This document shows positions 1-64,000 of a stretch of 64,000 bases of DNA, piece by piece. The stretch's first letter is position 1. Every line of letters begins with the position of its first letter. The position numbers and the translations under genes are program-made. The stretch comes from Slackia sp. (GTDB lineage Bacteria; Actinomycetota; Coriobacteriia; Anaerosomatales; Anaerosomataceae). The notes under the pieces are model-generated. The model was not told the DNA's origin. It worked only from the letters and a program-made list of their open reading frames with translations, and did not search any database. The stretch lies in the NCBI GenBank assembly GCA_020725885.1, contig DYEA01000008.1:198119-262118 (forward strand). The letters are read 5' to 3'.

Positions 1-614
1 GTGGTAAGCCTCGATGGCGAGACGAAGTCCGGATCCGATACCTGCGCGTCACGACCGAAGGGCGGCCGCAGCGAAAGCGTCACCACGGTGCCTCGGCCGA
101 GGTTGTCATCGAGCGTGACCGACCCGCCCGAGAAGGCGAGACACTCCCTGGCGATGGGGAGCCCGGAGCCGACGCCGCGGATGACCGACTTCATGGCTGC
201 CGTCGCGGTGGAGAATCCCGGCATCATGGCTCGCTCTTTGTCGCAGATGCCAGGGCCTTGGTCTGAGAAGCGGATGGTGTTGCCGTCATCGGCGATGGTC
301 ACGACCGCCTCGCGGAACTCGGCGTGGATCAGGTTCTCGGCGACCTCGCGCACGACGATGAACGGGATGCCGCCGCCTGCCTGGCGCGCGAGCTCGTACG
401 TCGTGGAAGCGAGCGCGTCGATGAACGCGCGCGGATCGTCCGCGACGACCTCCTCTACGCGAGGTGGAGCCGCGGGGGCGTCGTACACGGCGATGCGGGC
501 GCGCAGCGGGAAGCGGCTTCCCGGCCGCCGATCTTCCGCGGGAGCGACGGTCCGTCCCGCCGGAGGCTGAGCGAGGGCGGCGGCCCCAGAAGCACGTCCG
601 TAGAATCCTCTCAT
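1..614 (-). CDS. GHKL-type ATP-binding protein (C-terminus beyond left edge)
   Basis: The minus strand gives 204 residues that run off the window, so the C-terminus is missing. It carries GHKL (Bergerat) ATPase boxes in order: an N box in VAENLIHAEF, a G1 box SDQGPGI and a G2 region GVGSGLPIAREC followed by GGSVTLDDNLGRGT. No HisKA dimerisation helix precedes them, so it resembles an anti-sigma/RsbW-type or stand-alone ATP-binding regulator more than a sensor kinase. The first 65 or so residues are low in recognisable features. ATG at 614 has GAGAGGGG about seven bases upstream. It is transcribed away from the origin region, the place where dnaA is often found. Its target is unknown. Confidence 0.75.
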   Translation of the reverse strand, partial: MRGFYGRASGAAALAQPPAGRTVAPAEDRRPGSRFPLRARIAVYDAPAAPPRVEEVVADDPRAFIDALASTTYELARQAGGGIPFIVVREVAENLIHAEFREAVVTIADDGNTIRFSDQGPGICDKERAMMPGFSTATAAMKSVIRGVGSGLPIARECLAFSGGSVTLDDNLGRGTVVTLSLRPPFGRDAQVSDPDFVSPSRLT

Positions 615-1342
615 ACCGCCCCTCTCGTTCCACACCCTCACGGAATCCACAAGGCTATCCACAGGCCTGCCCACAGGGCGGCCCGGCGCGCCCGGCCCCC
701 TCAAACGCTGACGGAGAGCCTGGCGCATCGGCTTTCCCAAGCCCAGCCCCCGGCCGACCTGCCGGTTTCCGGGAGTTTCCACAGACGTTTCCACATCTGT
801 GGACAAGTCCGCGGAAGCACCCTGGCCAGACCCGGAAAGCGCCCCGCCCGAACCCTGTGGCGGTGGAAAGCCGACGTGCGCGAGGGGGTGTCGACCGGTG
901 GCCGATGCCGCCGTTGTGGATAGGCGGCGACGCGTGCCCCCAGACCGTTCCGGACGGCGCGGGCGGCGGGCTGGCGATCCCAGCGGTTGGAGCACCGCAG
1001 CCGGTTCTCGGGCCTCTGACCTGCAGGTTTTCAACATCGCACACCGGCACCCGCCGGCGCAGCGACAGCGGCGATTCTAACAGAGGCCCGGAAAGCCCAA
1101 CAATCGCCCCGTGAGCGTTGTCCACAGGTTCCACACGATGGAATCCTGCGTTTTCCACACTATCCACAGATTTCGAAGAATTTGTTTCCTGCTTCCGTGA
1201 GCGCGCAGTGGAGGAAGGCTTGCATTCTGGAAGCACCTGCGGCGGAGATGGCGGGGCGCGTGCCTTGACCAGGGAGCGACCGAGCGGGTAGTATCATTCG
1301 GCTTACGTGCCAGCTGTGTGCTCGGCTCCGAGGAGGATCACC
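615..1342. other. oriC: Probable chromosomal origin region (oriC) with DnaA boxes
   Basis: This 728-base gap holds no credible gene but many DnaA-box-like nonamers. The best are CTATCCACA at 655-663 and 1160-1168, TTGTCCACA at 1118-1126, and on the minus strand TTGTCCACA (798-806) and CTATCCACA (915-923). Weaker variants ending in CCACA are at 643-651, 667-675, 775-783, 787-795, 1127-1135 and 1151-1159. The most AT-rich segment in the gap follows the last box (about 1169-1195) and could be the unwinding element. The rpmH-rnpA-yidC-jag-rsmG-parAB cluster beside it fits the usual origin neighbourhood of Gram-positive bacteria. Confidence 0.8.
1265..1294 (+). promoter_or_regulatory. Promoter of rpmH
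   Basis: TTGACC at 1265-1270 and TAGTAT at 1289-1294 are separated by 18 bases and lie about 50 bases ahead of rpmH. The match to a housekeeping sigma-70-type promoter is good. Confidence 0.6.
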
Positions 1343-1486
1343 GTGAAGCGTACATATCAGCCCAACAACCGCAAGCGTGCGAAGACGCACGGATTCCGGG
1401 CGCGGATGGCGACCCGTGGTGGCCGCGCCGTCCTTGCCGCTCGCCGACGCAAGGGGCGGAAAGTCCTCGCGCCGAGCGCTGCGTGA
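1343..1486 (+). CDS. rpmH: 50S ribosomal protein bL34
   Basis: This 47-residue, very basic protein begins [18 protein letters not shown] and continues with [19 protein letters not shown], the diagnostic bL34 sequence. It binds 23S rRNA in the large subunit. The start is GTG, with AGGAGGA at 1331-1337. It is the first gene of the origin-proximal operon and is followed 25 bases later by rnpA, as in most bacteria. Confidence 0.97.
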
Positions 1487-1511
1487 TGGCTTGGCGCTGG
1501 TCTGAGCAGCC

Positions 1512-1844
1512 ATGCGCGGCACGCTGACCAGCAAGCGCGAAATCGAACGCCTGTTCGAATCGGGCGTTGCAGGAAGAACCCATATTCTGACAGTTATCGC
1601 GAGAAGAACGGACGACGGCGACTCGCCCGGGCGCGTGATGGTGGTAGCCGGCCGGAGCGTCGGCAGCGCGGTACGGCGGAACAGAGCGAAACGCATGTTG
1701 CGCGAAGCAGTGAAGCGAGCGGACGGGCCCTGGCCGGGCTGCCATGTGGCCGTCATCGCAAAGAGGCCGTTGACGGAGGCCCGGCTCGAGCAGGTAGACG
1801 AGGCTCTTCGCCGAGCGCTGAAGCAGGCGGGTGTGATGGAATGA
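1512..1844 (+). CDS. rnpA: Ribonuclease P protein component
   Basis: The 110-residue basic protein is the protein subunit of RNase P, which trims the 5' leader of tRNA precursors with the RNA subunit. The family signature is the basic helix [16 protein letters not shown] near residues 52-67, preceded by a [10 protein letters not shown] strand. The length is typical. Its last bases overlap the start of yidD by four (ATGA), which suggests translational coupling. Confidence 0.96.
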
Positions 1845-2062
1845 CTTCGCCGCTGGCCCGGGGCGCAGTAGTCTTGATACGTGCGTACCAGAAGATCGTG
1901 TCCCCGCTTCTCCCGCCCTCGTGCAGGTTCTACCCCACTTGCTCCAGCTATGCGATCGAGGCCCTTGAACGTCATGGTCTGGTGAAAGGCGCGGCGTTGG
2001 CGACCAAGCGGGTCTTGCGTTGCCACCCGTTCAACCCAGGCGGATACGATCCGGTGCCATGA
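1841..2062 (+). CDS. yidD: Membrane protein insertion efficiency factor YidD
   Basis: This 73-residue protein has the invariant YidD/haemolytic-domain core: [22 protein letters not shown], then [11 protein letters not shown] and a terminal [13 protein letters not shown]. YidD is a small inner-membrane-associated protein that aids YidC-dependent insertion. Position between rnpA and yidC is the conserved one. Confidence 0.95.
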
Positions 2063-2147
2063 GTTGGAAGCGCGACGTATGGGGAAGTGGCGAGACAAGA
2101 CCGCGCGGGACTGCCTCCTGGTGCCGCAGCTCGAAGAGGAGTGAGCA

Positions 2148-2861
2148 GTGGAAACACTGAAGACGGCGCTATTCGCGACGCTGAACTACTTCTACGGCTG
2201 GGTGCACGACTACGGCGTGGCCATCATGCTGCTGACCGTCGCGGTGCGCTTGGTGATGTTGCCGTTGACGGTCAAGCAAGCCAAGTCGATGCACGAGATG
2301 CAGAGGATCCAGCCGAAGCTCAAGGAGCTGCAGGAGAAGTACAAGAACAACAAAGAGAAGCTTCAGGAGGAGACCCTGAAGTTCTACCAGGAGCACAAGG
2401 TCAACCCCTTCGGTGGATGCCTGCCGACGCTGCTCCAGATGCCCGTGCTGATCGCGCTGTACCAGACTCTGGGTGGTACTCCTGACAAGCCGGGTCCGTT
2501 CCTGAAGTACATCGCCTCTCTCAGCCCCGCACAAGCGGAAGCCGCGAAGCGCTTCTGGATCATCCTGCCCGATCTGACGAAGACCCCGAAAGCGATGTTC
2601 GCCGAGGTGGGAGCGGTCGGGGCGTTCCCCTACCTGCTCCTGGTCGTTCTCTTTGCGCTGAGCCTCTACGTGCCTCAGGCGATGCAATCCACAGACCGGC
2701 AGCAGCGCACGATCGGGTTGTACATGGCCGTGATGATGCTGTTCTTCGGCTGGAGCGTACCCGCTGGCGTGTTGGTGTACTGGGTGACGTCGAGCATCCT
2801 GCAGGTTGCCCAGCAGTACATCGTCACGCGCGCGTATTCGACGAAAGAGGACAAGAAGTGA
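2148..2861 (+). CDS. yidC: Membrane protein insertase YidC (short Gram-positive type)
   Basis: The protein has 237 residues and several hydrophobic segments. It has the YidC/Oxa1 core: WVHDYGVAIMLLTVAVRLVMLPL with its groove arginine, a charged coiled hairpin (MQRIQPKLKELQEKYKN), the NPFGGCLPTLLQMPVLIALYQ segment and a C-terminal LVYWVTSSILQVAQQY helix. It lacks the large periplasmic domain of Gram-negative homologues. I see no lipobox at the N-terminus, unlike Bacillus SpoIIIJ. The start is GTG with GAAGAGGAG upstream. The gene runs into jag with an overlapping stop and start. Confidence 0.95.
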   Translation: METLKTALFATLNYFYGWVHDYGVAIMLLTVAVRLVMLPLTVKQAKSMHEMQRIQPKLKELQEKYKNNKEKLQEETLKFYQEHKVNPFGGCLPTLLQMPVLIALYQTLGGTPDKPGPFLKYIASLSPAQAEAAKRFWIILPDLTKTPKAMFAEVGAVGAFPYLLLVVLFALSLYVPQAMQSTDRQQRTIGLYMAVMMLFFGWSVPAGVLVYWVTSSILQVAQQYIVTRAYSTKEDKK

Positions 2862-3571
2862 TGGAGAACGAAATCATCGAGGAGGGCCCGTCGGTCGCCG
2901 AGGCGATCGATGCGGCGCTGGAGAAGCTCGGCGTTCAGCAGGACGCGGTCGAGTACGAGGTCCTCGACGAGGGCGGTCGACGCGCGTTCGGGTCGGCCAG
3001 GCCGGCCAAGGTTCGTGTGTGGCTTCGGAACGGCGCGGCCCCGCCAAGAACCGGCGAGACGATGACTGAAGGCGCAGGGCCTGGGAATTCCGAGTCCAGC
3101 CCAAGCGACGACGAGCTCGACGCCCTTGCAGATGCCGCATCCGACATCCTCACAGGGATCCTTGGGAAGCTGGGCATGTCTGCCGATATCGATGAATACG
3201 AGGGCGACGAGGGAGAGATCATCCTCGATGTGGTCGGTGACGAGGAGCTGGGCGTCCTGATCGGCCGACACGGCAAGACGCTCGACGCGCTGCAGGTCAT
3301 CGTCGGGGCTATACTCGGCAGGAGCCAGGTCGCCCGCCACCCTCTCGTCGTCGATGTGTCAGGCTACCGGTATCGCCAGCGCATGAAGCTCGAGGAGATC
3401 GCGAAGCGGGCCGCTGAGCGGGCAGTGCGGACTGGCAGGCCTGTCGCGCTGCGCCCGATGTCTGCATTCGAGCGCCGGGTAGTGCACGTGTGTCTGCGGG
3501 ACGACCGCAGGGTCTCTACGGCGTCCGAGGGCGAAGAGCCCGCTCGCCAGGTGGTCATCTCTCCACGGTAG
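2861..3571 (+). CDS. jag: RNA-binding protein Jag/KhpB (Jag_N-KH-R3H)
   Basis: Three domains are visible: an N-terminal Jag_N domain (about residues 1-55, EEGPSVAEAIDAALEKLGV), a KH domain with the GRHGKTLDALQVIV loop (near 130-150), and an R3H domain with RPMSAFERRVVHVCL near 195-210. An acidic linker with several serines joins Jag_N to KH. Jag/KhpB/EloR proteins bind RNA and influence cell elongation and division. ATG at 2861 shares a base with the yidC stop; GTG at 2858 is an equally possible start. Confidence 0.94.
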   Translation: MENEIIEEGPSVAEAIDAALEKLGVQQDAVEYEVLDEGGRRAFGSARPAKVRVWLRNGAAPPRTGETMTEGAGPGNSESSPSDDELDALADAASDILTGILGKLGMSADIDEYEGDEGEIILDVVGDEELGVLIGRHGKTLDALQVIVGAILGRSQVARHPLVVDVSGYRYRQRMKLEEIAKRAAERAVRTGRPVALRPMSAFERRVVHVCLRDDRRVSTASEGEEPARQVVISPR

Positions 3572-3599
3572 TCCAAGCATGCTGGAGGGTGCCCGCGGA

Positions 3600-3615
3600 C
3601 GTTTCACGTGAAACG
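3600..3615. promoter_or_regulatory. parS: parS centromere site 1
   Basis: CGTTTCACGTGAAACG matches the ParB-binding parS consensus TGTTTCACGTGAAACA in the 14 central bases. It lies just upstream of rsmG and about 850 bases from parA. Confidence 0.93.
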
Positions 3616-3635
3616 TGACGGTCGGGTCCTCGGAG

Positions 3636-3651
3636 GGTTTCACGTGAAACA
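3636..3651. promoter_or_regulatory. parS: parS centromere site 2
   Basis: GGTTTCACGTGAAACA has the full 14-base palindromic core. It lies exactly 36 bases after the first site and contains the GTG start codon of rsmG, so bound ParB would cover the translation start region. Confidence 0.93.
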
Positions 3652-4378
3652 TGACGACGTGGACAGCCGCTGGCTCACTGCTCGGAACGTCTTGGAAACG
3701 CTGCAAGCGTCGGGCATCGAGGTAGACCATGAGTGCGCGCGGCTCCTGTGTGCTCACGCGGCTGCGGTCCTCGAAGCCAACCGACGGTTCAACCTTACGT
3801 CGATCACAGACCCGAGGCGGTTCGTGGTGCTTCACATCGCCGATTCGCTGGCGGTCCTGCCGGCCGTGCAGGAGACCCCAGAGGGTTCCGGGATCGACAT
3901 CGGCACAGGGGCCGGGTACCCGGGCCTTCCTCTCGCGCTGGTGACCGGCCGGGCGTTCACGCTTCTGGACGGCACTGGCAAGAAGGCCGCTTTCTTGAAG
4001 GACGTATGCGCCGACCTCGGACTGTCTTGGGTCGAGCCTATCGGGCAGCGGGCCGAGGAGTTCGCGGCCGTGCGTCCATCGGTGTACGCGCTCGCCGTTT
4101 CCAGGGCCGTCGGCTCTCTAGCGACGGTCGTGGAGCTGGCCGCTCCGTTGTTGGCACGAGCCGGGCGCCTGATCGCCTACAAGGGGCAGCCAGATCCGCG
4201 AGAGACAGCGCGTGGCGACGAGGCGGCGGAAGTCTGCGGAATGCGCCGGGTCGGTGAAGTCCGGTACAGGCTGGAAAGCACCGAAGAGCGGGTGGCCTTC
4301 GTCTACGAGAAGGTTTCGGAGCCGAAAGTCGAGCTACCGCGGCGTCCGGGAATGGCCTCCCGCAAGCCCCTCCCCTGA
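3644..4378 (+). CDS. rsmG: 16S rRNA (guanine(527)-N7)-methyltransferase RsmG
   Basis: The protein has about 244 residues, close to the usual length. It has the SAM-binding Rossmann motif GSGIDIGTGAGYPGLPLA, then LLDGTGKKAAFLKDV and the RAEEF segment, all typical of RsmG/GidB. It makes m7G527 in 16S rRNA. I place the start at GTG 3644 because GGAGGG at 3632-3637 is well spaced from it; an upstream in-frame GTG at 3608 has no close ribosome site. Both candidate starts fall inside parS sequences. Confidence 0.94.
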   Translation: MKHDDVDSRWLTARNVLETLQASGIEVDHECARLLCAHAAAVLEANRRFNLTSITDPRRFVVLHIADSLAVLPAVQETPEGSGIDIGTGAGYPGLPLALVTGRAFTLLDGTGKKAAFLKDVCADLGLSWVEPIGQRAEEFAAVRPSVYALAVSRAVGSLATVVELAAPLLARAGRLIAYKGQPDPRETARGDEAAEVCGMRRVGEVRYRLESTEERVAFVYEKVSEPKVELPRRPGMASRKPLP

Positions 4379-4463
4379 GTCTGGCGACGCAGCGGGGGGC
4401 TGCACTTTCCTGGCGGGGATACCTGGCATATACTGCGCGCAGGGCGTGCGAGGAGGACCGTTC

Positions 4464-5270
4464 ATGGACGCTGGTGTGACTTCGGGCTCTGGGGGACGAG
4501 AAGCATCTGCGGGCCGGGTGCTCGCAATCGTGAACCAGAAGGGCGGGGTCGGCAAGAGCACCACCGCGGTGAACCTTGCCGCTGCGCTTGGCGAGATGGG
4601 TAAGCGAGTGCTGCTCGTCGACCTTGATCCGCAAGGGAACGCGACGTCCGGCTTCGGTTTGGACAAGAACCAGCGCCAAGAATGCGTGTACAACGCACTC
4701 TTGTCAGGAACTCCGCTGGAGGTGCTCATCGAGCCCGTCGGAGTGCCCAACGTATACGTCGTCCCAGCCACGATCCAGCTCGCCGGGGCGGAGATCGAGC
4801 TCGTCTCGGCGTTCAGCAGGGAGACGAAGCTCCGGTCCGTGCTCGCCCCCGTGAGAGACGAGTTCGACTTCATCCTGATCGACTGCCCGCCGTCGCTCGG
4901 GCTCCTCACAGTGAACGCCCTGACGGCGGCTGACGGCGTCATCATCCCCGTCCAGTGCGAGTACTACGCCTTGGAAGGCCTGAGCAAGCTCCTGGAGAGC
5001 TTCAAGCTCGTGAAGACGCACCTGAATCCCGACCTCGAGGTCTTCGGCGTCGTGATGACGATGTTCGATGCCCGGACGAAGCTTTCACAAGCCGTGCTCG
5101 ACGAAGTCAGGGACTTCTTCGACGAGAAGGTGTTCAAGACGGTGATCCCGCGGAGCGTGCGCGTATCCGAGGCCCCGAGCTTCGGCCAGCCCGTGACGGT
5201 GTTCGATTCGGGTGGACGCGGAGCGGAAGCATACCGGACCCTGGCATCGGAGGTGTTGGACCGTGTCTAA
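4464..5270 (+). CDS. parA: Chromosome partitioning ATPase ParA (Soj)
   Basis: This 268-residue deviant Walker ATPase has the P loop NQKGGVGKSTT near residue 30, the Walker A' aspartate in VDLDPQGNATSG, and the switch sequence LIDCPPSLG. ParA binds DNA non-specifically and moves ParB-parS complexes during origin segregation. ATG at 4464 has AGGAGGA at 4451-4457. A TATACT -10 element lies at 4429-4434, so parA-parB may have its own promoter downstream of rsmG. The stop overlaps the start of parB. Confidence 0.96.
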   Translation: MDAGVTSGSGGREASAGRVLAIVNQKGGVGKSTTAVNLAAALGEMGKRVLLVDLDPQGNATSGFGLDKNQRQECVYNALLSGTPLEVLIEPVGVPNVYVVPATIQLAGAEIELVSAFSRETKLRSVLAPVRDEFDFILIDCPPSLGLLTVNALTAADGVIIPVQCEYYALEGLSKLLESFKLVKTHLNPDLEVFGVVMTMFDARTKLSQAVLDEVRDFFDEKVFKTVIPRSVRVSEAPSFGQPVTVFDSGGRGAEAYRTLASEVLDRV

Positions 5271-6132
5271 GCGAGGTCTCGGAAAGGGATTGTCGGCGCT
5301 CATCCCAGGGGCTGGCCAGGAGTTCACCGGGTCTGAGCCGCAAGAGATCGCCATCGACCTCATCTCTCCGAACCCGAACCAGCCGCGTACTGCGATCGAC
5401 GAGCAGCAAATCGAGGAGCTCGCCGACTCGTTGCGGAAGGTCGGGATCCTGCAGCCGATCGTCGTGAGACCGCATGCAGAAGGATACCAGATCATCGCCG
5501 GGGAGAGGCGCTGGCGCGCAGCTCGCGTCGCAGGGCTCGAGAAGGTGCCGGTGCGGATCATGGCATGCTCGGAGACAGAAGCCCTCGCGCTGGCGCTCAT
5601 AGAGAATCTGCAACGCGAGGACCTCAACCCGATCGAAGAGGCGCGGGGCTACCGCCAGCTGCTGACGGAGTTCCAGATGACGCAGGCCGAGCTCGCTGAC
5701 AAGGTCTCGAAGTCGCGCTCCGCGGTCACCAACGCACTGAGGCTCCTGGACTTGCCGGAGGAAGTCCAGGAGATGGTCTACGACGGACGACTGAGCGCAG
5801 GCCACGCGCGAGCGATCCTGTCCGTCCCCGGAGAGGAGGGGCGCATCAGCCTCGCGCAGAAGGTCGTCCAATCGGGGCTGTCGGTGCGCGAGACCGAGAA
5901 CCTCGCCCGCCTTGTGGCGGCAGGCCAGTCGCCGCGCGAGCCGCGCCCGCCGATGCCTAGGGCTTTCAAGCTCGTGGCACGCCGGCTCAGGCGCATGCTC
6001 GGCTCGCCGGTCCGCGTGAAGCAGGCCTCCGGGAAGTGCAAGATAGAGATCGAATTCCACGACGAGCAGGACCTTGAGCGGATCACGCGCATCCTGTTCG
6101 GCGACCGGGAAGGGGAGTCAGGCGCGCGATGA
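5263..6132 (+). CDS. parB: Chromosome partitioning protein ParB (Spo0J)
   Basis: The protein has 289 residues. The N-terminal CTPase/ParB_N domain begins KRGLGKGLSALIPG and contains the GERRWRAARVAGL box, followed by ENLQREDLNPIEEA. The central helix-turn-helix QAELADKVSKSRSAVTNALRLL reads parS. The C-terminal region (KCKIEIEFHDEQDLERI) is the dimerisation domain. GTG at 5263 follows GGAGG at 5249-5253 and overlaps the last codons of parA. Two parS sites lie 1.6 kb upstream. Confidence 0.96.
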   Translation: MSKRGLGKGLSALIPGAGQEFTGSEPQEIAIDLISPNPNQPRTAIDEQQIEELADSLRKVGILQPIVVRPHAEGYQIIAGERRWRAARVAGLEKVPVRIMACSETEALALALIENLQREDLNPIEEARGYRQLLTEFQMTQAELADKVSKSRSAVTNALRLLDLPEEVQEMVYDGRLSAGHARAILSVPGEEGRISLAQKVVQSGLSVRETENLARLVAAGQSPREPRPPMPRAFKLVARRLRRMLGSPVRVKQASGKCKIEIEFHDEQDLERITRILFGDREGESGAR

Positions 6133-6431
6133 GCAACCGGAGGCTGACATATCTTACCATTGGAATCTTCACGGGCCTCGCCGCAGGCATCGTCATCGGG
6201 TTGATGGTTGCTCCCGACAGCGGTGCCAGGACGCGGCGCCGCCTGGCGAACGAGGCCCTGCGAGCAGCAGAGGTGGCGCGTGCGGTGGCGGAACGTGCCG
6301 AGCGAGCCGCGGCGCTGATCGGAGCCCGGGTCGACCACGCGCTCGGGCGTGAGGAAGAGGCGGCCTGGAAGAGGGTAGCCCGTCTTCGTGACGGCGTGCG
6401 GCAGTACTCCCGCACCGTGATGACTCCATGA
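6129..6431 (+). CDS. YtxH-like membrane-anchored protein
   Basis: The 100-residue protein starts with one transmembrane helix (LTIGIFTGLAAGIVIGLMVAP), directly followed by the DSGARTRRRLANEA motif of YtxH/gas-vesicle-P-like proteins. An alanine- and arginine-rich amphipathic helix follows. Family members are poorly understood stress-associated proteins. The start overlaps the parB stop by four bases, so it is the last gene of the parAB unit. No function can be given. Confidence 0.75.
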   Translation: MSNRRLTYLTIGIFTGLAAGIVIGLMVAPDSGARTRRRLANEALRAAEVARAVAERAERAAALIGARVDHALGREEEAAWKRVARLRDGVRQYSRTVMTP

Positions 6432-6477
6432 TGTCAGAGCCCCGCGGTATCCTCTGACACGTCGCGGAGGAGGCGGG

Positions 6478-9276
6478 ATGGGGCTCACGCTCGTGACCGG
6501 CGATCGGAACGCCGGCAAGACAGGAGAGGTGTACCGGCGCGCACGCGAGGCTGCTGCAGCGGGAGCGAGCGTGGCGGTCCTCGTCCCTTCGTTGCCCGAG
6601 CGCGACCGGGCCGCTTCGGAGTTCGGGGCCGACTTCCCGGCGCGTATCGCGGTCGAGACGCTCGACGCCTTCCTGAGCCAGCTGTGGGAGCAGTGGGGCG
6701 ACGGCCGCCGTATCGTGGGAGAGGCGGAGCGCCTGATCTACGTCGACAGCGCTTTGGAGAGCGTGCGGGGCGCCTGGGAAGGCCACGTGCCAGCGACGGC
6801 GCTCCGCAGAGCGTTGCCGTCGCTCGTCCAGCGAGCGGCGGAACGGCAGCCGGGGAAGTCGCTGCAGCGGCCGACACAGCCGGCGGCCGCTGCGATCGTG
6901 GCGGCGGTGGAAGCGTACGAGCGGCTGCTCCGTGAGTGGGGTCTCATCGAGCCGGCCGCGGCGCATGGCCTCGCAGCGGCCGCCGTGCCGAGGCAAGGCC
7001 TCCCGGACGTCATCTGCGTCAACCGGTTCGAGACCTTCACGCCCCCGCAGTCGGCCTTTCTAGAGATGGCCTCGCGGAAGACGGACGTGATCGTCGCCTT
7101 GACGCACGTGCCGGGGTCTTCGGTCACCAGCGCGGTTGACGAGCCGGCCCGGCGTCTGGCTGCGCTCGCGGAAACCACCGTCCACGTCGAAGCCGCACCG
7201 GTCGACACCGCTCGCGAGCTCGTGATGCTGCAGGCGGGGCTCGCCGCAGGGAAGCCGGCAGCGGTCGCCGAGGGCGCGGTGGCGCTCATCGGTGCAGAAG
7301 GGACGTCGGCCGAGGCCGAAGCGGCAGCGCAGGCCATCCAGGAAATGGTAGATTCTGGTATCGAAGCCGACCGCATCGCGCTTGTCGCTCGCCGGATCGG
7401 TCAGCGGATGGTCGCCCTGGCGCAGACCCTCGAGGCCCGTGGCGTCCCGTGGCGGTACGAAGGCACGTGGCGGTTCAGGGACTCGGGATTCGGGCGGTCG
7501 GCGATGGCCTTGGCCCGTCTTGCTACCCGCGGCCGGCGGGAAGACCTGGTCGCTTTCCTGCAAAGCGGGTACGCGGGCGCGTCTCCCGAGGAAACGGACG
7601 AATTCTTGCGACTCGTGCGCCGGCATCGGCCGTCGCACGGCGACGAGTTGTGGCGGCTCGCGCTGCGGGCGCCAGGCGACGCAGGGCGCGTCCTCAGCTC
7701 CGTGGCGGCGGTGCGTCGAGACGCGCAGGGGCAGGATGCGCTGGCCGTGCTGCGGCGAGTCGCAGACGAGATGCTGGCCTACCGGTACGGGAGCGCGCCC
7801 GTGCTCGGCCAGGAGGGACGGCTGGACGCCCGCTGCAGGCAGAAGATGCTCGAGGCGGCGGAAGCCGTGATAGAGAGCAGCGGCCGCCTCGACCTGGAGG
7901 CGTTGGTCCGGGTGCTCGATCGGACGAGCGTGACCGTGGAGGATCACGGATCCGGGGTCGTGGTGAGCAGCCCCGAACGGATCAGGTCGCGACGCTTCGA
8001 CGGGCTCGTCGTGATCGGGCTGCAGTCGGACGAGCTCCCGCGTGCTGCGAGCGGGTTGGGCTTGCCACGATCGCTGGTCGACGCGCTTGAGGCCGCGGGC
8101 ATCGACGCCAAACCGCGCACGGACCTCGAGGCCGAGCGCCTGCTGTTCTACCAGACCGTCACCGCGGCGCGAAAGCGTCTGGTGCTCGTTTGGCAGGACC
8201 GCGACGACGCAGGCCGCGAGCGGGAGCGCTCCCTGTTCGTCGACGAGCTCATCGACGCATATCGGGAGCCCTCGGGGCTGCAGGCAGGCGAGGGCGGCGG
8301 TCTGCACGGCTCAAGGGCGGGCGCGAGCACGCAGGCCGGGGAAGACGACGCAGGGACGCCGCGTCTGGCGCGTCGCGTATGGGACGGCGCGGACCTTGGC
8401 TCTGACCTGCGCGAGGCGCTCTCGCAACGAGAGGTGTTCGCGGCGAGCGAGCTCGAGTCGTACCTCCAGTGCCCCCGGCTGTGGTTTTACCGGCACGTCG
8501 TCAAGGCCGAAGGGCTGGATGTGGAGATCGACGTGCGGCACAAGGGTCGCATCGCGCACGCGATCCTGCAACGGTTCTACCAGAAATGGCAGGAACTGGG
8601 AGCAAAGAGGGTACGTGCGGCCGACTTGCCGCGGGCGCTCCAAGTCCATGCAGAGGTGGCGGAATCAGTGGTCGCGGACGGGGCCGTGGCCGAGTCGCTG
8701 GACGAACGCGCTCAGATCGAGCGAGCGGTGAGGGGCTCGCGAGCGGTGATAGTCCACGACGCCGAGTCCTTCCCGGGCTTCGAGCCGGCGGCTCACGAGG
8801 CCGTGCTCGCCGCTCACGAGCCGTGGTCCGACTTCGGCGGGTGGCGCCTGAGCGGGAGGGTCGACCGTATCGACGTCGGCGAGCAGGGCCTGATCGTCAG
8901 CGACTACAAGTCGAGCACGGCCCCAAAGCTGTCGTGGCAGCGGTTCGAGCGAAGCGGCGTGCTCCAGGCGCCCTTGTACGCCGCTGCCGCGAGCCGGATG
9001 CTGGGCCTCCCGGTAGCAGGCATGATCTACCGCGCCATGTCGTGGAATGGCAAGGACAGGGGGGCGTATCTGGAGGGCGTGGTCTCGTCGCCGTGGCTCA
9101 CGCGGTCGGATGCTCTCGACGCGGCCGGCATCGAGTCGGTCATCGCCGAGGCCGTGGAGCGGGCGGACGCCGCGGTGGCCGGGATCCGGTCCGGCCTAAT
9201 CCCGTGCGAGCCCCTGGACAAAGACACATGCAGGTCGTGCCCCGCGAGGCCGTGGTGCGGGAGGGCCGAGGCGTGA
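6478..9276 (+). CDS. addB: ATP-dependent nuclease subunit B-like (AddB/RecB-type nuclease)
   Basis: The 932-residue protein starts with a Walker A motif (GDRNAGKT) in an AddB-style inactivated helicase fold. It ends in a PD-(D/E)XK nuclease domain (SELESYLQCPRLWFYRH, then SGRVDRIDVGE and IVSDYKSS). The nuclease is framed by one cysteine in LQCPRLW and three in CRSCPARPWC, the pattern of the iron-sulfur nuclease in AddB. With AddA it would process double-strand ends for recombination. ATG follows GGAGGAGGCGGG. The gene overlaps addA by four bases (GTGA). AdnA/B-like naming is possible. Confidence 0.88.
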   Translation: MGLTLVTGDRNAGKTGEVYRRAREAAAAGASVAVLVPSLPERDRAASEFGADFPARIAVETLDAFLSQLWEQWGDGRRIVGEAERLIYVDSALESVRGAWEGHVPATALRRALPSLVQRAAERQPGKSLQRPTQPAAAAIVAAVEAYERLLREWGLIEPAAAHGLAAAAVPRQGLPDVICVNRFETFTPPQSAFLEMASRKTDVIVALTHVPGSSVTSAVDEPARRLAALAETTVHVEAAPVDTARELVMLQAGLAAGKPAAVAEGAVALIGAEGTSAEAEAAAQAIQEMVDSGIEADRIALVARRIGQRMVALAQTLEARGVPWRYEGTWRFRDSGFGRSAMALARLATRGRREDLVAFLQSGYAGASPEETDEFLRLVRRHRPSHGDELWRLALRAPGDAGRVLSSVAAVRRDAQGQDALAVLRRVADEMLAYRYGSAPVLGQEGRLDARCRQKMLEAAEAVIESSGRLDLEALVRVLDRTSVTVEDHGSGVVVSSPERIRSRRFDGLVVIGLQSDELPRAASGLGLPRSLVDALEAAGIDAKPRTDLEAERLLFYQTVTAARKRLVLVWQDRDDAGRERERSLFVDELIDAYREPSGLQAGEGGGLHGSRAGASTQAGEDDAGTPRLARRVWDGADLGSDLREALSQREVFAASELESYLQCPRLWFYRHVVKAEGLDVEIDVRHKGRIAHAILQRFYQKWQELGAKRVRAADLPRALQVHAEVAESVVADGAVAESLDERAQIERAVRGSRAVIVHDAESFPGFEPAAHEAVLAAHEPWSDFGGWRLSGRVDRIDVGEQGLIVSDYKSSTAPKLSWQRFERSGVLQAPLYAAAASRMLGLPVAGMIYRAMSWNGKDRGAYLEGVVSSPWLTRSDALDAAGIESVIAEAVERADAAVAGIRSGLIPCEPLDKDTCRSCPARPWCGRAEA

Positions 9277-12200
9277 TCGAAGACCTGTCCGGCGAACAGC
9301 GCGAAGCGGTCGAAGCGCGCGGGCCGCGCGTCCTGGTCTCAGCAGGCGCCGGGGCGGGGAAGACCCGCGTCCTCACCGCCCGGTTCTTGCAGAGCGTCGC
9401 CGAAGGCCTCGACCTGGACGAAGTGGCCGCTGTGACGTTCACCGAGAAGGCGGCCGGCGAACTCAAGCGGCGGATCAGGGACGGACTTGTCCGGGGCGGG
9501 CGGCTAGACGACGCCCGGCGGGTGCCCGACGCATGGGTCTCCACGATCCACGGGCTGTGCCACCGCATTCTGCGCGAGCACGGCCTTCAGGCCGGAGTCG
9601 ACCCCGGAAGCAGGATCCTCACCGAGCACGAGGCGCTCGTGCTTGCGGAAGAGGCGTTCGAGGCTGCGACGAACGCTCTGATCGACGTGCGGGACGAGGA
9701 CGTGCTCGCGGTGCTCGAGGCCGAGGACGTGGCCCGCGTAGCGAAGCGCGTGCGCGCCGTGCATGGGAAGGCGGTGTCGGCCGGTCTCGACCCGACCGCG
9801 GTCGAAGGCCAGCCGCCGGTGGACCCGGCAGACCTCGAGCGGATCGCAGCCGGTCTCCGTCAGGCGGCTCGAGACATGCTGGACCTCGCGAACACGGACA
9901 ACCAGCGCGACGGGGTCGAGAACGTCCTGCGTCTTGCCGACATCCTCGAGCGCGCCGCGGGGACGGTCGCCTATGACGCGCAGGCAGCCTTGGCGGCCCT
10001 GTCCGAGACCGAGTCGCTGAGCGTCTATGCGAGGGGCTCCGCAGAGTTCAGGAACATCGCCTCTGAGGCGAAGGCCCTACGAGAAGCCGCCCGGTCGCTG
10101 CTCGCGCAGGCTGCGTGCGCGCCGCACGAACGCGGGCTGGCGAAGCTGGTGGCGCGTTTCGCTCAGGAGTTCGCGCGCGCGAAACGCGAGGCCGGGGCGC
10201 TGGACTTCGACGACCTGCAGACGCACGTCGCCGGGCTGCTCAAGGAGCCGTGCTCGGCGCGCACGATCGCTGGCCGGTTCGCCGAGGTCATGGTGGACGA
10301 GTACCAGGACACCAACCCGCTCCAGGCGACCATCGCCGAGGCGCTCGCCGGCGGGTCATTGGTGGCGGTGGGCGACAAGCGGCAGTCGATCTACCGCTTC
10401 CGCTACGCGGACGTGCGGGTCTTCGAGCGGTTCGCGGAGCATGCCGTCGTGAAGGCGCTGACGGAGAACTGGCGCTCCCACCCCGACGTGCTGGCAGTCG
10501 TGAACGCGGCGTTCCGGCATCCGGGCCTGTTCGGCGACGACCATCAGGTCTTGCGGGCGGCGTCTGGCACCGAGGACGGGCCGTGGCCCGAAGGCGAGTC
10601 GCGAGTCAGAGCCTTGTTCACCGTCACCGAGGGCGTGGGTGCAGCAGAGGCCCGCCGCGCGGAAGCCGAGGCCGTCGCGGCCGAGATCGAGCGACTGTGC
10701 AGCAACCCAGAGATCTCTCCTGGCGACGTGGCCATCCTCTCCCGAGTCGTGGCGGACCGCGCCGTCGTGTTCGAGAACGCCTTGCGAGCGCGCGGGATCG
10801 AGGCTTCGTGCAGCGCGGGGAACCTGTTCGACACCCCCGAAGCGCAAGACGGTCTCATGCTCTTGCGCGCGATCGACAACGTCCTCGACGACGAGGCGCT
10901 CGCGCACGTCCTTCTTGGGCCGATCGGAGACGTAGGCCCCGACGCCGTCGTGCGCCTGAGGGAAGCCGGGGCGAGTCGAAGCCTGTGGCACGGGCTCGAG
11001 CAAGCGGAGGAAGTGCTCCAGGCGCCAGAGCGCGAGCGGGCGGTCGCGGTGCGAGACGCCGTGCTCGCCGGGCGACGCTACCTCGGGGCGCGGCATCCAG
11101 GGCGGGCGCTGCTTGCGGCGCTGCGAGCGAGCGGTTACGAGGCCGTGCTCGAGGCGGAGGGGGCTTCCGGGGCGCAGGCGCTGGAGAACCTGAGGCTGTT
11201 GGCCAGGCTCGTCGACGAGAGCGACGAGGTCACAGGCAGGGGGCTGCACGGGTTCCTCAGAGAGGTGGATGTCCTGAAGGTCTCCGGAGCCGTGCAGGTC
11301 GCTTCGCGAGAGAGCGCCGACGCCGTGCGAATCATGTCCATCCACGCGGCGAAAGGGCTGGAGTTCCCCGTGGTCTTCATCGTCGGGCTGACCGAGGACG
11401 ACCGCAGGCGAGATGAGGAGACCCTCGTCGATTGCGACGGCGACGTGCCTCGCATCGCTCTGAAGGGTCCGCTTGGCGACGCCTCCGACAGTTCAACCAA
11501 GTCGGCCGCATACGTGCGACTGGCAGACGAAGCGAAGCGCCAAGAGGAGGAGGAAGCGAAGCGGCTCCTGTACGTGGCGATGACGAGAGCCGAGCGCGCC
11601 TTGGTGCTGTCGGGCTCCATCGGGAAGAAGCACGAGGCCATGAGCGCGGCGAGCCGGGCGCTGTTCGACGCTCTCGGCGTGGATCTCGATTCCGCTTCGG
11701 GGCAGGAAGCAACCGAGGTGGCGGGCGTGCGGGTGCCCGTCCTCCGCCGCTTCCTCGACGCGGACGGTGACGCAGCCGAGCCAGCGCCGCCGAGCCGGCA
11801 CGCGCCGGAGCGGCCCGAGGGCGGCGCGCTGGAGCGCTTCGAACCGGCGCCCCGCGAGACGCCGCGAGCTCCCGTCCGCCGGATCTCGCCGTCGGCGCTC
11901 GAGGACTTCGAACGATGCTCCTACCGGTACTACGCGCGTCACGTCCTCGGGCTGCGCGATCTGCGCGAGGACGCGGGCGCGACCGCGTTCGGGACTGCGG
12001 TGCACGCCGCGATGCAGCACGCCGTCGTGGGCACGTGGGCGGTTGAGCGGCGAGAAGCCCTTGCGCGTCGTCACGGCCTCACGGACGCGGACGCGAAGCG
12101 GCTGGACGAAGCGGTGGACGCGTTCCGCAGCAGCGGCCTGCTCGACCGGATCCGGCAGCACGAACGGGTCGGGACCGAGAGACCGTTCGGCGTCGCCGTG

Positions 12201-12632
12201 GGAGGAGCGCTCCTCGTGGGTCGCATGGACGTGTTCGCCGAGACCGGCGGTCGCTGCTTCGTCGTCGACTTCAAGTCTCACGCGCCGGGTGCGAGCGACG
12301 GTGCCTCGACGCGAGCCGGAACCGCGTCCCGGTTCGAGCGCCAGATGCGCTGCTACGCGCTCGCCGCGCTGGCTGGAGGCGCGCGCGAAGTCGAGACGGT
12401 CGTCTACGACGTGAACGCCGGCGCTGCGAGCGGCGCGTGGACGTTCGAGCCGGGCCGACGCGACGAGTTGGAGCGTGAGCTGCGGGAGATCCTGGATCGG
12501 ATAGCCGCCGCGGACTTCGCGCCTCGCGGCCAGTACGACCACGCGTCCTGCTTCGGGTGCCCGGCCCTCGAGGGGCTCTGCCCCGTCAGGGCCCCTCGGC
12601 GCGCTGGCGGAGCTGTCCGCACGCGGCGCTGA
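9273..12632 (+). CDS. addA: ATP-dependent helicase/nuclease subunit A (UvrD-type helicase with nuclease domain)
   Basis: The 1119-residue protein has the UvrD/AddA superfamily 1 motifs in order: SAGAGAGKT (Walker A), AVTFTEKAAGELKRR, VDEYQDTNPLQ (Walker B), GDKRQSIYRFR, ENWRSHPDVL, IMSIHAAKGLEFPVVF and LLYVAMTRAE. A C-terminal PD-(D/E)XK nuclease follows with VGRMDVF and VVDFKS. The nuclease is also framed by cysteines (FERCSYRYY and CFGCPALEGLC), which looks like a second iron-sulfur nuclease. GTG at 9273 overlaps the addB stop. The 3' end overlaps the oppositely oriented rlmN by 47 bases. Confidence 0.92.
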   Translation: MIEDLSGEQREAVEARGPRVLVSAGAGAGKTRVLTARFLQSVAEGLDLDEVAAVTFTEKAAGELKRRIRDGLVRGGRLDDARRVPDAWVSTIHGLCHRILREHGLQAGVDPGSRILTEHEALVLAEEAFEAATNALIDVRDEDVLAVLEAEDVARVAKRVRAVHGKAVSAGLDPTAVEGQPPVDPADLERIAAGLRQAARDMLDLANTDNQRDGVENVLRLADILERAAGTVAYDAQAALAALSETESLSVYARGSAEFRNIASEAKALREAARSLLAQAACAPHERGLAKLVARFAQEFARAKREAGALDFDDLQTHVAGLLKEPCSARTIAGRFAEVMVDEYQDTNPLQATIAEALAGGSLVAVGDKRQSIYRFRYADVRVFERFAEHAVVKALTENWRSHPDVLAVVNAAFRHPGLFGDDHQVLRAASGTEDGPWPEGESRVRALFTVTEGVGAAEARRAEAEAVAAEIERLCSNPEISPGDVAILSRVVADRAVVFENALRARGIEASCSAGNLFDTPEAQDGLMLLRAIDNVLDDEALAHVLLGPIGDVGPDAVVRLREAGASRSLWHGLEQAEEVLQAPERERAVAVRDAVLAGRRYLGARHPGRALLAALRASGYEAVLEAEGASGAQALENLRLLARLVDESDEVTGRGLHGFLREVDVLKVSGAVQVASRESADAVRIMSIHAAKGLEFPVVFIVGLTEDDRRRDEETLVDCDGDVPRIALKGPLGDASDSSTKSAAYVRLADEAKRQEEEEAKRLLYVAMTRAERALVLSGSIGKKHEAMSAASRALFDALGVDLDSASGQEATEVAGVRVPVLRRFLDADGDAAEPAPPSRHAPERPEGGALERFEPAPRETPRAPVRRISPSALEDFERCSYRYYARHVLGLRDLREDAGATAFGTAVHAAMQHAVVGTWAVERREALARRHGLTDADAKRLDEAVDAFRSSGLLDRIRQHERVGTERPFGVAVGGALLVGRMDVFAETGGRCFVVDFKSHAPGASDGASTRAGTASRFERQMRCYALAALAGGAREVETVVYDVNAGAASGAWTFEPGRRDELERELREILDRIAAADFAPRGQYDHASCFGCPALEGLCPVRAPRRAGGAVRTRR

Positions 12633-13611
12633 TGTCGCTGCCGCGCTCGGCGCGCACCGATGTCTCCACGCCGGCTGCTGCGAGCGCCCGCACGGCAGCG
12701 CGGATCCGCTCGTCGGCGGAGCGGGTGAATGGAGAGCCGTCGACGGGGTTCATCGGGATGAGGTTCACGTGGACGGGCAGCCCCTCGCAGAAGCCCACTA
12801 GCGCCGCGATCTCCTCGTCAGTGTCGTTCACGCCGGACATGAGCGCGACTTCGAGCGTGGGACGGCGGTTCGTCCGCTCCCAGTACCGGACGAGGGCTTC
12901 TCGAAGCGCAGGGAGCGGGTAGCCTCGCACGCCCGGCATGAGACGGTCGCGGGTGGACTGCGCGGCGGAATGCAAGGACACGGCGAGCGTGAACTGCTCG
13001 GGCTCGCCTGCGAACCGGTCGATTCCCGGCACGAGCCCGCATGTGGAGACGGTGATGTGGCGCGCTCCGATTCCGAAGGCGTCGGGGTCGTTCAGGATGC
13101 GGAGCGCCGCGAGCGTCGCATCGTAGTTCGCGAACGGCTCTCCTTGTCCCATCGCGACGGCATTCGACACGCGGGCCCCCATGTCGAGCGCCACGCCGGC
13201 GACCTGCCACGCCATCTCGCCCGCGTGCAGGCCGCGAGTCAGGCCCGAAGCGCCGGTCGCGCAGAACGCGCACCCCATCGCGCAGCCTGCTTGCGTCGAG
13301 AAGCAGACCGTGAGCCGGTTCGCTGTGGGGATGCCGACCGATTCGGCAGTCGCGCCGTCCGCGAACCGCCACAGGTACTTCCTGGTGCCGTCGCGGGAGA
13401 CTTCGCGGGCGATCAGCTCAGGCCGCGCGATCTCGAAGCGGTGAGCGAGCGTCTCCCGGAGCGTCGCCGGCAGGTCGGTCATCTCCTCGAACGAGGAGGC
13501 ATGGCGGATCCAGAGCCACCGCAACACCTGACGGGCCCGGTAGCGAGGCTCGCCGAGCTCTGCGAACAGCCGCTCGAGGCCGGTGCGGTCGAACTGGGTG
13601 ATGTCAGTCAC
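12586..13611 (-). CDS. rlmN: Dual-specificity 23S rRNA A2503/tRNA A37 methyltransferase RlmN
   Basis: The 341-residue radical-SAM enzyme has the cluster motif CAMGCAFC. One catalytic cysteine lies just before it (TVCFSTQ) and another near the C-terminus (ISAACGQLRQ); together they drive the methyl transfer in RlmN. GQGEPFANY and VSLHSA are also characteristic. The ATG overlaps the stop of the rubrerythrin gene upstream by four bases, so the two are probably cotranslated. The end runs antisense into addA. Confidence 0.96.
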   Translation of the reverse strand: MTDITQFDRTGLERLFAELGEPRYRARQVLRWLWIRHASSFEEMTDLPATLRETLAHRFEIARPELIAREVSRDGTRKYLWRFADGATAESVGIPTANRLTVCFSTQAGCAMGCAFCATGASGLTRGLHAGEMAWQVAGVALDMGARVSNAVAMGQGEPFANYDATLAALRILNDPDAFGIGARHITVSTCGLVPGIDRFAGEPEQFTLAVSLHSAAQSTRDRLMPGVRGYPLPALREALVRYWERTNRRPTLEVALMSGVNDTDEEIAALVGFCEGLPVHVNLIPMNPVDGSPFTRSADERIRAAVRALAAAGVETSVRAERGSDISAACGQLRQRAEGP

Positions 13612-14120
13612 CGGCTGCCGCCAGTCCCTTCGAGCACGGAGCGGTAGCGGTCGCGGTGCTGCCGCTCGAAGCCGCCGAGGGCGCGGAAGTACTGCGCGAT
13701 CTCAGGGAAGCCTTCCCGCTCGGCGATCTCGGCGAACGAGGGGTACATCTCGACGGTCTCGTGGTCCTCGCCCTGAGCCGCGGCTTCCAGGTTCTCGATC
13801 GTGCTGCCGAAGGAGCGCATGTAGGCGAGGTGCCCCAGCGCATGGGCGGTCTCCTCCTCGGCGGCGTGCTCGAAAGCGGCGGCCGCGGCCTCGTTCCCCT
13901 CGAGGCGGGCGATGCGGGCGAACAGGGTGTAGCGGCGGTTGGCCTGGGCCTCCCCGGCGAACGCGGCCTTCAGGTTCTCCAGCGTCTGGGTGCCGGCGAG
14001 GTCCTTCGGGCCGTCGTACGGCGAGAAGAACGACTGGGGCGCGCCGCAGACGGGGCACCGCTCAGGGGCGGGGCCGACGTGGACGTAGCCGCATCCCTTG
14101 CAGCGGACGAGGGTCACCAT
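13608..14120 (-). CDS. Rubrerythrin with N-terminal rubredoxin-like domain (reverse type)
   Basis: The protein has 170 residues. A short rubredoxin-like iron site comes first (C7-K-G-C10 and C22-P-V-C25), then the diiron four-helix domain with EAQANRRY, HAAEEETAH and FERQHRDRY as ligand segments. This order is the reverse of classical rubrerythrin and matches the 'reverse' forms known from anaerobes, which reduce H2O2 or O2. ATG at 14120 is preceded by AAGGAGG. The gene is coupled to rlmN through an ATGA overlap and diverges from the cytochrome gene. Confidence 0.9.
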   Translation of the reverse strand: MVTLVRCKGCGYVHVGPAPERCPVCGAPQSFFSPYDGPKDLAGTQTLENLKAAFAGEAQANRRYTLFARIARLEGNEAAAAAFEHAAEEETAHALGHLAYMRSFGSTIENLEAAAQGEDHETVEMYPSFAEIAEREGFPEIAQYFRALGGFERQHRDRYRSVLEGTGGSR

Positions 14121-14206
14121 CGCAGCCTCCTTCGAGTTCGGGAATACACCAACGAAGATGGTACCCGAGGGAGCGGCCAGGCTTCCGGGAGAGGGGAGGC
14201 GGTGCG

Positions 14207-15550
14207 ATGAGGCAAGCACGGGTCCTGATGTTGGTGATGATGACCGCCGCCGCGTTCGCGGCCGGGGCTGCGGCGTGGGCGCTTCCGTCGGTGCCGAGCG
14301 CGAAGTTCGAGCCAGCGGAGGGGTGCGGCTGTCACGCGGCGCTCTACGAGCAGTGGCAGGCGTCCATGCACGCCAAGGCGCTCACCGACCCGCTGTACCA
14401 GTACAAGCTCGAAGAGGCCATCAAAGCCACGGACGGCGTCCTCGGACCGTTCTGCAACGGGTGCCATAGTCCGATCGCGGTCATGGCGGGAGAGGTCGTC
14501 GGGACGGACACCAGCAAGGTGTCGATGCAAGGCAAACAAGGCGTCGGCTGCGACTTGTGCCATCAAGTCGTCGGCACTGACGGGGAGCTCGGGAACACGT
14601 CGATCAAGGTCCAGCCGGACGGCGTGAAGCACGCGCAGCTGAAAGACGCCGTGTCGCCTGCGCACGCCACAGCCTACTCGGCGTTCCACGAGAGCGCCGA
14701 GTTCTGCGGCAACTGTCACAACGTCGACCACCCCGGGAACGGCATGCACCTCGAGATGACGTACACCGAGTGGAAGAACGGTCCGTACGCGGAGCAGGGA
14801 ATCGTGTGTCAGGACTGCCACATGACCCCGGGCCCGGGTGTGACCAAGCCGAACGCCGGCAAGGCGGCGGCTGGCGGGCCGGAGCGTCCGCACATCTACA
14901 CGATGACCTTCGCGGGCGGCAACGTCGGGCTCGGGGATGCCGAACGTGCCGAAGAGCGGCTGAAGGCGGCTGCAGAGATCTCGATCGACGTGCCCGAGGT
15001 CGTCAAGCCAGGCTCGTCTGCCAAGGCGGTCGTGACCGTAACCAACGTCGGCGCAGGTCACTACCTGCCGACCGGCCTCACGGAGGTCCGCCAGATGTGG
15101 CTTGAGGTCGAGGCCGTCGACGCATCCGGTAAGACGGTCGCAACACAGCGCCACGACTTCGGGACCGTCCTCAAAGACGCCAAAGGCAACCACCCGGTCG
15201 AGCTCTGGGACGCAGTCGCGTTCCACAGCGATGACCGGATCCCGCCGAAGGGGTCGAGCATCGACGAGGTGGCTTTCACGATGCCGGACGCAGCCGTGAC
15301 GGTGCGCGCAGCGCTCTACTACCGCTCCGCGCCCGAGGAGATGGCGAAGAAGGCGGGCGTCGACATCCCGACGACCGAGATGGCCGCGGCGGAGCGGGTC
15401 GTCTACACGTCGGCGGAGGAGAAGGCGAAAGCGGAGGCTCCACAGGCTCCGGCTGAAGGCGGCGGCGGGTCGCTGACCTGGGTGGCCGCCGCCGCCGTGC
15501 TCGTCATCGGCGTCGCAGCGGCAGCGGTTATCGCGAAGAAGAAGGCGTGA
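14207..15550 (+). CDS. Multihaem cytochrome c, membrane anchored
   Basis: The 447-residue exported protein has an N-terminal signal or anchor (residues 6-25). Four standard CXXCH haem sites are seen: CNGCH (83-87), CDLCH (115-119), CGNCH (167-171) and CQDCH (201-205). A fifth N-terminal site is shortened to C40-G-C42-H, followed by the YEQWQASMH segment typical of cytochrome c554-like domains. The C-terminal half is a beta-rich domain (TVTNVGAGHYLPTG), then a hydrophobic segment and a KKK end. A role in extracellular or respiratory electron transfer is likely; the partner is unknown. ATG follows GAGGGGAGG. Confidence 0.88.
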   Translation: MRQARVLMLVMMTAAAFAAGAAAWALPSVPSAKFEPAEGCGCHAALYEQWQASMHAKALTDPLYQYKLEEAIKATDGVLGPFCNGCHSPIAVMAGEVVGTDTSKVSMQGKQGVGCDLCHQVVGTDGELGNTSIKVQPDGVKHAQLKDAVSPAHATAYSAFHESAEFCGNCHNVDHPGNGMHLEMTYTEWKNGPYAEQGIVCQDCHMTPGPGVTKPNAGKAAAGGPERPHIYTMTFAGGNVGLGDAERAEERLKAAAEISIDVPEVVKPGSSAKAVVTVTNVGAGHYLPTGLTEVRQMWLEVEAVDASGKTVATQRHDFGTVLKDAKGNHPVELWDAVAFHSDDRIPPKGSSIDEVAFTMPDAAVTVRAALYYRSAPEEMAKKAGVDIPTTEMAAAERVVYTSAEEKAKAEAPQAPAEGGGGSLTWVAAAAVLVIGVAAAAVIAKKKA

Positions 15551-15576
15551 CGCCCACGAGAAGGCGCGGTCTGATG

Positions 15577-15605
15577 CTGGGGCCCGGCACCTCTCCGGGC
15601 CCCAG
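15577..15605. terminator. Hairpin between convergent genes
   Basis: A perfect 11-base-pair stem, CTGGGGCCCGG (15577-15587) with CCGGGCCCCAG (15595-15605), closes a 7-base loop. It lies between the convergent cytochrome and protease genes and probably stops transcription from both sides. No clear T-run follows on either strand. Confidence 0.65.
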
Positions 15606-15610
15606 CCGCA

Positions 15611-16915
<1,305 letters not shown>

Positions 16916-17018
16916 CGTGGCCTCCGCGCTTTCGAGTCTTCGCCTCACTACACTACACGAGCGTCCGGGTGGCAAGCATCTGCCCCCTGCCTGCACGGGA
17001 TCCGCACATCCGTGCCGG

Positions 17019-17048
17019 TTGTGCGGCGAAGCCGCCCTCCTCTAGACT
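17019..17048 (+). promoter_or_regulatory. Promoter upstream of the small membrane protein and ddl
   Basis: TTGTGC at 17019-17024 and TAGACT at 17043-17048 have an 18-base spacer and lie about 24 bases before the GTG at 17072. Confidence 0.5.
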
Positions 17049-17071
17049 GGCGTCCAAGACAGGAGGCGGAC

Positions 17072-17443
17072 GTGTTCGAAGATGAGGTCGCATCGCCCGC
17101 AGGTCCGCGCGGCGTGAGCTGGCTGCCGTTCGGGATCTACCTGCTTGCCTGGGTGGTGCTCGCGGCGGCGTCCTTCGCGCTGCTCAAGGACGAGGCCGCA
17201 GCAGGGACGCTGCTGTGGTCGGCCGATTACGGGCGCGTTGCAGCGGCCGCGCTCGTGCTGGCGGTGCTCGGACCAGCGACCTCGATCGCAGCGTGGGTCG
17301 TGACGAGAGCGGGTCGTCCGGCGGATGCCCGCGCCGGGCTGTTCGCCGATGCGCTGGTCAAGGGCGGCGCCGCGGCGTTCGTGGGCACGGCGCTGTGGCT
17401 CGTGACGTTGCTGGCGACCGACATGTGCTGCCGCGGCGCGTGA
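17072..17443 (+). CDS. Small integral membrane protein, function unknown
   Basis: The 123-residue protein has three hydrophobic segments: WLPFGIYLLAWVVLAAASFAL, an alanine-rich helix near residue 55-75, and one near 90-112. It ends with DMCCRGA, a CC pair close to the C-terminus. I do not recognise a family. GTG at 17072 is well placed after AGGAGGCGG. It lies 23 bases before ddl and is probably cotranscribed with it. Confidence 0.7.
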   Translation: MFEDEVASPAGPRGVSWLPFGIYLLAWVVLAAASFALLKDEAAAGTLLWSADYGRVAAAALVLAVLGPATSIAAWVVTRAGRPADARAGLFADALVKGGAAAFVGTALWLVTLLATDMCCRGA

Positions 17444-17466
17444 GCGTGGCGGACCGAGGAGGGCTA

Positions 17467-18420
17467 GTGGAAGTCCCGGTGATCGAAGGGCTCGCGATCG
17501 CCGTCCTCATGGGCGGGCGGTCGGCCGAGCGGGCGGTCTCGCTCAACACTGGCGAGCAGGTCATCGCGGCGCTTTCTGAGCGCGGGGCGGACGCGTTCTC
17601 GATCGACCCTGCTGATTCGTCGTTCATCGACGAGCTCCGCTCGCGCCGGCCGGACGTGGTGTTCGTGTGCCTGCACGGCCGGTACGGCGAGGACGGGACG
17701 ATGCAAGGACTGCTCGAGCTGCTCGGCCTGCCGTACGTCGGCTCGGGCGTGCTGGCGAGCGCGCTGGCGATGGACAAGGTCGCGTCGAAGCGCATGTTCG
17801 CAGCGTGCGGGGTGCCGACGCCCGAGTACACTGTCGTGCGGCGCGGCGAGGGATGGAGCGAAGAAGCGCTCGTGGCGGCCGTGGGGACGCGCTGCGTGGT
17901 CAAGCCCGCCTCGGAAGGCTCGGCGATCGGGGTGTCGATCGTCCACGAGCCAGGCGAGCTGGAGGCCGCGATCGCGGCCGCCTTGGAGCACGACGACGTC
18001 GCTCTGGTGGAGCGGTTCGTCGAAGGGGCGGAGGTCACCGTGGGCGTGCTGGGAACGGCGCAGCCGTTCGCGCTGCCGACGCTGGAGATCGTCCCCGAGC
18101 ACGAGTTCTACGACTACGAGTCGAAGTACGTGCCGGGGATGAGCCGCCACATCATCCCGGCCCGCATCTCGGAGACGGCGCGGGAGCGTTGCGCAGAGCT
18201 CGCGGTCGCCGCTCACAGAGCGCTGGGATGCCGCGGCGTGTCGCGGACGGACATCGTCGTCGAGCCGAGCGGCGCCGCCTGGGTCCTCGAAGTGAACACG
18301 ATCCCTGGCATGACGCGCACAAGCCTCCTGCCGGACGCCGCTCGGGCGGCAGGCATCGAGTTTCCCGACCTGTGCGCGTTGCTCGTCGGCTATGCGCTCG
18401 AAGGCCGATCGGGGTCGTAA
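17467..18420 (+). CDS. ddl: D-alanine-D-alanine ligase
   Basis: The 317-residue ATP-grasp enzyme joins two D-alanines for peptidoglycan precursors. Diagnostic segments are LMGGRSAERAVSLNTG near the N-terminus, LHGRYGEDGTMQGLLELLGLPYVGSG, the ATP-grasp KPASEGSAIGVS, and the Mg2+ site EVNTIPGMTRTSLLP. The YDYESKYVPG loop is also typical. GTG at 17467 follows GAGGAGGG. Its 3' end overlaps the convergent histidine kinase gene by 31 bases. Confidence 0.95.
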   Translation: MEVPVIEGLAIAVLMGGRSAERAVSLNTGEQVIAALSERGADAFSIDPADSSFIDELRSRRPDVVFVCLHGRYGEDGTMQGLLELLGLPYVGSGVLASALAMDKVASKRMFAACGVPTPEYTVVRRGEGWSEEALVAAVGTRCVVKPASEGSAIGVSIVHEPGELEAAIAAALEHDDVALVERFVEGAEVTVGVLGTAQPFALPTLEIVPEHEFYDYESKYVPGMSRHIIPARISETARERCAELAVAAHRALGCRGVSRTDIVVEPSGAAWVLEVNTIPGMTRTSLLPDAARAAGIEFPDLCALLVGYALEGRSGS

Positions 18421-20513
18421 GAGCGCTTCGCCGGGCGGACCTTGGCGGTCGCCGGCAGCTCGATGACGAAGCGGGCCCCGCCCCCGGGCGCGTCTTCCAC
18501 ATAGGCGCGGCCGTCGTGCGTCTCTGCGATCGTGCGGACGATGTACAGGCCGAGACCAGCGCCGTCGCTCGCGGCCCCGTCGAGCTGAGTGAACCGCTCG
18601 AAGACGGCTTCGCGTTCGGACGGCGGCACCCCGGGCCCGGTGTCTTCGACTGCGAGGCGCACCCGCGAGCGTGCGCGTTCGACCACGATGCGGATCTCGG
18701 CGTCAGGGGGCGTGTGCTTGACGGCGTTGACGACCAGGTTGTCGAGCGCCTGCCGCAGCCGCTTCGGATCGCCTGCCGCCTCGGCGTGTGACTTGACGAC
18801 GACGGCGACCTCGCGCCCGAACGCCACACGCAGGGCGTTCGCCGCCTGCGTGGCGAGCGCGGCGAGGTCTACCGGGACGACTGTGCTGGGCGCGAGCGCC
18901 TGCTGGGCCCGTGCCGAGTCGAGCAGGTCCTCTACGAGCCCCTGCATGCGGTCGACAGCCTCGCGCATCGCGCTGTTGATGCGGGAGCGCTGCTCGTCGG
19001 ACAGGTCGCGGCCGAGCATGTCGATGTACCCCGACAAGACCGTGAGCGGAGCCCGGAGGTCGTGCGACACCAACGAGATGATCTCGGACCGCAGCTGCTC
19101 GAGGCGGTACTGCTCGGTCACGTCGCGCGCAGAGAGCACGAACGCGTCTGGGGCGGCGGTAGCGTCAGCCCGCACCTCCATCCAGCGCTCGCCGTGGCCG
19201 GGGGCGTTGCAGCGCACCACCACCTCGTTCTCGAGCGCCCGCTCGACGAGCTCGGCCGGAGTCAAGGGCTCGCCCTCGGGCGACGCGATGTCCATCACCG
19301 CGAGCAGCTCGTCGAGCGGCCTGTGCACGATCAGCCCGAGGGGCTGGCCGACGCAGGCGGCGAACGCCGGGTTCGCGACTTCGACCACCCCGCGCTGGAC
19401 CAGCATCTTGGCCTCGGCAGACTCGTCGAGGACGGTGCGAAGCGCCTGCTCGGCGGCAAGCGCCTGCTCGGTCGCCGACGCGAGCTCGCCTTCCCGGCGG
19501 GCCAGCAGGTCGACGAGCTCGTGGACCGTCTTTGACAGCTCGCGGAACTCGGCGGGGAGCATCGGATCGACGGGCGTGCGCTCCTGCGGCGGGGCGCCGT
19601 GGACCGCCCGCAGGCCATCCTCGCGTAGCACGACGAGCGTCTTGTGCAGCGGAGCGACGATGGTGCGCGAGAGCGCGGCGCCGAAGCCGAGCCCGGTGAT
19701 CAGGGAGACGAGGCCCATCAGGAGCGGGAACGACCAGCTCGCGAGGACCGGGTCGCCGCGCAGCGGCTCGGTCAGGACGAGCGCTCCGGCGGGCTGGCCG
19801 TCGATGGCGGTGAGCGTCCCACGGGCCTCGAACGCGTCGCCTCGCAGCCACGATGCTGCGGACTCGAACCCCGGCACCTCGCCCAGAGCGCCTTCGCCGG
19901 AGAAGCGCTCGCTCACCGGCTCGTAGCGCGCGGAGACGCCGAGCGCGTCGCCGAGCGATCCGAGGTCGACGACCCGTGCGACCGCAAGCCAGCCGACCGG
20001 CTTGCTGGACGGTGCCCCGACGATGGGATGCACGGTCGCGATGGCGAGGCCGGACGGGAGCCGTATCACGCCGGCCATCGCGCTGGTGGCCGACGACGTT
20101 GCGGCACGCAGGGCGTCGAGATCCGCATGCTCTCCGAACGAGAACACCGTTGAGCCACGGTCGTCGAGCCACAAGATCGCGTCCGCGTCGGAGCGTTCGC
20201 GCAGCCACGGGTCGAACTCTTCAGCGATGAACGCCGGATCCGGACGCGCGGTGCGCTCGTAGAACTCGTCCCACTCGGCGTACGCGACGGCGTAGGAGTC
20301 CAGCGTCTCGGCTTGCGCGTCAAGGATGGCGCGCGCGGTCACGAGCGTGCGGCGGGCGTCGTGCGCGACCGTAGACTTCGTGAACGAGGCAGCCGCGATA
20401 CGCGTAGCGCCGAACACCACGCCGAACAGAAGCAGGCTTGCGAGCACGACGGTGCCCGAGAGCCGGGCTCGGAGCGTATCGGGCAGCAAGGGCATCCGGA
20501 TCCGCGCACCCAC
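18390..20513 (-). CDS. Sensor histidine kinase (CHASE4-HAMP-PAS-HisKA-HATPase), orphan
   Basis: The 707-residue membrane kinase begins with a transmembrane helix (near 17-42). An extracellular CHASE4-type sensor (AYAEWDEFYE, AILWLDDRG) and a second membrane helix near 255 follow, then a linker/HAMP region, a PAS domain and a complete kinase core: VSHDLRAPLTVL (phospho-accepting His), an N box DNLVVNAVKHTP, VEDTGPGVP and GAGLGLYIVRTI. GTG at 20513 has GGGAGG seven bases upstream. No response regulator is adjacent, so its partner must be encoded elsewhere. The signal is unknown. Confidence 0.9.
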   Translation of the reverse strand: MGARIRMPLLPDTLRARLSGTVVLASLLLFGVVFGATRIAAASFTKSTVAHDARRTLVTARAILDAQAETLDSYAVAYAEWDEFYERTARPDPAFIAEEFDPWLRERSDADAILWLDDRGSTVFSFGEHADLDALRAATSSATSAMAGVIRLPSGLAIATVHPIVGAPSSKPVGWLAVARVVDLGSLGDALGVSARYEPVSERFSGEGALGEVPGFESAASWLRGDAFEARGTLTAIDGQPAGALVLTEPLRGDPVLASWSFPLLMGLVSLITGLGFGAALSRTIVAPLHKTLVVLREDGLRAVHGAPPQERTPVDPMLPAEFRELSKTVHELVDLLARREGELASATEQALAAEQALRTVLDESAEAKMLVQRGVVEVANPAFAACVGQPLGLIVHRPLDELLAVMDIASPEGEPLTPAELVERALENEVVVRCNAPGHGERWMEVRADATAAPDAFVLSARDVTEQYRLEQLRSEIISLVSHDLRAPLTVLSGYIDMLGRDLSDEQRSRINSAMREAVDRMQGLVEDLLDSARAQQALAPSTVVPVDLAALATQAANALRVAFGREVAVVVKSHAEAAGDPKRLRQALDNLVVNAVKHTPPDAEIRIVVERARSRVRLAVEDTGPGVPPSEREAVFERFTQLDGAASDGAGLGLYIVRTIAETHDGRAYVEDAPGGGARFVIELPATAKVRPAKRSYDPDRPSSA

Positions 20514-20577
20514 GTCGGCGCCTCCCGACGGCCGGTTGTCGAACCGATTATCGGTCGAAATGCGCCGTTTGGCAAAG

Positions 20578-23316
20578 TCACGCCGCCGCGGCTGCGGTCG
20601 TGGCGCGCCGCGACCGGGCCGACAGCCGTTTGCCCACGTCGATGAGCGCCGTGGGCACGAGCGCGGCTGCGGCCACCGCCGCCCAGTCAGTGAGCGACAG
20701 CGGCTGAGTCTTGAACACCACTTGCAGCGGCGGCAGGTACACGACAGCCAGCTGGAGCACCAGCGAACCGGCGAACGCGGCGTCGAGCCAGCGGTTCTGG
20801 AGCGAGTACGCGCTGAAGATGCTCCGGGTCTCGGACCGGAACGAGAACGCGTGCAAAAGTTGCGCGAGCGCCATCGCCGAGAACAGCATCGTCTGGGCGC
20901 GCTCGTGCGAGTGGCCTGGCATGACCCACTCGGCCCACGCGTACATGATGAGCCCGGCCACGGTGATGAGCGCGCCGTGCCACACGATCTGGGCCTGCCG
21001 CTTCGGCGCCAGCACGGACTCGCTCGCGTCGCGCGGCGGGCGGTCCATGACCCGCGGCGACGGCGGGTCGACGCCGAGCGCGAGCGCGGGGAAGCCGTCG
21101 GTGATGAGGTTGATCCACAGGATCTGCAGCGGAAGCAGCGCTGGCCGCTCGGCGAAGAACGTCGTCACGAAGATGATCAGGACCTCGGACATGTTGCACG
21201 ACAGCAGGAACAGGATGAACTTCTTGAGGTTGTCGTACACGGCGCGTCCCATGCGCACGGCTTCGACGATGGTCGCGAAGTTGTCGTCGGCGAGCACCAT
21301 GTCGGCGGCTTCGCGCGACACGTCCGTGCCCACGCGGCCCATCGCCACGCCGATGTCCGCGCGCTTGAGCGCGGGCGCGTCGTTCACGCCGTCGCCGGTC
21401 ATCGCCACTACGTGGCCGCGGCGTTTGAGCGCCTCGACGATGCGCAGCTTATGCGACGGGTCGACGCGCGCGAACACGCGCGTGCGCGCGACGGCCTCGT
21501 AGAGCTCGTCGTCGCTCATGCGCTCGAGCTCGACGCCGGTGAGCACGCCGCTGTCCGCGTCCAGCCCGACCTGCTCCGCGATGGCGCGCGCGGTGAGCGC
21601 GTGGTCGCCCGTCACCATGGCGACCTGGATGCCGGCGCGGCGGCAGGTGGCGATCGCCTCAGCGGCTTCGGGCCGTGGCGGGTCGACCAGGCCGACGATG
21701 CCGACGTACGTGAGGTCGCGCTCGACGGCCGCCGCGTCGTCGGCCGCGGCGTCCTCGCCGAGCTCCCGGTACGCGATCGCGAGGGTGCGGTAGCCGTCTG
21801 CCGCGAGCGCGGCGTTCATGGCGAGGAGGCGTTCGCGCAGAGCGTCTTCGAGCGCCACGCGCTCGCCGCGCACAAGCGCGTGCGAGCACAGCCCGAGCAC
21901 GACGTCGGCGCCGCCTTTGACGTACGCGACGTGACGGCCGTCGACGAGGTGCACCGTCGTCATGCGCTTGCGCTCGGAGTCGAAGGGGATCTCCCCGATT
22001 CGGCGCGGCCGCCGCCGGCCTTTCGCGAGCGCGTCCGCGGCAGCGACGAGCGCGGTCTCGGTGGGGTCGCCCACGAGCGCGCCGTCAGCCGTGAAGTGCG
22101 CGTCGTTGCACGACGCGGCGATCTCGAGCAGCAGGTCGAGGTCCGCGTCGTGCGGAGTGGCGTCGTCGGGCTGCAGGGTCCAGTCCGGGAGGACGTCGAC
22201 GCCGTCTAGCCCGACGACGAGACGCCTGACGGCCATCTCGTTCTTGGTGATCGTGCCGGTCTTGTCCGAGCAGATGAACGTGGTCGAGCCGAGCGTCTCG
22301 ACTGCGTGCAGCTTGCGGACGATGGCGTTGTGCTCGGCCATCTTGCGGACGCCGAGCGACAGCGCGACGGTGACGATCGCCGGAAGCCCTTCCGGGATGG
22401 CGGCCACCGCGAGCGAGATCGCTACGAGCAGCGCGACAGTGAGGCGCGCCCGGAACGCCTCGTGCGTGAGCGCGTCGAGAAGCGACGTCTCCCCGGACGC
22501 GTGGTACGCCTGCCACGCGCCGACGGCGAAGACGATCGTAGCGATCGCGAGCACCAGCACGGCGATGCGCTTCCCCACGCCTTTGAGCTCGCGCTGCAGC
22601 GGCGTCGCCTCGTCTTCCTGCGCAGCGAGGAGGTCGGCGATCCGCCCCATCTGCGTGCGCTGGCCGGTCTCGGTGGCGACGAAGCGTCCGCGGCCCACCG
22701 CGACGGTCGTACCGGCGTACACGAACGTCGACCGGTCCCCGAGCGCGCAGTGCTCGTCGCAGTGCGCGTCGGCGTGCTTCGGGGCCGGCCGGCTCTCGCC
22801 CGTGAGCGACGATTCGTCGATCTTCAGCGCGGCGTCCTCGACGAGGCGGCCGTCGGCGGGGACCTTGTCCCCGGCCTCCAGCAGGACGACGTCGCCAGGC
22901 ACGATGTCTGCGGCCTGGATCTCGCGCTCGACTCCGTCGCGCACCACGGTCGCCGTGGGCGCGGCCATCTGCTTGAGCGCCTCGAGCGCCTTCTCGGCGC
23001 GGTGCTCCTGGACGAAGCCGAGGACGCCGTTCAGGAGCAGGATCGCGGTGATCGCCACGGCTTCGAGCGAATGGCCCTCGAGGACCGAGATCGCCACGGC
23101 CGCCATGAGCACCCAGATCATGAAGTCGTTGAACTGCGCGAGGAACTTGCGCCACAGCGGCACCTGGGGCGGAGGCGCGAGGAGGTTCGGGCCGTGCTCG
23201 GCGAGCCGCCGGGCGGCCTCTTCCTCGCTCAGTCCCCGGTCGGGGTCCGTGCCCAGCGCGGCTGCGACCTCCGCGACCGGCATCACGTGCCACGGCTGTG
23301 GAGCAGGTGCGCTCAT
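20578..23316 (-). CDS. P-type cation-transporting ATPase (type II; Ca2+/Mn2+ class)
   Basis: The 912-residue pump has an N-terminal cation-ATPase domain, LTGES actuator loop, the PEGLP signature of membrane helix 4, the phosphorylation site [35 protein letters not shown], and about ten membrane helices, with the C-terminal cation ATPase domain. This is the SERCA/PMR1-like class that moves Ca2+ or Mn2+. The leader carries a yybP-ykoY manganese riboswitch, so Mn2+ export is the best inference. ATG at 23316 follows GAGGAGG. It is downstream of sdaAA on the same strand. Confidence 0.93.
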
Positions 23317-23330
23317 CGTGCCTCCTCGCT

Positions 23331-23368
23331 CAAAACGAAAGACCTCCGGCGGCTTCGCCGAAGGTCTT
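23331..23368 (-). terminator. Intrinsic terminator within the Mn2+ riboswitch expression platform
   Basis: Read on the minus strand, AAGACCT (23368-23362) pairs with AGGTCTT (23345-23339), with an inner CGGCG/CGCCG stem. TCGTTTTG follows. The 5' arm shares CCTTCG with the 3' strand of riboswitch helix P1, so hairpin and aptamer exclude each other. Confidence 0.75.
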
Positions 23369-23458
23369 GCGTCGCGTGTCGCGTCGGCAGGACCGGGGCG
23401 TCTGCCCGGGATTGTCGGCCTGCCTCCCTCACATGGGCGAGGGCGCTACTCCCCTTCG
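23359..23458 (-). ncRNA. yybP-ykoY-type manganese riboswitch
   Basis: On the minus strand the 5' part is CGAAGG (P1) followed by the family signature GGAGTAGC (23452-23445). The 3' part is GCAAGA followed by CCTTCG (23364-23359), which closes P1. A central segment with AGACGCCCC lies between. This arrangement is that of the yybP-ykoY family, which binds Mn2+ and controls Mn2+ exporters and P-type ATPases. Because P1 and the downstream terminator share CCTTCG, bound Mn2+ should favour read-through into the ATPase gene. The signature includes the TAG stop codon of sdaAA. Confidence 0.85.
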
Positions 23459-24336
23459 TCACGAGCGCGACGATAGCCGTTGTCGAGCTTCGACGCAAGC
23501 GCCCGGGCCGTCGGGGTGGCGGCAAGGCCGCCGAGCGCGGTCTCTCTCAGCGACGGCGGCAGGCTGCGCCCGACCTGCCCCATCGCGCTGACGACCTCGT
23601 CGAGCGGGATCGGGAACTCGAGGCCAGCGAGCGCCATCTCCACGGCGGCGAGCGCGACAGCGACGGCGGTCGCGTTGCGAGCCACGCAGGGCACCTCGAC
23701 GAGCCCTCCGACCGGGTCGCACACGAGCCCGAGGAGCCCTTGCAGCGCGAAGGCGGCGGCGTGGCCGGCTTGCGCAGGCGTGCCGCCCGCGAGCTCCACG
23801 ACGGCAGCCGCGGCCATCGCGGCAGCGGCCCCGGTCTCGGCCTGGCATCCGCCCGCGGCGCCTGAGAGCGTCGCGCGGGCCGCGATCACGCCGCCGACCG
23901 CTCCGGCGGCAGCGAGCGCACGCACCACGGCGTCGCGGGAAGCGCCGAGCCGCTCGGCTGCGGTCAGCAGCACCGCGGGGAGCACGCCGGAGGCGCCGCC
24001 GGTGGGAGCCGCGACCACGCGGCCCATGCAGGCGTTGACCTCCGCGCCCGCAAGCCCGCGGGCGAGGGCGGCCACGAACGCCTCGCCGGCGAGGCGGGGA
24101 GCCGCGCCGGCGAGCCGCCGGCCGTCTCCTCCGACCAGTCCGGAGCGCGAGCGCAGGTCCTCGGAAAGCCCGCGCTCGACCGCAGCCTCCATCACGGCGA
24201 GCGTTTCGGACAGGCGGGTCAGCACCTGCTCCGGCGTCGTGCCGGTCTCCTCGCACTCGAGCGCGACGGCCGCGTCAGCCAGGGAGCCGTGCTCGGCAGC
24301 GGCTGCCAGAAGGCTCTCGAACGATGCGTACGACAC
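23446..24336 (-). CDS. sdaAA: L-serine dehydratase, iron-sulfur dependent, alpha subunit
   Basis: The 296-residue subunit converts L-serine to pyruvate and ammonia together with SdaAB. Recognisable segments are [21 protein letters not shown], the [13 protein letters not shown] cysteine loop, [19 protein letters not shown] and ARNA; the cysteines hold the [4Fe-4S] cluster. GTG at 24336 lies 14 bases after the sdaAB stop. The last codons (GAA GGG GAG TAG) form the conserved 5' segment of the Mn2+ riboswitch that controls the next gene. Confidence 0.94.
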
Positions 24337-24350
24337 GGTGTCGCGCCCCC

Positions 24351-25022
24351 TCAGACCGCCGGGACCGATCGGACTTCGAGCACGCCGTCCACGGCGGCGA
24401 TGCCCGCCAGCACCTCGTCCGGGACCGGCTCGTCGGTTTCGATGAGCATGAGCGCACGCGCGCCGCGGCGTTCGCGCGAGACCTGCATCGAGGCGATGTT
24501 GATGACGTCGGCTGCCAGGCGGGCCGTGACCGCGGCGACGACGCCGGGCTGGTCGTGGTGAACCACCACGAGCGCCGGTAGCTCGCCTGAGAGCTCCACC
24601 GGGAAGTCGTCGAGAAGGGTCACGACGACGTCGCCGCCGCCGAGCGAGGAGCCCTGGACGAGGTGCGAGCGGCCGGCTGCGTCGACGAGCTCCAGGCGGG
24701 CGGTATTGGGGTGCGCGTCGCCGAGGTCGCCCGTGACGAACTCGATCTGGACCCCGCTCTCGCGGGCGATGCTGAGCGCGTCGGGCAAGCGCTCGTCGTC
24801 GGGCGCGAACCCGAGCAACCCCGCGGCGATGGCGCGGTCTGTGCCGTGGCCGCGGCCGGTGGAGGCGAAGGAGCCGTGGAGGGTTATGCGCGCTTGCCGC
24901 GGCGTGCCGCCTGCGATGGCGCGGGCGAGCGCGCCGAGGCGGGCCGCGCCGGCGGTATGGCTCGACGAGGGCCCGATCATCACGGGCCCGATGATGTCGA
25001 ACAGGCTGCGTTGGCGCGGCAT
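24351..25022 (-). CDS. sdaAB: L-serine dehydratase, iron-sulfur dependent, beta subunit
   Basis: The 223-residue subunit starts SLFDIIGPVMIGPSSSHTAGAARLG, the beta-subunit signature. It carries LHGSFASTGRGHGTDRAIAAGLLG, and ends in an ACT-like domain (PGVVAAVTARLAADVINIASMQVSR) that may sense serine. ATG at 25022 has no ribosome-binding site. A TACAAT -10 element ends seven bases upstream, so the mRNA is probably leaderless. It precedes sdaAA in an operon. Confidence 0.94.
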   Translation of the reverse strand: MPRQRSLFDIIGPVMIGPSSSHTAGAARLGALARAIAGGTPRQARITLHGSFASTGRGHGTDRAIAAGLLGFAPDDERLPDALSIARESGVQIEFVTGDLGDAHPNTARLELVDAAGRSHLVQGSSLGGGDVVVTLLDDFPVELSGELPALVVVHHDQPGVVAAVTARLAADVINIASMQVSRERRGARALMLIETDEPVPDEVLAGIAAVDGVLEVRSVPAV

Positions 25023-25028
25023 GTGCTG

Positions 25029-25034
25029 ATTGTA
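25029..25034 (-). promoter_or_regulatory. -10 element of a leaderless sdaAB promoter
   Basis: TACAAT on the minus strand (inside TATACAAT) sits six bases before the sdaAB ATG, so transcription should begin at or next to the start codon. The -35 region is poor. Confidence 0.5.
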
Positions 25035-25140
25035 TACCGAGCGCTCGCGAACGCGGCCGGCAGGTTGCCGCCGTGCTCGCGGCAGCGTATGCTCGTGCGG
25101 CGCTTTTGCGCTGTTCAGGCAAGCGGAAGAAGGGACTCGC

Positions 25141-25704
25141 ATGGAAGAGCAGGGAGTGGCTGCCTCAGGCGGCCAGAAGAACGTCGTCATCGCGCTCGTG
25201 GCGGTCGTGGTCGTGCTCCTGGCCGCGATCGTCGGGCTTGTCGTGCTGAGGAAGCCGGCCGCCCCGTCCACGCCGGCGACGCAGGCCGGCGGCGCCGGGA
25301 ACACCGGCGGGACCACGACGGGCAGCACGAGCGGGATGCCGGGGAGCACGAGCACAGACGTGCCGTTCGATCCCAAGACGGCCACCAAGGTGGCTGCGGG
25401 CAAGACGCCGGAGGACCACGTCAAGGCGTACTTCGACGCGGTGCTGAAGGGCGACTACGCGACCGCGTACGCCCTGCTTCCGGCCGACAAGAAGGCCGCG
25501 CAGGACGAGGCGGCGTACGCCGAGCAGGTCAAAGGATACGGCATCACCAAGTACACGATCGACGACGTGAGCGAGAAGGACGGGGAGACCCAGGTGCTCG
25601 CCACCGCGACGATGGCGGGCGGGAGCTTCCAGTACCTCTGGACGTTCGTGAAGGACGGGGACGGCTGGCTGCTGAAGTCCAGGACGCTCCCCGGGATGAA
25701 CTGA
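25141..25704 (+). CDS. Membrane-anchored protein with NTF2-like extracytoplasmic domain
   Basis: The 187-residue protein has a short cytoplasmic start, one transmembrane helix (about residues 15-37, VVIALVAVVVVLLAAIVGLVVL) and a Gly/Thr/Ser/Pro-rich linker. The C-terminal domain of about 100 residues (TPEDHVKAYFDAVLKGDYATAYALLPA ... WLLKSRTLPGMN) resembles the NTF2/DUF4878-like cone fold, often found on cell-surface proteins. Specific function unknown. ATG at 25141 follows GGAAGAAGGG. Confidence 0.7.
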   Translation: MEEQGVAASGGQKNVVIALVAVVVVLLAAIVGLVVLRKPAAPSTPATQAGGAGNTGGTTTGSTSGMPGSTSTDVPFDPKTATKVAAGKTPEDHVKAYFDAVLKGDYATAYALLPADKKAAQDEAAYAEQVKGYGITKYTIDDVSEKDGETQVLATATMAGGSFQYLWTFVKDGDGWLLKSRTLPGMN

Positions 25705-25726
25705 CGCTGACCGCAAGGCGCGGAGC

Positions 25727-25755
25727 GCGGGGGCGGCGGACGACGCCGCCCCCGC
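25727..25755. terminator. Strong GC-rich hairpin upstream of dinG
   Basis: A perfect 12-base-pair stem, GCGGGGGCGGCG (25727-25738) with CGCCGCCCCCGC (25744-25755), has a 5-base loop. It follows the NTF2-like gene by about 20 bases. No T-run follows, so termination is an inference. Confidence 0.5.
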
Positions 25756-25786
25756 TCGCGTCAGAGGCGCGTGGTACCCTTCCGTC

Positions 25787-28657
25787 ATGGGGAGCGACGC
25801 GCTTCAACGATCCATCCAGCCCGGCACCGACCCGGACGTCGTAGCCGCCTACGCGGAGCTCGCGGAACGCGCGCAGACGGCGCTCTTCGGCTTCGAGGAC
25901 GAGGTCGCCTTCCTCGACCTTGAGACCACGGGGTTCGATCCGGCTCGGGACGACGTCATCGAGGTCGCGGTGGTCGTGACCCGGGGGCCCGAGGTCGTCT
26001 CGCGGTACGCGACGCTCGTCAAGCCGAAGCGGCCCGTGCCGTTCGAGATCGTCGAGCTCACAGGCATCGACGATGAGATGCTGCGGGACGCGCCGCCGCT
26101 CGCGGAGGCGATCGCCGGGCTGGCGCGCGCCGTCGGCGGCCGTGCCGTCGTGGCGCACAACGCGTCGTTCGACCGGGCCTTCCTCGAGGTCGCAGGGTGG
26201 AGCCATCCTGAAGGCGCAGCGGCATGGCTCGACAGCCTGGAGCTCGCGCGCATCGCCCTGCCGAGGATGCGCAGCCATCGCCTCACCGACCTCGCGCGGG
26301 CCTTCGGGCTCGTCGTCGACCCCGCGCACCGGGCCGCATCCGACGCTGAGACGCTGGCGCGCTTGTGGCGCGTGCTGCTGGTCGCACTCGACGACATGCC
26401 ACCCGGCGTGCTCGCAGGGGTGCTCAGGGCGGCGGGCGGGCCGCGCTGGCCGTTGGCTCGCGTCGTCGCGCACGTCGCGGCGGCGCGGCCGCACGACGAG
26501 CTCGACCTCAAGCGGCTCCGCAACGAGCGGCTGAAGCGCGAGCGCCCGCGAGCGCTCCGCGACGCTCGCGTCGTCGAGCTGCAGGGCTTGGAGGACGACG
26601 AGGTCGCGGCGGAGTTCGACGGCCAGGGCACGGTCGGGAAGATGTACGCCGACTACGAGGTCCGCGCGGAGCAGGTCGCCATGGCGCGGGCGGTCGCGGG
26701 AGCCCTCAGCGAGGGGCGGCACCTCGCAATCGAGGCTGGGACCGGAGTCGGCAAGTCGGTCGCGTATCTGGTGCCGGCGGCCCGGTTTGCGCTGGCGAAC
26801 GGCGTCGCCGTCGGCGTTGCCACGAAGACGAACGCGCTGATGGACCAGCTGCTCTACCGGGAGCTGCCTTCGCTCGCTGCGCAGATGCCGGGCCTGCGGT
26901 ACGTCGGCCTGAAGGGCTACGAGCACTATCTGTGCCTCAGGAAGCTCCGGCGGCTGCTCGACGCTCCCGAGGAGCTCGACGAGGAAGCGCGAGCTGTGCT
27001 CGCTGCGCTCGTCCCCTGGGTCGCCTCGACGTCGTGGGGCGACCTCGCGACCGTCAACGTGCACTGGCCGCCCGGGTTCCGCCGGGCCGTCACGGCCTCT
27101 GCAGCCGACTGCACGAAGAAGCGGTGCCCGTTCTTCGCTGTCTGCTACCTGCACGGGCAACGCAAGCGCGCGCACGAGGCGCACATCGTGGTGACGAACC
27201 ACTCCCTGCTCTTCAGGGACGTGGCGACGGGGCGGCAGCTCCTGCCCCCAGTGCGTCACTGGGTGGTCGACGAGGCGCACGGCGCCGAGGCGGAAGCGCG
27301 CGAGCAGCTTTCGCTCGCCGCGTCGCGCACGGCGGTGCGTTCGGCGCTGGCGGCGCTCTCGGCGCAACGCCACGGCGGCGTCCTCGAGTCGCTGCGGGCC
27401 CGGTTGCCGGCGGACGGCCACGCCGCAGCGGCCATCGAGGAGCTGCGCGTGCTCGCGCGAGAGACGGCCACGGTCGCAGAGTCCTTCTTCTCGGAATTGG
27501 GTGAGATCGCTCCGCCAGGCGAGTACGGCCACGCGGCGACGCGCGTGACTGCGGAGCTCCGGGAGGGCGGGCCGTGGGGCCGCGCGGCCGCCATCGGCGC
27601 CAAGCTCCTCAAGCGCCTCGAGCGCATCCAGCGCGCGGGCGCGACGCTGGTCACGGCGCTCGAAGAGGAGACGGACGACCTCGTGGAGCTCAGGGCCGAC
27701 CTCATCGGGCAGCTGAGCGCTCTGGCGGATGCGTACGAGGCGGTCGAGCTGATGCTTTCCGGCGACGACGAAGCGTACGTGCACGTCGTGCGCTCAGAAG
27801 CGTGGGGCGAGACGGTGGACGTGACGGCGGGCTCGGTCCTGTACGACGTGGGTGCGGCGCTCGTGGAGCGCTTCTACCCCGAGGTGCGCTCCGTCGTGTA
27901 CACGTCGGCGACGATCGCGGCTGGGGAAGACTTCTCGCACTTCGAGCGCGCCGTCGGGCTGGACCGGCTGCCCGAGGACTCCCACAAGACGCTCCGGCTG
28001 CCCTCCTCGTACGACTTCGACCGTCAGATGACCGTGTACGTGCCGCTCGGCGTCGCGCCGCCTGACGCTCCTGGCTACCTGGATGACCTCGAGCGGCTCC
28101 TGTTCGACGTGCACGTCGCGATGGGCGGCTCGGTGCTCACGCTGTTCACCAACACGAAAGACATGCGCGATCTGTACGGCCGGCTGGCCCCGGCCCTGCG
28201 CCCGCACGGCCTGCGGCTGCTCGTCCAGTCGCGCGGCGTGTCCGTCAAGCGCGTCGCGGAGGAGTTCATCGCAGACGAGCAGCTGTCGCTCTTCGCGACG
28301 AAGTCGTTCTGGGAGGGCTTCGACGCGAAAGGCGACACGCTCAGGTGCGTCGTGATCGTGCGCCTGCCGTTCGGGCAGCCGTCGGACCCGCTGCTCGACG
28401 CTCGCAAGGAGCGGGATCCCGCCTGGTGGAACCGCTACTACCTGCCGGAAGCGATCATCGAGCTGAAGCAGGCCGCGGGCCGCCTGATCAGGTCGTCGAC
28501 GGACACCGGCTGCCTGGTGCTCGCGGACAGCCGGCTTGCGAGCGACAAGCCGTACGCGTCCCGCTTCTTGGCGGCGCTGCCCGTGAGCGACGTGGAGCGC
28601 GTGCCTGTCGAGGACATCCGGGAGACGATCTCCGCGCGGTTCGGCCGGGGCGGCTAG
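25787..28657 (+). CDS. dinG: DinG-family helicase with N-terminal DnaQ-like exonuclease domain
   Basis: The 956-residue protein joins a DEDDh 3'-5' exonuclease domain (FLDLETTGFDP, AHNASFDRAFL, HRAASDAETL; residues about 35-205) to an XPD/DinG superfamily 2 helicase. Helicase motifs are EAGTGVGKSVAYLVPA, VVDEAHGAEAE and QAAGRLIRSSTD. Four cysteines (YLCLRK, then ADCTKKRCPFFAVC) fit the DinG/XPD iron-sulfur cluster. This fusion is the Gram-positive form. A TACCCT -10 lies six bases ahead of ATG 25787 and there is no ribosome site, so translation may be leaderless. Its 3' end meets pafC. Confidence 0.92.
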   Translation: MGSDALQRSIQPGTDPDVVAAYAELAERAQTALFGFEDEVAFLDLETTGFDPARDDVIEVAVVVTRGPEVVSRYATLVKPKRPVPFEIVELTGIDDEMLRDAPPLAEAIAGLARAVGGRAVVAHNASFDRAFLEVAGWSHPEGAAAWLDSLELARIALPRMRSHRLTDLARAFGLVVDPAHRAASDAETLARLWRVLLVALDDMPPGVLAGVLRAAGGPRWPLARVVAHVAAARPHDELDLKRLRNERLKRERPRALRDARVVELQGLEDDEVAAEFDGQGTVGKMYADYEVRAEQVAMARAVAGALSEGRHLAIEAGTGVGKSVAYLVPAARFALANGVAVGVATKTNALMDQLLYRELPSLAAQMPGLRYVGLKGYEHYLCLRKLRRLLDAPEELDEEARAVLAALVPWVASTSWGDLATVNVHWPPGFRRAVTASAADCTKKRCPFFAVCYLHGQRKRAHEAHIVVTNHSLLFRDVATGRQLLPPVRHWVVDEAHGAEAEAREQLSLAASRTAVRSALAALSAQRHGGVLESLRARLPADGHAAAAIEELRVLARETATVAESFFSELGEIAPPGEYGHAATRVTAELREGGPWGRAAAIGAKLLKRLERIQRAGATLVTALEEETDDLVELRADLIGQLSALADAYEAVELMLSGDDEAYVHVVRSEAWGETVDVTAGSVLYDVGAALVERFYPEVRSVVYTSATIAAGEDFSHFERAVGLDRLPEDSHKTLRLPSSYDFDRQMTVYVPLGVAPPDAPGYLDDLERLLFDVHVAMGGSVLTLFTNTKDMRDLYGRLAPALRPHGLRLLVQSRGVSVKRVAEEFIADEQLSLFATKSFWEGFDAKGDTLRCVVIVRLPFGQPSDPLLDARKERDPAWWNRYYLPEAIIELKQAAGRLIRSSTDTGCLVLADSRLASDKPYASRFLAALPVSDVERVPVEDIRETISARFGRGG

Positions 28658-29586
28658 ACCGTCGGCTCGGCGAGCAAGCGCTCGGCGTACGACCGCACCG
28701 CGTCGCGGACCTCGGCGGGGCCGAGCGCCTCGACCGCTCCGAGCGCGGAGCACACCTCCCGTGCGATCCAGCGCGTCGAGGCGTACGGGACCGACACGAG
28801 CAGCGACCCGTCCGGCTGCGGCTCGCAGACCGCCCCTGGCCAGTCGCGGTTCTCGATCGAGTACCCCGGAGGGACCCGGAGCGTCGCGACCGGCAGGCGG
28901 TCGAGGTCGGGGACGACGCCCGTCGTGGGCTCCGTGGGAGGGCTGAAGGAGTCGTCGAGCGGTTCGGCGTACCGTATGCGGTCCAAGCGGAAGGTGCGGT
29001 CTGCGCCAGCGAGCTCGCAGTGCCCGGTCAGGTACCACACGCCCGCGCGGTTCACGAGCGCATGCGGGTGCACGACGCGGTCGGTGGAGGCGTCGGTGCC
29101 CACGGGCTGGTACGTCAGTCGGACCTTGCGAGCCGTCTCGATGGCGTCGGCGAGCGTCGCGTAGACCTCGGCGCAGCCGACGTCGGGCCGCGCCCGCAGC
29201 GTGTGCGTCAGAAGCTCGACGGATCCGGCGCCGGCCGCGGCGTCGGCGAGCTTGCGCACCAGGGGGTCGCTGGCCTGCACCCCGGCCGTCTCGAGCGCGG
29301 CGAGCAGCGCGCCGAGCTCCGCTCTGGTGAGACGGATGGGCCGGCTGAGGGCCGGCGGCTCGGAGACGACCGTCACCGTGTCCGCCTGGATGTCGAGGTC
29401 GATCAAGGCATCAGGGCTGAACGGCGGGACGCCGCAGAAGACCAGGTCGTGAAGCAGGCTGGCCACTTCGGCAGACGGCACCCCCAGAGCAGCCGAGAGG
29501 TCGGCGATCCGCACCGTCCTCCCGCGGCGGAGCTGTGGGAGCAGGGACAGCAGCAGACGTGCGCGCCGCGCGGCGGACCTAGCCAT
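28654..29586 (-). CDS. pafC: WYL-domain transcriptional regulator PafC
   Basis: The 310-residue protein has an N-terminal winged-helix segment (RTVRIADLSAALGVPSAEVASLLHDL), a central WYL domain (VRLTYQPVGT ... VHPHALVNRAGVWYLTGHC, RTFRLDRI) and a WCX C-terminal region. Actinobacterial PafB and PafC form a heterodimer that activates the LexA-independent DNA-damage regulon. It overlaps pafB by eight bases and the convergent dinG by four. No Pup-proteasome genes are nearby. Confidence 0.88.
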   Translation of the reverse strand: MARSAARRARLLLSLLPQLRRGRTVRIADLSAALGVPSAEVASLLHDLVFCGVPPFSPDALIDLDIQADTVTVVSEPPALSRPIRLTRAELGALLAALETAGVQASDPLVRKLADAAAGAGSVELLTHTLRARPDVGCAEVYATLADAIETARKVRLTYQPVGTDASTDRVVHPHALVNRAGVWYLTGHCELAGADRTFRLDRIRYAEPLDDSFSPPTEPTTGVVPDLDRLPVATLRVPPGYSIENRDWPGAVCEPQPDGSLLVSVPYASTRWIAREVCSALGAVEALGPAEVRDAVRSYAERLLAEPTV

Positions 29587-30544
29587 GGCGAGCAGCCACC
29601 TCCCGAAGGCCGTCCCGGTAGGCGCGCACCGCCTCCTCGGGCGCGAGCGGCCTGACGCCGGGCCCGTTCTCGATGCACCATGCCGCGAAGGCGCGCGCCG
29701 AAGCCGCTTCGACCGTCCAGAGCACGCTCCCGTCGGGCTTCTGGTCGAGGCGCCCCTTGCCCTCGGTAGCGGCCTTCGCGCGCCACGCGGCGCCGGGCTC
29801 GAAGAGCGCTGCTGCCTCGAAACGCCCCTCGCCGATCTGGAACGGCAGCACGAGGTGGTCCTCGATGGAGAAGTCCGCCGGCGGCTCGAAGTCGGGGGTC
29901 TTGGGGCTGGAGCCGTTCGGCGTCAGGCCGGTCGCGCGCACGAGCGCGTACACGCGCACCTCGTCGATGTCCACGTCCCGCCCGACGAGGTACCACCGGC
30001 CGCGCCGGTACGCCACGCCGTAAGGCTCCACCTCGTGGAGCCTGCTCTCTCCCCGCGCATTCGTGTAGCCGAAGCGCACGCGCTTGCGGAGCGCGACGGC
30101 TTCGGCAGCCACCCGGGCCTGGGCGGATTGGCGCTCGGGCTCTGTGACGGCCAAAGACGACACCGCCGGCTCTCCAGGGAACGGGCCGAGGTCCATCTTC
30201 GCGACCGCCACCGCAAGGTCGTCGCGGAACGGGAACGACGGGTCGTTCAGCAACGCGGCGGCGACGGCGCGCACCGTGGCGCACTCGGCGTCGTCAAGGT
30301 CCACCTCTCCCGCGTAGCTGCGCTCTGCGTCGAGCGAGTAAGTCCCGTCTTCGTGGACGACGATCGCCAATCCGGACGCGCGCAACGCGTCCTTGTCGCG
30401 CTCGAACATCCGCTGGAAGGCGGCGTCGTCCGCGTCCTCGGGATAGCCGAGCCCGGCAGCCCTGCACTCCTCGATCGAGACGGGACGGGAGCGCGAAGCG
30501 AGGAACAGCGCGAGATTGACCAGCCGTTCGTGCGCGGACGCCAT
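29579..30544 (-). CDS. pafB: WYL-domain transcriptional regulator PafB
   Basis: The 321-residue protein begins with a PafB-type winged helix (ERLVNLALFLASRSRPVSIEEC, FERDKDALRASGLAI) followed by a WYL domain (VRFGYTNARGESRLHEVEPYGVAYRRGRWYLVGRD) and a WCX region. It is the partner of PafC in the DNA-damage activator. ATG at 30544 has GGGAGGAGC upstream. A TACAAT -10 element on the minus strand at 30571-30566 may drive it, downstream of a structured RNA. Confidence 0.9.
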   Translation of the reverse strand: MASAHERLVNLALFLASRSRPVSIEECRAAGLGYPEDADDAAFQRMFERDKDALRASGLAIVVHEDGTYSLDAERSYAGEVDLDDAECATVRAVAAALLNDPSFPFRDDLAVAVAKMDLGPFPGEPAVSSLAVTEPERQSAQARVAAEAVALRKRVRFGYTNARGESRLHEVEPYGVAYRRGRWYLVGRDVDIDEVRVYALVRATGLTPNGSSPKTPDFEPPADFSIEDHLVLPFQIGEGRFEAAALFEPGAAWRAKAATEGKGRLDQKPDGSVLWTVEAASARAFAAWCIENGPGVRPLAPEEAVRAYRDGLREVAARHG

Positions 30545-30565
30545 GCTCCTCCCTTCGTCCCGACG

Positions 30566-30571
30566 ATTGTA
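30566..30571 (-). promoter_or_regulatory. Putative -10 element of pafB
   Basis: TACAAT on the minus strand, 22 bases before the pafB start codon and with GGGAGGAG in between. The -35 is not obvious. Confidence 0.35.
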
Positions 30572-30595
30572 CGACGAAACTCCAGGAAGAAAGAG

Positions 30596-30691
30596 GAACA
30601 GGGCGCTTCGGGGGTGCGCCCTGTTCGGTGGGCCGGCCCGTCCTGCCGGTGAGGGGGAGGGACGGCAGCAGGCGGGCCCGCACCCATTGTA
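30596..30691 (-). ncRNA. Structured RNA or attenuator upstream of pafB
   Basis: On the minus strand a TACAAT box (30691-30686) is followed by two strong hairpins. The first pairs 30678-30668 with 30646-30635 over 11 base pairs with one bulged base. The second is a perfect 11-base-pair stem, GAACAGGGCGC/GCGCCCTGTTC (30626-30596), followed by the pyrimidine run CTCTTTCTTCC, as in an intrinsic terminator. This could be a small RNA of about 90 bases or a pafB leader with an attenuator. I could not match it to a known family. Confidence 0.45.
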
Positions 30692-30726
30692 GCAGCGGCG
30701 CACGTTCGGCGCCTCCGCCGCATCGC

Positions 30727-30755
30727 TTGCGGCGAGCAGAAGAACGGGATACAAA
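30727..30755 (+). promoter_or_regulatory. Promoter of the pseudo-kinase cassette
   Basis: TTGCGG at 30727-30732 and TACAAA at 30750-30755 with a 17-base spacer, 22 bases before the ATG at 30777. Confidence 0.5.
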
Positions 30756-30776
30756 GGACGCGGACGAGGGAGCGCG

Positions 30777-32297
30777 ATGGCGACCGTGCATCGGCGGGCA
30801 TCTACGGGAACACCGGGCGTTTCAGGAGCGCTGCGCGACGGTCTCCGCCGCATGGCGGAAGCCGTCGGCTGCCGGGCGGTGCTCGGCTACCTGTTGAGCA
30901 AGGACGGCAGGCTGCGCCTGAAGGCATCGTTTCCCGGGCTGGCGGCGGTGTCCAGGACTGCGGACCCGGACGTCGCGCCGGCTCTGTTCGAAGCGATGTA
31001 CGAGGGCGTTTCACGCATCGTGGACCCGGCCGCGTGCGCTCCTGCGGCTCCCGAGGCCGCCGGCGCCGTCGCCTGCGCCGCCGTGCCGCTGACAGGCGCG
31101 AACGGCCCCGTAGGGATCGCCGTCGCTGCGGCGGACGCCGCGATCGACGAGCGGGGCCTGGCGTGCCTGACCGCCCTCGGAGAGGCGACGGCTGCGTGTG
31201 TGGAGGCCGCCCGCGCTACGGAGGCGCTCGCGCGTCGCGCGCACGCGAGCGAGCGCACCGTGCAACGGCTCGTCTCCGGGGTGCTCGAAGGCGGAGCGGT
31301 CAGCTTCGTCGTCGACCTAGACGGCCGGGTGCTCAGGTGGAGCAGAGGGGCTGCCGAGCGGTTCGGGTGGAGCGAGCGCGACGTGCGAGGCGCACGGCTG
31401 CCGGTCTCGGACGAGTCCAGCGTCCGTTATGTCGCGGAGCTGCGGACCAAGGCAGCGTCGGGCGCACCGTTCTCCGTCACCTTCGATCTCGAGCGCCGCG
31501 ACGGCGTCGTCGAGCGGGTCGAGGGGGCCGGGGTCGCCGTGGCGGGCGAAGACGAGGATGCCTGCGCTGTGCTGTTCGTGTGCCGGGAGCCGGATCCCCT
31601 GCTCGCGCGCATCGGCTCGTTGCGGCAGGCGTATCTGGCGGCGCTGGTCGAGCGGGAGCTGGCCAGCCCCTTGACCGCCATCAAGGGCTACGCCGAACTG
31701 CTGGCGCGCCCGTCGATCGCGGAAGACGCCCTCCAGCGGACGCGGGTGGCGCGCGCGTTGAGCGAGCGAGCGCGCGAGGTGGAGCGCGTGCTGATGGACC
31801 TCGCTCTGCTGTCCGGCCTCGAGCGGAGCAGCGGGCTGATCGCTGAGTCCATCGAGCTCGGCGGTTTGGTCGCCGAGGTCGCCCGGAGGCTCAACGCCAA
31901 CCACGGACGTGAGGTGTTCTCGGTCGATGCGCGCGCAGAGGCGCGCGTGCTGATGGACCGCACGTGCGCCGAGCGGTCCTTGGAAGGGCTGATGCGGTGC
32001 GTGGCGATGTCGTGCTCCGCTGCCGAGGGCGTCAGGGTGAGCGTGCGCCGTGAGCACGGATCGGTCGAGGTGCTCATAGACGCGGCGCAGGGCGTTTCCG
32101 AAGCGCTGACCAGCGAGCCGTCGCCGTATGCGGTCACGGAGGCAGGAATCGGATTCCACCTCGCCCGAATGACGGCCGAGGCGCATGGCGGCGACGTCTG
32201 GCTGGAGGCGGCGGAGGCGGGCCGGTCACGCATCGGGCTGCGGCTGCCTGCCCACGACGGGAGCGAGGAGAGCGTATGGCTCGCGCCGATGGTGTGA
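30777..32297 (+). CDS. GAF-PAS histidine-kinase-like protein lacking catalytic residues (pseudokinase)
   Basis: The 506-residue soluble protein has a GAF-like domain (about 20-150), a PAS domain (165-270, FVVDLDGRVLRWSRGAAERFGWSE) and a HisKA-like helix pair. The HisKA sequence is RELASPLTAIKGYAELLA: R293 stands where the phospho-accepting histidine should be. The ATPase region keeps the overall pattern (AGIGFHLARMTAEAHGGDVWLEA), but the N box and the DxGxG box are absent (DAAQGVSEAL). It therefore probably cannot phosphorylate itself and may act as a sensory scaffold. It overlaps the next gene by 22 bases. Confidence 0.8.
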   Translation: MATVHRRASTGTPGVSGALRDGLRRMAEAVGCRAVLGYLLSKDGRLRLKASFPGLAAVSRTADPDVAPALFEAMYEGVSRIVDPAACAPAAPEAAGAVACAAVPLTGANGPVGIAVAAADAAIDERGLACLTALGEATAACVEAARATEALARRAHASERTVQRLVSGVLEGGAVSFVVDLDGRVLRWSRGAAERFGWSERDVRGARLPVSDESSVRYVAELRTKAASGAPFSVTFDLERRDGVVERVEGAGVAVAGEDEDACAVLFVCREPDPLLARIGSLRQAYLAALVERELASPLTAIKGYAELLARPSIAEDALQRTRVARALSERAREVERVLMDLALLSGLERSSGLIAESIELGGLVAEVARRLNANHGREVFSVDARAEARVLMDRTCAERSLEGLMRCVAMSCSAAEGVRVSVRREHGSVEVLIDAAQGVSEALTSEPSPYAVTEAGIGFHLARMTAEAHGGDVWLEAAEAGRSRIGLRLPAHDGSEESVWLAPMV

Positions 32298-33196
32298 GGC
32301 CGAGGGGGCGGCGAACGCTCTTGCTCGCTCTGGCAGTCGTGGCCCTGGGCGCCGGAGCGCTGTTCGTCGCGCGCGTGCTCTCGCAGGCGACGGGCGCTCG
32401 CGGCATGCTGGCGGACGCCTCGGGGCTGTTGTCGCAGGCGGAGCCGACGGTGCTCGCCGTCGACCAGGCCGTGCGCAGCGAGGTCACGACGGCTGCCGCG
32501 GACGCAGCGCTGGCTGCTCTCGAGAAGCTGGAGCCGTCCATCGAAACGCTGAACGAAGCGAAGTCCGTGGTGGCACGTGCGAGGCAGCGGCTGGCGGAGC
32601 GCGACCGTCCGCTCGCCGACGCGCTCGACGAGGCGATCGCCGCTCGGCTTGAGATGCTAGAACGCGCGCGGCCGGTGCTGGAGGCCGACGTCGCCGTAGC
32701 GCAGGCGCTCGTGCCGGCGGTCGAGGCCTGGACGCTCGTCGGGCAGGCCGAGAAGATGGCCGACGAGGCGGTCGCGTCGTTCAACAAGCACACGAAAGAC
32801 GGCGTGCAGCGATCGACGAAGCTGACCACAGACGCCGATGCGCTGCTCGCGAGGGCTCGGTCGAACCTCGAGACCGTCACGGCGGGCTTCCCGGAGGCGG
32901 ACATGGGCCCGTTCATCTCGTACATCGACGCGAAGCGAGCGCTTTTGGCCGAGTCGAGGAAGATCGACGCCACGTGGCTGTCGGGCAAGGTCGCAGACGC
33001 CAACGCGATGCTGGGCGCCTACAACGCCAGGGAGAAGCAAGTCGCCGAGCAGGCGAAGCGGCTGCCCGGCACGCCGGCGTCGGTGCTCGCCGAGGCGTAC
33101 AAGCGTGCTGTCGAAGCGGACGTCACCGCGTACTTCGAGGCGCGCGAGCGGGCGCGCTCCGCGGATGCGAAGATCCGCTCGCTGCAAGGCGGGTGA
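32276..33196 (+). CDS. Membrane-anchored, helix-rich extracytoplasmic protein, function unknown
   Basis: The 306-residue protein has a basic start, one transmembrane helix (about 13-35, TLLLALAVVALGAGALFVARVL) and then a long region that is almost entirely alpha-helical and charged. Heptad-like stretches suggest coiled coils (for example SVVARARQRLAERDRPLADALDEAI). No catalytic motif or known domain is recognised. It overlaps the pseudokinase gene by 22 bases and precedes a multi-TM gene by 29 bases, so the three are probably one operon. Confidence 0.7.
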   Translation: MARADGVRPRGRRTLLLALAVVALGAGALFVARVLSQATGARGMLADASGLLSQAEPTVLAVDQAVRSEVTTAAADAALAALEKLEPSIETLNEAKSVVARARQRLAERDRPLADALDEAIAARLEMLERARPVLEADVAVAQALVPAVEAWTLVGQAEKMADEAVASFNKHTKDGVQRSTKLTTDADALLARARSNLETVTAGFPEADMGPFISYIDAKRALLAESRKIDATWLSGKVADANAMLGAYNAREKQVAEQAKRLPGTPASVLAEAYKRAVEADVTAYFEARERARSADAKIRSLQGG

Positions 33197-33225
33197 AGCG
33201 CTAGGCCCACGAGAAGGAGGCCGCG

Positions 33226-33972
33226 ATGACTGATGCGTTCTGGTCGGGTTGGGGCTGGCCGGCGGCGACCGGAGCCATCGGCTTCGTCTACGTCGCGCTG
33301 CTCGTGCGGCAGTGGCTGGAGCGTCGCAAGCCGCACCAGCTGGCGTGGGCGGTCGGGTTCCTGTTCTATGCGGTCGCTGCGCTCATGGAAGCGTGGTCGG
33401 AGCGCACGGGCGCATGGGATCCGACCGTGTACCGCATCTACATCGTGCTCGCGGCCTCGCTCGTCGGCTTTCTTGGGCTCGGCACGCTGTACCTCATCAC
33501 GCGGCGGCGCATCTGGGGGCACGCGTACCTGGCGTTCCTCCTCGTGTGCCTCGCGGTGTTCTTCTACGGGACCTTCACGACGGAGCTGCTCGCGGACAAG
33601 CTGGTGCCCGGCATCACCGTCGGCGGCACCGCGCTCGGGCCCGGCGGGTCGTTCCCGCGCGTGATGTCGCTGCCGTTCAACATCACCGGCACGCTGCTCC
33701 TGCTGGGCGGGTCGACCCTGTCGATCGTGCGATTCCTCCCGAAGCGCGAGTACCGCTACCGCGTCTGGGCGAACGTGCTCATCATCATCGGAACGCTGGT
33801 GATCGCCGGCGCCGGCTCGATGGCGCGCGCGGGGCGCACCATGGGGCTGTATCCAGCCGAGATGGTCGCGAGCGCGATCCTGCTGGCGGGCTTCCTCATG
33901 GCCGGGACGCTCGAGAAGGGCGCGCGGGCAGTCCGCGAGCGGCTCGCTCAAGAGCCGACGGCGGAGGCGTAG
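33226..33972 (+). CDS. Multi-TM (about seven) membrane protein, function unknown
   Basis: The 248-residue protein has about seven hydrophobic helices: near residues 10-27, 40-57, 68-90, 98-118, 145-165, 178-198 and 210-228. Conserved-looking features are RQWLERRKPHQLAWAVGF after the first helix and an extracytoplasmic GGTALGPGGSFPRVMSLPFN loop. I do not recognise the family; the topology would suit a membrane sensor or a partner of the preceding anchored protein. ATG follows GAAGGAGGCC. It is convergent with the Crp/Fnr gene. Confidence 0.7.
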   Translation: MTDAFWSGWGWPAATGAIGFVYVALLVRQWLERRKPHQLAWAVGFLFYAVAALMEAWSERTGAWDPTVYRIYIVLAASLVGFLGLGTLYLITRRRIWGHAYLAFLLVCLAVFFYGTFTTELLADKLVPGITVGGTALGPGGSFPRVMSLPFNITGTLLLLGGSTLSIVRFLPKREYRYRVWANVLIIIGTLVIAGAGSMARAGRTMGLYPAEMVASAILLAGFLMAGTLEKGARAVRERLAQEPTAEA

Positions 33973-33979
33973 CAGGCCG

Positions 33980-34684
33980 TCACTCGTCGTAGCTCGAGCC
34001 GAGGCGCGCCAGCGCGCCCACGTCGTGCACGACGACCTCGTTGCCGCGTACCGTGAGCACGCCGTCGTCGCGCAGCCGCGCGAACGCGCGCGAGAGCGTC
34101 TCGGGCACCGTGCCGAGCGAGGCTGCGAGCTCGGTCTTGCTCATGCCGAGCGGCACGCGGAGTCCTTCGGGCACGGCCTCGCCGGCAGCGAGCGATCGCT
34201 GGAACAGGTAGCGCGCGAGCCGCTGCGGGACATCCAGCGCCAGCGTCTGCACCACCGCGGTGAGGTCCATGACCCGCGTCGCAAGGTCGGCGACGAGCGC
34301 GCGCAGCACCTGCGGCTCCGCCTCCAGCACCTCGAAGACCCGCTCGGGCTCCACCCACGCGACCGTGACGGGCGTCGCCGCCTCTACGGTGGCAGGATAG
34401 CGGCCTCCGGCGAGCGCGGCGACGGCCGCGAAGGCGCCTCCCGAGCCCACCGACTCCAGCACGATCACGCGCCCGTCCGCTTGAACGTGGCAGACGCGTG
34501 CCTTGCCCGCGACGACCACTCCGAAACGCGTGGCGGGGTCGCCCTCGGTGGCGAGCATGGCGCCGCGGGGCGCGTCGAGGACGCGGGCGGCCGCGGTCAG
34601 ACGCCCCACGGCCTCGTCCGAGGCAGTGCGCCATAGGCGGCACGCTCGCATCGCGGCGAGCACGTCTCGACGGATTTCGGGCAC
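33980..34684 (-). CDS. Crp/Fnr-family regulator, probably of the nitrosative-stress genes (HcpR/DNR-like)
   Basis: The 234-residue protein has a cyclic-nucleotide-type sensory barrel (about 15-125), a long dimer helix and a winged helix. The recognition helix reads VPETLSRAFARL; its E-x-x-S-R is the arrangement that FNR uses to read TTGA half-sites. No FNR-type four-cysteine cluster is present, so oxygen sensing by a 4Fe-4S cluster is unlikely; haem-based NO sensing is possible. GTG at 34684 follows AAGGAGC. It diverges from ygbA-fdx-hcp, with a palindromic site between. Confidence 0.85.
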   Translation of the reverse strand: MPEIRRDVLAAMRACRLWRTASDEAVGRLTAAARVLDAPRGAMLATEGDPATRFGVVVAGKARVCHVQADGRVIVLESVGSGGAFAAVAALAGGRYPATVEAATPVTVAWVEPERVFEVLEAEPQVLRALVADLATRVMDLTAVVQTLALDVPQRLARYLFQRSLAAGEAVPEGLRVPLGMSKTELAASLGTVPETLSRAFARLRDDGVLTVRGNEVVVHDVGALARLGSSYDE

Positions 34685-34717
34685 GGCGCTCCTTCGTTTC
34701 GGAAGACCTGGCCGATT

Positions 34718-34731
34718 TTGACATGAGTCAA
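34718..34731. promoter_or_regulatory. FNR/HcpR-like operator TTGAC-N4-GTCAA
   Basis: A perfect inverted repeat with five-base arms and a four-base spacer lies in the divergent intergenic region. Its centre is about 41.5 bases upstream of a start point predicted from a TAGCGT -10 (34754-34759), the spacing of a class II activator site for ygbA-fdx-hcp. It also lies 34 bases from the regulator's own start codon, so autoregulation is possible. Confidence 0.7.
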
Positions 34732-34789
34732 GGAACGGCGCGAGCGCGCTGGATAGCGTTCAGGTGGCTTCAGCGCGAAGGAGGCGGCT

Positions 34790-35245
34790 ATGACGGACGC
34801 AGTGCAGGCAAGCGACAAGGTGACGGCGCGGCTTCAGGACCCGGCGGTCGCGCGCGACGTCAAGACGCTCGGGGACTTCGTGCACATCTACTGCGCGGGG
34901 CATCACCGCGACAGGGCGCGCCATGCCGTGCAGACGCCGGCCGCGGCGCTCGGCGTGTACGGGAGACGGGTGCCGGTGGCGTGCGAGGAGTGCGAGGCGC
35001 ACCTCGCGTACGGCGAGAAACGGCGCGCGCTGTGCCCCAAGGCCCCGAAGCCGTTCTGCGCGCACTGCGACACGCACTGCTACAAGCCGGACGAGCGCGA
35101 GTGGCAGCGGCAGATGATGCGGTACAGCGGGCCGCGCTCCGTGCTGCGCGGCCACGCGCTCGACGCGATCCGGCACGCGCTGGAGGCGCGCAAGCACCGT
35201 GCGGCGCAGCGCCGCGCGGCGGACGAGAGGAAGGACGCGAGATGA
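34790..35245 (+). CDS. ygbA: YgbA-family protein (nitric-oxide-induced, DUF3318-like cysteine-rich)
   Basis: The 151-residue protein contains the family core: IYCAGHH near residue 32, CEECEAHLAYGEKRRALCP, FCAHCDTHCYKP and QMMRYSGPRSVLRGHALDAIRHAL. It matches the 'nitrous/nitric oxide-stimulated promoter' family represented by E. coli YgbA, whose biochemical role is unresolved; the many Cys and His suggest metal binding. ATG at 34790 follows GAAGGAGGCGG. It is the first gene after the palindrome and overlaps the ferredoxin gene by four bases. Confidence 0.88.
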   Translation: MTDAVQASDKVTARLQDPAVARDVKTLGDFVHIYCAGHHRDRARHAVQTPAAALGVYGRRVPVACEECEAHLAYGEKRRALCPKAPKPFCAHCDTHCYKPDEREWQRQMMRYSGPRSVLRGHALDAIRHALEARKHRAAQRRAADERKDAR

Positions 35246-35625
35246 ACACCGTCAGACGGCAGATCGTGCGGATCGACGAGGAGCGCTGCACCGGCTGCGG
35301 GCTGTGCGTGAGCCCGTGCGCCGAAGGCGCCATCGAGATCGTGGACGGCAAGGCGCGCGTCGTGCGCGAAGAGCTCTGCGACGGCGCGGGGTTCTGTCTG
35401 GGCGTGTGCCCCACCGGGGCGCTCTCGATCGAGGTGCGCGAGACGGTCCCGTTCGACCACGAGGCGGCCGAACCGATCGTGGCGGCCAAGCAGGCCGAGT
35501 ACATCCCGCAGACCTGCTTCCGCTGCGGCAGGGACGAAGACGCCGCCCCGCTTCTGCCGGTGCGGCAGCAAGGACGCAGCGAGTGGGTATGCACGAGGTG
35601 CTTGCCCGCGTTGATCCACGGCTAG
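35242..35625 (+). CDS. Ferredoxin with 2[4Fe-4S]-type motifs and a C-terminal CxxC pair
   Basis: The 127-residue protein has CTGCGLCVSPC near residue 16 and CDGAGFCLGVCP near residue 51, the pattern of ferredoxins commonly found next to hcp. The tail adds CFRCG and CTRC, which could bind zinc or another metal. The start overlaps the ygbA stop (ATGA) and hcp begins 11 bases after its end, so it is the likely electron donor to the hybrid cluster protein. Confidence 0.88.
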   Translation: MNTVRRQIVRIDEERCTGCGLCVSPCAEGAIEIVDGKARVVREELCDGAGFCLGVCPTGALSIEVRETVPFDHEAAEPIVAAKQAEYIPQTCFRCGRDEDAAPLLPVRQQGRSEWVCTRCLPALIHG

Positions 35626-35636
35626 AGGAAGGGGCG

Positions 35637-37280
35637 ATGGCCATGTTCTGCAACCAGTGCGAGCAGACGGCGGGCGGGACGGGGTGCACGCGCGTCGGCG
35701 TGTGCGGCAAGTCGCCGGAGGCGGCAGCGCTCCAGGACCTGCTGATCTTCCAGCTCAAAGGGATCTCGTCGATCGCGATGGCCGGGTACGAGGCGGGCGT
35801 CTCAGACCACGACGCGCAGGTCTTCACGACAGAAGCGCTCTTCACGACCGTCACCAACGTCGACTTCGACCCCGAGCACCTCGCCGCGGTGATCCGCGAG
35901 GGGGACGAGGTGAAGCGCGCGCTGCGCGCGAAGGTCGAGGCCGCAGGCGGCACGGTGGACGAGACGAAGCCCGGCGTGGTTTTCACCCCCGCCGAGACGC
36001 TCGACGCGCTCGTCGCGCAGGGCGAGGAAGCCGGGCACTTCCCGGACGCGGAGCGCGACGAGGACGTGCGCGCGCTCCAACAGACCGCCGTCTACGGCCT
36101 GAAGGGCATCGCGGCCTACGCGGACCACGCGCGGATCCTCGGGCAGGAAGACGAGGCCGTCTACCGCTTCATGCACCGGCTGCTCGACGCGATCTCCGAC
36201 CGCTCGCTTTCGCGTGACGACTGGGTGGCGCTCGCGCTCGAGACCGGCGCGGTGAACCTCCGGACGATGGAGCTCTTGGACGCGGCGAACACCGGGGCGT
36301 ACGGCGACCCCGTGCCGACGCGCGTGCCGCTCGGACACCGGCCCGGCAAGGCGATCCTCATCTCCGGTCACGACCTCAAGGACCTCAAGGACCTCCTCGA
36401 GCAGACCGAAGGGCTCGGCATCGACGTCTACACCCACGGCGAGATGCTGCCAGCGCACGGCTATCCCGAGCTCAAGCGCCACCCGCACTTCTACGGCCAC
36501 TACGGCACGGCGTGGCAGAACCAGCGCAAGGAGTTCGACGAGTTCCCCGGCGCGATCCTGATGACCACGAACTGCATCCAGGCGCCGCGGCCGACCTACG
36601 CGGCGAACATCTTCACCACCGGGCGCGTGGCCTACCCCGGCACCGTCCACGTCGCAAACGGCGACTTCGGGCCCGTGATCGAGCGGGCGCTCGCGCTTCC
36701 CGGCTTCACCGACGAGGTCGACGCCGGAAGCGTGATGGTCGGGTTCGCGCACGAGGCGGTGCTCTCGGTAGCGCCGCAGGTCGTGGAGGCCGTGAGAAGC
36801 GGCGCCATCCGGCACTTCTTCCTGGTCGGCGGCTGCGACGGCGCGAAGCCCGGTCGGAGCTACTACACCGAGTTCGTCGAGCGAGCGCCGCGCGACACGG
36901 TCATCCTCACGCTCGCGTGCGGCAAGTTCCGTTTCTTCGACCGCGACCTGGGCGAGATCGGCGGCATCCCGCGGCTGCTCGACGTCGGCCAGTGCAACGA
37001 CGCGTACTCGGCCATACGCATCGCGCTCGCGCTCGCGGACACGTTCGGGGTGGGCGTGAACGAGCTCCCGCTCTCGCTCGTGCTGTCGTGGTACGAGCAG
37101 AAGGCGGTGGCGATCCTGCTCACGCTCCTGCACCTCGGCATCAAGGACATCCGGCTCGGGCCGTCGCTTCCGGCGTTCATCACGCCCGGCGTGCTGCAGA
37201 CCCTCGTCGACGCGTTCGGCATCCGGCCGATCGGCGAGAGCGCCGAGGCCGACCTGCGCGAGATCCTGGGGGCGGCGTGA
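35637..37280 (+). CDS. hcp: Hybrid cluster protein (hydroxylamine / NO reductase)
   Basis: The 547-residue protein has the N-terminal cysteine set of anaerobe-type (class I) Hcp, C-x2-C-x8-C-x5-C (FCNQCEQ ... GCTRVGVC), which binds a cubane cluster. Ligands of the hybrid cluster are in TTNCIQAP, GGCDGAKPGR and the DVGQCNDAYSAI segment. Hcp proteins reduce NO or hydroxylamine and protect against nitrosative stress. ATG at 35637 follows GAGGAAGGGG; a second ATG is six bases later. Its stop overlaps the next gene. Confidence 0.96.
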   Translation: MAMFCNQCEQTAGGTGCTRVGVCGKSPEAAALQDLLIFQLKGISSIAMAGYEAGVSDHDAQVFTTEALFTTVTNVDFDPEHLAAVIREGDEVKRALRAKVEAAGGTVDETKPGVVFTPAETLDALVAQGEEAGHFPDAERDEDVRALQQTAVYGLKGIAAYADHARILGQEDEAVYRFMHRLLDAISDRSLSRDDWVALALETGAVNLRTMELLDAANTGAYGDPVPTRVPLGHRPGKAILISGHDLKDLKDLLEQTEGLGIDVYTHGEMLPAHGYPELKRHPHFYGHYGTAWQNQRKEFDEFPGAILMTTNCIQAPRPTYAANIFTTGRVAYPGTVHVANGDFGPVIERALALPGFTDEVDAGSVMVGFAHEAVLSVAPQVVEAVRSGAIRHFFLVGGCDGAKPGRSYYTEFVERAPRDTVILTLACGKFRFFDRDLGEIGGIPRLLDVGQCNDAYSAIRIALALADTFGVGVNELPLSLVLSWYEQKAVAILLTLLHLGIKDIRLGPSLPAFITPGVLQTLVDAFGIRPIGESAEADLREILGAA

Positions 37281-37624
37281 GCGGGCGCGACGACGTCTCG
37301 ACCGAGGGCGTTCCGGCAGGGGACCTCTCGGCCGACGTCAGGCCGGCCCCGGAACGCCGTCGCCGGCGCTGGCCTCGCGTGCTGGGCGGCGTCGTGCTCG
37401 CACTGGTCGCCCTCGGCGTCGTCCTGTACGCCTTCGGGGGCATGTGGCTGCGGACGCCTGAGATGCGCGCAGCGTACGACGCCATGGTGGAGCGCGGCGA
37501 GCAGCCGCCGCTGCCGGCGCGGCTGGTGGTGCCCGTCCCGGGATGCGTCTGCCACAGCGACGACCCGGTAACACAGGCGCAGCACTCGCGGAGGCGGTTG
37601 CGCGAGTGCTCGGTCTGCCACTGA
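37277..37624 (+). CDS. Small membrane-anchored cytochrome-like protein
   Basis: The 115-residue protein has a basic cytoplasmic start, one transmembrane helix (about 34-54) and a short exported tail. The tail has C90-V-C92-H and ends exactly in C111-S-V-C-H115. The last is a standard CXXCH haem site; the first is shortened by one residue, as in the multihaem cytochrome at 14.2 kb. Histidines nearby could be axial ligands. The GTG overlaps the hcp stop, so it belongs to the hcp operon and may deliver electrons to or from the membrane. I do not recognise a named family. Confidence 0.72.
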   Translation: MSGRDDVSTEGVPAGDLSADVRPAPERRRRRWPRVLGGVVLALVALGVVLYAFGGMWLRTPEMRAAYDAMVERGEQPPLPARLVVPVPGCVCHSDDPVTQAQHSRRRLRECSVCH

Positions 37625-37685
37625 CGCACCGAACCGCGCTTCGAGCACGCGGTATACTGGCAGGCGACCGCCAGGCAGGGCGGCT

Positions 37686-37706
37686 GCGCCGGCCGTCGGC
37701 CGGCGC
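37686..37706. repeat. GC-rich palindrome in the leader of the M28 peptidase gene
   Basis: GCGCCGGCC and GGCCGGCGC pair around a three-base centre. It lies between a TATACT-type -10 near 37650 and the ATG at 37733, so it would fold at the 5' end of the transcript. Confidence 0.45.
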
Positions 37707-37732
37707 GGGTGAGGCGGCGTCAGGGAGGCCCG

Positions 37733-39424
37733 ATGTCGCAGCTTGCTGAGCACGTGCGGGAGTTGGCGGAGGTCATCGGTCCGCGTCCCGCGACGACGGA
37801 CGCCGAGGCGCGAGCGGCAGACTACATCGAGCGCGTGATGCGTGAGCGGGGGCTCGAGGTCGAGCGGCAGGAGTTCGACGCTCCGCGCTCAGACACCCTC
37901 GCGTTCGCGGTAGAGCACGCGCTCGCCATCGCTGCGGCCGTGCTGGCTCGTTGGGTGCCTTGGGTGTCTGTCGTCCTGGGCGTGGCCGTCGCCATCGCCG
38001 TGTGGCTCGACTTCGACCTGCGGAGAGGGCTGGTCCGCTTTTTGCCGAAAGGGCCGAGCCAGAACGTGATCGCGCGTCACGTCCCGAAGGCGCGGCGTGG
38101 CGAGCGTCTGCGGAAGGTCGTGCTCGTCGCGCACTACGACAGCGGCTTTGCGACGCTGGACGCGACTCCTGGCCTCGTGCGTCGTGCCGGGCTGCTCCGG
38201 GCCGCCACGCTGTCGGCCACCGCGCTCGTCCCGGTGTTCGCGCTGCTGGGCGCCCTGCGGGTCGGCGCTGGCACGCCCGTGCCCTGGTACGCCGCGCTTG
38301 CGGCGGCAGCGGTCCTGCTCGTGCCGCTCGCGATACGGCTCCACGCGCTCGTCGCGGCTCCTGTGGACGGCGCGAACGACAACGCCTCCGGCGTCGCCGC
38401 GCTCATCGGCGTCATGGACCGGATCGTGCCTGAGCCCGAGACGAGCACGATGTCTGTGGATACGGCGCCGATGCGACGGACGCCCGAAGCGGCGGAAGAA
38501 GCCGGCGTCGTGATCGACGATGCGCTCCTCGAGTACACGCCCGTCGCGCCCGAGCCCGAGCGTTTCGGCGGATTCGGGGACGTGGAGTGGGACGAGGGCA
38601 GGGCCTTCGTGGAGCCGACGACCGGTCAGGCGATGCTCGACCTCGGGGATGCGTGGGAGGAGCCGGAGAGCGGGGCAGAGGACGCGGCTCACGACGCTGG
38701 GGCCGGTCCGGCGGAGGCAGGACGCCGCCGCGGCCTGTTCGGCCGCAAGCGCGAGGAGGGCGGCCGGGCGCACCGCGTCACGGACTGGCTTGGGCTCTCC
38801 GGCGAGTTCGACCCCCGCAAGGAGGGCAGGAGGATCAAGAGCTGGGACCGGCTCGACCTCGAGGACGAGTACGAGGACGATGGTCTCGGCTTCCGCGGCG
38901 GCACCGCGGGAGGCGACCCGTTCGCCGCGGAGGAGGCCGCGCGCATCCGGCGCAAGGTCACCAGCGGCGTCGATCGCGCGCTCGCAGAGAAGGAGGTCTG
39001 GTTCGTGGCGACCGGCGCGAAGGAGCCGGGGGGCTGGGGGATGCGCGCGCTGCTCGACGCCTACGGACCTGAGTTGCGAGACGCCTTGTTCATCAACGTC
39101 GACAGCGTCGGGGCCGGCTCGCTCGCGTGGCTCGAGCACGAGGGAGACGGACGCGCGTATCGTGGGGACCGCCGTCTCGCGGCGATCTTCAAGCGCGTGG
39201 TCCGCGACCGGGGGCTCGCCGTACGCGCGCGCAGCGAGCGCGCCGGGCTGACCGACGCCACGGTCGCGCTGGCCCGACGCTTCCGGGCGCTCACGGTGAT
39301 GTCGTTCGACATCAACGGGCGCGTCGCCAAACGGCACACGAGGGAGGACACAGCCGACATCGTGAGCGAGGACGCCGTCGCTGCGGCCGTCGACCTCGTC
39401 ACCGAAGTGGTCCGTGAGCTGTAG
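37733..39424 (+). CDS. Membrane M28-family metallopeptidase with a long acidic insertion
   Basis: The 563-residue protein shows a split zinc-aminopeptidase domain. Probable metal ligands are H134 (LVAHYDSG), D212 (DGANDNASG), a Glu near 430 (ATGAKEPGG), D near 457 (INVDSVG) and H near 535 (KRHTRED). Hydrophobic segments occur near 63-90 and 155-205, and an acidic, low-complexity insertion (about 235-400) separates the second and third ligands. The substrate is unknown. ATG at 37733 follows AGGGAGGCC. A GC-rich palindrome (37686-37706) lies in the leader. Confidence 0.82.
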   Translation: MSQLAEHVRELAEVIGPRPATTDAEARAADYIERVMRERGLEVERQEFDAPRSDTLAFAVEHALAIAAAVLARWVPWVSVVLGVAVAIAVWLDFDLRRGLVRFLPKGPSQNVIARHVPKARRGERLRKVVLVAHYDSGFATLDATPGLVRRAGLLRAATLSATALVPVFALLGALRVGAGTPVPWYAALAAAAVLLVPLAIRLHALVAAPVDGANDNASGVAALIGVMDRIVPEPETSTMSVDTAPMRRTPEAAEEAGVVIDDALLEYTPVAPEPERFGGFGDVEWDEGRAFVEPTTGQAMLDLGDAWEEPESGAEDAAHDAGAGPAEAGRRRGLFGRKREEGGRAHRVTDWLGLSGEFDPRKEGRRIKSWDRLDLEDEYEDDGLGFRGGTAGGDPFAAEEAARIRRKVTSGVDRALAEKEVWFVATGAKEPGGWGMRALLDAYGPELRDALFINVDSVGAGSLAWLEHEGDGRAYRGDRRLAAIFKRVVRDRGLAVRARSERAGLTDATVALARRFRALTVMSFDINGRVAKRHTREDTADIVSEDAVAAAVDLVTEVVREL

Positions 39425-39465
39425 GGCGAGCGGGCGCGAGGATCGATGCTGATCGGAGGACACGG

Positions 39466-40710
39466 GTGGGCGTCAGCCGGACGATGAAGCACCTGGCTCG
39501 TGCGACGATGGTCTCGTGGCGCGAGCAGCCCACCCAGTACGACATCGAAGCGATCCGTGCGAACACGGAACGGGTGGGGACGGTCATTCGCGTCCGGTGG
39601 GCGATCGTGGCGGCGCTCTCGATCTTCTCCGTGGTCGCGGCATTCGTGTACGCGCAGGCGGTGGAAGCGGGCCAGTTCCTGCAGAACATGGCGGTGCCCG
39701 CGGTCGCCCTGATGTTCGTGCTTGCGTACAACGCGTTCTATCAAGCCACGTACCGCAGGCTCGGCAACATCGCGTTCCTGAACCACGCGCAGCTCGCGTT
39801 CGACGCGATCGTGGTGACGGTCCTCGTGTACTACAGCGGCGGGGTGTACTCGTGGTTCACGACGATGTACCTGCTGTTCGTCCTCGAGGCGGCGTTCATC
39901 TTGCCGCGGCGCGGCGACGTGTGGTTCGTCGTCGCGGTCGCCGCGACGCTCTACGGCGGCGTGCTGCTCGCGGAATGGGCGGGCTGGCTGCCGCACGTGG
40001 ACATGCCGTTCGTCGAGAACCAGCTGTGGCGGCACGGCACGTACGTGCTCGTGCGCTACCTGTGGGAGATAACGATGCTGTGCGGGGCCGCGACCGTCGG
40101 GATGCTGATGATGCAGCGGATCCGCGAGCGCGAGCAGGAGCTCCGTGAGTGCTCCTTCACGGACGAGCTCACGGGGCTGTACAACCGCCAGTACTTCCAC
40201 CGCGTCCTCGACGCGGAAGTCGAGCGCGCCCGGCGCGGCTCCCGCGAGCTCGCCCTCATCGTCGCGGACGTGGACGGCCTCGCTGGACTGAACGAGCGTT
40301 TCGGCATCGACATCGGCGACGAGGTCCTTGCCCGGGCGGGCGCGGTGTTGCGGGATGCGATCGAACAGACGCGCACGGGCGCTCCGCTCGCGGCGGAGAC
40401 GGCCTGCCGCATCGGCGGCGAGGAGTTCGCGGTGGTGGTGCCGTCGGTCACGGCCGACGATGGCGGGGAGCGGACGCGCGTGGAAGCGCGCGCGATCGCG
40501 ATCGCGGAGGCGTTCCGGGCGCAGATGGAGCGCAGCGTGACCCACGGCGTCACGGCGACGGTGTCGGTCGCCGTGGTCGTGCTCCCTCGCGACGGTTCCA
40601 CGGCACAGGCGCTCATCGACGCAGCAGACGAGCGGCTCGCGGTCGCGCTCAGCCGAGGCGGCAACGCGGTCGTAGCGCCCGGCGACGTGCACGATCGGGG
40701 CGGGGCGTGA
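39466..40710 (+). CDS. Membrane diguanylate cyclase (GGDEF)
   Basis: The 414-residue protein has about six transmembrane helices (45-210) and a C-terminal GGDEF domain that starts FTDELTGLYNRQYFHR. The active-site loop is GGEEF, which is usually functional. No RxxD inhibitory site stands five residues before it. Some substrate positions differ from consensus (DVDGLAGLNERFG), so activity should be regarded as likely, not certain. GTG follows CGGAGGA. It overlaps the next gene by four bases. Confidence 0.9.
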   Translation: MGVSRTMKHLARATMVSWREQPTQYDIEAIRANTERVGTVIRVRWAIVAALSIFSVVAAFVYAQAVEAGQFLQNMAVPAVALMFVLAYNAFYQATYRRLGNIAFLNHAQLAFDAIVVTVLVYYSGGVYSWFTTMYLLFVLEAAFILPRRGDVWFVVAVAATLYGGVLLAEWAGWLPHVDMPFVENQLWRHGTYVLVRYLWEITMLCGAATVGMLMMQRIREREQELRECSFTDELTGLYNRQYFHRVLDAEVERARRGSRELALIVADVDGLAGLNERFGIDIGDEVLARAGAVLRDAIEQTRTGAPLAAETACRIGGEEFAVVVPSVTADDGGERTRVEARAIAIAEAFRAQMERSVTHGVTATVSVAVVVLPRDGSTAQALIDAADERLAVALSRGGNAVVAPGDVHDRGGA

Positions 40711-41393
40711 GCGGCGCGCTGCGGTCGCTTCTCGTGTGCGTCGCCGCGGCTGCGGCGGCGGCTGGCATCGCGCTCGCGATCCTGTTGATGCCGTGGTTCA
40801 CGCGGGCCGGTATCGAGATCGCCGGAGCGCCGGCGCTCTCCGACCTCGGCCGGCGTTCTGCGTACGAAGCGGCGGAGGCCGCGCGGCGGTTCGTCGCCGG
40901 CCGCACGGACGTCTTGCCTGCGACCGTCGCCGGGAGACCAGGCTTCGACGAGGCGGCTGCCTCGCACCTGGCCGACGTGCGGGGCGTGGTCACGGTGGCC
41001 CGGTGGGTCGGCGTCGCCGCCCTGGTAGGGCTCTGGAGCCTGGCGGCCCACGCGGTGGCGCACGGGACGCAGCTGGAGCTCGCGCGCGGGTTGAGATGGG
41101 CCGGCAGGACGCTCTTGGCGACCGCAGCCGCAGCCGCGCTCGCCGGGGCGGCCGACTTCGGGGCAGCGTTCGTCGCGTTCCACGAGCTGCTGTTCCCGAA
41201 AGGGGGTTGGCTCTTCCCTGCTGACGCGCTCTTGATACGGCTGTTCCCGGAGCGGTTCTGGATCCTCGCAGGCGCCTGTTTCGTGGCGCTGCTGGCGGCG
41301 GGCGGCGCGGTCGTGCTGTGGGCAGCCAGGTTCGTGAGGACCCTCTTCGACGACCGCCTGCCGGACGCAGCGCAGCGGCCGGTCGGCGATTGA
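40707..41393 (+). CDS. TIGR01906/DUF1461 family integral membrane protein
   Basis: The 228-residue protein has four or five membrane helices and the family hallmark FHELLFPKGGWLFPADALLIRLFPERFW near residues 165-192. The function of this family is unknown. GTG at 40707 overlaps the stop of the diguanylate cyclase, so they are cotranscribed. Confidence 0.85.
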   Translation: MSGALRSLLVCVAAAAAAAGIALAILLMPWFTRAGIEIAGAPALSDLGRRSAYEAAEAARRFVAGRTDVLPATVAGRPGFDEAAASHLADVRGVVTVARWVGVAALVGLWSLAAHAVAHGTQLELARGLRWAGRTLLATAAAAALAGAADFGAAFVAFHELLFPKGGWLFPADALLIRLFPERFWILAGACFVALLAAGGAVVLWAARFVRTLFDDRLPDAAQRPVGD

Positions 41394-41395
41394 TG

Positions 41396-41423
41396 TTCAC
41401 AAAGCGCAAAGAACATGTACACT
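41396..41423 (+). promoter_or_regulatory. Promoter of the DUF5679 zinc-ribbon gene
   Basis: TTCACA (41396-41401) and TACACT (41418-41423) are spaced by 16 bases, with the gene starting about 85 bases later. Confidence 0.5.
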
Positions 41424-41508
41424 TGGGCTGGGATGTCCGTTCGAGGAGGTCCCGAGCGGCGTGGGGGATCGCATCGGGTGTCTATGGGACGAGGAGGTGA
41501 GCGGTCGA

Positions 41509-41655
41509 GTGGCTGCGAAGGAAGGGTACTGCGTCAAGTGCAAGTCCAAGCGTGAGATCAAGGACGCGCAGGAGATCATCATGAAGAACGGCCGTCCGGC
41601 GACGCAGGGCGTGTGCCCGGTGTGCGGGACGAAGATCTTCAAGATCGGCAAGTAG
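41509..41655 (+). CDS. DUF5679 small zinc-ribbon protein
   Basis: The 48-residue protein reads AAKEGYCVKCKSKREIKDAQEI, then GRPATQGVCPVCGTKIFKIGK. The two CxxC pairs make a zinc ribbon similar to those in topoisomerase tails. Family members are single-domain proteins of unknown role. GTG at 41509 follows GAGGAGGTGA at 41491-41500. A hairpin terminator follows. Confidence 0.85.
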   Translation: MAAKEGYCVKCKSKREIKDAQEIIMKNGRPATQGVCPVCGTKIFKIGK

Positions 41656-41670
41656 CGCGAACGCTCGCTG

Positions 41671-41716
41671 AAGGCTGGCGCCGACCGGAAGGTCGCGCCC
41701 GCCTTTGCATTCCGGC
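41671..41716 (+). terminator. Terminator after the zinc-ribbon gene
   Basis: AAGGC-TGGCGC-CGACC pairs imperfectly with GGTCG-CGCCC-GCCTT around a GGAA loop and is followed by TTTGCATT. Confidence 0.6.
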
Positions 41717-41726
41717 CCGAGGGCTA

Positions 41727-41755
41727 TTGACGCGCTGTGTGCACGGGTCTAGTCT
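41727..41755 (+). promoter_or_regulatory. Promoter of the Trk potassium operon
   Basis: TTGACG (41727-41732) and TAGTCT (41750-41755) are separated by 17 bases; the first TrkA gene starts 43 bases later. Confidence 0.65.
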
Positions 41756-41797
41756 GCGGGAATGTTCGAGGCGGGCGCGGCCAGGAGGTAGCGCGAG

Positions 41798-42439
41798 GTG
41801 AACATCATCGTCGTGGGGTGCGGGCGCGTGGGCTCGCAGCTGGCCACGATGCTGTCCGTGGAGGGCCACAACGTCACGGTCATAGACCGGGACGAGACCG
41901 CGTTCAAGCGGCTCGGCACCACGTTCAACGGCATCACCCTCAAAGGCCTCGGCTTCGACGAAGAGGTGCTCGAGGAGGCCGGCATACGCGAGGCTGACGT
42001 CTTCGCCGCAGTGACCAACCTCGACAACACCAACCTCATGGCGGCCGAAGTGGCGCGCAAGCTCTTCGGCGTCCGCCACGTGGTCGCCCGCCTGTACAAC
42101 CCCGTCCGTGAACGCACCTATCAGCAGCTCGGGCTGGACTACGTGTGCGGGACCACGCTCGTCGCCGAGTCGCTCGTCGAGAAGATCAAGGCCGGGCACG
42201 GGCATCACCTTAACGCCGTCGGCGACATCGAGCTGGTGGAGTTCAAGGCGAGCGGCAAGATGGACGGCAAGCGTGTCCGCGACGTCGAGATCGACCGCGG
42301 CTTCCGGATCGCGGCGCTCTTGCGCGGCGCTGACAGCATCGTGCCCAACGGAGACACCGTCCTGAAAGCCGGAGACGTCGTGGTCGGCGCGGTCCGCGCA
42401 GACCAGTTCCAGCGCGTCGAGCCGTACATGGAGGACTGA
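41798..42439 (+). CDS. trkA: TrkA-family potassium uptake regulator (CeoB-like)
   Basis: The 213-residue protein has a Rossmann RCK_N domain (NIIVVGCGRVGSQLA) that binds NAD(H) or ATP, followed by an RCK_C domain with NGDTVLKAGDVVVGA. Together with TrkH it gates K+ uptake. The half-length form, paired with a second half-length gene, is the Ceo arrangement of actinobacteria. GTG at 41798 follows AGGAGGT. Its stop is one base before the next gene. Confidence 0.93.
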   Translation: MNIIVVGCGRVGSQLATMLSVEGHNVTVIDRDETAFKRLGTTFNGITLKGLGFDEEVLEEAGIREADVFAAVTNLDNTNLMAAEVARKLFGVRHVVARLYNPVRERTYQQLGLDYVCGTTLVAESLVEKIKAGHGHHLNAVGDIELVEFKASGKMDGKRVRDVEIDRGFRIAALLRGADSIVPNGDTVLKAGDVVVGAVRADQFQRVEPYMED

Positions 42440-42440
42440 C

Positions 42441-43106
42441 GTGTACGTGGTGATCAACGGCGGCGGCAAGGTCGCGTCGTACCTCGCGCGGACGCTGCTC
42501 GAGCGCGGGCACGCGGTCGCGTTGATCGAGAAGCGGCGGGAGATCGCCGAGAAGCTCGCCAGCGAGCTGCCGGGCGACCCGCTGATCATCCTCGGCGACG
42601 GCTGCGACTCGGTCTACCAGGAGGACGCCGGGGTCGGGCGCGCCGACGTGTTCGTCGCGGCGACGGGCGACGACGACGACAACCTGGTGTCGTGCCAGCT
42701 CGCCAAGACCGCTTTCGGCGTGCCGCGGACGGTCTCGCGAGTCAACAACCCGAAGAACGAGCGGATCTTCAACGCGCTCGGCATCGAAGGCATCTCGTCG
42801 ACCACGATCATCTCGCGGATGATCGAGGAAGAGGCCACGATCGGCGACATCCGCACCCTCGCCGCGCTGCGCAAGGGCAACATGGCGGTCGTCGAGATCG
42901 AGCTGCCGACCGACCGCTGCGTGGTGTGCGACAAGGCGGTGGCCGAGCTCAAGCTTCCCGTGGACTGCATCCTCGTCGCGCTCATCCGCGGCGAGGAGGT
43001 CATCACGGTCCACGGCGACACCACGCTCCAGCCTGGCGACGTCGTCATCGCGTTCACGCGCGTCGAGCACGAGGCCATCCTCAAGAAGGCGCTGACGGGA
43101 GCGTAA
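42441..43106 (+). CDS. Second TrkA-family regulator (CeoC-like)
   Basis: The 221-residue protein again has RCK_N (MYVVINGGGKVASYLA, a slightly altered GxGxxG) and RCK_C (HGDTTLQPGDVVIAF) domains. It probably forms a complex with the first TrkA protein. The loop FVAATGDDDDNLVSCQ is the acidic NAD-ribose region. A CVVC pair in the linker is unusual and might be redox or metal sensitive. GTG follows the previous stop without a gap. Confidence 0.93.
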   Translation: MYVVINGGGKVASYLARTLLERGHAVALIEKRREIAEKLASELPGDPLIILGDGCDSVYQEDAGVGRADVFVAATGDDDDNLVSCQLAKTAFGVPRTVSRVNNPKNERIFNALGIEGISSTTIISRMIEEEATIGDIRTLAALRKGNMAVVEIELPTDRCVVCDKAVAELKLPVDCILVALIRGEEVITVHGDTTLQPGDVVIAFTRVEHEAILKKALTGA

Positions 43107-43110
43107 GGAC

Positions 43111-43269
43111 GTGGCTGCGAAGCGCAGCGTCGAGATCCCGCGTGGCCTGACGGACCCGAAGCGATGGCCAGGCTACCTGGCTGGGATGGCGACGGAGACG
43201 GCGTACGTGGCCGCGCTCATCGCCGTCGCGTTCGCGATCGCGCTCGTCGCGCGGGTGATCTGGCCGTGA
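43111..43269 (+). CDS. Small single-TM protein between trkA genes and trkH
   Basis: A 52-residue reading frame fills the gap exactly. It starts with GTG at 43111, and its TGA overlaps the ATG of trkH. The N-terminal part is basic (AAKRSVEIPRGLTDPKRW) and is followed by one hydrophobic helix (YVAALIAVAFAIALVARVIW). The tight packing and typical GC codon use make it a credible gene, perhaps a Trk subunit or a KdpF-like peptide. A weak AAGGAC serves as ribosome site. Confidence 0.6.
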   Translation: MAAKRSVEIPRGLTDPKRWPGYLAGMATETAYVAALIAVAFAIALVARVIWP

Positions 43270-44768
43270 TGCTCAGACCCCGCTTCGAGGATCACCTGGT
43301 CATCGGCAAGTACACCGGCAAGGTCATCATCGGTGTGGGCTTGCTGATGGCGATCCCGCTCGTCACGTCGCTCGTGTTCGCCGAGTGGGACACCGCCATC
43401 GACTTCGTCATCGGGATGGCCGCGTGCTTCGTGTTCGGCCTGGCCACCCAGATCGCGTGCCGGACGGACAAGGACCTGGAGTGGAGCCACGGGCTCGTCG
43501 TCGCGTCCGGCTCGTGGCTGGTCGCGACCGCGCTCGGGGCGCTGCCGCACTACCTGTCGGGGCACGAAGGCTCGTATCTCGACGCGATGTTCGACGTGAT
43601 GAGCGGGTACACGACGACCGGGTTGTACCTGCTGCAAGACCTCGACCACGTGAGCCACGGGCTGAACATGTGGCGCCACGTGCTCACCTATGCGGGCGGG
43701 CAGGGCATCGTGGTCATCGCGCTCGCGTTCCTGTTCCGCGGGACTGCCGGCGCGTACAAGGTCTACGTCGGCGAGGGCAAAGACGAGCGGCTGCTGCCGA
43801 ACGTGATCAACACGGCGCGGGCGATCTGGCTGGTCTCGCTGGCGTGGCTGGCGGTCGGATGGGTGGCGCTGAGCATCGCAGGCCTGGCGCTCGGACAGGA
43901 GCCGGTGCGGGCCGTGCTGCACGGGCTGTGGGTGTACATGGGAGCGTGGTCCACGGGCGGCTTCGCTCCGCAGTCGTACAACACCATGTACTACCATTCG
44001 ATCGTCTATGAGGTGCTGTGCGCCATCGTGATGGTGGCTGGCTCGTTCAACTTCGCGCTGCACTGGGCCGTGTGGACGGGCAAGCGCTCCGAGATCCGCA
44101 AGAACATCGAGACCGTCTCGTTCGCGATCACCCTGACGGCGCTCGTGCTGCTCGCGACATTCGTCTTGGCCCGCGAGGGTGTGTACTCGGATGCTGTGAT
44201 CCTCACGCGCAAGGTCTTCTACCAATTGGCGTCAGGACACACGACGACCGGCTTCGCGACGATCTTCTCGCGCGCGTTCGTGACGCAATGGGGACCTGTG
44301 GGGATGCTGGCGACCACCATCGCTATGGCGATCGGCGCCTCCGCATGCTCGACTGCGGGCGGCATCAAGGGCATCCGCGTCGGCGTCATCGCGCGCGCCT
44401 TCTTCCACGACGTCCGCAAGATGCTCGCGCCCGAGTCGGCGCTCGTGCGGACCACCTATCACCACATCCGCGACGTGGCGCTCGAAGACCCGATCGTCCG
44501 CAGCGCCATGACCATCACTCTGGCGTACGTCGTGATGTACTTGGTGGTCACCGTGGCTGGGGTGGTGAGCGGCTACCCGGTGGTGGAAGCGGCGTTCGAG
44601 GGCGTGTCGGCGGCGTCGAACACCGGGCTCTCGTGCGGCATCTCGGTGCCGAGCATGCCGGCGGCCCTGAAGGTCGTCTACATCCTCGCGATGTGGCTCG
44701 GGCGTCTCGAGTTCATGTCCGTGTTCGCGCTCGTCGGCTACGGCGTTTCGATCGTGAGGGGGCGGTAA
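43269..44768 (+). CDS. trkH: Potassium transporter TrkH
   Basis: The 499-residue membrane protein has the four pore-loop selectivity filters of the TrkH/KtrB family: MSGYTTTGLY, GAWSTGGFAP, SGHTTTGFA and SAASNTGLS. The GSFNFALHW segment and the intramembrane loop CSTAGGIKGIRVG are also typical. It imports K+ under control of the TrkA-type proteins encoded upstream. ATG at 43269 shares a base with the stop of the small TM protein. Confidence 0.95.
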   Translation: MLRPRFEDHLVIGKYTGKVIIGVGLLMAIPLVTSLVFAEWDTAIDFVIGMAACFVFGLATQIACRTDKDLEWSHGLVVASGSWLVATALGALPHYLSGHEGSYLDAMFDVMSGYTTTGLYLLQDLDHVSHGLNMWRHVLTYAGGQGIVVIALAFLFRGTAGAYKVYVGEGKDERLLPNVINTARAIWLVSLAWLAVGWVALSIAGLALGQEPVRAVLHGLWVYMGAWSTGGFAPQSYNTMYYHSIVYEVLCAIVMVAGSFNFALHWAVWTGKRSEIRKNIETVSFAITLTALVLLATFVLAREGVYSDAVILTRKVFYQLASGHTTTGFATIFSRAFVTQWGPVGMLATTIAMAIGASACSTAGGIKGIRVGVIARAFFHDVRKMLAPESALVRTTYHHIRDVALEDPIVRSAMTITLAYVVMYLVVTVAGVVSGYPVVEAAFEGVSAASNTGLSCGISVPSMPAALKVVYILAMWLGRLEFMSVFALVGYGVSIVRGR

Positions 44769-44770
44769 GC

Positions 44771-45346
44771 GTGGCGCACAGAAAGCTGCTCGCAGCTCTC
44801 GCTACGCTCGTCGTGGCGGCAGCGCTGGCCGGGTGCGCCGAGACCGGCACGGGCAGCGCCGTCCCCAACCCGAACGAGATCGGCAGCGGCGTCCTCGTCG
44901 AGCACATGAAGGAGTACGACGGCATGACTGTGACCTTCACGGGCGAGGCGATCGGCGAGGCCATGGTGCGCGGCGACCACGCGTGGATCCACCTCAACGA
45001 CGACGCGTACTACGAGAAGAACATCGAAGAGGGCGCCTCGCTCGGCGGGCAGAACAGCGGCATGCCGGTGTGGGTGAGCGCGGACCTCGCGGCCAAGATA
45101 CAGGTGTTCGGCGACTACAAGCACGGGGGCGACGTCGTCCGCGTCACTGGCGTGTTCCATGATGCGTGCGCTGAGCACGGCGGAGATACCGACATCCACG
45201 CGGAGTCGCTGGATGTCGTGCGTCCTGGCCGCCGGGTGGTGGACGAGCCGAAGCCGGCGAAGCTCGCGTGGGCGGTCGGCCTGTCGGTCCTTGCGGGCGC
45301 GCTGTTCGTCGCCGAGCGGAAGAGCGCGGGCGCGCTCCGGTCGTGA
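44771..45346 (+). CDS. Lipoprotein with OB-fold-like domain
   Basis: The 191-residue protein has a lipoprotein signal (LVVAAALAGC), then a domain (VLVEHMKEYDGMTVTFTGEAIGEAMVRGDHAWIHL) like the OB-fold domains of small exported proteins. A second hydrophobic segment follows near residue 170. Function unknown. It starts two bases after trkH and overlaps the YhhN gene by four bases, so it is likely part of the potassium operon transcript. Confidence 0.75.
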   Translation: MAHRKLLAALATLVVAAALAGCAETGTGSAVPNPNEIGSGVLVEHMKEYDGMTVTFTGEAIGEAMVRGDHAWIHLNDDAYYEKNIEEGASLGGQNSGMPVWVSADLAAKIQVFGDYKHGGDVVRVTGVFHDACAEHGGDTDIHAESLDVVRPGRRVVDEPKPAKLAWAVGLSVLAGALFVAERKSAGALRS

Positions 45347-45984
45347 CGGGGGTGGAAGCGCCTGTCATCGCGGTCGCCGCCGGGACGGCAGGCGCGCTGG
45401 CCGCTGCCGCCGCGGATCGCCGTGCCGCGTACGGCGTCGCGAAGGCGGTCGCAAGCGGCGGGTTCGTCTGGCTGGCGGCCTGGTCGGCTCTCGCGTCGCG
45501 CGCCGTCCCCGCTGCTCTCGTGCTCGCCGGGCTCGCGGTGGCGGCGCTGTCGGACGTGGTGCTTGCGGCCCCAGGACGCGGTGCGCTGCTCGCTGGGTTT
45601 GGGGGCTTCGCGCTCGCGCACCTCCTATCGACGGCGGGCTTCTTGCTCCGCGCTGGGGGGCCGTGGGCGCTAGGAGCGGCGTTGGCGGGAGCGGTCGCAG
45701 CCTGGGCCGTGCGGCGCTGGCTGGCTGCTCGCCTCGGCGGCCGGGTCCTCGATGCGGTGACCGCGTATGCCGCGGTCGCGGGAGCGCTCGCCGCCGCAGG
45801 CGTCGGTGCTGCGTGGGCGACCGGGGCATGGCAGCTGGGTCTCGGCGCGATCCTCGTCGTGGCATCCGATCTCGCTGTCGCGGCCGAGCGATTCTTCGGC
45901 CGCGGGTGGGCGGCGAAAGCCGTGGGGCTGCCCGTCTACTACGCCGGGCAGGTGCTCGTCGCGCTCGGGATCGCCATGCTGTGA
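45343..45984 (+). CDS. YhhN family (lysoplasmalogenase-like) membrane protein
   Basis: The 213-residue protein is almost entirely membrane helices, about seven or eight. The pattern AALSDVVLAAP, then GFGGFALAHLLSTAGF, and near the end SDLAVAAERFF and PVYYAGQVLVALG follows the YhhN/TMEM86 family, whose characterised members hydrolyse lysoplasmalogens. GTG at 45343 overlaps the lipoprotein stop. Activity here is inferred only. Confidence 0.8.
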   Translation: MTGVEAPVIAVAAGTAGALAAAAADRRAAYGVAKAVASGGFVWLAAWSALASRAVPAALVLAGLAVAALSDVVLAAPGRGALLAGFGGFALAHLLSTAGFLLRAGGPWALGAALAGAVAAWAVRRWLAARLGGRVLDAVTAYAAVAGALAAAGVGAAWATGAWQLGLGAILVVASDLAVAAERFFGRGWAAKAVGLPVYYAGQVLVALGIAML

Positions 45985-46077
45985 GCGCCGTTTCCGTTCC
46001 GTGACCGCCCCGTCGCTTGCGCGTCGCCGCTGCCGGCTATCCTGGCCTCACCGACGGTTGCGGGGAGAGGGGGAGCG

Positions 46078-46947
46078 ATGCGGCAACCGAAGCCGGGAGG
46101 GGTCGCGGCGATCTCGCGGAGCGTGCTGAGCGCGACGGCAGGAGCCGCCGTGAGGCGCGTGCGCCGCGAGCTGCAGTGGCGGGACCGGCGCTACGACTTC
46201 GAGGTGGCTCACGGGGCGGCTCCGTTCGAGCACGTGATCGCGGAGCACGCGACGCCGCTGATCCGCCGGCTGGCAGGCGTGGACGAGCGCTTGCAGCGCA
46301 ACAAGGCGGTCAACCTGCGGCTGGCCGTTGCGCGACTGGACGGCGTGGTCGTGGCGCCCGGCCAGCGGCTCTCGTTCTGGCGCGAGGTCGGCAAGCCGAC
46401 GCACCGTCGCGGGTTCGTCGAAGGGCTCGTGCTCAAGCAAGGTCGGCTCTCATCGGGTGTCGGCGGCGGGCTTTGCCAACTCTCGAATCTGCTGTACTGG
46501 ATGACGCTGCACACACCACTCACGGTGGTCGAACGCTGGCGACACAGCTACGACGTGTTCCCAGATGCCGGTCGCACACAGCCGTTCGGCAGCGGCGCGA
46601 CCGTCGCGTGGCCGCTGCTCGACCTGCAGATCGAGAACCGCACGGCGGCTCCGTATCAGCTCACGCTCGCGGTGACCGGCACGCACCTCGTGGGCGTGTG
46701 GACGTCGCCGGAGCCCGTGCTCCAGCGCTACCGCATCGAGGAGCGGAACCACCGCATCACGCACGAGGGGCCCGGCGTGTACGTGCGGCGCAACGAACTC
46801 TGGCGCGAGACCGTGCACCCCGACGGCCGCGTCGAGGCCGAGCTCGTGGCGGTCAACGACGCGCGCATGATGTACGCGCCGTTCCTGCCGGAGGCGTCTC
46901 AGGGTTCGGTGGCCTCGCCTTCGTCGGCCCCGTCGTCCGCGGCCTGA
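46078..46947 (+). CDS. VanW family protein
   Basis: The 289-residue protein contains the VanW core: VNLRLAVARLDGVVVAPGQRLSFWREVGKPT, then GLVLKQGRLSSGVGGGLCQLSNLLYW, HSYDVFPDAGRTQPFGSGATV and LDLQIENRT. VanW occurs in some glycopeptide-resistance clusters and more widely in envelope-associated proteins; its function is unresolved. No vanA/B-type genes are here. ATG follows GAGAGGGGGA. The 3' end overlaps sdpI by 49 bases in antisense. Confidence 0.9.
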   Translation: MRQPKPGGVAAISRSVLSATAGAAVRRVRRELQWRDRRYDFEVAHGAAPFEHVIAEHATPLIRRLAGVDERLQRNKAVNLRLAVARLDGVVVAPGQRLSFWREVGKPTHRRGFVEGLVLKQGRLSSGVGGGLCQLSNLLYWMTLHTPLTVVERWRHSYDVFPDAGRTQPFGSGATVAWPLLDLQIENRTAAPYQLTLAVTGTHLVGVWTSPEPVLQRYRIEERNHRITHEGPGVYVRRNELWRETVHPDGRVEAELVAVNDARMMYAPFLPEASQGSVASPSSAPSSAA

Positions 46948-47624
46948 CCGTTGCCTGCCTCAGGCGGGCCCATCTCCTCGGGGTGGCGCCGCTTGTACAG
47001 CAGCATCGAGTAGACGTACGTGACGGGCAGGATCGCGAGCGTCCAGCCGAGCATGACGATGACGTTTGCGGGCGCCGGCAGGAACGCTGCGGCGATGGTG
47101 AGCGCGCCGCCTGCGGCGAACAGCCTGCCGCCCAGGCGGTTGGTCTTCACCCACACGACTTCGTCGGAAAGCGTCCACGAGTAGCGGACGCCCATCGTCC
47201 AGTTCGGTTTCACGCGACCGAGGTGGTTGCCGAGCACTACGAACATCAGGCCGGTGCCGACGAGAAGCAAGCGATCCATCGGGAACGACGGCTCGAACGC
47301 CGCGACGAGCGTCCCGACGAAGACTGCGGCCATCAGCCCCGTCACCAGCTCGAGCACAAGGAAGTAGACCTGCTTCGAACGCAGGATGTTGCGGCGGCGC
47401 GGGTCGAAGTACGGCATCACCATGAACAGCGCGTACAGGCCCAGCGCCATGAGCGGGGCGAAGAACACCGAGCCGAACGACTTGTCCGCCCAAGCGTCGA
47501 TCTCACCGGCCGCGTTCCAATGCATCGGGATGCGCGCGGGCAGTCGCGGGTACGCGATTGCGCCGGCGACGAGCATCGCTACGATCAGCAGGAGCGGCAG
47601 CTTGGGCATGTCCTTCGGGTTCAT
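46899..47624 (-). CDS. sdpI: SdpI-family membrane protein (DUF1648)
   Basis: The 241-residue protein has six hydrophobic segments, an N-terminal DUF1648 part ([22 protein letters not shown]) and an SdpI part ([29 protein letters not shown]). In Bacillus subtilis SdpI gives immunity to the SdpC toxin and signals to SdpR. ATG at 47624 overlaps the stop of the ArsR-type gene. No SdpC-like toxin gene is visible. Confidence 0.9.
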
Positions 47625-47905
47625 CCAGCATCCTTTCGCGGCGTCCGGTCTCCGGCGATCTCAAGGGCGAACGCGATGAGCTCCTGGAACAGGGTCGCGT
47701 CCAGCGAGTAGACGATCTCTTGCCCGCGGCGCTCGGCCGTGACGAGGCCAGCGCTCTTGAGCGTCGCGAGGTGGTGCGAGATCGAGGGCTTCGAGATGCT
47801 GAAACGCTCCGCGATGGCGCCTGCCGTGAGATCGCCGTCGCGCAATAGCCGCAGGATCTCGCGCCGCGTCGGGTCCGAGAGCGCTTTGAAGACGTCGCCA
47901 GCCAT
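47621..47905 (-). CDS. sdpR: SdpR-like ArsR-family autorepressor
   Basis: The 94-residue winged-helix protein reads [50 protein letters not shown]. It has no ELCVCD-type metal site, in line with the SdpR branch. It is coupled to sdpI by a four-base overlap. A 22-base imperfect palindrome lies just upstream, so autorepression is expected. Confidence 0.9.
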
Positions 47906-47921
47906 CGCCGCCTGACCGGAT

Positions 47922-47943
47922 TAGATATTTAGCCAAACATCTA
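47922..47943. promoter_or_regulatory. Putative SdpR operator
   Basis: TAGATATTTAG is followed directly by CCAAACATCTA, with nine of eleven positions symmetric. It is a sharply AT-rich island in a GC-rich region, 17 bases upstream of sdpR, and overlaps the probable promoter. Confidence 0.65.
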
Positions 47944-48015
47944 AATACCACGCTTGCACGGTCTTGTACAGTGGTGCGTGAAGGTTCGAGCACCTTAGCC
48001 GGCTGGAGGCGCCCC

Positions 48016-48507
48016 GTGAGGATCCGCGAAGCGACGCTCGACGACGTGCCGAGGCTCGCCGAGTACGCGGCCGAGCTGTTCTCGGAAGGCCTGCCGGGCA
48101 TCTTCGCGCGGCCCGCTCCGACGCTCGAGGAAGAAGAGGCGTTCGTGCGCACCAGGCTCGAGCCGGACAACGCGGTCCTGCTCGTGGCCGAGGAGGGCGG
48201 TTCGATCGTCGGGCTGCTGGACTTCGTCGGGGGCCGGTTGCCCGAAGACCGGCACGCGGGCGTCTTCGGCGTGAGCGTGCGGCGCGGATGGCGGGGCCGC
48301 GGAGTCGGAACGGCGCTCATCCGCGCGCTCGAGGCGTGGGCCCGCGAGCACGGCGTCGCACGCATCGAGGCCCGGGCGTGGGCGAGCAACCCCCGCGCGA
48401 TCGCGCTGTACGAACGGCTCGGGTACGAGCGCGAGGGCGTGTGCCGGGCGGCGGTCGTGCGGGACGGCGAGCCGGTCGACGTGGTGATCCTGGCTCGGCT
48501 GCTCTGA
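48016..48507 (+). CDS. GNAT family N-acetyltransferase
   Basis: The 163-residue protein has a GNAT fold with the acetyl-CoA loop VRRGWRGRGVGTALIRALEAWARE (near residue 90) and the C-terminal NPRAIALYERLGYEREGV. The substrate is not evident; RimI/PhnO-like or amine acetylation are possible. GTG at 48016 follows GGAGGCG. It diverges from sdpR across the AT-rich operator. Confidence 0.88.
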   Translation: MRIREATLDDVPRLAEYAAELFSEGLPGIFARPAPTLEEEEAFVRTRLEPDNAVLLVAEEGGSIVGLLDFVGGRLPEDRHAGVFGVSVRRGWRGRGVGTALIRALEAWAREHGVARIEARAWASNPRAIALYERLGYEREGVCRAAVVRDGEPVDVVILARLL

Positions 48508-48592
48508 TGGCGGGTGCGAGGAGCTGACCCGCAGCGTGCGTCGTTCCGTTGCGGGTCGCGCTGGGGTGCCGTACAATACGCGGATGCCAGAC

Positions 48593-48668
48593 GCGGGCGT
48601 AGCTCAGTTGGTAGAGCGAGAGCTTCCCAAGCTCTAGGCCGCGGGTTCGAGACCCGTCGCCCGCTCCA
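48593..48668 (+). tRNA. tRNA-Gly (anticodon CCC)
   Basis: A complete cloverleaf is visible. The acceptor stem is GCGGGCG/CGCCCGC, the D arm GCTC...GAGC, and the anticodon stem AGAGC/GCTCT with loop TTCCCAA (anticodon CCC). The T arm is GCGGG-TTCGAGA-CCCGT, the discriminator is T, and CCA is encoded. A TACAAT -10 lies at 48572-48577 and a hairpin terminator follows. Confidence 0.96.
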
Positions 48669-48678
48669 GCGCATCAGC

Positions 48679-48706
48679 CGGCCGCCTTCGGGCGGCCGTT
48701 CTCGTT
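48679..48706 (+). terminator. Terminator of tRNA-Gly
   Basis: CGGCCGCC and GGCGGCCG form an eight-base-pair stem with a TTCG tetraloop, followed by TTCTCGTT. Confidence 0.75.
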
Positions 48707-48838
48707 CGCCGCTCGTCGCCCAGAGCAGCCGCCCGTCGCGTCCGCCTTGCCGAGTGCCGTGCGCGCCGCTATCATGCGAACAGGTGTTCGCAACGCCGCC
48801 TCCCCGTCTCCGCGGCGACCGGCTGACGGAGGCATGAG

Positions 48839-49762
48839 ATGAGAAGGGCGGCTTTCTTCATCGCAGCGACGCTGGTCGCGTGGTCGACCGCGGGATTCAC
48901 TCAAGCGCTCGATTCGCTGGCGCGGCCCGTTTCTGGCATCGCGCTCGTGCGATTCGGGGAGCGCTATGGGTCCGAGCATCAGTGCACGCACTGGGGGCTT
49001 GACTTGGCGGGGACACCGGGAGAGCCAGTCCGGGCGCCGTGCGGAGGCACCGTCGTGTTCGCCGGGCTGATACCGGCGGACGGCGGGGGCAGGACGGGCG
49101 CAGTGACCATCCAGCCCGAGGACGGACTGGCCGTGACGGTCTCGCCGCTGGCCGCGGTCGCGGTGACGCGCGGGGATGTTGTGGACCGAGGGGCGACCGT
49201 CGGGGTGCTGGCGGCCGCCGGGGACGGCTCTTCGAACGAGCCGCACCTGCACTTGAGCGTGCGGCGCGAGGGGCGGTACGTCGACCCAGAACAGTTGTTG
49301 GAGCCCAACGGGCCTGTCCACGGCGGCGAGCCCGAGCAGGCCAGTGTGGGGCTCGAGCCAGAGCCGCCGGCTTCCCTCGGGCAGCATCCGGAGACGGTGC
49401 ACGGCTCGAGCACTCCCGCCGCGAGCGCCGGTCCGTGCGCGCAGGCCGCTGGAGGGATTGCAGATCGACAGGCCGCTCCAAGCGCGCACGGTGCGAGAGA
49501 GCTTTGCACAGGTTCCTGCTCGTCGCCGGGCGCGGACGCCTACGGGGTCCGCGCGGCGTATTGGCGTGCGACGGCTGCCCGAAGGTCGATCCGCGCAGCG
49601 TCGGGAGGCTCGCCCGCGGTCGATCAGCGAGCGCCGAGGGTCGCCCTCTGTGCGCCGCGGGTCGGGGATCTGCCGGTTTCAGGAGCGGCTGGCATGGCGG
49701 GCGTGGCGGCGGCCTGCGGTGCGGTCTTCGCGTGGCGGAGGACTGCACCCGCGCGCGCATGA
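48839..49762 (+). CDS. M23-type (LytM) peptidase-domain protein, exported
   Basis: The 307-residue protein has a signal or anchor sequence (to about residue 24) and an M23/LytM domain (THWGLDLAGTPGEPVRAPCGGTV ... NEPHLHLSV). The HxxxD and HxH pairs that bind zinc are present, so peptidoglycan endopeptidase activity is possible. The second half is low in complexity with several cysteines and ends in a hydrophobic segment (AGMAGVAAACGAVFAW). ATG at 48839 follows GGAGG. Confidence 0.78.
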   Translation: MRRAAFFIAATLVAWSTAGFTQALDSLARPVSGIALVRFGERYGSEHQCTHWGLDLAGTPGEPVRAPCGGTVVFAGLIPADGGGRTGAVTIQPEDGLAVTVSPLAAVAVTRGDVVDRGATVGVLAAAGDGSSNEPHLHLSVRREGRYVDPEQLLEPNGPVHGGEPEQASVGLEPEPPASLGQHPETVHGSSTPAASAGPCAQAAGGIADRQAAPSAHGARELCTGSCSSPGADAYGVRAAYWRATAARRSIRAASGGSPAVDQRAPRVALCAPRVGDLPVSGAAGMAGVAAACGAVFAWRRTAPARA

Positions 49763-49808
49763 GGGGACGGAGGAGATGCGCAGCGTGTCAGACCCCGGGG
49801 GTACATGT

Positions 49809-49837
49809 TTGAGGACGCGGCGGGACTCTGATACACT
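49809..49837 (+). promoter_or_regulatory. Promoter of the rpsF operon
   Basis: TTGAGG (49809-49814) and TACACT (49832-49837) with a 17-base spacer; the S6:S18-like leader begins four bases later. Confidence 0.6.
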
Positions 49838-49841
49838 GCGA

Positions 49842-49896
49842 GGGCTTCATTTCCTGCCCCGGGCTGACGCCTTCGAGTCCCGGGGCCGTCTAGCCC
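49842..49896 (+). promoter_or_regulatory. S6:S18-binding leader of rpsF
   Basis: An outer stem GGGCT (49842-49846) with AGCCC (49892-49896) and an inner stem CCCCGGG (49857-49863) with CCCGGGG (49879-49885) enclose an internal loop. Its 3' strand starts with CCG (49886-49888). This is the shape and key triplet of the leader bound by the S6:S18 complex, through which rpsF operons limit their own expression. Confidence 0.7.
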
Positions 49897-49911
49897 AGAG
49901 GAGGTGAACGA

Positions 49912-50205
49912 ATGAAGGCGTACGAAGTCATGCTCATCATCAACCCCTCGCTCGACGAGGACGGTCGCGAGGCGCTCCTGAGCAAGGTCCGGGGAGTCAT
50001 CACCGCATCTGGCGGCGTCGTCGATTCCGAAGACGCATGGGGCAAGCGGAAGCTGGCCTACGAGATCGCCGGGCTCGCGGAAGCTGACTACCACGTGCTC
50101 ATGTTCCACGCCGACGCAGCTGCCGTCGCCGAGCTCGACCGCGTCCTGAAGATCACGGATCCGGTCGTCCGCTTCAAGATCATCCGTCGCGACGACCTCG
50201 ACTGA
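49912..50205 (+). CDS. rpsF: 30S ribosomal protein bS6
   Basis: The 97-residue protein has the bS6 pattern MKAYEVMLIINPSLDEDGRE, WGKRKLAYEIAGLAEADYHVLMF and ITDPVVRFKIIRRDD. It binds 16S rRNA with bS18. ATG follows GAGGAGGTG. It starts the conserved rpsF-ssb-rpsR cluster. Confidence 0.97.
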   Translation: MKAYEVMLIINPSLDEDGREALLSKVRGVITASGGVVDSEDAWGKRKLAYEIAGLAEADYHVLMFHADAAAVAELDRVLKITDPVVRFKIIRRDDLD

Positions 50206-50257
50206 CGGGGCGAAGCGGGCCAGAGGCGGCCGATGGCCGCACGAACGAGGTGGAACC

Positions 50258-50668
50258 ATGAGCATCAACAAAGTCGTCATCACAGGCAATCTCACGCGGG
50301 ACCCGGAGTCGCGCGCCACAGCCAACGGCATGAGCGTGCTGAAGCTCGGTGTGGCCGTGAACGACCGCCGGAAGAACCCAAGCACCGGCGAATGGGAAGA
50401 CGTGCCGAACTTCATCGACGTCACGGTCTTCGGGGCCCGGGCCGATGCGCTTGCGCGGCTTCTCAAGAAGGGCATGAAGGTCGCCATCGAGGGTCGTCTG
50501 CGCTGGAGCCAGTGGGAGACGCCTGAAGGCGAGAAGCGAAGCAGGCTTGAGGTCGTCGCCGACGAGATCGAGTTCTTCTCCGCACGAGGCGAGGACGTCC
50601 CGGCAGTCTCGGCGCGGCCTCCCGTGCCGGTCGATGAAATCAACGACGGCGACGAGATCCCCTTCTAG
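50258..50668 (+). CDS. ssb: Single-stranded DNA-binding protein
   Basis: The 136-residue protein has an OB fold (INKVVITGNLTRDPESR, NFIDVTVFG, KGMKVAIEGRLRWSQWE), a short linker and an acidic tail DEINDGDEIPF. The tail is the conserved protein-interaction tip. It coats single-stranded DNA during replication and repair. Position between rpsF and rpsR is the standard one. Confidence 0.97.
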   Translation: MSINKVVITGNLTRDPESRATANGMSVLKLGVAVNDRRKNPSTGEWEDVPNFIDVTVFGARADALARLLKKGMKVAIEGRLRWSQWETPEGEKRSRLEVVADEIEFFSARGEDVPAVSARPPVPVDEINDGDEIPF

Positions 50669-50758
50669 GCGATACGAAACCGGCCGAGGCGCGGACCCCT
50701 CCCGCCCCGGCGTGGCACAGCAGCAGCCGCTCGCGGCTGTTCGAAAGGAGGCTGCACA

Positions 50759-51019
50759 GTGAGCGATTACGCTCGGAAACCGAAGCGCAAGTACTGCCAG
50801 TTCTGCAAGGACAAGGTCGAGTACATCGACTACAAGGACGTCAACACCCTGCGCAAGTTCATGACCGACCGCGGGAAGATCAAGCCGCGGCGCGTGTCCG
50901 GGAACTGCGCGCAGCACCAGCACCAGCTCTCGACGGCGATCAAGCGTGCCCGCGAGATGGCGCTCGTGCCGTACACGATCCCGGTCGTGAGCGGAAGGGT
51001 CGATGGCAAGCGTCGCTGA
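50759..51019 (+). CDS. rpsR: 30S ribosomal protein bS18 (zinc-binding type)
   Basis: The 86-residue protein has [20 protein letters not shown] and [33 protein letters not shown]. The CQFC and CAQH groups make a four-residue zinc site, so it is the C+ form. GTG at 50759 follows GAAAGGAGG. Its end overlaps the DUF2232 gene by 17 bases. Confidence 0.97.
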
Positions 51020-51968
51020 CAGCGGCGACGGCCACGCCGGCCGGGTCATCGCTGCAGCGCTGGCGGCTATCGCGGGGGCGTGCGTCACTTTGGCCTTCCC
51101 GCCAGCGGGGCTGCCGCTGGCTGCCGCAGCGCTCGCGTGGATATACGTTCGGCGCGGACCCATCGCGGCGATCGCCCTCGCCGTGCTCGCGGGCGGCTCG
51201 ACGGTCGCGGCCGACCGGGTCGGCCCGCTGTACGTGACGCCGTGGCTGCTCTTGGCCGGCCCTGCCGCAGCGGCGATGCTCAAGCGGGTACGGTTCGAGA
51301 CGGTCGTGCTCGTCTTGACGGTGGCGGTGGCCGCCGTATGGGCAGGCGCGGTGGCGGGCGCGGCCGCTGCGCAGGGCACCGACGTGGCATCGATGTTCCG
51401 CGAGAGCGTGCTGCAGGCCGCGAACCAGGGCATCGCCGGCGCGGAAGCCGGCGACGCGGAGGCGCGCAAGCAGCTGCAGGAGCTGGCCACGAGCGTGGTG
51501 CGCGTCCTTCCGTCGGTGCTCGCGTTCTTGGCCGGCGTCACGGCGGTGGCGTCAGTCGGCGCGGTCGTGGCGACGCTCCGGCGCAGCGGCGCGGAAGTGC
51601 GGACGGTGCCGCCGCTCGCGGAGTTCGACCTGGACCCGCGCGTCGTGTGGGCCCTCATCGGAGCGCTCGTCCTGCTTGCCGCGGACAAGTTCTCGGGTGG
51701 CTGGCGCGGCGGCATGCTGGGCGTGGTCGGCGAGAACGTGCTGCTCACGATGCGATGGGTGCTCTTCGCGCAAGGCATCGCGGTGTTCGCGGGCCTGTAC
51801 GAGCGGTCGAAGATGTCGAGAGCCGGCAGGGCCTTCGGGTACGCCGCGCTTGCGATCACCGAGGCGGTCTTGCCGCTGGTGAGCCTCACGGGGCTCGTCG
51901 ACATCTGGCTCAACCTGCGGAAGCTGCCGCGCGATGGACGAACCGAGGCGCCAGTGCCGCCGGAATGA
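51003..51968 (+). CDS. yybS: DUF2232 (YybS-like) membrane protein
   Basis: The 321-residue protein has about eight hydrophobic helices, starting [25 protein letters not shown], and ends with a [16 protein letters not shown] segment typical of DUF2232. In Bacillus YybS is encoded in the same neighbourhood, between rpsR and rplI. The GdpP phosphodiesterase gene that usually follows is absent. ATG overlaps the rpsR end. Confidence 0.85.
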
Positions 51969-52074
51969 CAGCGCAGTGCGGCCGCGAGGCGCATGTGGCG
52001 TTCGCGGCCGGGCCGCACTACAGTGGAAGTACCGCACGGCCCGGATGGGCCTTGGGGACGGAGTAGGAGTCGAT

Positions 52075-52635
52075 ATGAAGGTCATACTGCTGACTGACGT
52101 CAAGGGGCGGGGCTCCGAGGGCGATGTCATCGAGGTCGCTCGCGGGTTCGCCGTGAACTACCTGCTGCCGCGCAAGATGGCGGTGGAAGCGACGCCGGGC
52201 AACCTCAAGCAGCTCGAGGCCCGCAAGCACAACATCGCGAAGCGCGAGGCGGAGCGTCGCGCCGAGGCCGAGCGCGCCGCCGCCGCGATCGCCGGCAAGA
52301 CCGTCGTCGTGGAGGCCAAGGCCGGCGATGAGGGCAAGCTGTTCGGCTCGGTCACGGCCGGCATGGTCGCCGAAGCGATGAACGCGCAGCTTGGCGTCGA
52401 CCTGGACCGCCGCAAGCTTGACATCCACACGCACATCAAGACGCTCGGCGACTATCCCGTGACGGCGCACCTGTACGCCGACGTCGTCGCAGACATCACC
52501 GTCCGCGTGGTGCGTGCGGGCGAGGGTGCCGCGGCGTTGGCCGAGGCCGCCGCTTCGGTGGAGGAGCCGGAGGACGCGGGCGAGGAGGCCGTCGCAGAGG
52601 CCGAGGCGGCGCAGGAGGAGCCGGCTGCCGAGTAG
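52075..52635 (+). CDS. rplI: 50S ribosomal protein bL9 with acidic C-terminal extension
   Basis: The 186-residue protein has the N-terminal L9 domain (MKVILLTDVKGRGSEGDVIEVARGFAVNYLLPR), the long connecting helix and the C-terminal domain (GKLFGSVTAGMVAEAM). A tail of about 37 residues rich in Ala and Glu extends it beyond the usual length of about 150. ATG at 52075 follows AGGAG. It is upstream of dnaB as usual. Confidence 0.96.
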   Translation: MKVILLTDVKGRGSEGDVIEVARGFAVNYLLPRKMAVEATPGNLKQLEARKHNIAKREAERRAEAERAAAAIAGKTVVVEAKAGDEGKLFGSVTAGMVAEAMNAQLGVDLDRRKLDIHTHIKTLGDYPVTAHLYADVVADITVRVVRAGEGAAALAEAAASVEEPEDAGEEAVAEAEAAQEEPAAE

Positions 52636-52654
52636 ACGACCGGAGCGTGGTCGG

Positions 52655-54052
52655 ATGGCGCGAGACCCCGAGGGTTCGCAGAAGAAGCGTGCCGGTGCGG
52701 CCGCAGACCGTGTGCTCCCGCACAACGAGGAGGCCGAGCGGTCGCTGCTCGGCGCCATGCTCCTGTCTGCTGAGGCGGTCGAGATCGGCCTGAGCGTCGT
52801 GACGGCCTCGGACTTCGCGCTGCCGAGGCACGGCACGATATTCACCGCGATACAGGAGCTGTACAACCGCAACGAGGCGGTCGACCAGGTGACGGTCGCG
52901 GACCGGCTTGCTGCGACCGGCAAGCTCGACGAGGTCGGCGGCAAGCCGTACTTGGCCGAGCTCGGCAGCAGCCCAGGCCGGCCCTCGAGCGCGCCCGACT
53001 ACGCGGAGATCGTGAAGCGCACTTCGATCCTGCGCGAGCTCATCCGTGCCGGGACCGACATCACCACGCTCGGGTACGAGCACGTCGACGACGTCGACGA
53101 GGCCATCGAAGCGGCCGAGAAGCGCTTGTTCGACGTGACGAAGAAGCGCGTCTCGAGCAACTTCCGCCCGCTGCGTGACCTGCTCAAGGCCGGATTCGAG
53201 CAGATCGAGGTCTTAGCCGAGCGCAAGGAGCACGTGACCGGGGTGCCGACCGGCTTCCCCGAGCTCGACAAGATACTGGCTGGGCTGCACAAGGGCGACC
53301 TGATCATCCTGGCGGCGAGGCCATCGGTCGGCAAGACGGCGCTCGCGCTCAACATGGCAGTGGAAGCGGCGCGCAAGGGCCACCCCGTGGCCATCTTCAG
53401 CCTCGAGATGTCGTCGGAGCAGCTGGTGCAGCGACTGCTGTGCGCAGAAGCGCGCGTGGACTCGCACCGGCTGCGCACCGGCTACCTCAACGATTCGGAC
53501 TGGCCTGCGCTCGTCGACGCCGCAGGGCGGCTCGGCGAGATGCAGCTGTGGGTCGACGACACGCCCGCGGCTTCGATCGTGGAGATCCGCGCGAAGGCGC
53601 GCCGCCTGTTCCGCAACAAGGAAGACGGGCTGATCGTCGTGGACTACCTGCAGCTGATGCAGCCCCAGAACCGCCGCTCTGAGAACCGCCAGCAAGACGT
53701 GGCTGACATCTCCCGAGGACTGAAGATCCTCGCCAAGGAGCTGAACGTGCCGGTGATCGCGCTCTCGCAGCTCTCCCGCGCGGTCGAGCAGCGGAGAGGG
53801 CGGCCCGTGCTTTCGGACCTGCGCGAGTCGGGCGCCATCGAGCAGGACGCCGACGTCGTGATGTTCATCCACCGCGACACCTACGCGCGCGGCTCCGACG
53901 AGTCAGACGAGTTCGCTCGCGACGACATGCCACCGAAAGGCGAAGCGGAGATCATCGTCGCGAAGCATCGCAACGGGCCTACGGGCATCTGCAGGGTGAC
54001 CTACCTCGATCGCTACACGAAGTTCGTGCCGCTTGCCCGAGAGCAAGGGTAG
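52655..54052 (+). CDS. dnaB: Replicative DNA helicase DnaB
   Basis: The 465-residue protein has the N-terminal DnaB domain (VLPHNEEAERSLLGAML), a linker and the RecA-like core with Walker A ARPSVGKTALALN, Walker B GLIVVDYLQLM, FSLEMSSEQL and LRESGAIEQDADVVMFIHR. It unwinds DNA at the replication fork. No intein or insertion interrupts the ATPase motifs. It follows rplI by 19 bases. Confidence 0.96.
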   Translation: MARDPEGSQKKRAGAAADRVLPHNEEAERSLLGAMLLSAEAVEIGLSVVTASDFALPRHGTIFTAIQELYNRNEAVDQVTVADRLAATGKLDEVGGKPYLAELGSSPGRPSSAPDYAEIVKRTSILRELIRAGTDITTLGYEHVDDVDEAIEAAEKRLFDVTKKRVSSNFRPLRDLLKAGFEQIEVLAERKEHVTGVPTGFPELDKILAGLHKGDLIILAARPSVGKTALALNMAVEAARKGHPVAIFSLEMSSEQLVQRLLCAEARVDSHRLRTGYLNDSDWPALVDAAGRLGEMQLWVDDTPAASIVEIRAKARRLFRNKEDGLIVVDYLQLMQPQNRRSENRQQDVADISRGLKILAKELNVPVIALSQLSRAVEQRRGRPVLSDLRESGAIEQDADVVMFIHRDTYARGSDESDEFARDDMPPKGEAEIIVAKHRNGPTGICRVTYLDRYTKFVPLAREQG

Positions 54053-54080
54053 GCCGATCGGATCCAGCGGAGGCGGCCGC

Positions 54081-55469
54081 ATGGGAGCGAACGAACGGTA
54101 CGACGTCGTCATCGTCGGCGCAGGACCGGCCGGCATCTTCGCCGCGCTCGAGCTCGCGCGGTCCGGCCGCGCGGGACGGATCACGGTCGTCGAGCGGGGC
54201 AAGCCGATCGAGAAGCGCCAGTGCCCTGCGCGCGAGACGCACTGCGTGGGGTGCGAGACCTGCTCGATCATGACCGGCTGGGGCGGCGCCGGGGCATTCT
54301 CCGACGGGAAGCTCACGCTATCGTCCGAAGTCGGTGGCTGGCTTGGCGACTACGTCGGACGGGAGACCCTGCAGCGGCTGCTCGAGGATGCCGACCGCAC
54401 GTGGGTCGAGTTCGGCGCGACGACCGAAGTGCACGGTCCGGACGACGCGACGGCCGAGCGCCTCGTGCGGGCCGCCACGCTTGCCGAGATGCGGCTCGTG
54501 CCCATGCGCGTCCGCCACATCGGCACGGACCGCTCGCCGGCCGTCCTGCAGGCGATGCACGACCGGCTCGTCGAGCTCGGCGTCGAGGTGCGGCTCGGAA
54601 CAGAAGCGGCGCGCGTGCTGGTGGACGCCGGCCACGTCACCGGAGTCGAGCTCGCCGACGGGAGCGTGCTCCGCGCCGACGCCGTGATCCTCGCTCCGGG
54701 GCGCGACGGCGCGGACTGGCTGGCGGAGCAAGCAAAGTCGCTCGGCCTCGGGCTTGCGAGCAACGCCGTCGACATCGGCGTGCGCGTCGAAGTCCCGGCG
54801 CCGGTGCTCGAGCCGCTCACGGAGCCGCTCTATGAGGCGAAGCTCATCTACTATTCGAAGCGGTTCGGCGACCAGGTGCGCACCTTCTGCATGAACCCCT
54901 ACGGCGAAGTGACGACCGAGTCGTACGGCGACATCGTCACCGTCAACGGCCACTCGTACGCCGAGGAGCGCACCGCGTACACGAACTTCGCGGTGCTGGT
55001 GAGCCAGACGTTCACCCACCCGTTCCACGACCCCATCGCGTACGGCCAGTCGATCGCGCGGCTCGCGAACCTGCTCGGCGGGGGCATCCTCGTCCAGCGC
55101 CTCGGCGATCTGCGCGCCGGCCGCCGCTCGACGGCCAAGCGCATCGCGCAGTCGGTCGTCGAGCCGACGATGCCCTCGGCGACGCCGGGCGACCTGTCGT
55201 TCGTGCTGCCCTACCGCCACCTCGCCGACATCCTCGAGTTCCTGGATGCGATGGACAGGCTCGCTCCGGGCGTGGCCGGCGACGGGACGCTGTTGTACGG
55301 CGTCGAGGTGAAGTTCTACTCGTCGCGCCTCGAGCTCGGCCCCGACCTCCAGACCCAGGTCGCCGGCCTGTACGCGATCGGCGACGGGGCGGGCGTCACC
55401 CGCGGCTTGCTGCAGTCGAGCGCGAGCGGCATCCACGCTGCGCGCGCCGTGCTGCGTGTGATAGCATAG
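54081..55469 (+). CDS. FAD-dependent oxidoreductase (YtfL/uncharacterised dehydrogenase family)
   Basis: The 462-residue flavoprotein has an N-terminal FAD-binding motif VVIVGAGPAGIFAALELA, an ERG segment, and a cysteine-rich stretch CPARETHCVGCETC (near 52-65) before MTGWGGAGAFSDGKL. The C-terminal GLYAIGDGAGVTRGLLQSSASG completes the FAD site. Members are predicted FAD dehydrogenases common in anaerobes, mostly uncharacterised; the clustered cysteines might bind iron-sulfur. ATG follows GCGGAGGCGG. It starts a run of amino-acid-degradation genes. Confidence 0.82.
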   Translation: MGANERYDVVIVGAGPAGIFAALELARSGRAGRITVVERGKPIEKRQCPARETHCVGCETCSIMTGWGGAGAFSDGKLTLSSEVGGWLGDYVGRETLQRLLEDADRTWVEFGATTEVHGPDDATAERLVRAATLAEMRLVPMRVRHIGTDRSPAVLQAMHDRLVELGVEVRLGTEAARVLVDAGHVTGVELADGSVLRADAVILAPGRDGADWLAEQAKSLGLGLASNAVDIGVRVEVPAPVLEPLTEPLYEAKLIYYSKRFGDQVRTFCMNPYGEVTTESYGDIVTVNGHSYAEERTAYTNFAVLVSQTFTHPFHDPIAYGQSIARLANLLGGGILVQRLGDLRAGRRSTAKRIAQSVVEPTMPSATPGDLSFVLPYRHLADILEFLDAMDRLAPGVAGDGTLLYGVEVKFYSSRLELGPDLQTQVAGLYAIGDGAGVTRGLLQSSASGIHAARAVLRVIA

Positions 55470-55525
55470 CAGCATACGGGTACTGCATACGCGAGGACGG
55501 CGCCGGTACGCGGAGAGGGGTCGGC

Positions 55526-56536
55526 ATGATCAGAGTCGCCGTGTGGGGCACCGGCATGATGGGGCAGGGTCTGCTCGGCTACCTGCTCGACCGCCCGAAG
55601 GACGTCGAGCTCGTCGGGGCGATCGTCACAAACCCGGCGAAAGACGGCAAGACCGTCGGGGAGCTCATCGGGCGCGAGTGCGACGTCCGCATGACGACGG
55701 ACGCGAGCGCCGTGCTCGCCCAGCGGCCCGACGTCGTGTGTGTGTGCACGCAGAGCAACCTCGCCGAGATCGAAGGGCAAGTCGTGCCGGCCATCGAGGC
55801 CGGCTGCAACGTGCTCTGCATCGCCGAGAAGCTTGCATACCCGTGGGCGAGCGACGCGGACTGGGCGCAGCGCATCGACGAACTCGCCGAAGCGCACGGC
55901 GTCTCGGTGCTCGGGTGCGGCATCAACCCCGGCTTCGTGCTCGACGCGCTCATCGTCACGCTCACCTCGGTGTGCCTGCGCGTGGATCGGATCGTCGCCG
56001 AGCGCGTGAACGACCTCTCGCCGTTCGGGCCGACGGTGATGGCGAGCCAGGGCGTCGGCACCACCGTCGAGGAGTTCGAGCGCGGGGTTGCCGAGGGCCG
56101 CATCGTCGGGCACATCGGCTTCCCGGAGTCCATCGGGATGATCGCCGACGCGCTGGGCTGGCGCATCGACCGCGTCGAGGAGACGCGCGAGCCGATCGTC
56201 TCGTCCGTCGAGCGTGCGACGCCGCACGTGCGCGTGGCGCCGGGCGAAGTGGCGGGATGCCGGCACGTCGGGCGCGGATACGAAGGCGACGTGCTGCGCA
56301 TCGAGCTCGTCCACCCGCAGCAGATCCGTCCGGAGGCGGAGGGCGTGAGCACCGGCGACTACATCCACGTCTACGGCGACCCCGAGCTGCACGTGCGCAA
56401 CGAGCCCGAGGTGCCAGGCGGCAAGGGCACCTACGCGAGCACGGGCAACTACATCCCGCTCATCGTCGACGCGCCGCCGGGGCTGCTCACGGTGACCGAC
56501 ATGCCGGTGCCGCGGTTCTGGGCGCCGTCGGCGTAG
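55526..56536 (+). CDS. ord: 2,4-diaminopentanoate dehydrogenase
   Basis: The 336-residue protein has a Rossmann N-terminus (IRVAVWGTGMMGQGLLGYLL) and the dihydrodipicolinate-reductase-like fold of diaminopentanoate dehydrogenase, with CGINPGFVLDALI. The enzyme oxidatively deaminates 2,4-diaminopentanoate to 2-amino-4-oxopentanoate in ornithine degradation. The next two genes, ortA and ortB, encode the following step, which supports the assignment. ATG follows GAGAGGGG. Confidence 0.88.
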   Translation: MIRVAVWGTGMMGQGLLGYLLDRPKDVELVGAIVTNPAKDGKTVGELIGRECDVRMTTDASAVLAQRPDVVCVCTQSNLAEIEGQVVPAIEAGCNVLCIAEKLAYPWASDADWAQRIDELAEAHGVSVLGCGINPGFVLDALIVTLTSVCLRVDRIVAERVNDLSPFGPTVMASQGVGTTVEEFERGVAEGRIVGHIGFPESIGMIADALGWRIDRVEETREPIVSSVERATPHVRVAPGEVAGCRHVGRGYEGDVLRIELVHPQQIRPEAEGVSTGDYIHVYGDPELHVRNEPEVPGGKGTYASTGNYIPLIVDAPPGLLTVTDMPVPRFWAPSA

Positions 56537-56549
56537 CGAGGTGGACGCG

Positions 56550-56876
56550 ATGGCCGAGCGAGATGGGTGCGTGCCGGGCGATTGGGTCGAGGCCGAGCGG
56601 GTCGTGCTCGAGCCCGCCGACCGCGCCGCCGGGCTTCCCGAGGACACGGCGCGGCAGCCGCTGAAGATGTGGGTGAAAGGGTTCGCCTGCCAGTCGGCGC
56701 GCATCGGCGAGGAGGTCGAGGTCGAGACGATGACCGGCCGGCTCGTGCGCGGCACGCTCACCGACGTGCTGCCAGGCTACACCCACACCTTCGGGCGTCC
56801 GCCCGCCGAGCTCGCGTCGGTCGGCCGCAACCTTCGCGTGCGCGTCGCGGCGTACCGCGAGCGGGAGGGCCGCTGA
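56550..56876 (+). CDS. ortA: 2-amino-4-oxopentanoate thiolase, alpha subunit
   Basis: The 108-residue protein matches OrtA: GDWVEAERVVLEPADRA, PLKMWVKGFACQSARIGEEVEVETMTGRLVRGTL and PGYTHTFGRPPAEL. With OrtB it cleaves 2-amino-4-oxopentanoate with CoA into acetyl-CoA and alanine. ATG at 56550 is nine bases inside a GTG alternative at 56541; GAGGTGG favours the ATG. Confidence 0.88.
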   Translation: MAERDGCVPGDWVEAERVVLEPADRAAGLPEDTARQPLKMWVKGFACQSARIGEEVEVETMTGRLVRGTLTDVLPGYTHTFGRPPAELASVGRNLRVRVAAYREREGR

Positions 56877-56877
56877 G

Positions 56878-58287
56878 GTGGGCGGCCGCTCGCAGGAGGT
56901 GCTGGCGCGCCGCGGTGAGATCATGCGGCGCGCGCTCGGCTTCGACTACGCGGCCTTCGAGCGCACACCGATCGCGTTCGACTACGAGGGACTGATGGCC
57001 TCGCACGGGCTTTCGCTCGACGACGTGCGCGCCATCCAACGCGCGGCGGGCGTCGGCGGCACGCCGCTCATCGAGCTTCGCAACCTCACCGACCTCGTGC
57101 GCTCGTACGCCGAGCCGGGTTACGGCGCGCGCATCTTCGTGAAAGACGAGGCCGCGAACCTGGCCGGCTCGTTCAAAGACCGGCGCGCGAGCGTGAGCAT
57201 CCACGTCGCGCGCGAGCGCGGCTACGAGGGCGTGATCGCCGCCACCTCCGGCAACTACGGGGCCGCGGTGGCAAGCCAGGCCGCGCGGGCCGGGTTGAAG
57301 TGCATCATCGTGCAAGAGGCGTTCGACTCCCGGCACGTCGGCCAGCCCGAGATCATCGAGAAGTCGCGGCTGTGCGAGGCGTTCGGCGCGGAGGTCGTGC
57401 AGCTGACTGTGGGGCCGGAGCTCTTCGTGGTGATGCTCGAGCTGCTGGAAGAGACAGGGTACTTCGCCGCCTCGCTGTACTCGCCGTTCGGCGTGGCGGG
57501 CATCGAGACGCTCGGGTACGAGATCGCCGAGCAGATGCGCGGACTGACGGGCGCGCCGCCGACGCACGTGGTCGTCACGCACGCGGGCGGCGGCAACACC
57601 ACCGGCACGGCGCGCGGGCTGCGGAAGGCCGGTGCGCACGAGACGCAGGTCATCAGCGCGTCGGTCGACCTCACGGGACTGCACATGGCGAGCGACACCG
57701 ACTTCAACCGCAAGAGCTTCACCACCGGCCACACCGGCTTCGGCGTCCCGTTCGCGACCTGGCCGGACCGCGCCGACGTCCCGCGCAACGCGGCTCGCGC
57801 GCTCAGGTACATGGACCGCTACGTGACGGTGAGCCAAGGCGAGGTCTTCTACGCGACCGAGGCGCTTGCGAAGCTCGAAGGGCTGGAACGCGGCCCGAGC
57901 GGCAACACCGCGCTCGCGGCGGCGCTTGCGATCGCGCGCGACCTGCCGCGCGACGCGACGGTGGTGGTGCAGGAGACCGAGTACACCGGCGCCGGCAAGC
58001 ACCACTGGTCGCAGCTTGCGTTCGCGCGGGAGAACGGCATCGAGGTGCGCGCGGGCGACCCTGCCGACAATGTGCCGGGCAAGAGCATCGTCATCCCCGA
58101 GCGGCCCGAGCAGATCCGCGCGCGCGACGTCGACCTCGACCGGCTCCGGCGCTCCTACGTCCGCAACGCGCTCGAGCACGCGCCTGCGGGCTACGAGCCG
58201 ACGGCGGAAGACGTCGCGTTCCTGGCGGAGGACGCGCACACGACGCCGGAAGCGGTCGAGCGGATCGTCGCGGAGCTGCGGGGATAG
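56878..58287 (+). CDS. ortB: 2-amino-4-oxopentanoate thiolase, beta subunit
   Basis: The 469-residue PLP-dependent protein has the cofactor lysine in NLAGSFKDRRASVS, ATSGNYGAAVASQAARAG, and a glycine-rich phosphate loop HAGGGNTTGTARGL. This set is typical of OrtB, a distant relative of threonine synthase. GTG at 56878 is one base after the ortA stop, and GGGAGGG precedes it. The ornithine aminomutase genes oraS/oraE are not in the window. Confidence 0.9.
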   Translation: MGGRSQEVLARRGEIMRRALGFDYAAFERTPIAFDYEGLMASHGLSLDDVRAIQRAAGVGGTPLIELRNLTDLVRSYAEPGYGARIFVKDEAANLAGSFKDRRASVSIHVARERGYEGVIAATSGNYGAAVASQAARAGLKCIIVQEAFDSRHVGQPEIIEKSRLCEAFGAEVVQLTVGPELFVVMLELLEETGYFAASLYSPFGVAGIETLGYEIAEQMRGLTGAPPTHVVVTHAGGGNTTGTARGLRKAGAHETQVISASVDLTGLHMASDTDFNRKSFTTGHTGFGVPFATWPDRADVPRNAARALRYMDRYVTVSQGEVFYATEALAKLEGLERGPSGNTALAAALAIARDLPRDATVVVQETEYTGAGKHHWSQLAFARENGIEVRAGDPADNVPGKSIVIPERPEQIRARDVDLDRLRRSYVRNALEHAPAGYEPTAEDVAFLAEDAHTTPEAVERIVAELRG

Positions 58288-58295
58288 GGCGCGCG

Positions 58296-59312
58296 ATGGC
58301 ACGCGGCACGGATCGGGTGCATGCGCACGTGCACGATGGCGGCCACGCGCACGAGGCGCACGGCCACGGGCGCGGTCACGCGCACGGAAGCCACGGACAC
58401 ACCCATGCCCACCCGGCGCCCGAGAGCCTGAGCGCGCGGCTGCTCGCGAGCGTCGTCGTCAACGTCGCGATCACCGCCGCGCAGGCCGTCGGCGGGATCC
58501 TTGCCGGCAGCCTGTCCTTGCTGTCGGACGCGGCCCACAACGCGAGCGACGTGCTCGGGCTGGTGCTCGCGTACGTCGCGAACCGCGCCGGGCGGCTTCC
58601 GGCTTCAGAGAGGCGCACCTACGCGTTCAAGCGCGCCGAGGTGCTCGCCGCCTTCGTGAACGCCGCCGGGCTGCTGGCTGTGTCGGTCTGGGTGCTCTTC
58701 GAGGCCGCGGGACGGCTGCTCAGGCCTGCGCCCGTCGAAGGCGGCATCGTGGCCGTGCTCGCCGGCGTCGGGCTGGTCGCGAACACGGCCGCAGCGGTGC
58801 TGCTGCGCGGCGGCCGCGACCTGAACGTCCGCAGCGCGTTCCTGCACCTGGTCGCTGACGCCGTGACCTCGTTCGGCGTGCTCGTAGGCGGCGTCGTCAT
58901 GCTGCTCACGGGCTGGGCCGCCGTCGACGCGCTCGTTTCGATCGCGCTCGCGCTGTGGATGATCCGCGAATCGTTCGCCATCGTCAGGGCGTCCACGGAC
59001 GTGCTGCTCGACGCGGTCCCCACAGGTGTGGTGCTCGGCGAGGTGCAGCGGACGCTGCTTTCTGGCGAGCACGTGGTCGAGGTGCACGACCTGCACGTCT
59101 GGTCGCTGTCCTCCACGGAGCGCGCGCTGTCTGCCCACCTCGTCACGGACTGCACCGACCTCGAAGCACTCTCCGCCTCGCTCGCTCGCATCAAGGCGGA
59201 GCTCCGCGATCGGCACGGCATCGAGCACAGCACGCTCGAGCTGGAGTGCGCCGGCGGTGAATGTGCGGGAGCGCAGTGCGTGCTGCCGCACGAGGACGTC
59301 TGGCGCGTATAG
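58296..59312 (+). CDS. Cation diffusion facilitator (Zn2+/Co2+/Cd2+ efflux)
   Basis: The 338-residue transporter starts with a histidine-rich tract (HAHVHDGGHAHEAHGHGRGH) that could bind metal. Six membrane helices follow, with the CDF sites LSDAAHNASDV (helix 2) and FLHLVADAVTSFGVL (helix 5). The cytoplasmic C-terminal domain contains VHDLHVWSLSS and ends in a CxxxxCxxxxC set. Proton-coupled metal efflux is expected; the metal is uncertain, with Zn2+ most likely. ATG at 58296 has a weak ribosome site. Confidence 0.93.
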   Translation: MARGTDRVHAHVHDGGHAHEAHGHGRGHAHGSHGHTHAHPAPESLSARLLASVVVNVAITAAQAVGGILAGSLSLLSDAAHNASDVLGLVLAYVANRAGRLPASERRTYAFKRAEVLAAFVNAAGLLAVSVWVLFEAAGRLLRPAPVEGGIVAVLAGVGLVANTAAAVLLRGGRDLNVRSAFLHLVADAVTSFGVLVGGVVMLLTGWAAVDALVSIALALWMIRESFAIVRASTDVLLDAVPTGVVLGEVQRTLLSGEHVVEVHDLHVWSLSSTERALSAHLVTDCTDLEALSASLARIKAELRDRHGIEHSTLELECAGGECAGAQCVLPHEDVWRV

Positions 59313-59417
59313 CGGCGGCCTGGTCTTGCGGCGAACGCTCGGTGGACGATCAGGCTCCCCTCTCGACGGACGCGAGGCTGCCTGCTATCGTCTGCGCGGC
59401 CTAGAAAGGGATGTGCC

Positions 59418-60311
59418 GTGACGGCTCCGCTCATCACGTTCTTGTCGAATGAGACCCGCTGCCATTCCCGGGGGCGGTTCGAGGAAGAGGCGCGCGGTCT
59501 CGGCCTCGCCACGAAGTGGCTGAGCCCGGAGGGGTTCGACCTGCTCGTCGACGCGGAGAAGCCGCGCGTTTACTACCGGTCGAGGCCCTTCGCCGCGCCT
59601 GCCGCGTTCGTGCCGCGGACCGGCAGCGACACCACGCTGTTCGCGCGGGCGGTGATGCGGCAGATCGAGTCGATGCCCGGCGTCGTCGCCATCAACACGT
59701 CGGACGCCGTGATGGCCGCGCGCGACAAGCTGCTCGCGCACCAGATCCTCGCTGCGGCGGGCGTGCCGTTCCCGAAGACGGTGCTCGCGCGCCAGCCCTC
59801 AGACGTCGCCAAGATGGTGCGCCTGGTCGGCGGGCCGCCCGTGGTGCTCAAGCTCATGTCCGGCACGCACGGCAAAGGCGTCATGCTGGGCAAGGACCTC
59901 GACGAGATACAGGCGACGCTCGAGACGGTGTGGGCCCTGAACGAGACGCTTCTGATCCAGGAGTACGTCGGCAGGCAGCAGCCCGGCGCTGACATCCGGG
60001 TCATCGTGGTGGGCGGCCGCGTGCTCGGTGCCATGAAGCGCGTCGCGAAGCTGGGACGGTTCAGGGCGAACGTGCACCAAGGGGCGAGCGTGGAGGAGCA
60101 TCCGCTCACCGAGGAGCTGGAGTGGCTCGCGCTGCAGGCGGCCGAGGCGATGCGGCTCGACGTCGCCGGGGTGGACATCGTGGAGGACGCAACCGGCTTC
60201 AAGGTGATAGAGGTCAACTCCGCGCCTGGTTTCGAGGGCTTCGAGCGAGCCACCGGCGTGAACGTCGCCGGCGCCATACTGCGCTACGCGAAGTTCCGGC
60301 TGTCGGAGTGA
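59418..60311 (+). CDS. RimK-family ATP-grasp ligase
   Basis: The 297-residue protein has the ATP-grasp pattern of the RimK/alpha-L-glutamate ligase group: KLLAHQILAAAGVPFPKTV, VVLKLMSGTHGKGVML, LIQEYVGRQQPGADIRVIVVGGRVLGAMKR and IEVNSAPGFEGFE for Mg2+ binding. The amino-acid acceptor is unknown; ribosomal S6 or coenzyme F420-like or small-molecule ligation are all possible. GTG follows AAAGGGATG. It stands alone between the metal transporter and the phosphoesterase. Confidence 0.85.
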   Translation: MTAPLITFLSNETRCHSRGRFEEEARGLGLATKWLSPEGFDLLVDAEKPRVYYRSRPFAAPAAFVPRTGSDTTLFARAVMRQIESMPGVVAINTSDAVMAARDKLLAHQILAAAGVPFPKTVLARQPSDVAKMVRLVGGPPVVLKLMSGTHGKGVMLGKDLDEIQATLETVWALNETLLIQEYVGRQQPGADIRVIVVGGRVLGAMKRVAKLGRFRANVHQGASVEEHPLTEELEWLALQAAEAMRLDVAGVDIVEDATGFKVIEVNSAPGFEGFERATGVNVAGAILRYAKFRLSE

Positions 60312-60387
60312 AAGCAGCGCGCCGCGTGCGGAAGCCGGTCTGGGCCGGCCCCGGCGGACGGTTTCACATCCGTGCAACACCCGCGTG

Positions 60388-60416
60388 TTGTGCCGCGTGA
60401 CCTGCGCTGGGACAAT
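60388..60416 (+). promoter_or_regulatory. Promoter of a leaderless phosphoesterase mRNA
   Basis: TTGTGC (60388-60393) and GACAAT (60411-60416) are 17 bases apart, and the ATG at 60423 lies where transcription should start. No ribosome site precedes the gene. Confidence 0.55.
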
Positions 60417-60422
60417 CGGCGC

Positions 60423-61271
60423 ATGCGACGGATCGCGCTTTTCTCGGACATCCACGGCAACCCGCCGGCGCTTGACGCTGTGCTCGACGACATGGCGGCG
60501 GCGGGTTTCGGCGAGGGTTCCGAGCGGTACTGCCTGGGCGACCTGGTCGGCTACGGGCCCGACCCGGGCGGCGTCGTGGCTCGCGTGCGCGGGCTCGGCG
60601 TGCCGGCGGTCGTCGGCAACTACGACGACGGCGTCGCGGCGCGCCGCGGCCAGTGCGGCTGCTACTACGCCACCGAGCAGGCCAAGCGCGATGGAGAGGC
60701 GTCGTACGAGTTCACCGAGCGGGCGCTGGGGGAGGAAGACGCGGCTTGGCTGCTCGCGCTCCCGCAACACCTGTGGCTCGAGCACGAGGGCGCGGCCCTG
60801 CTCCTCACCCACGGAAGCCCGCGCCGCATCAACGAGTACCTGCTCCTCGACCGCACCGACGCGCAGCTCGCCCGGCTGGCGGTCGAGGCGGGCGCGCAGG
60901 CCGTGGCGCACGGGCACATCCACATCCCGTACCACCGCTCGTTCGACGCGAGCGTCGCGGAGCGGGCGCGCTTGCGCGGGGCGAGCACGGTCTCTGCGGT
61001 CGAAGGCCGCATCCACTACGTCTCGTCCGGCTCGGTGGGCAAGCCGAAGGACGGCGACCCGCGTGCGTGCTGGGTCGAGGTCGTGCTTGGGAGCGAGGAC
61101 GAGGTGCGGGACGCCGCTCCGGACGACCCGGCGGCCGGGCCGCTCGGCTCCACGCAGGCATGGCTCGGCGTCGTCGTGCACCGGGTCGCCTACGACGTCG
61201 AGGCCGTCGCCCGCGCGATGGCCGAAGCGGGGCTGCCCGAGACGCTCGCCGACGCGCTGCGCCGCGCCTAG
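60423..61271 (+). CDS. YfcE-like metallophosphoesterase
   Basis: The 282-residue protein has the calcineurin-like metal motifs in order: SDIHGNPPAL, GDLVGYGPDP, GNYDDG, THGSP and GHIHIPY. Two metal ions would be bound. The substrate is not evident; phosphodiesterase activity is the usual in this family. The start at 60423 is chosen because the promoter GACAAT places transcription right there; an earlier in-frame GTG lies inside the promoter. Confidence 0.88.
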   Translation: MRRIALFSDIHGNPPALDAVLDDMAAAGFGEGSERYCLGDLVGYGPDPGGVVARVRGLGVPAVVGNYDDGVAARRGQCGCYYATEQAKRDGEASYEFTERALGEEDAAWLLALPQHLWLEHEGAALLLTHGSPRRINEYLLLDRTDAQLARLAVEAGAQAVAHGHIHIPYHRSFDASVAERARLRGASTVSAVEGRIHYVSSGSVGKPKDGDPRACWVEVVLGSEDEVRDAAPDDPAAGPLGSTQAWLGVVVHRVAYDVEAVARAMAEAGLPETLADALRRA

Positions 61272-61278
61272 CCCGCCA

Positions 61279-62379
61279 TCACTCCTGCACGGCGCACGCT
61301 GCCTCCGCCTCGCCGAGCAGCTCGGCTTCTGCGGGGTTGGCGCCCGGCCACCAGCGCTTGCCGAGCGCGAGCGCCGCGTTCACGAGCAGGATGAGCACGG
61401 GAACCTCGACGAGCGGCCCGACGACGGCCGCGAACGCCTGCCCCGAATCCAGCCCGAACGTGGCCACCGCCACCGCGATCGCGAGCTCGAAGTTGTTCCC
61501 GGCGGCGGTGAAGGACACCGAGGTCGCCTTCGGGTAGTCAGCGCCGAGCCGGTGGCTCGCCCAGAACGCCGAGAAGAACATGAGGACGAAGTAGGCCACG
61601 AGCGGCACCGCGATGCGCACGACGTCGAACGGGATCTCGACGATAAGGTCGCCTTTGAGCGAGAACATCATCACGATCGTGAACAGCAGCGCCACGAGCG
61701 TGATGGGCGAGATGCGGGGGACGAAGCGCGTCTCGTACCAGTGCTCGCCTTTGGCGCGGACGAGGAAGAAGCGCGTCGCCGCGCCCGCCGCGAACGGGAT
61801 GCCGAGGTAGACGAGCACGCTTTGTGCGATCTCCCACGGCGAGATGTGCACCGCCATGCCCGACAGTCCGACGAGCGGCGGCAGCACCGTGATGAACAGC
61901 CAGGCCATCGGCGCGTAGAAGACCACTTGGAATATCGCGTTCAGCGCGACGAGACCGGCGCCGTACTCGCAGTCGCCGCGCGCAAGGTCGTTCCAGACGA
62001 GCACCATCGCGATGCAGCGAGCCAGCCCGATGAGGATGAGCCCCACCATGTACTCGGGCTTGTCGCGCAGGAGCGTCGCCGCGAGCACGAACATGATGAG
62101 TGGCCCGACAATCCAGTTCAGCGTGAGCGAGAGCGCCATGACCCTGCGGTTGCGGAACACGTCGGGCAGCTCCTCGTACCGCACCTTCGCGAGCGGCGGA
62201 TACATCATGAGGATGAGGCCGATGGCGATCGGCACGTTGGTCGTGCCGATCGAGAGGCGGTCGATCAGGTCCGGCATGGCGGGGACGAGCGCGCCGAGCG
62301 CGACGCCGGCCGCCATGGCCAGGAAGATCCACAGCGTGAGATAGCGGTCGAGGAACGAGAGCCGTTTCGAGACGCCCAT
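61279..62379 (-). CDS. acr3: ACR3-family arsenite efflux permease
   Basis: The 366-residue protein has ten hydrophobic helices with the ACR3 hallmarks: [35 protein letters not shown] (the catalytic cysteine) and [21 protein letters not shown]. It exports arsenite (As(III)) using the proton gradient. ATG at 62379 has GGGAGGG upstream. It diverges from the ArsR gene, whose operator lies in the shared intergenic region. Confidence 0.94.
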
Positions 62380-62416
62380 GCGCCCTCCCTTGCGAGACGT
62401 GTTGCGGCCAGCATAT

Positions 62417-62436
62417 ACTTCGATGGTCATCGAAGT
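62417..62436. promoter_or_regulatory. ArsR operator
   Basis: ACTTCGATG and CATCGAAGT form a perfect inverted repeat around GT. It overlaps the -10 TATACT (62414-62419) of the arsR promoter, so ArsR would block its own transcription and probably that of acr3. Confidence 0.75.
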
Positions 62437-62449
62437 AAAGGGGTATGGC

Positions 62450-62779
62450 ATGGCTGTGGCGGAGCGGCTCACCGATGCCGAGTTGGACGCCGCGCTCAAG
62501 GCGCTGGCCTCTGCGCAGCGCCGCGAGATCGTGCGGCTGCTCGCTTCCGCCGACGCCGAGGCCGACGAGACGTGCTGCGCAGCAGGCGAGGTGTGCGCGT
62601 GCAGGCTGTCTGAGCGGCTCGGCCTGGCGGCCTCGACGATCTCGCACCACATGGCGGTGCTCCGCGACGCGGGTCTCGTGCACGCGCGCAAAGACGGAAC
62701 CTGGGTGTACTACACGCTGGACAGGCGGCGGCTCCGGGAAGTCGCAGACGCCATCGCCGACCCCTGCGGCCAGCTCTGA
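62450..62779 (+). CDS. arsR: ArsR-family arsenic-responsive repressor
   Basis: The 109-residue winged-helix protein has a cysteine cluster ([19 protein letters not shown]), like the ELCVCD site of ArsR proteins, ahead of the DNA-reading helix [18 protein letters not shown]. As(III) binding would release it from DNA. I choose ATG 62450 because AAGGGG precedes it; an upstream in-frame ATG at 62423 lies inside the operator. It is followed by the permease gene after 11 bases. Confidence 0.92.
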
Positions 62780-62790
62780 AAGGACCTCGC

Positions 62791-63768
62791 GTGGACGTGT
62801 TTGCGCCGCTTGAGCGGCTCGCTGAGTGGATGACGTACGACGTGATCGGCCTGGCTCGAGGCAGCAAGCTCGGGTCGGCGCTCGCGTTCTTCCTCTACGA
62901 CGTCCCGAAGATCTTGATCCTGCTCGCGGTCGTGGTCTTCGCCGTGGCGATCGTACGCTCGTTCTTCCCGCCGGAGCGCACGCGGAAGTACCTCTCGCAC
63001 TCGAAGGAGTACGTCGGGAACGTGCTCGCGGCGCTGCTCGGCGTCGTCACGCCGTTCTGCTCGTGCTCGGCGGTGCCGCTGTTCATCGGGTTCGTCGAGT
63101 CCGGCGTGCCGCTCGGCGTGACGTTCTCGTTCCTGATCTCAAGCCCGATGGTGAACGAGGTCGCGCTCGTGCTGCTGCTCGGGATGTTCGGCTGGAAGAT
63201 CGCGGGGCTGTACATGGCCTCCGGGCTTGCCGTGGCGATCGTCGGCGGCATCGTCATGGGGCGGCTCGGGCTCGAGGACGAGATCGAAGAGTACGTGCGG
63301 TCCATCCGCATGGGAGAGGCCGAGGTGCCGACGATGACGTGGTCCGAGCGGACCGCGTACGCGCGCGCCTCCGTCCGCGACATCGTCGGGAAGGTGTGGC
63401 CGTACGTCGTGGGCGGCATCGCGGTCGGGGCCTTCATGCACGGGTACGTGCCGGCCGACGCGCTCGCCGGCGTCGCCGGCCCGCGCAACCCGTTCGCCGT
63501 GCCGGCGGCCGTGCTCGTCGGCATCCCGCTGTACAGCAGCGCCGCCGGCATCGTGCCGCTGGTGAGCGTGCTTACCGACAAGGGCATGGCGATGGGGACC
63601 GTGCTCGCGTTCATGATGGCGGTCACGGCGCTGTCGTTGCCCGAGTTCGTGATCCTGCGCAAGGTGATGAAGCCGAAGCTGCTCGCGGTCTACGCGGCCG
63701 TCGGGTTCGTCACGATCACCGTGACCGGCTACCTGTTCAACTGGGCGATACCGGCGCTTGGCCGGTGA
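62791..63768 (+). CDS. ArsP-type permease (DUF318)
   Basis: The 325-residue protein has about eight to ten hydrophobic segments and the family hallmark TPFCSCSAVPLFIGFVESGVPLG, then SSPMVNEVALVLLLGMFG. In the second half GIPLYSSAAGIVPLV repeats the pattern. Some members export organoarsenicals or act with thioredoxin-like partners; many are uncharacterised. Placement after arsR and before a thioredoxin-like gene supports an arsenic role. GTG at 62791 follows AAAGGAC. Confidence 0.88.
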   Translation: MDVFAPLERLAEWMTYDVIGLARGSKLGSALAFFLYDVPKILILLAVVVFAVAIVRSFFPPERTRKYLSHSKEYVGNVLAALLGVVTPFCSCSAVPLFIGFVESGVPLGVTFSFLISSPMVNEVALVLLLGMFGWKIAGLYMASGLAVAIVGGIVMGRLGLEDEIEEYVRSIRMGEAEVPTMTWSERTAYARASVRDIVGKVWPYVVGGIAVGAFMHGYVPADALAGVAGPRNPFAVPAAVLVGIPLYSSAAGIVPLVSVLTDKGMAMGTVLAFMMAVTALSLPEFVILRKVMKPKLLAVYAAVGFVTITVTGYLFNWAIPALGR

Positions 63769-63781
63769 GGAAGGAGGCGGC

Positions 63782-64000
63782 GTGGTCATCAAGGTCCTGG
63801 GTTCGGGGTGCAAGAACTGCGACCGGCTGGAGGCAGTCGCGCGGGAGGCGGTCGAGCGTCTCGGGTTCGACGCGACGATCGAGCACGTGCGCGACTTCGC
63901 GGACATCATGTCGTACGGCGTGATGACGACGCCGGCGCTCGTGGTCGACGAGCAGGTGAAGCTCGCCGGCCGCGTGCCGAGCGTGGACGACGTCGTCAAG
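63782..64000 (+). CDS. Thioredoxin-like small redox protein (cut by right edge)
   Basis: 73 codons are visible before the window ends. The protein begins VIKVLGSGCKNCDRLEAVARE with the redox pair CKNC and continues with the thioredoxin-fold MTTPALVVDEQVKLAGRVPS. This matches the small redox-active disulfide proteins found next to DUF318 permeases. GTG at 63782 follows GAAGGAGG. Confidence 0.88.
   Translation, partial: MVIKVLGSGCKNCDRLEAVAREAVERLGFDATIEHVRDFADIMSYGVMTTPALVVDEQVKLAGRVPSVDDVVK

Follow-up and report, generated by a model that had tools for sequence, protein, structure and literature searches.

The closest described systems are riboswitches of the yybP-ykoY class, among them that of L. 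lactis yoaB, a gene which reportedly encodes a cation ATPase. As outlined in PMC11087558, the L. lactis element is an ON switch in which Mn2+ stabilises helix P1.1, whose 3' segment otherwise enters a terminator. The solved aptamers of Xanthomonas and L. lactis have ACA48 and UCA41, respectively, and the adenosine there contacts Mn2+ via its N7, according to PMC6754395.

The window analysed here, i.e. the whole stretch of 64,000 nucleotides from Slackia sp., contains such an element on its minus strand, between sdaAA and a cation ATPase gene. It resembles the yoaB switch in its L1 motif, in the Mn-contacting adenosine of L3 and in a P1.1 3' strand that otherwise lies in a terminator (PMC11087558; PMC6754395; PMC9190785). 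In contrast to yoaB and to the RF00080 family, it is very GC-rich, has a low RF00080 score, and has its P1.1 5' strand and L1 translated as the end of the upstream gene. An ACA-type L3 is shared with the aptamer of Xanthomonas oryzae (ACA48UACU there according to PMC6754395, ACAAUCCC here), although the L3 positions after the sensing adenosine differ. We consider it highly likely that this is an ordinary member of the yybP-ykoY class, namely a transcriptional ON Mn2+ riboswitch that controls a P2A cation-exporting ATPase and is started from a promoter within the 3' end of sdaAA. The riboswitch class is already known; the arrangement of this member is unusually compact.

Locus layout and detection of the aptamer

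On the minus strand, sdaAB, sdaAA, the aptamer, a terminator and the P2A cation ATPase gene follow each other in this order. The beta subunit of L-serine dehydratase is encoded by sdaAB (24351..25022; TIGR00719 with 211 bits, cut-off 161), with a putative ATG start codon at 25022 as read from the sequence, and the iron-sulfur alpha subunit by sdaAA (23446..24336; TIGR00718 with 281 bits, cut-off 243; PF03313). About 10 nt 5' of the sdaAB start codon, a TATACAAT-like element was seen by eye (window 25020-25040, minus strand), and the sda transcript may therefore be nearly leaderless. The ATPase gene (20578..23316) is preceded by a Shine-Dalgarno-like GAGGAGG (23321..23327), likewise read from the sequence.

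With RF00080, a search of the whole window returned nothing at the gathering score of 45 bits, which is a score threshold and not a structural feature. A local search at the locus gave 13.4 bits (E 0.088), below gathering, and the locus was absent from the matches reported for the whole genome. Across 99 genomes, the window's own included, 17 gave RF00080 matches with E values of up to 1, none of them over the cut-off (0/99); in several of these 17 genomes the match lies directly 5' of the ATPase orthologue. A pattern search requiring GGGGAGTAG and GC[AG]AGAC gave 32 aptamers, both motifs being invariant there by selection. Model R2, built from 28 aptamers that all come from relatives outside the window's genus, detects the aptamer (23355..23464) at 81.4 bits (E 1.9e-19), with the next-best place in the window at 13.6 bits, and scores 66.8-78.0 bits in each of the three other members of the genus. 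It also recovers L215, which is followed by a GDT1 gene, at 62.8 bits (49.1 bits with RF00080, over gathering), as well as L003 and L004, places in the class that RF00080 lists, the latter preceding an MntP gene. Model R1, built from all 32 aptamers with the window included, identified 59 places in 51 of 396 genomes of the class, 50 of which carry the exact GGGGAGTAG.

RF00080 leaves nearly all lineage aptamers of this GC-rich order below gathering, missing a well-conserved group of Mn2+ riboswitches. The covariance-model check suggested in the preliminary description had a divided outcome: it failed with RF00080, by itself leaving the matter undecided, and succeeded with the model made only from relatives outside the genus.

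In the alignment of the 32 aptamers, a 23-pair structure has 97.4% of its cells paired and double changes in 12 of the 23 pairs. None of 500 shuffles was as high on any measure, while slid versions were 35-50% paired, a control in which the structure is favoured by having been derived from the same alignment. Helix 1, i.e. P1.1 (the 'P1' of the preliminary description, named as in PMC11087558), is paired in 100% of the alignment, with double changes in two pairs and compensatory changes in three sequences. Covariation backs P1.1, P2, P3 and P3.1 of the four-way junction, and P4 comes from the single-sequence fold only; all five helices form in the minimum free energy (MFE) structure of the aptamer alone. 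The 5' strand of P1.1 is CGAAGG (23453..23458), and the L1 motif GGGGAGUAG, closed by P1/P1.1, is present at 23454-23446. L3, of the [A/U]CA form, is ACA at 23415-23413, and A23413 is, by alignment and comparison with PMC6754395, the match of the Mn2+-contacting A48/A41 of the solved structures. The aptamer is predicted to bind Mn2+. A yybP-ykoY riboswitch of the Mn2+ class before a cation-pump gene, as had been proposed, is borne out by the R2 score, the covariation and the retained L1 and L3 core.

Terminator, promoter-like element and switching

The CGAAGG strand (23458-23453) can pair with CCTTCG at 23364-23359, the 3' strand of P1.1. According to the folds and the terminator scan, these same nucleotides belong to the 5' arm of an intrinsic terminator (23332..23368) with a stem of 13 pairs (23368-23339) and a T-rich tail. 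This is the sole terminator-like hairpin within 23200-23700 (shuffle mean 0.0); its hairpin part at 23367-23325 has a folding energy of -24.4 kcal/mol (z -4.84), and the terminator is kept in all four members of the genus. When the RNA is cut at the P1.1 3' strand, P1.1 pairs have folding probabilities of 0.90-1.00. With the terminator included, the free fold reaches -67.1 kcal/mol versus -56.0 kcal/mol with P1.1 forced. The preliminary description had placed CCTTCG in the terminator's 5' arm, and both its positions and its base-level statements proved right in the hairpin scan and the sequence. Its view that aptamer helix and terminator are mutually exclusive agrees with the common strand and with the folding energies.

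The direction of switching, with Mn2+ turning expression ON, is suggested by the match of this arrangement to the L. lactis ON switch. RNA polymerase would start at the presumed promoter near the end of sdaAA and transcribe the aptamer. At high Mn2+, the docked aptamer would hold P1.1 and keep CCUUCG from the terminator, allowing the pump gene to be transcribed; at low Mn2+, CCUUCG would enter the terminator and transcription would stop. The terminator would probably also end sdaAB-sdaAA transcripts arriving from upstream.

The candidate promoter, TTGCGT-17-TATCGT, lies within sdaAA, with a -35-like element at 23498-23493 and a -10-like element at 23475-23470. Of 53 aptamers, 52 have a TAnnnT hexamer in the interval 24 to 6 nt 5' of the motif; in each of 22 control windows further upstream, only 0-5 have one. 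TTGnnn-16..18-TAnnnT at the promoter position, hence a clear -35 element, is found in only 21/53 aptamers (4/2822 control windows), all these counts coming from related sequences and not from independent events. They cover 53 of the 59 places, L208, L209, L210, L212, L213 and L214 having been dropped as weak matches or for lacking the motif, although the motif is present in L209, which belongs to a distant genus. In the window's genus, TTGnnn-17-TAnnnT is present in 4/4 members. A generic sigma-70 scan reported no promoter, TATCGT included. From the -10-like element, transcription is predicted to start at about 23463-23461, and transcripts from there would hold the aptamer and no translatable sdaAA. 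Given this presumed promoter just 5' of the aptamer, the main transcript probably has its 5' end at the aptamer, in which case it would never serve as sdaAA mRNA.

Sister genera (e.g. L156 and L177) share the aptamer, the downstream ATPase and the -10-like element. Their aptamers differ in having a UCA-type L3 and mostly no terminator, and in several of them CCUUC could base-pair with the Shine-Dalgarno sequence. Fifty places were scored, one of them belonging to neither type; a terminator was found in 2/25 of the UCA type versus 18/24 of the ACA type. In the UCA-type leaders of sister genera (L156-L169, L173, L177), the MFE structure pairs the P1.1 CCUUC with the Shine-Dalgarno sequence in 10 of 16. 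The predicted folds of UCA-type leaders suggest that, within one family, control has shifted from the transcriptional to the translational level. The sister-genus L3, GUCAUCAC, was also considered as a new specificity variant; this was dropped, as UCA also occupies that position in the L. lactis aptamer, according to PMC6754395.

Downstream pump and the metal sensed

The aptamer precedes a predicted P2A ATPase. Based on its Pfam P-type ATPase domains, its nearest solved sequences (LMCA1 and ATP2C1) and TIGR01522 (PMR1-type; 728 bits, below the cut-off of 798), the protein is probably a P2A-type cation pump of the Ca2+/Mn2+ pump-like kind, its score below the PMR1 equivalog cut-off calling for caution about the metal. 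Five proteins encoded behind related aptamers were scanned and matched GDT1 (twice), TerC, MntP and Na_Ca_ex. TerC-like genes follow L200 (scanned) and L209 (by eye), and a GDT1 gene follows L194. The aptamers L196, L203, L206 and L210 precede exchangers that look like the Na_Ca_ex family, and the one of these four that was scanned matched PF01699; Na_Ca_ex-family exchangers are a possible addition to the genes usually found behind Mn2+ riboswitches.

The low RF00080 score, the resemblance of the pump to Ca2+ pumps and the existence of a copy without the L1 motif (L208 in genome G016) would all fit an aptamer whose fold is real but which senses another metal, or has decayed into a non-functional relative. 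This reading is highly improbable, since the covariation, the retained L1 and L3 core and the conservation of terminator and promoter-like element speak against it, as do the relatives that precede Mn2+-type exporters. The sub-gathering RF00080 score is also what one would expect if GC-rich hairpins next to a terminator resembled a riboswitch by chance. The likelihood of this is practically nil: the E value of the independent-set model and its distance from the next-best place in the window led us to reject it, and the aptamer is conserved in all three other members of the genus. A functional Mn2+ riboswitch remains the preferred reading.

Overlap with the sdaAA stop codon and gene order

The sdaAA gene ends with GAA GGG GAG TAG, which is also the start of the aptamer: the invariant GGGGAGTAG of L1 (23446..23454) includes the stop codon TAG at 23448-23446. 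That the yybP-ykoY signature doubles as the end of sdaAA had been noticed from the letters alone, and sequence, alignment and R2 match all confirm it. In this genus, the -10 element, P1.1 and L1 encode the C-terminal residues of SdaAA (GYR...DEGE). A riboswitch can hence be partly translated without loss of its core, with promoter-like element, switch helix and metal-binding loop doubling as an enzyme's C-terminus. Third-position identity in the last 45 nt of sdaAA is 0.73-0.77, versus 0.38-0.52 just upstream, while other sdaAA windows reach up to 0.78.

Among the 59 R1 places, 14 have a co-directional sdaAA whose stop falls within the motif or ends fewer than 100 nt 5' of it; this may be an undercount, as some contigs end close by. 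This adjacency spans four families of the order, the window's own counted. The sdaAA stop coincides with the UAG of the motif in 4/4 members of the window's genus (G000-G003) and in none of the other ten places (G006, G008, G010, G016, G017, G023, G029, G054, G055, G063), where it lies 15-92 nt 5' of the motif. In G020 the gap from sdaAA to the motif is 1363 nt, and in G048 sdaAA is on the opposite strand. Since sister genera have the same order with the stop further upstream, the gene order is older than the overlap, which by these comparisons is restricted to one genus and was probably derived within it. In that genus, the sdaAA reading frame would have run into the promoter and aptamer, with the invariant UAG now serving as its stop. 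Of the three reading frames through the motif, one meets a stop. For a gene that runs into the aptamer, the odds of ending at precisely this point should therefore be about one in three, and such a coincidence would not be rare. The overlap is probably mere compact packing.

Excess Mn2+ harms iron-sulfur cluster formation, as stated in PMC9603457, and the SdaAA family is named iron-sulfur dependent by NCBIfam. For this reason, the old adjacency of an iron-sulfur-type serine dehydratase and a Mn2+-controlled pump is at most suggestive of a functional link.

The preliminary description had further suggested that translation of serine dehydratase may be linked to expression of the pump. In such a translation-gated riboswitch, on transcripts from the sda promoter, the ribosome at UAG would cover P1.1 and L1, block folding and favour the terminator, so that sdaAA translation lowers pump expression. 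The stop codon inside the aptamer throughout the genus and the position of sdaAA directly upstream in 14/59 places would fit, and so would the folding: when pairing of the first 26 nt was forbidden to mimic a terminating ribosome, the terminator was kept in the predicted fold of all 8 aptamers folded. A terminating ribosome could, on these models, disturb aptamer folding on read-through transcripts. However, the promoter-like element, if active, would uncouple most transcripts of the aptamer from sdaAA, and the P1.1 3' strand is complete only about 87 nt after the stop, which probably gives the RNA time to refold once the ribosome is released. With the overlap found in one genus only and the ease of a chance stop within the motif, gating by translation is very unlikely. 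An extended version, in which the switch reads two signals (metal via the aptamer, sdaAA translation via the ribosome at the invariant UAG), with ribosome traffic resetting it to OFF and the terminator also ending the sda transcript, is likewise very unlikely. The proposed link thus finds no support in an aptamer with its own promoter-like element (52/53) and with the stop 15-92 nt upstream in sister genera, and the ordinary Mn2+ riboswitch with compactly packed neighbours is retained.

At some other places, too, the UAG terminates a long open frame, e.g. one of 505 codons in L174. A Pfam scan of seven of eleven translated UAG-ending frames (L217 included, L159 and L188 outside the scan) gave no match, and those of L178 and L189 overlie sdaAA, whose own frame stops upstream. 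These frames are probably shadow frames such as GC-rich DNA produces, and independent recurrence of the overlap, looked for in this way, was set aside. A search of the phylum gave seven further places, none shown with a gene ending at UAG and one with an open frame (L217). A literature search, with most subscription papers outside its scope, returned no paper title or start of an abstract describing a Mn2+ riboswitch that contains the stop codon of an upstream gene. In G016, the sdaAA match is split in two and L208, the aptamer 5' of the ATPase gene, has lost GGGGAGTAG, as if both were decaying; the same genome carries a second aptamer with the motif elsewhere (L197).
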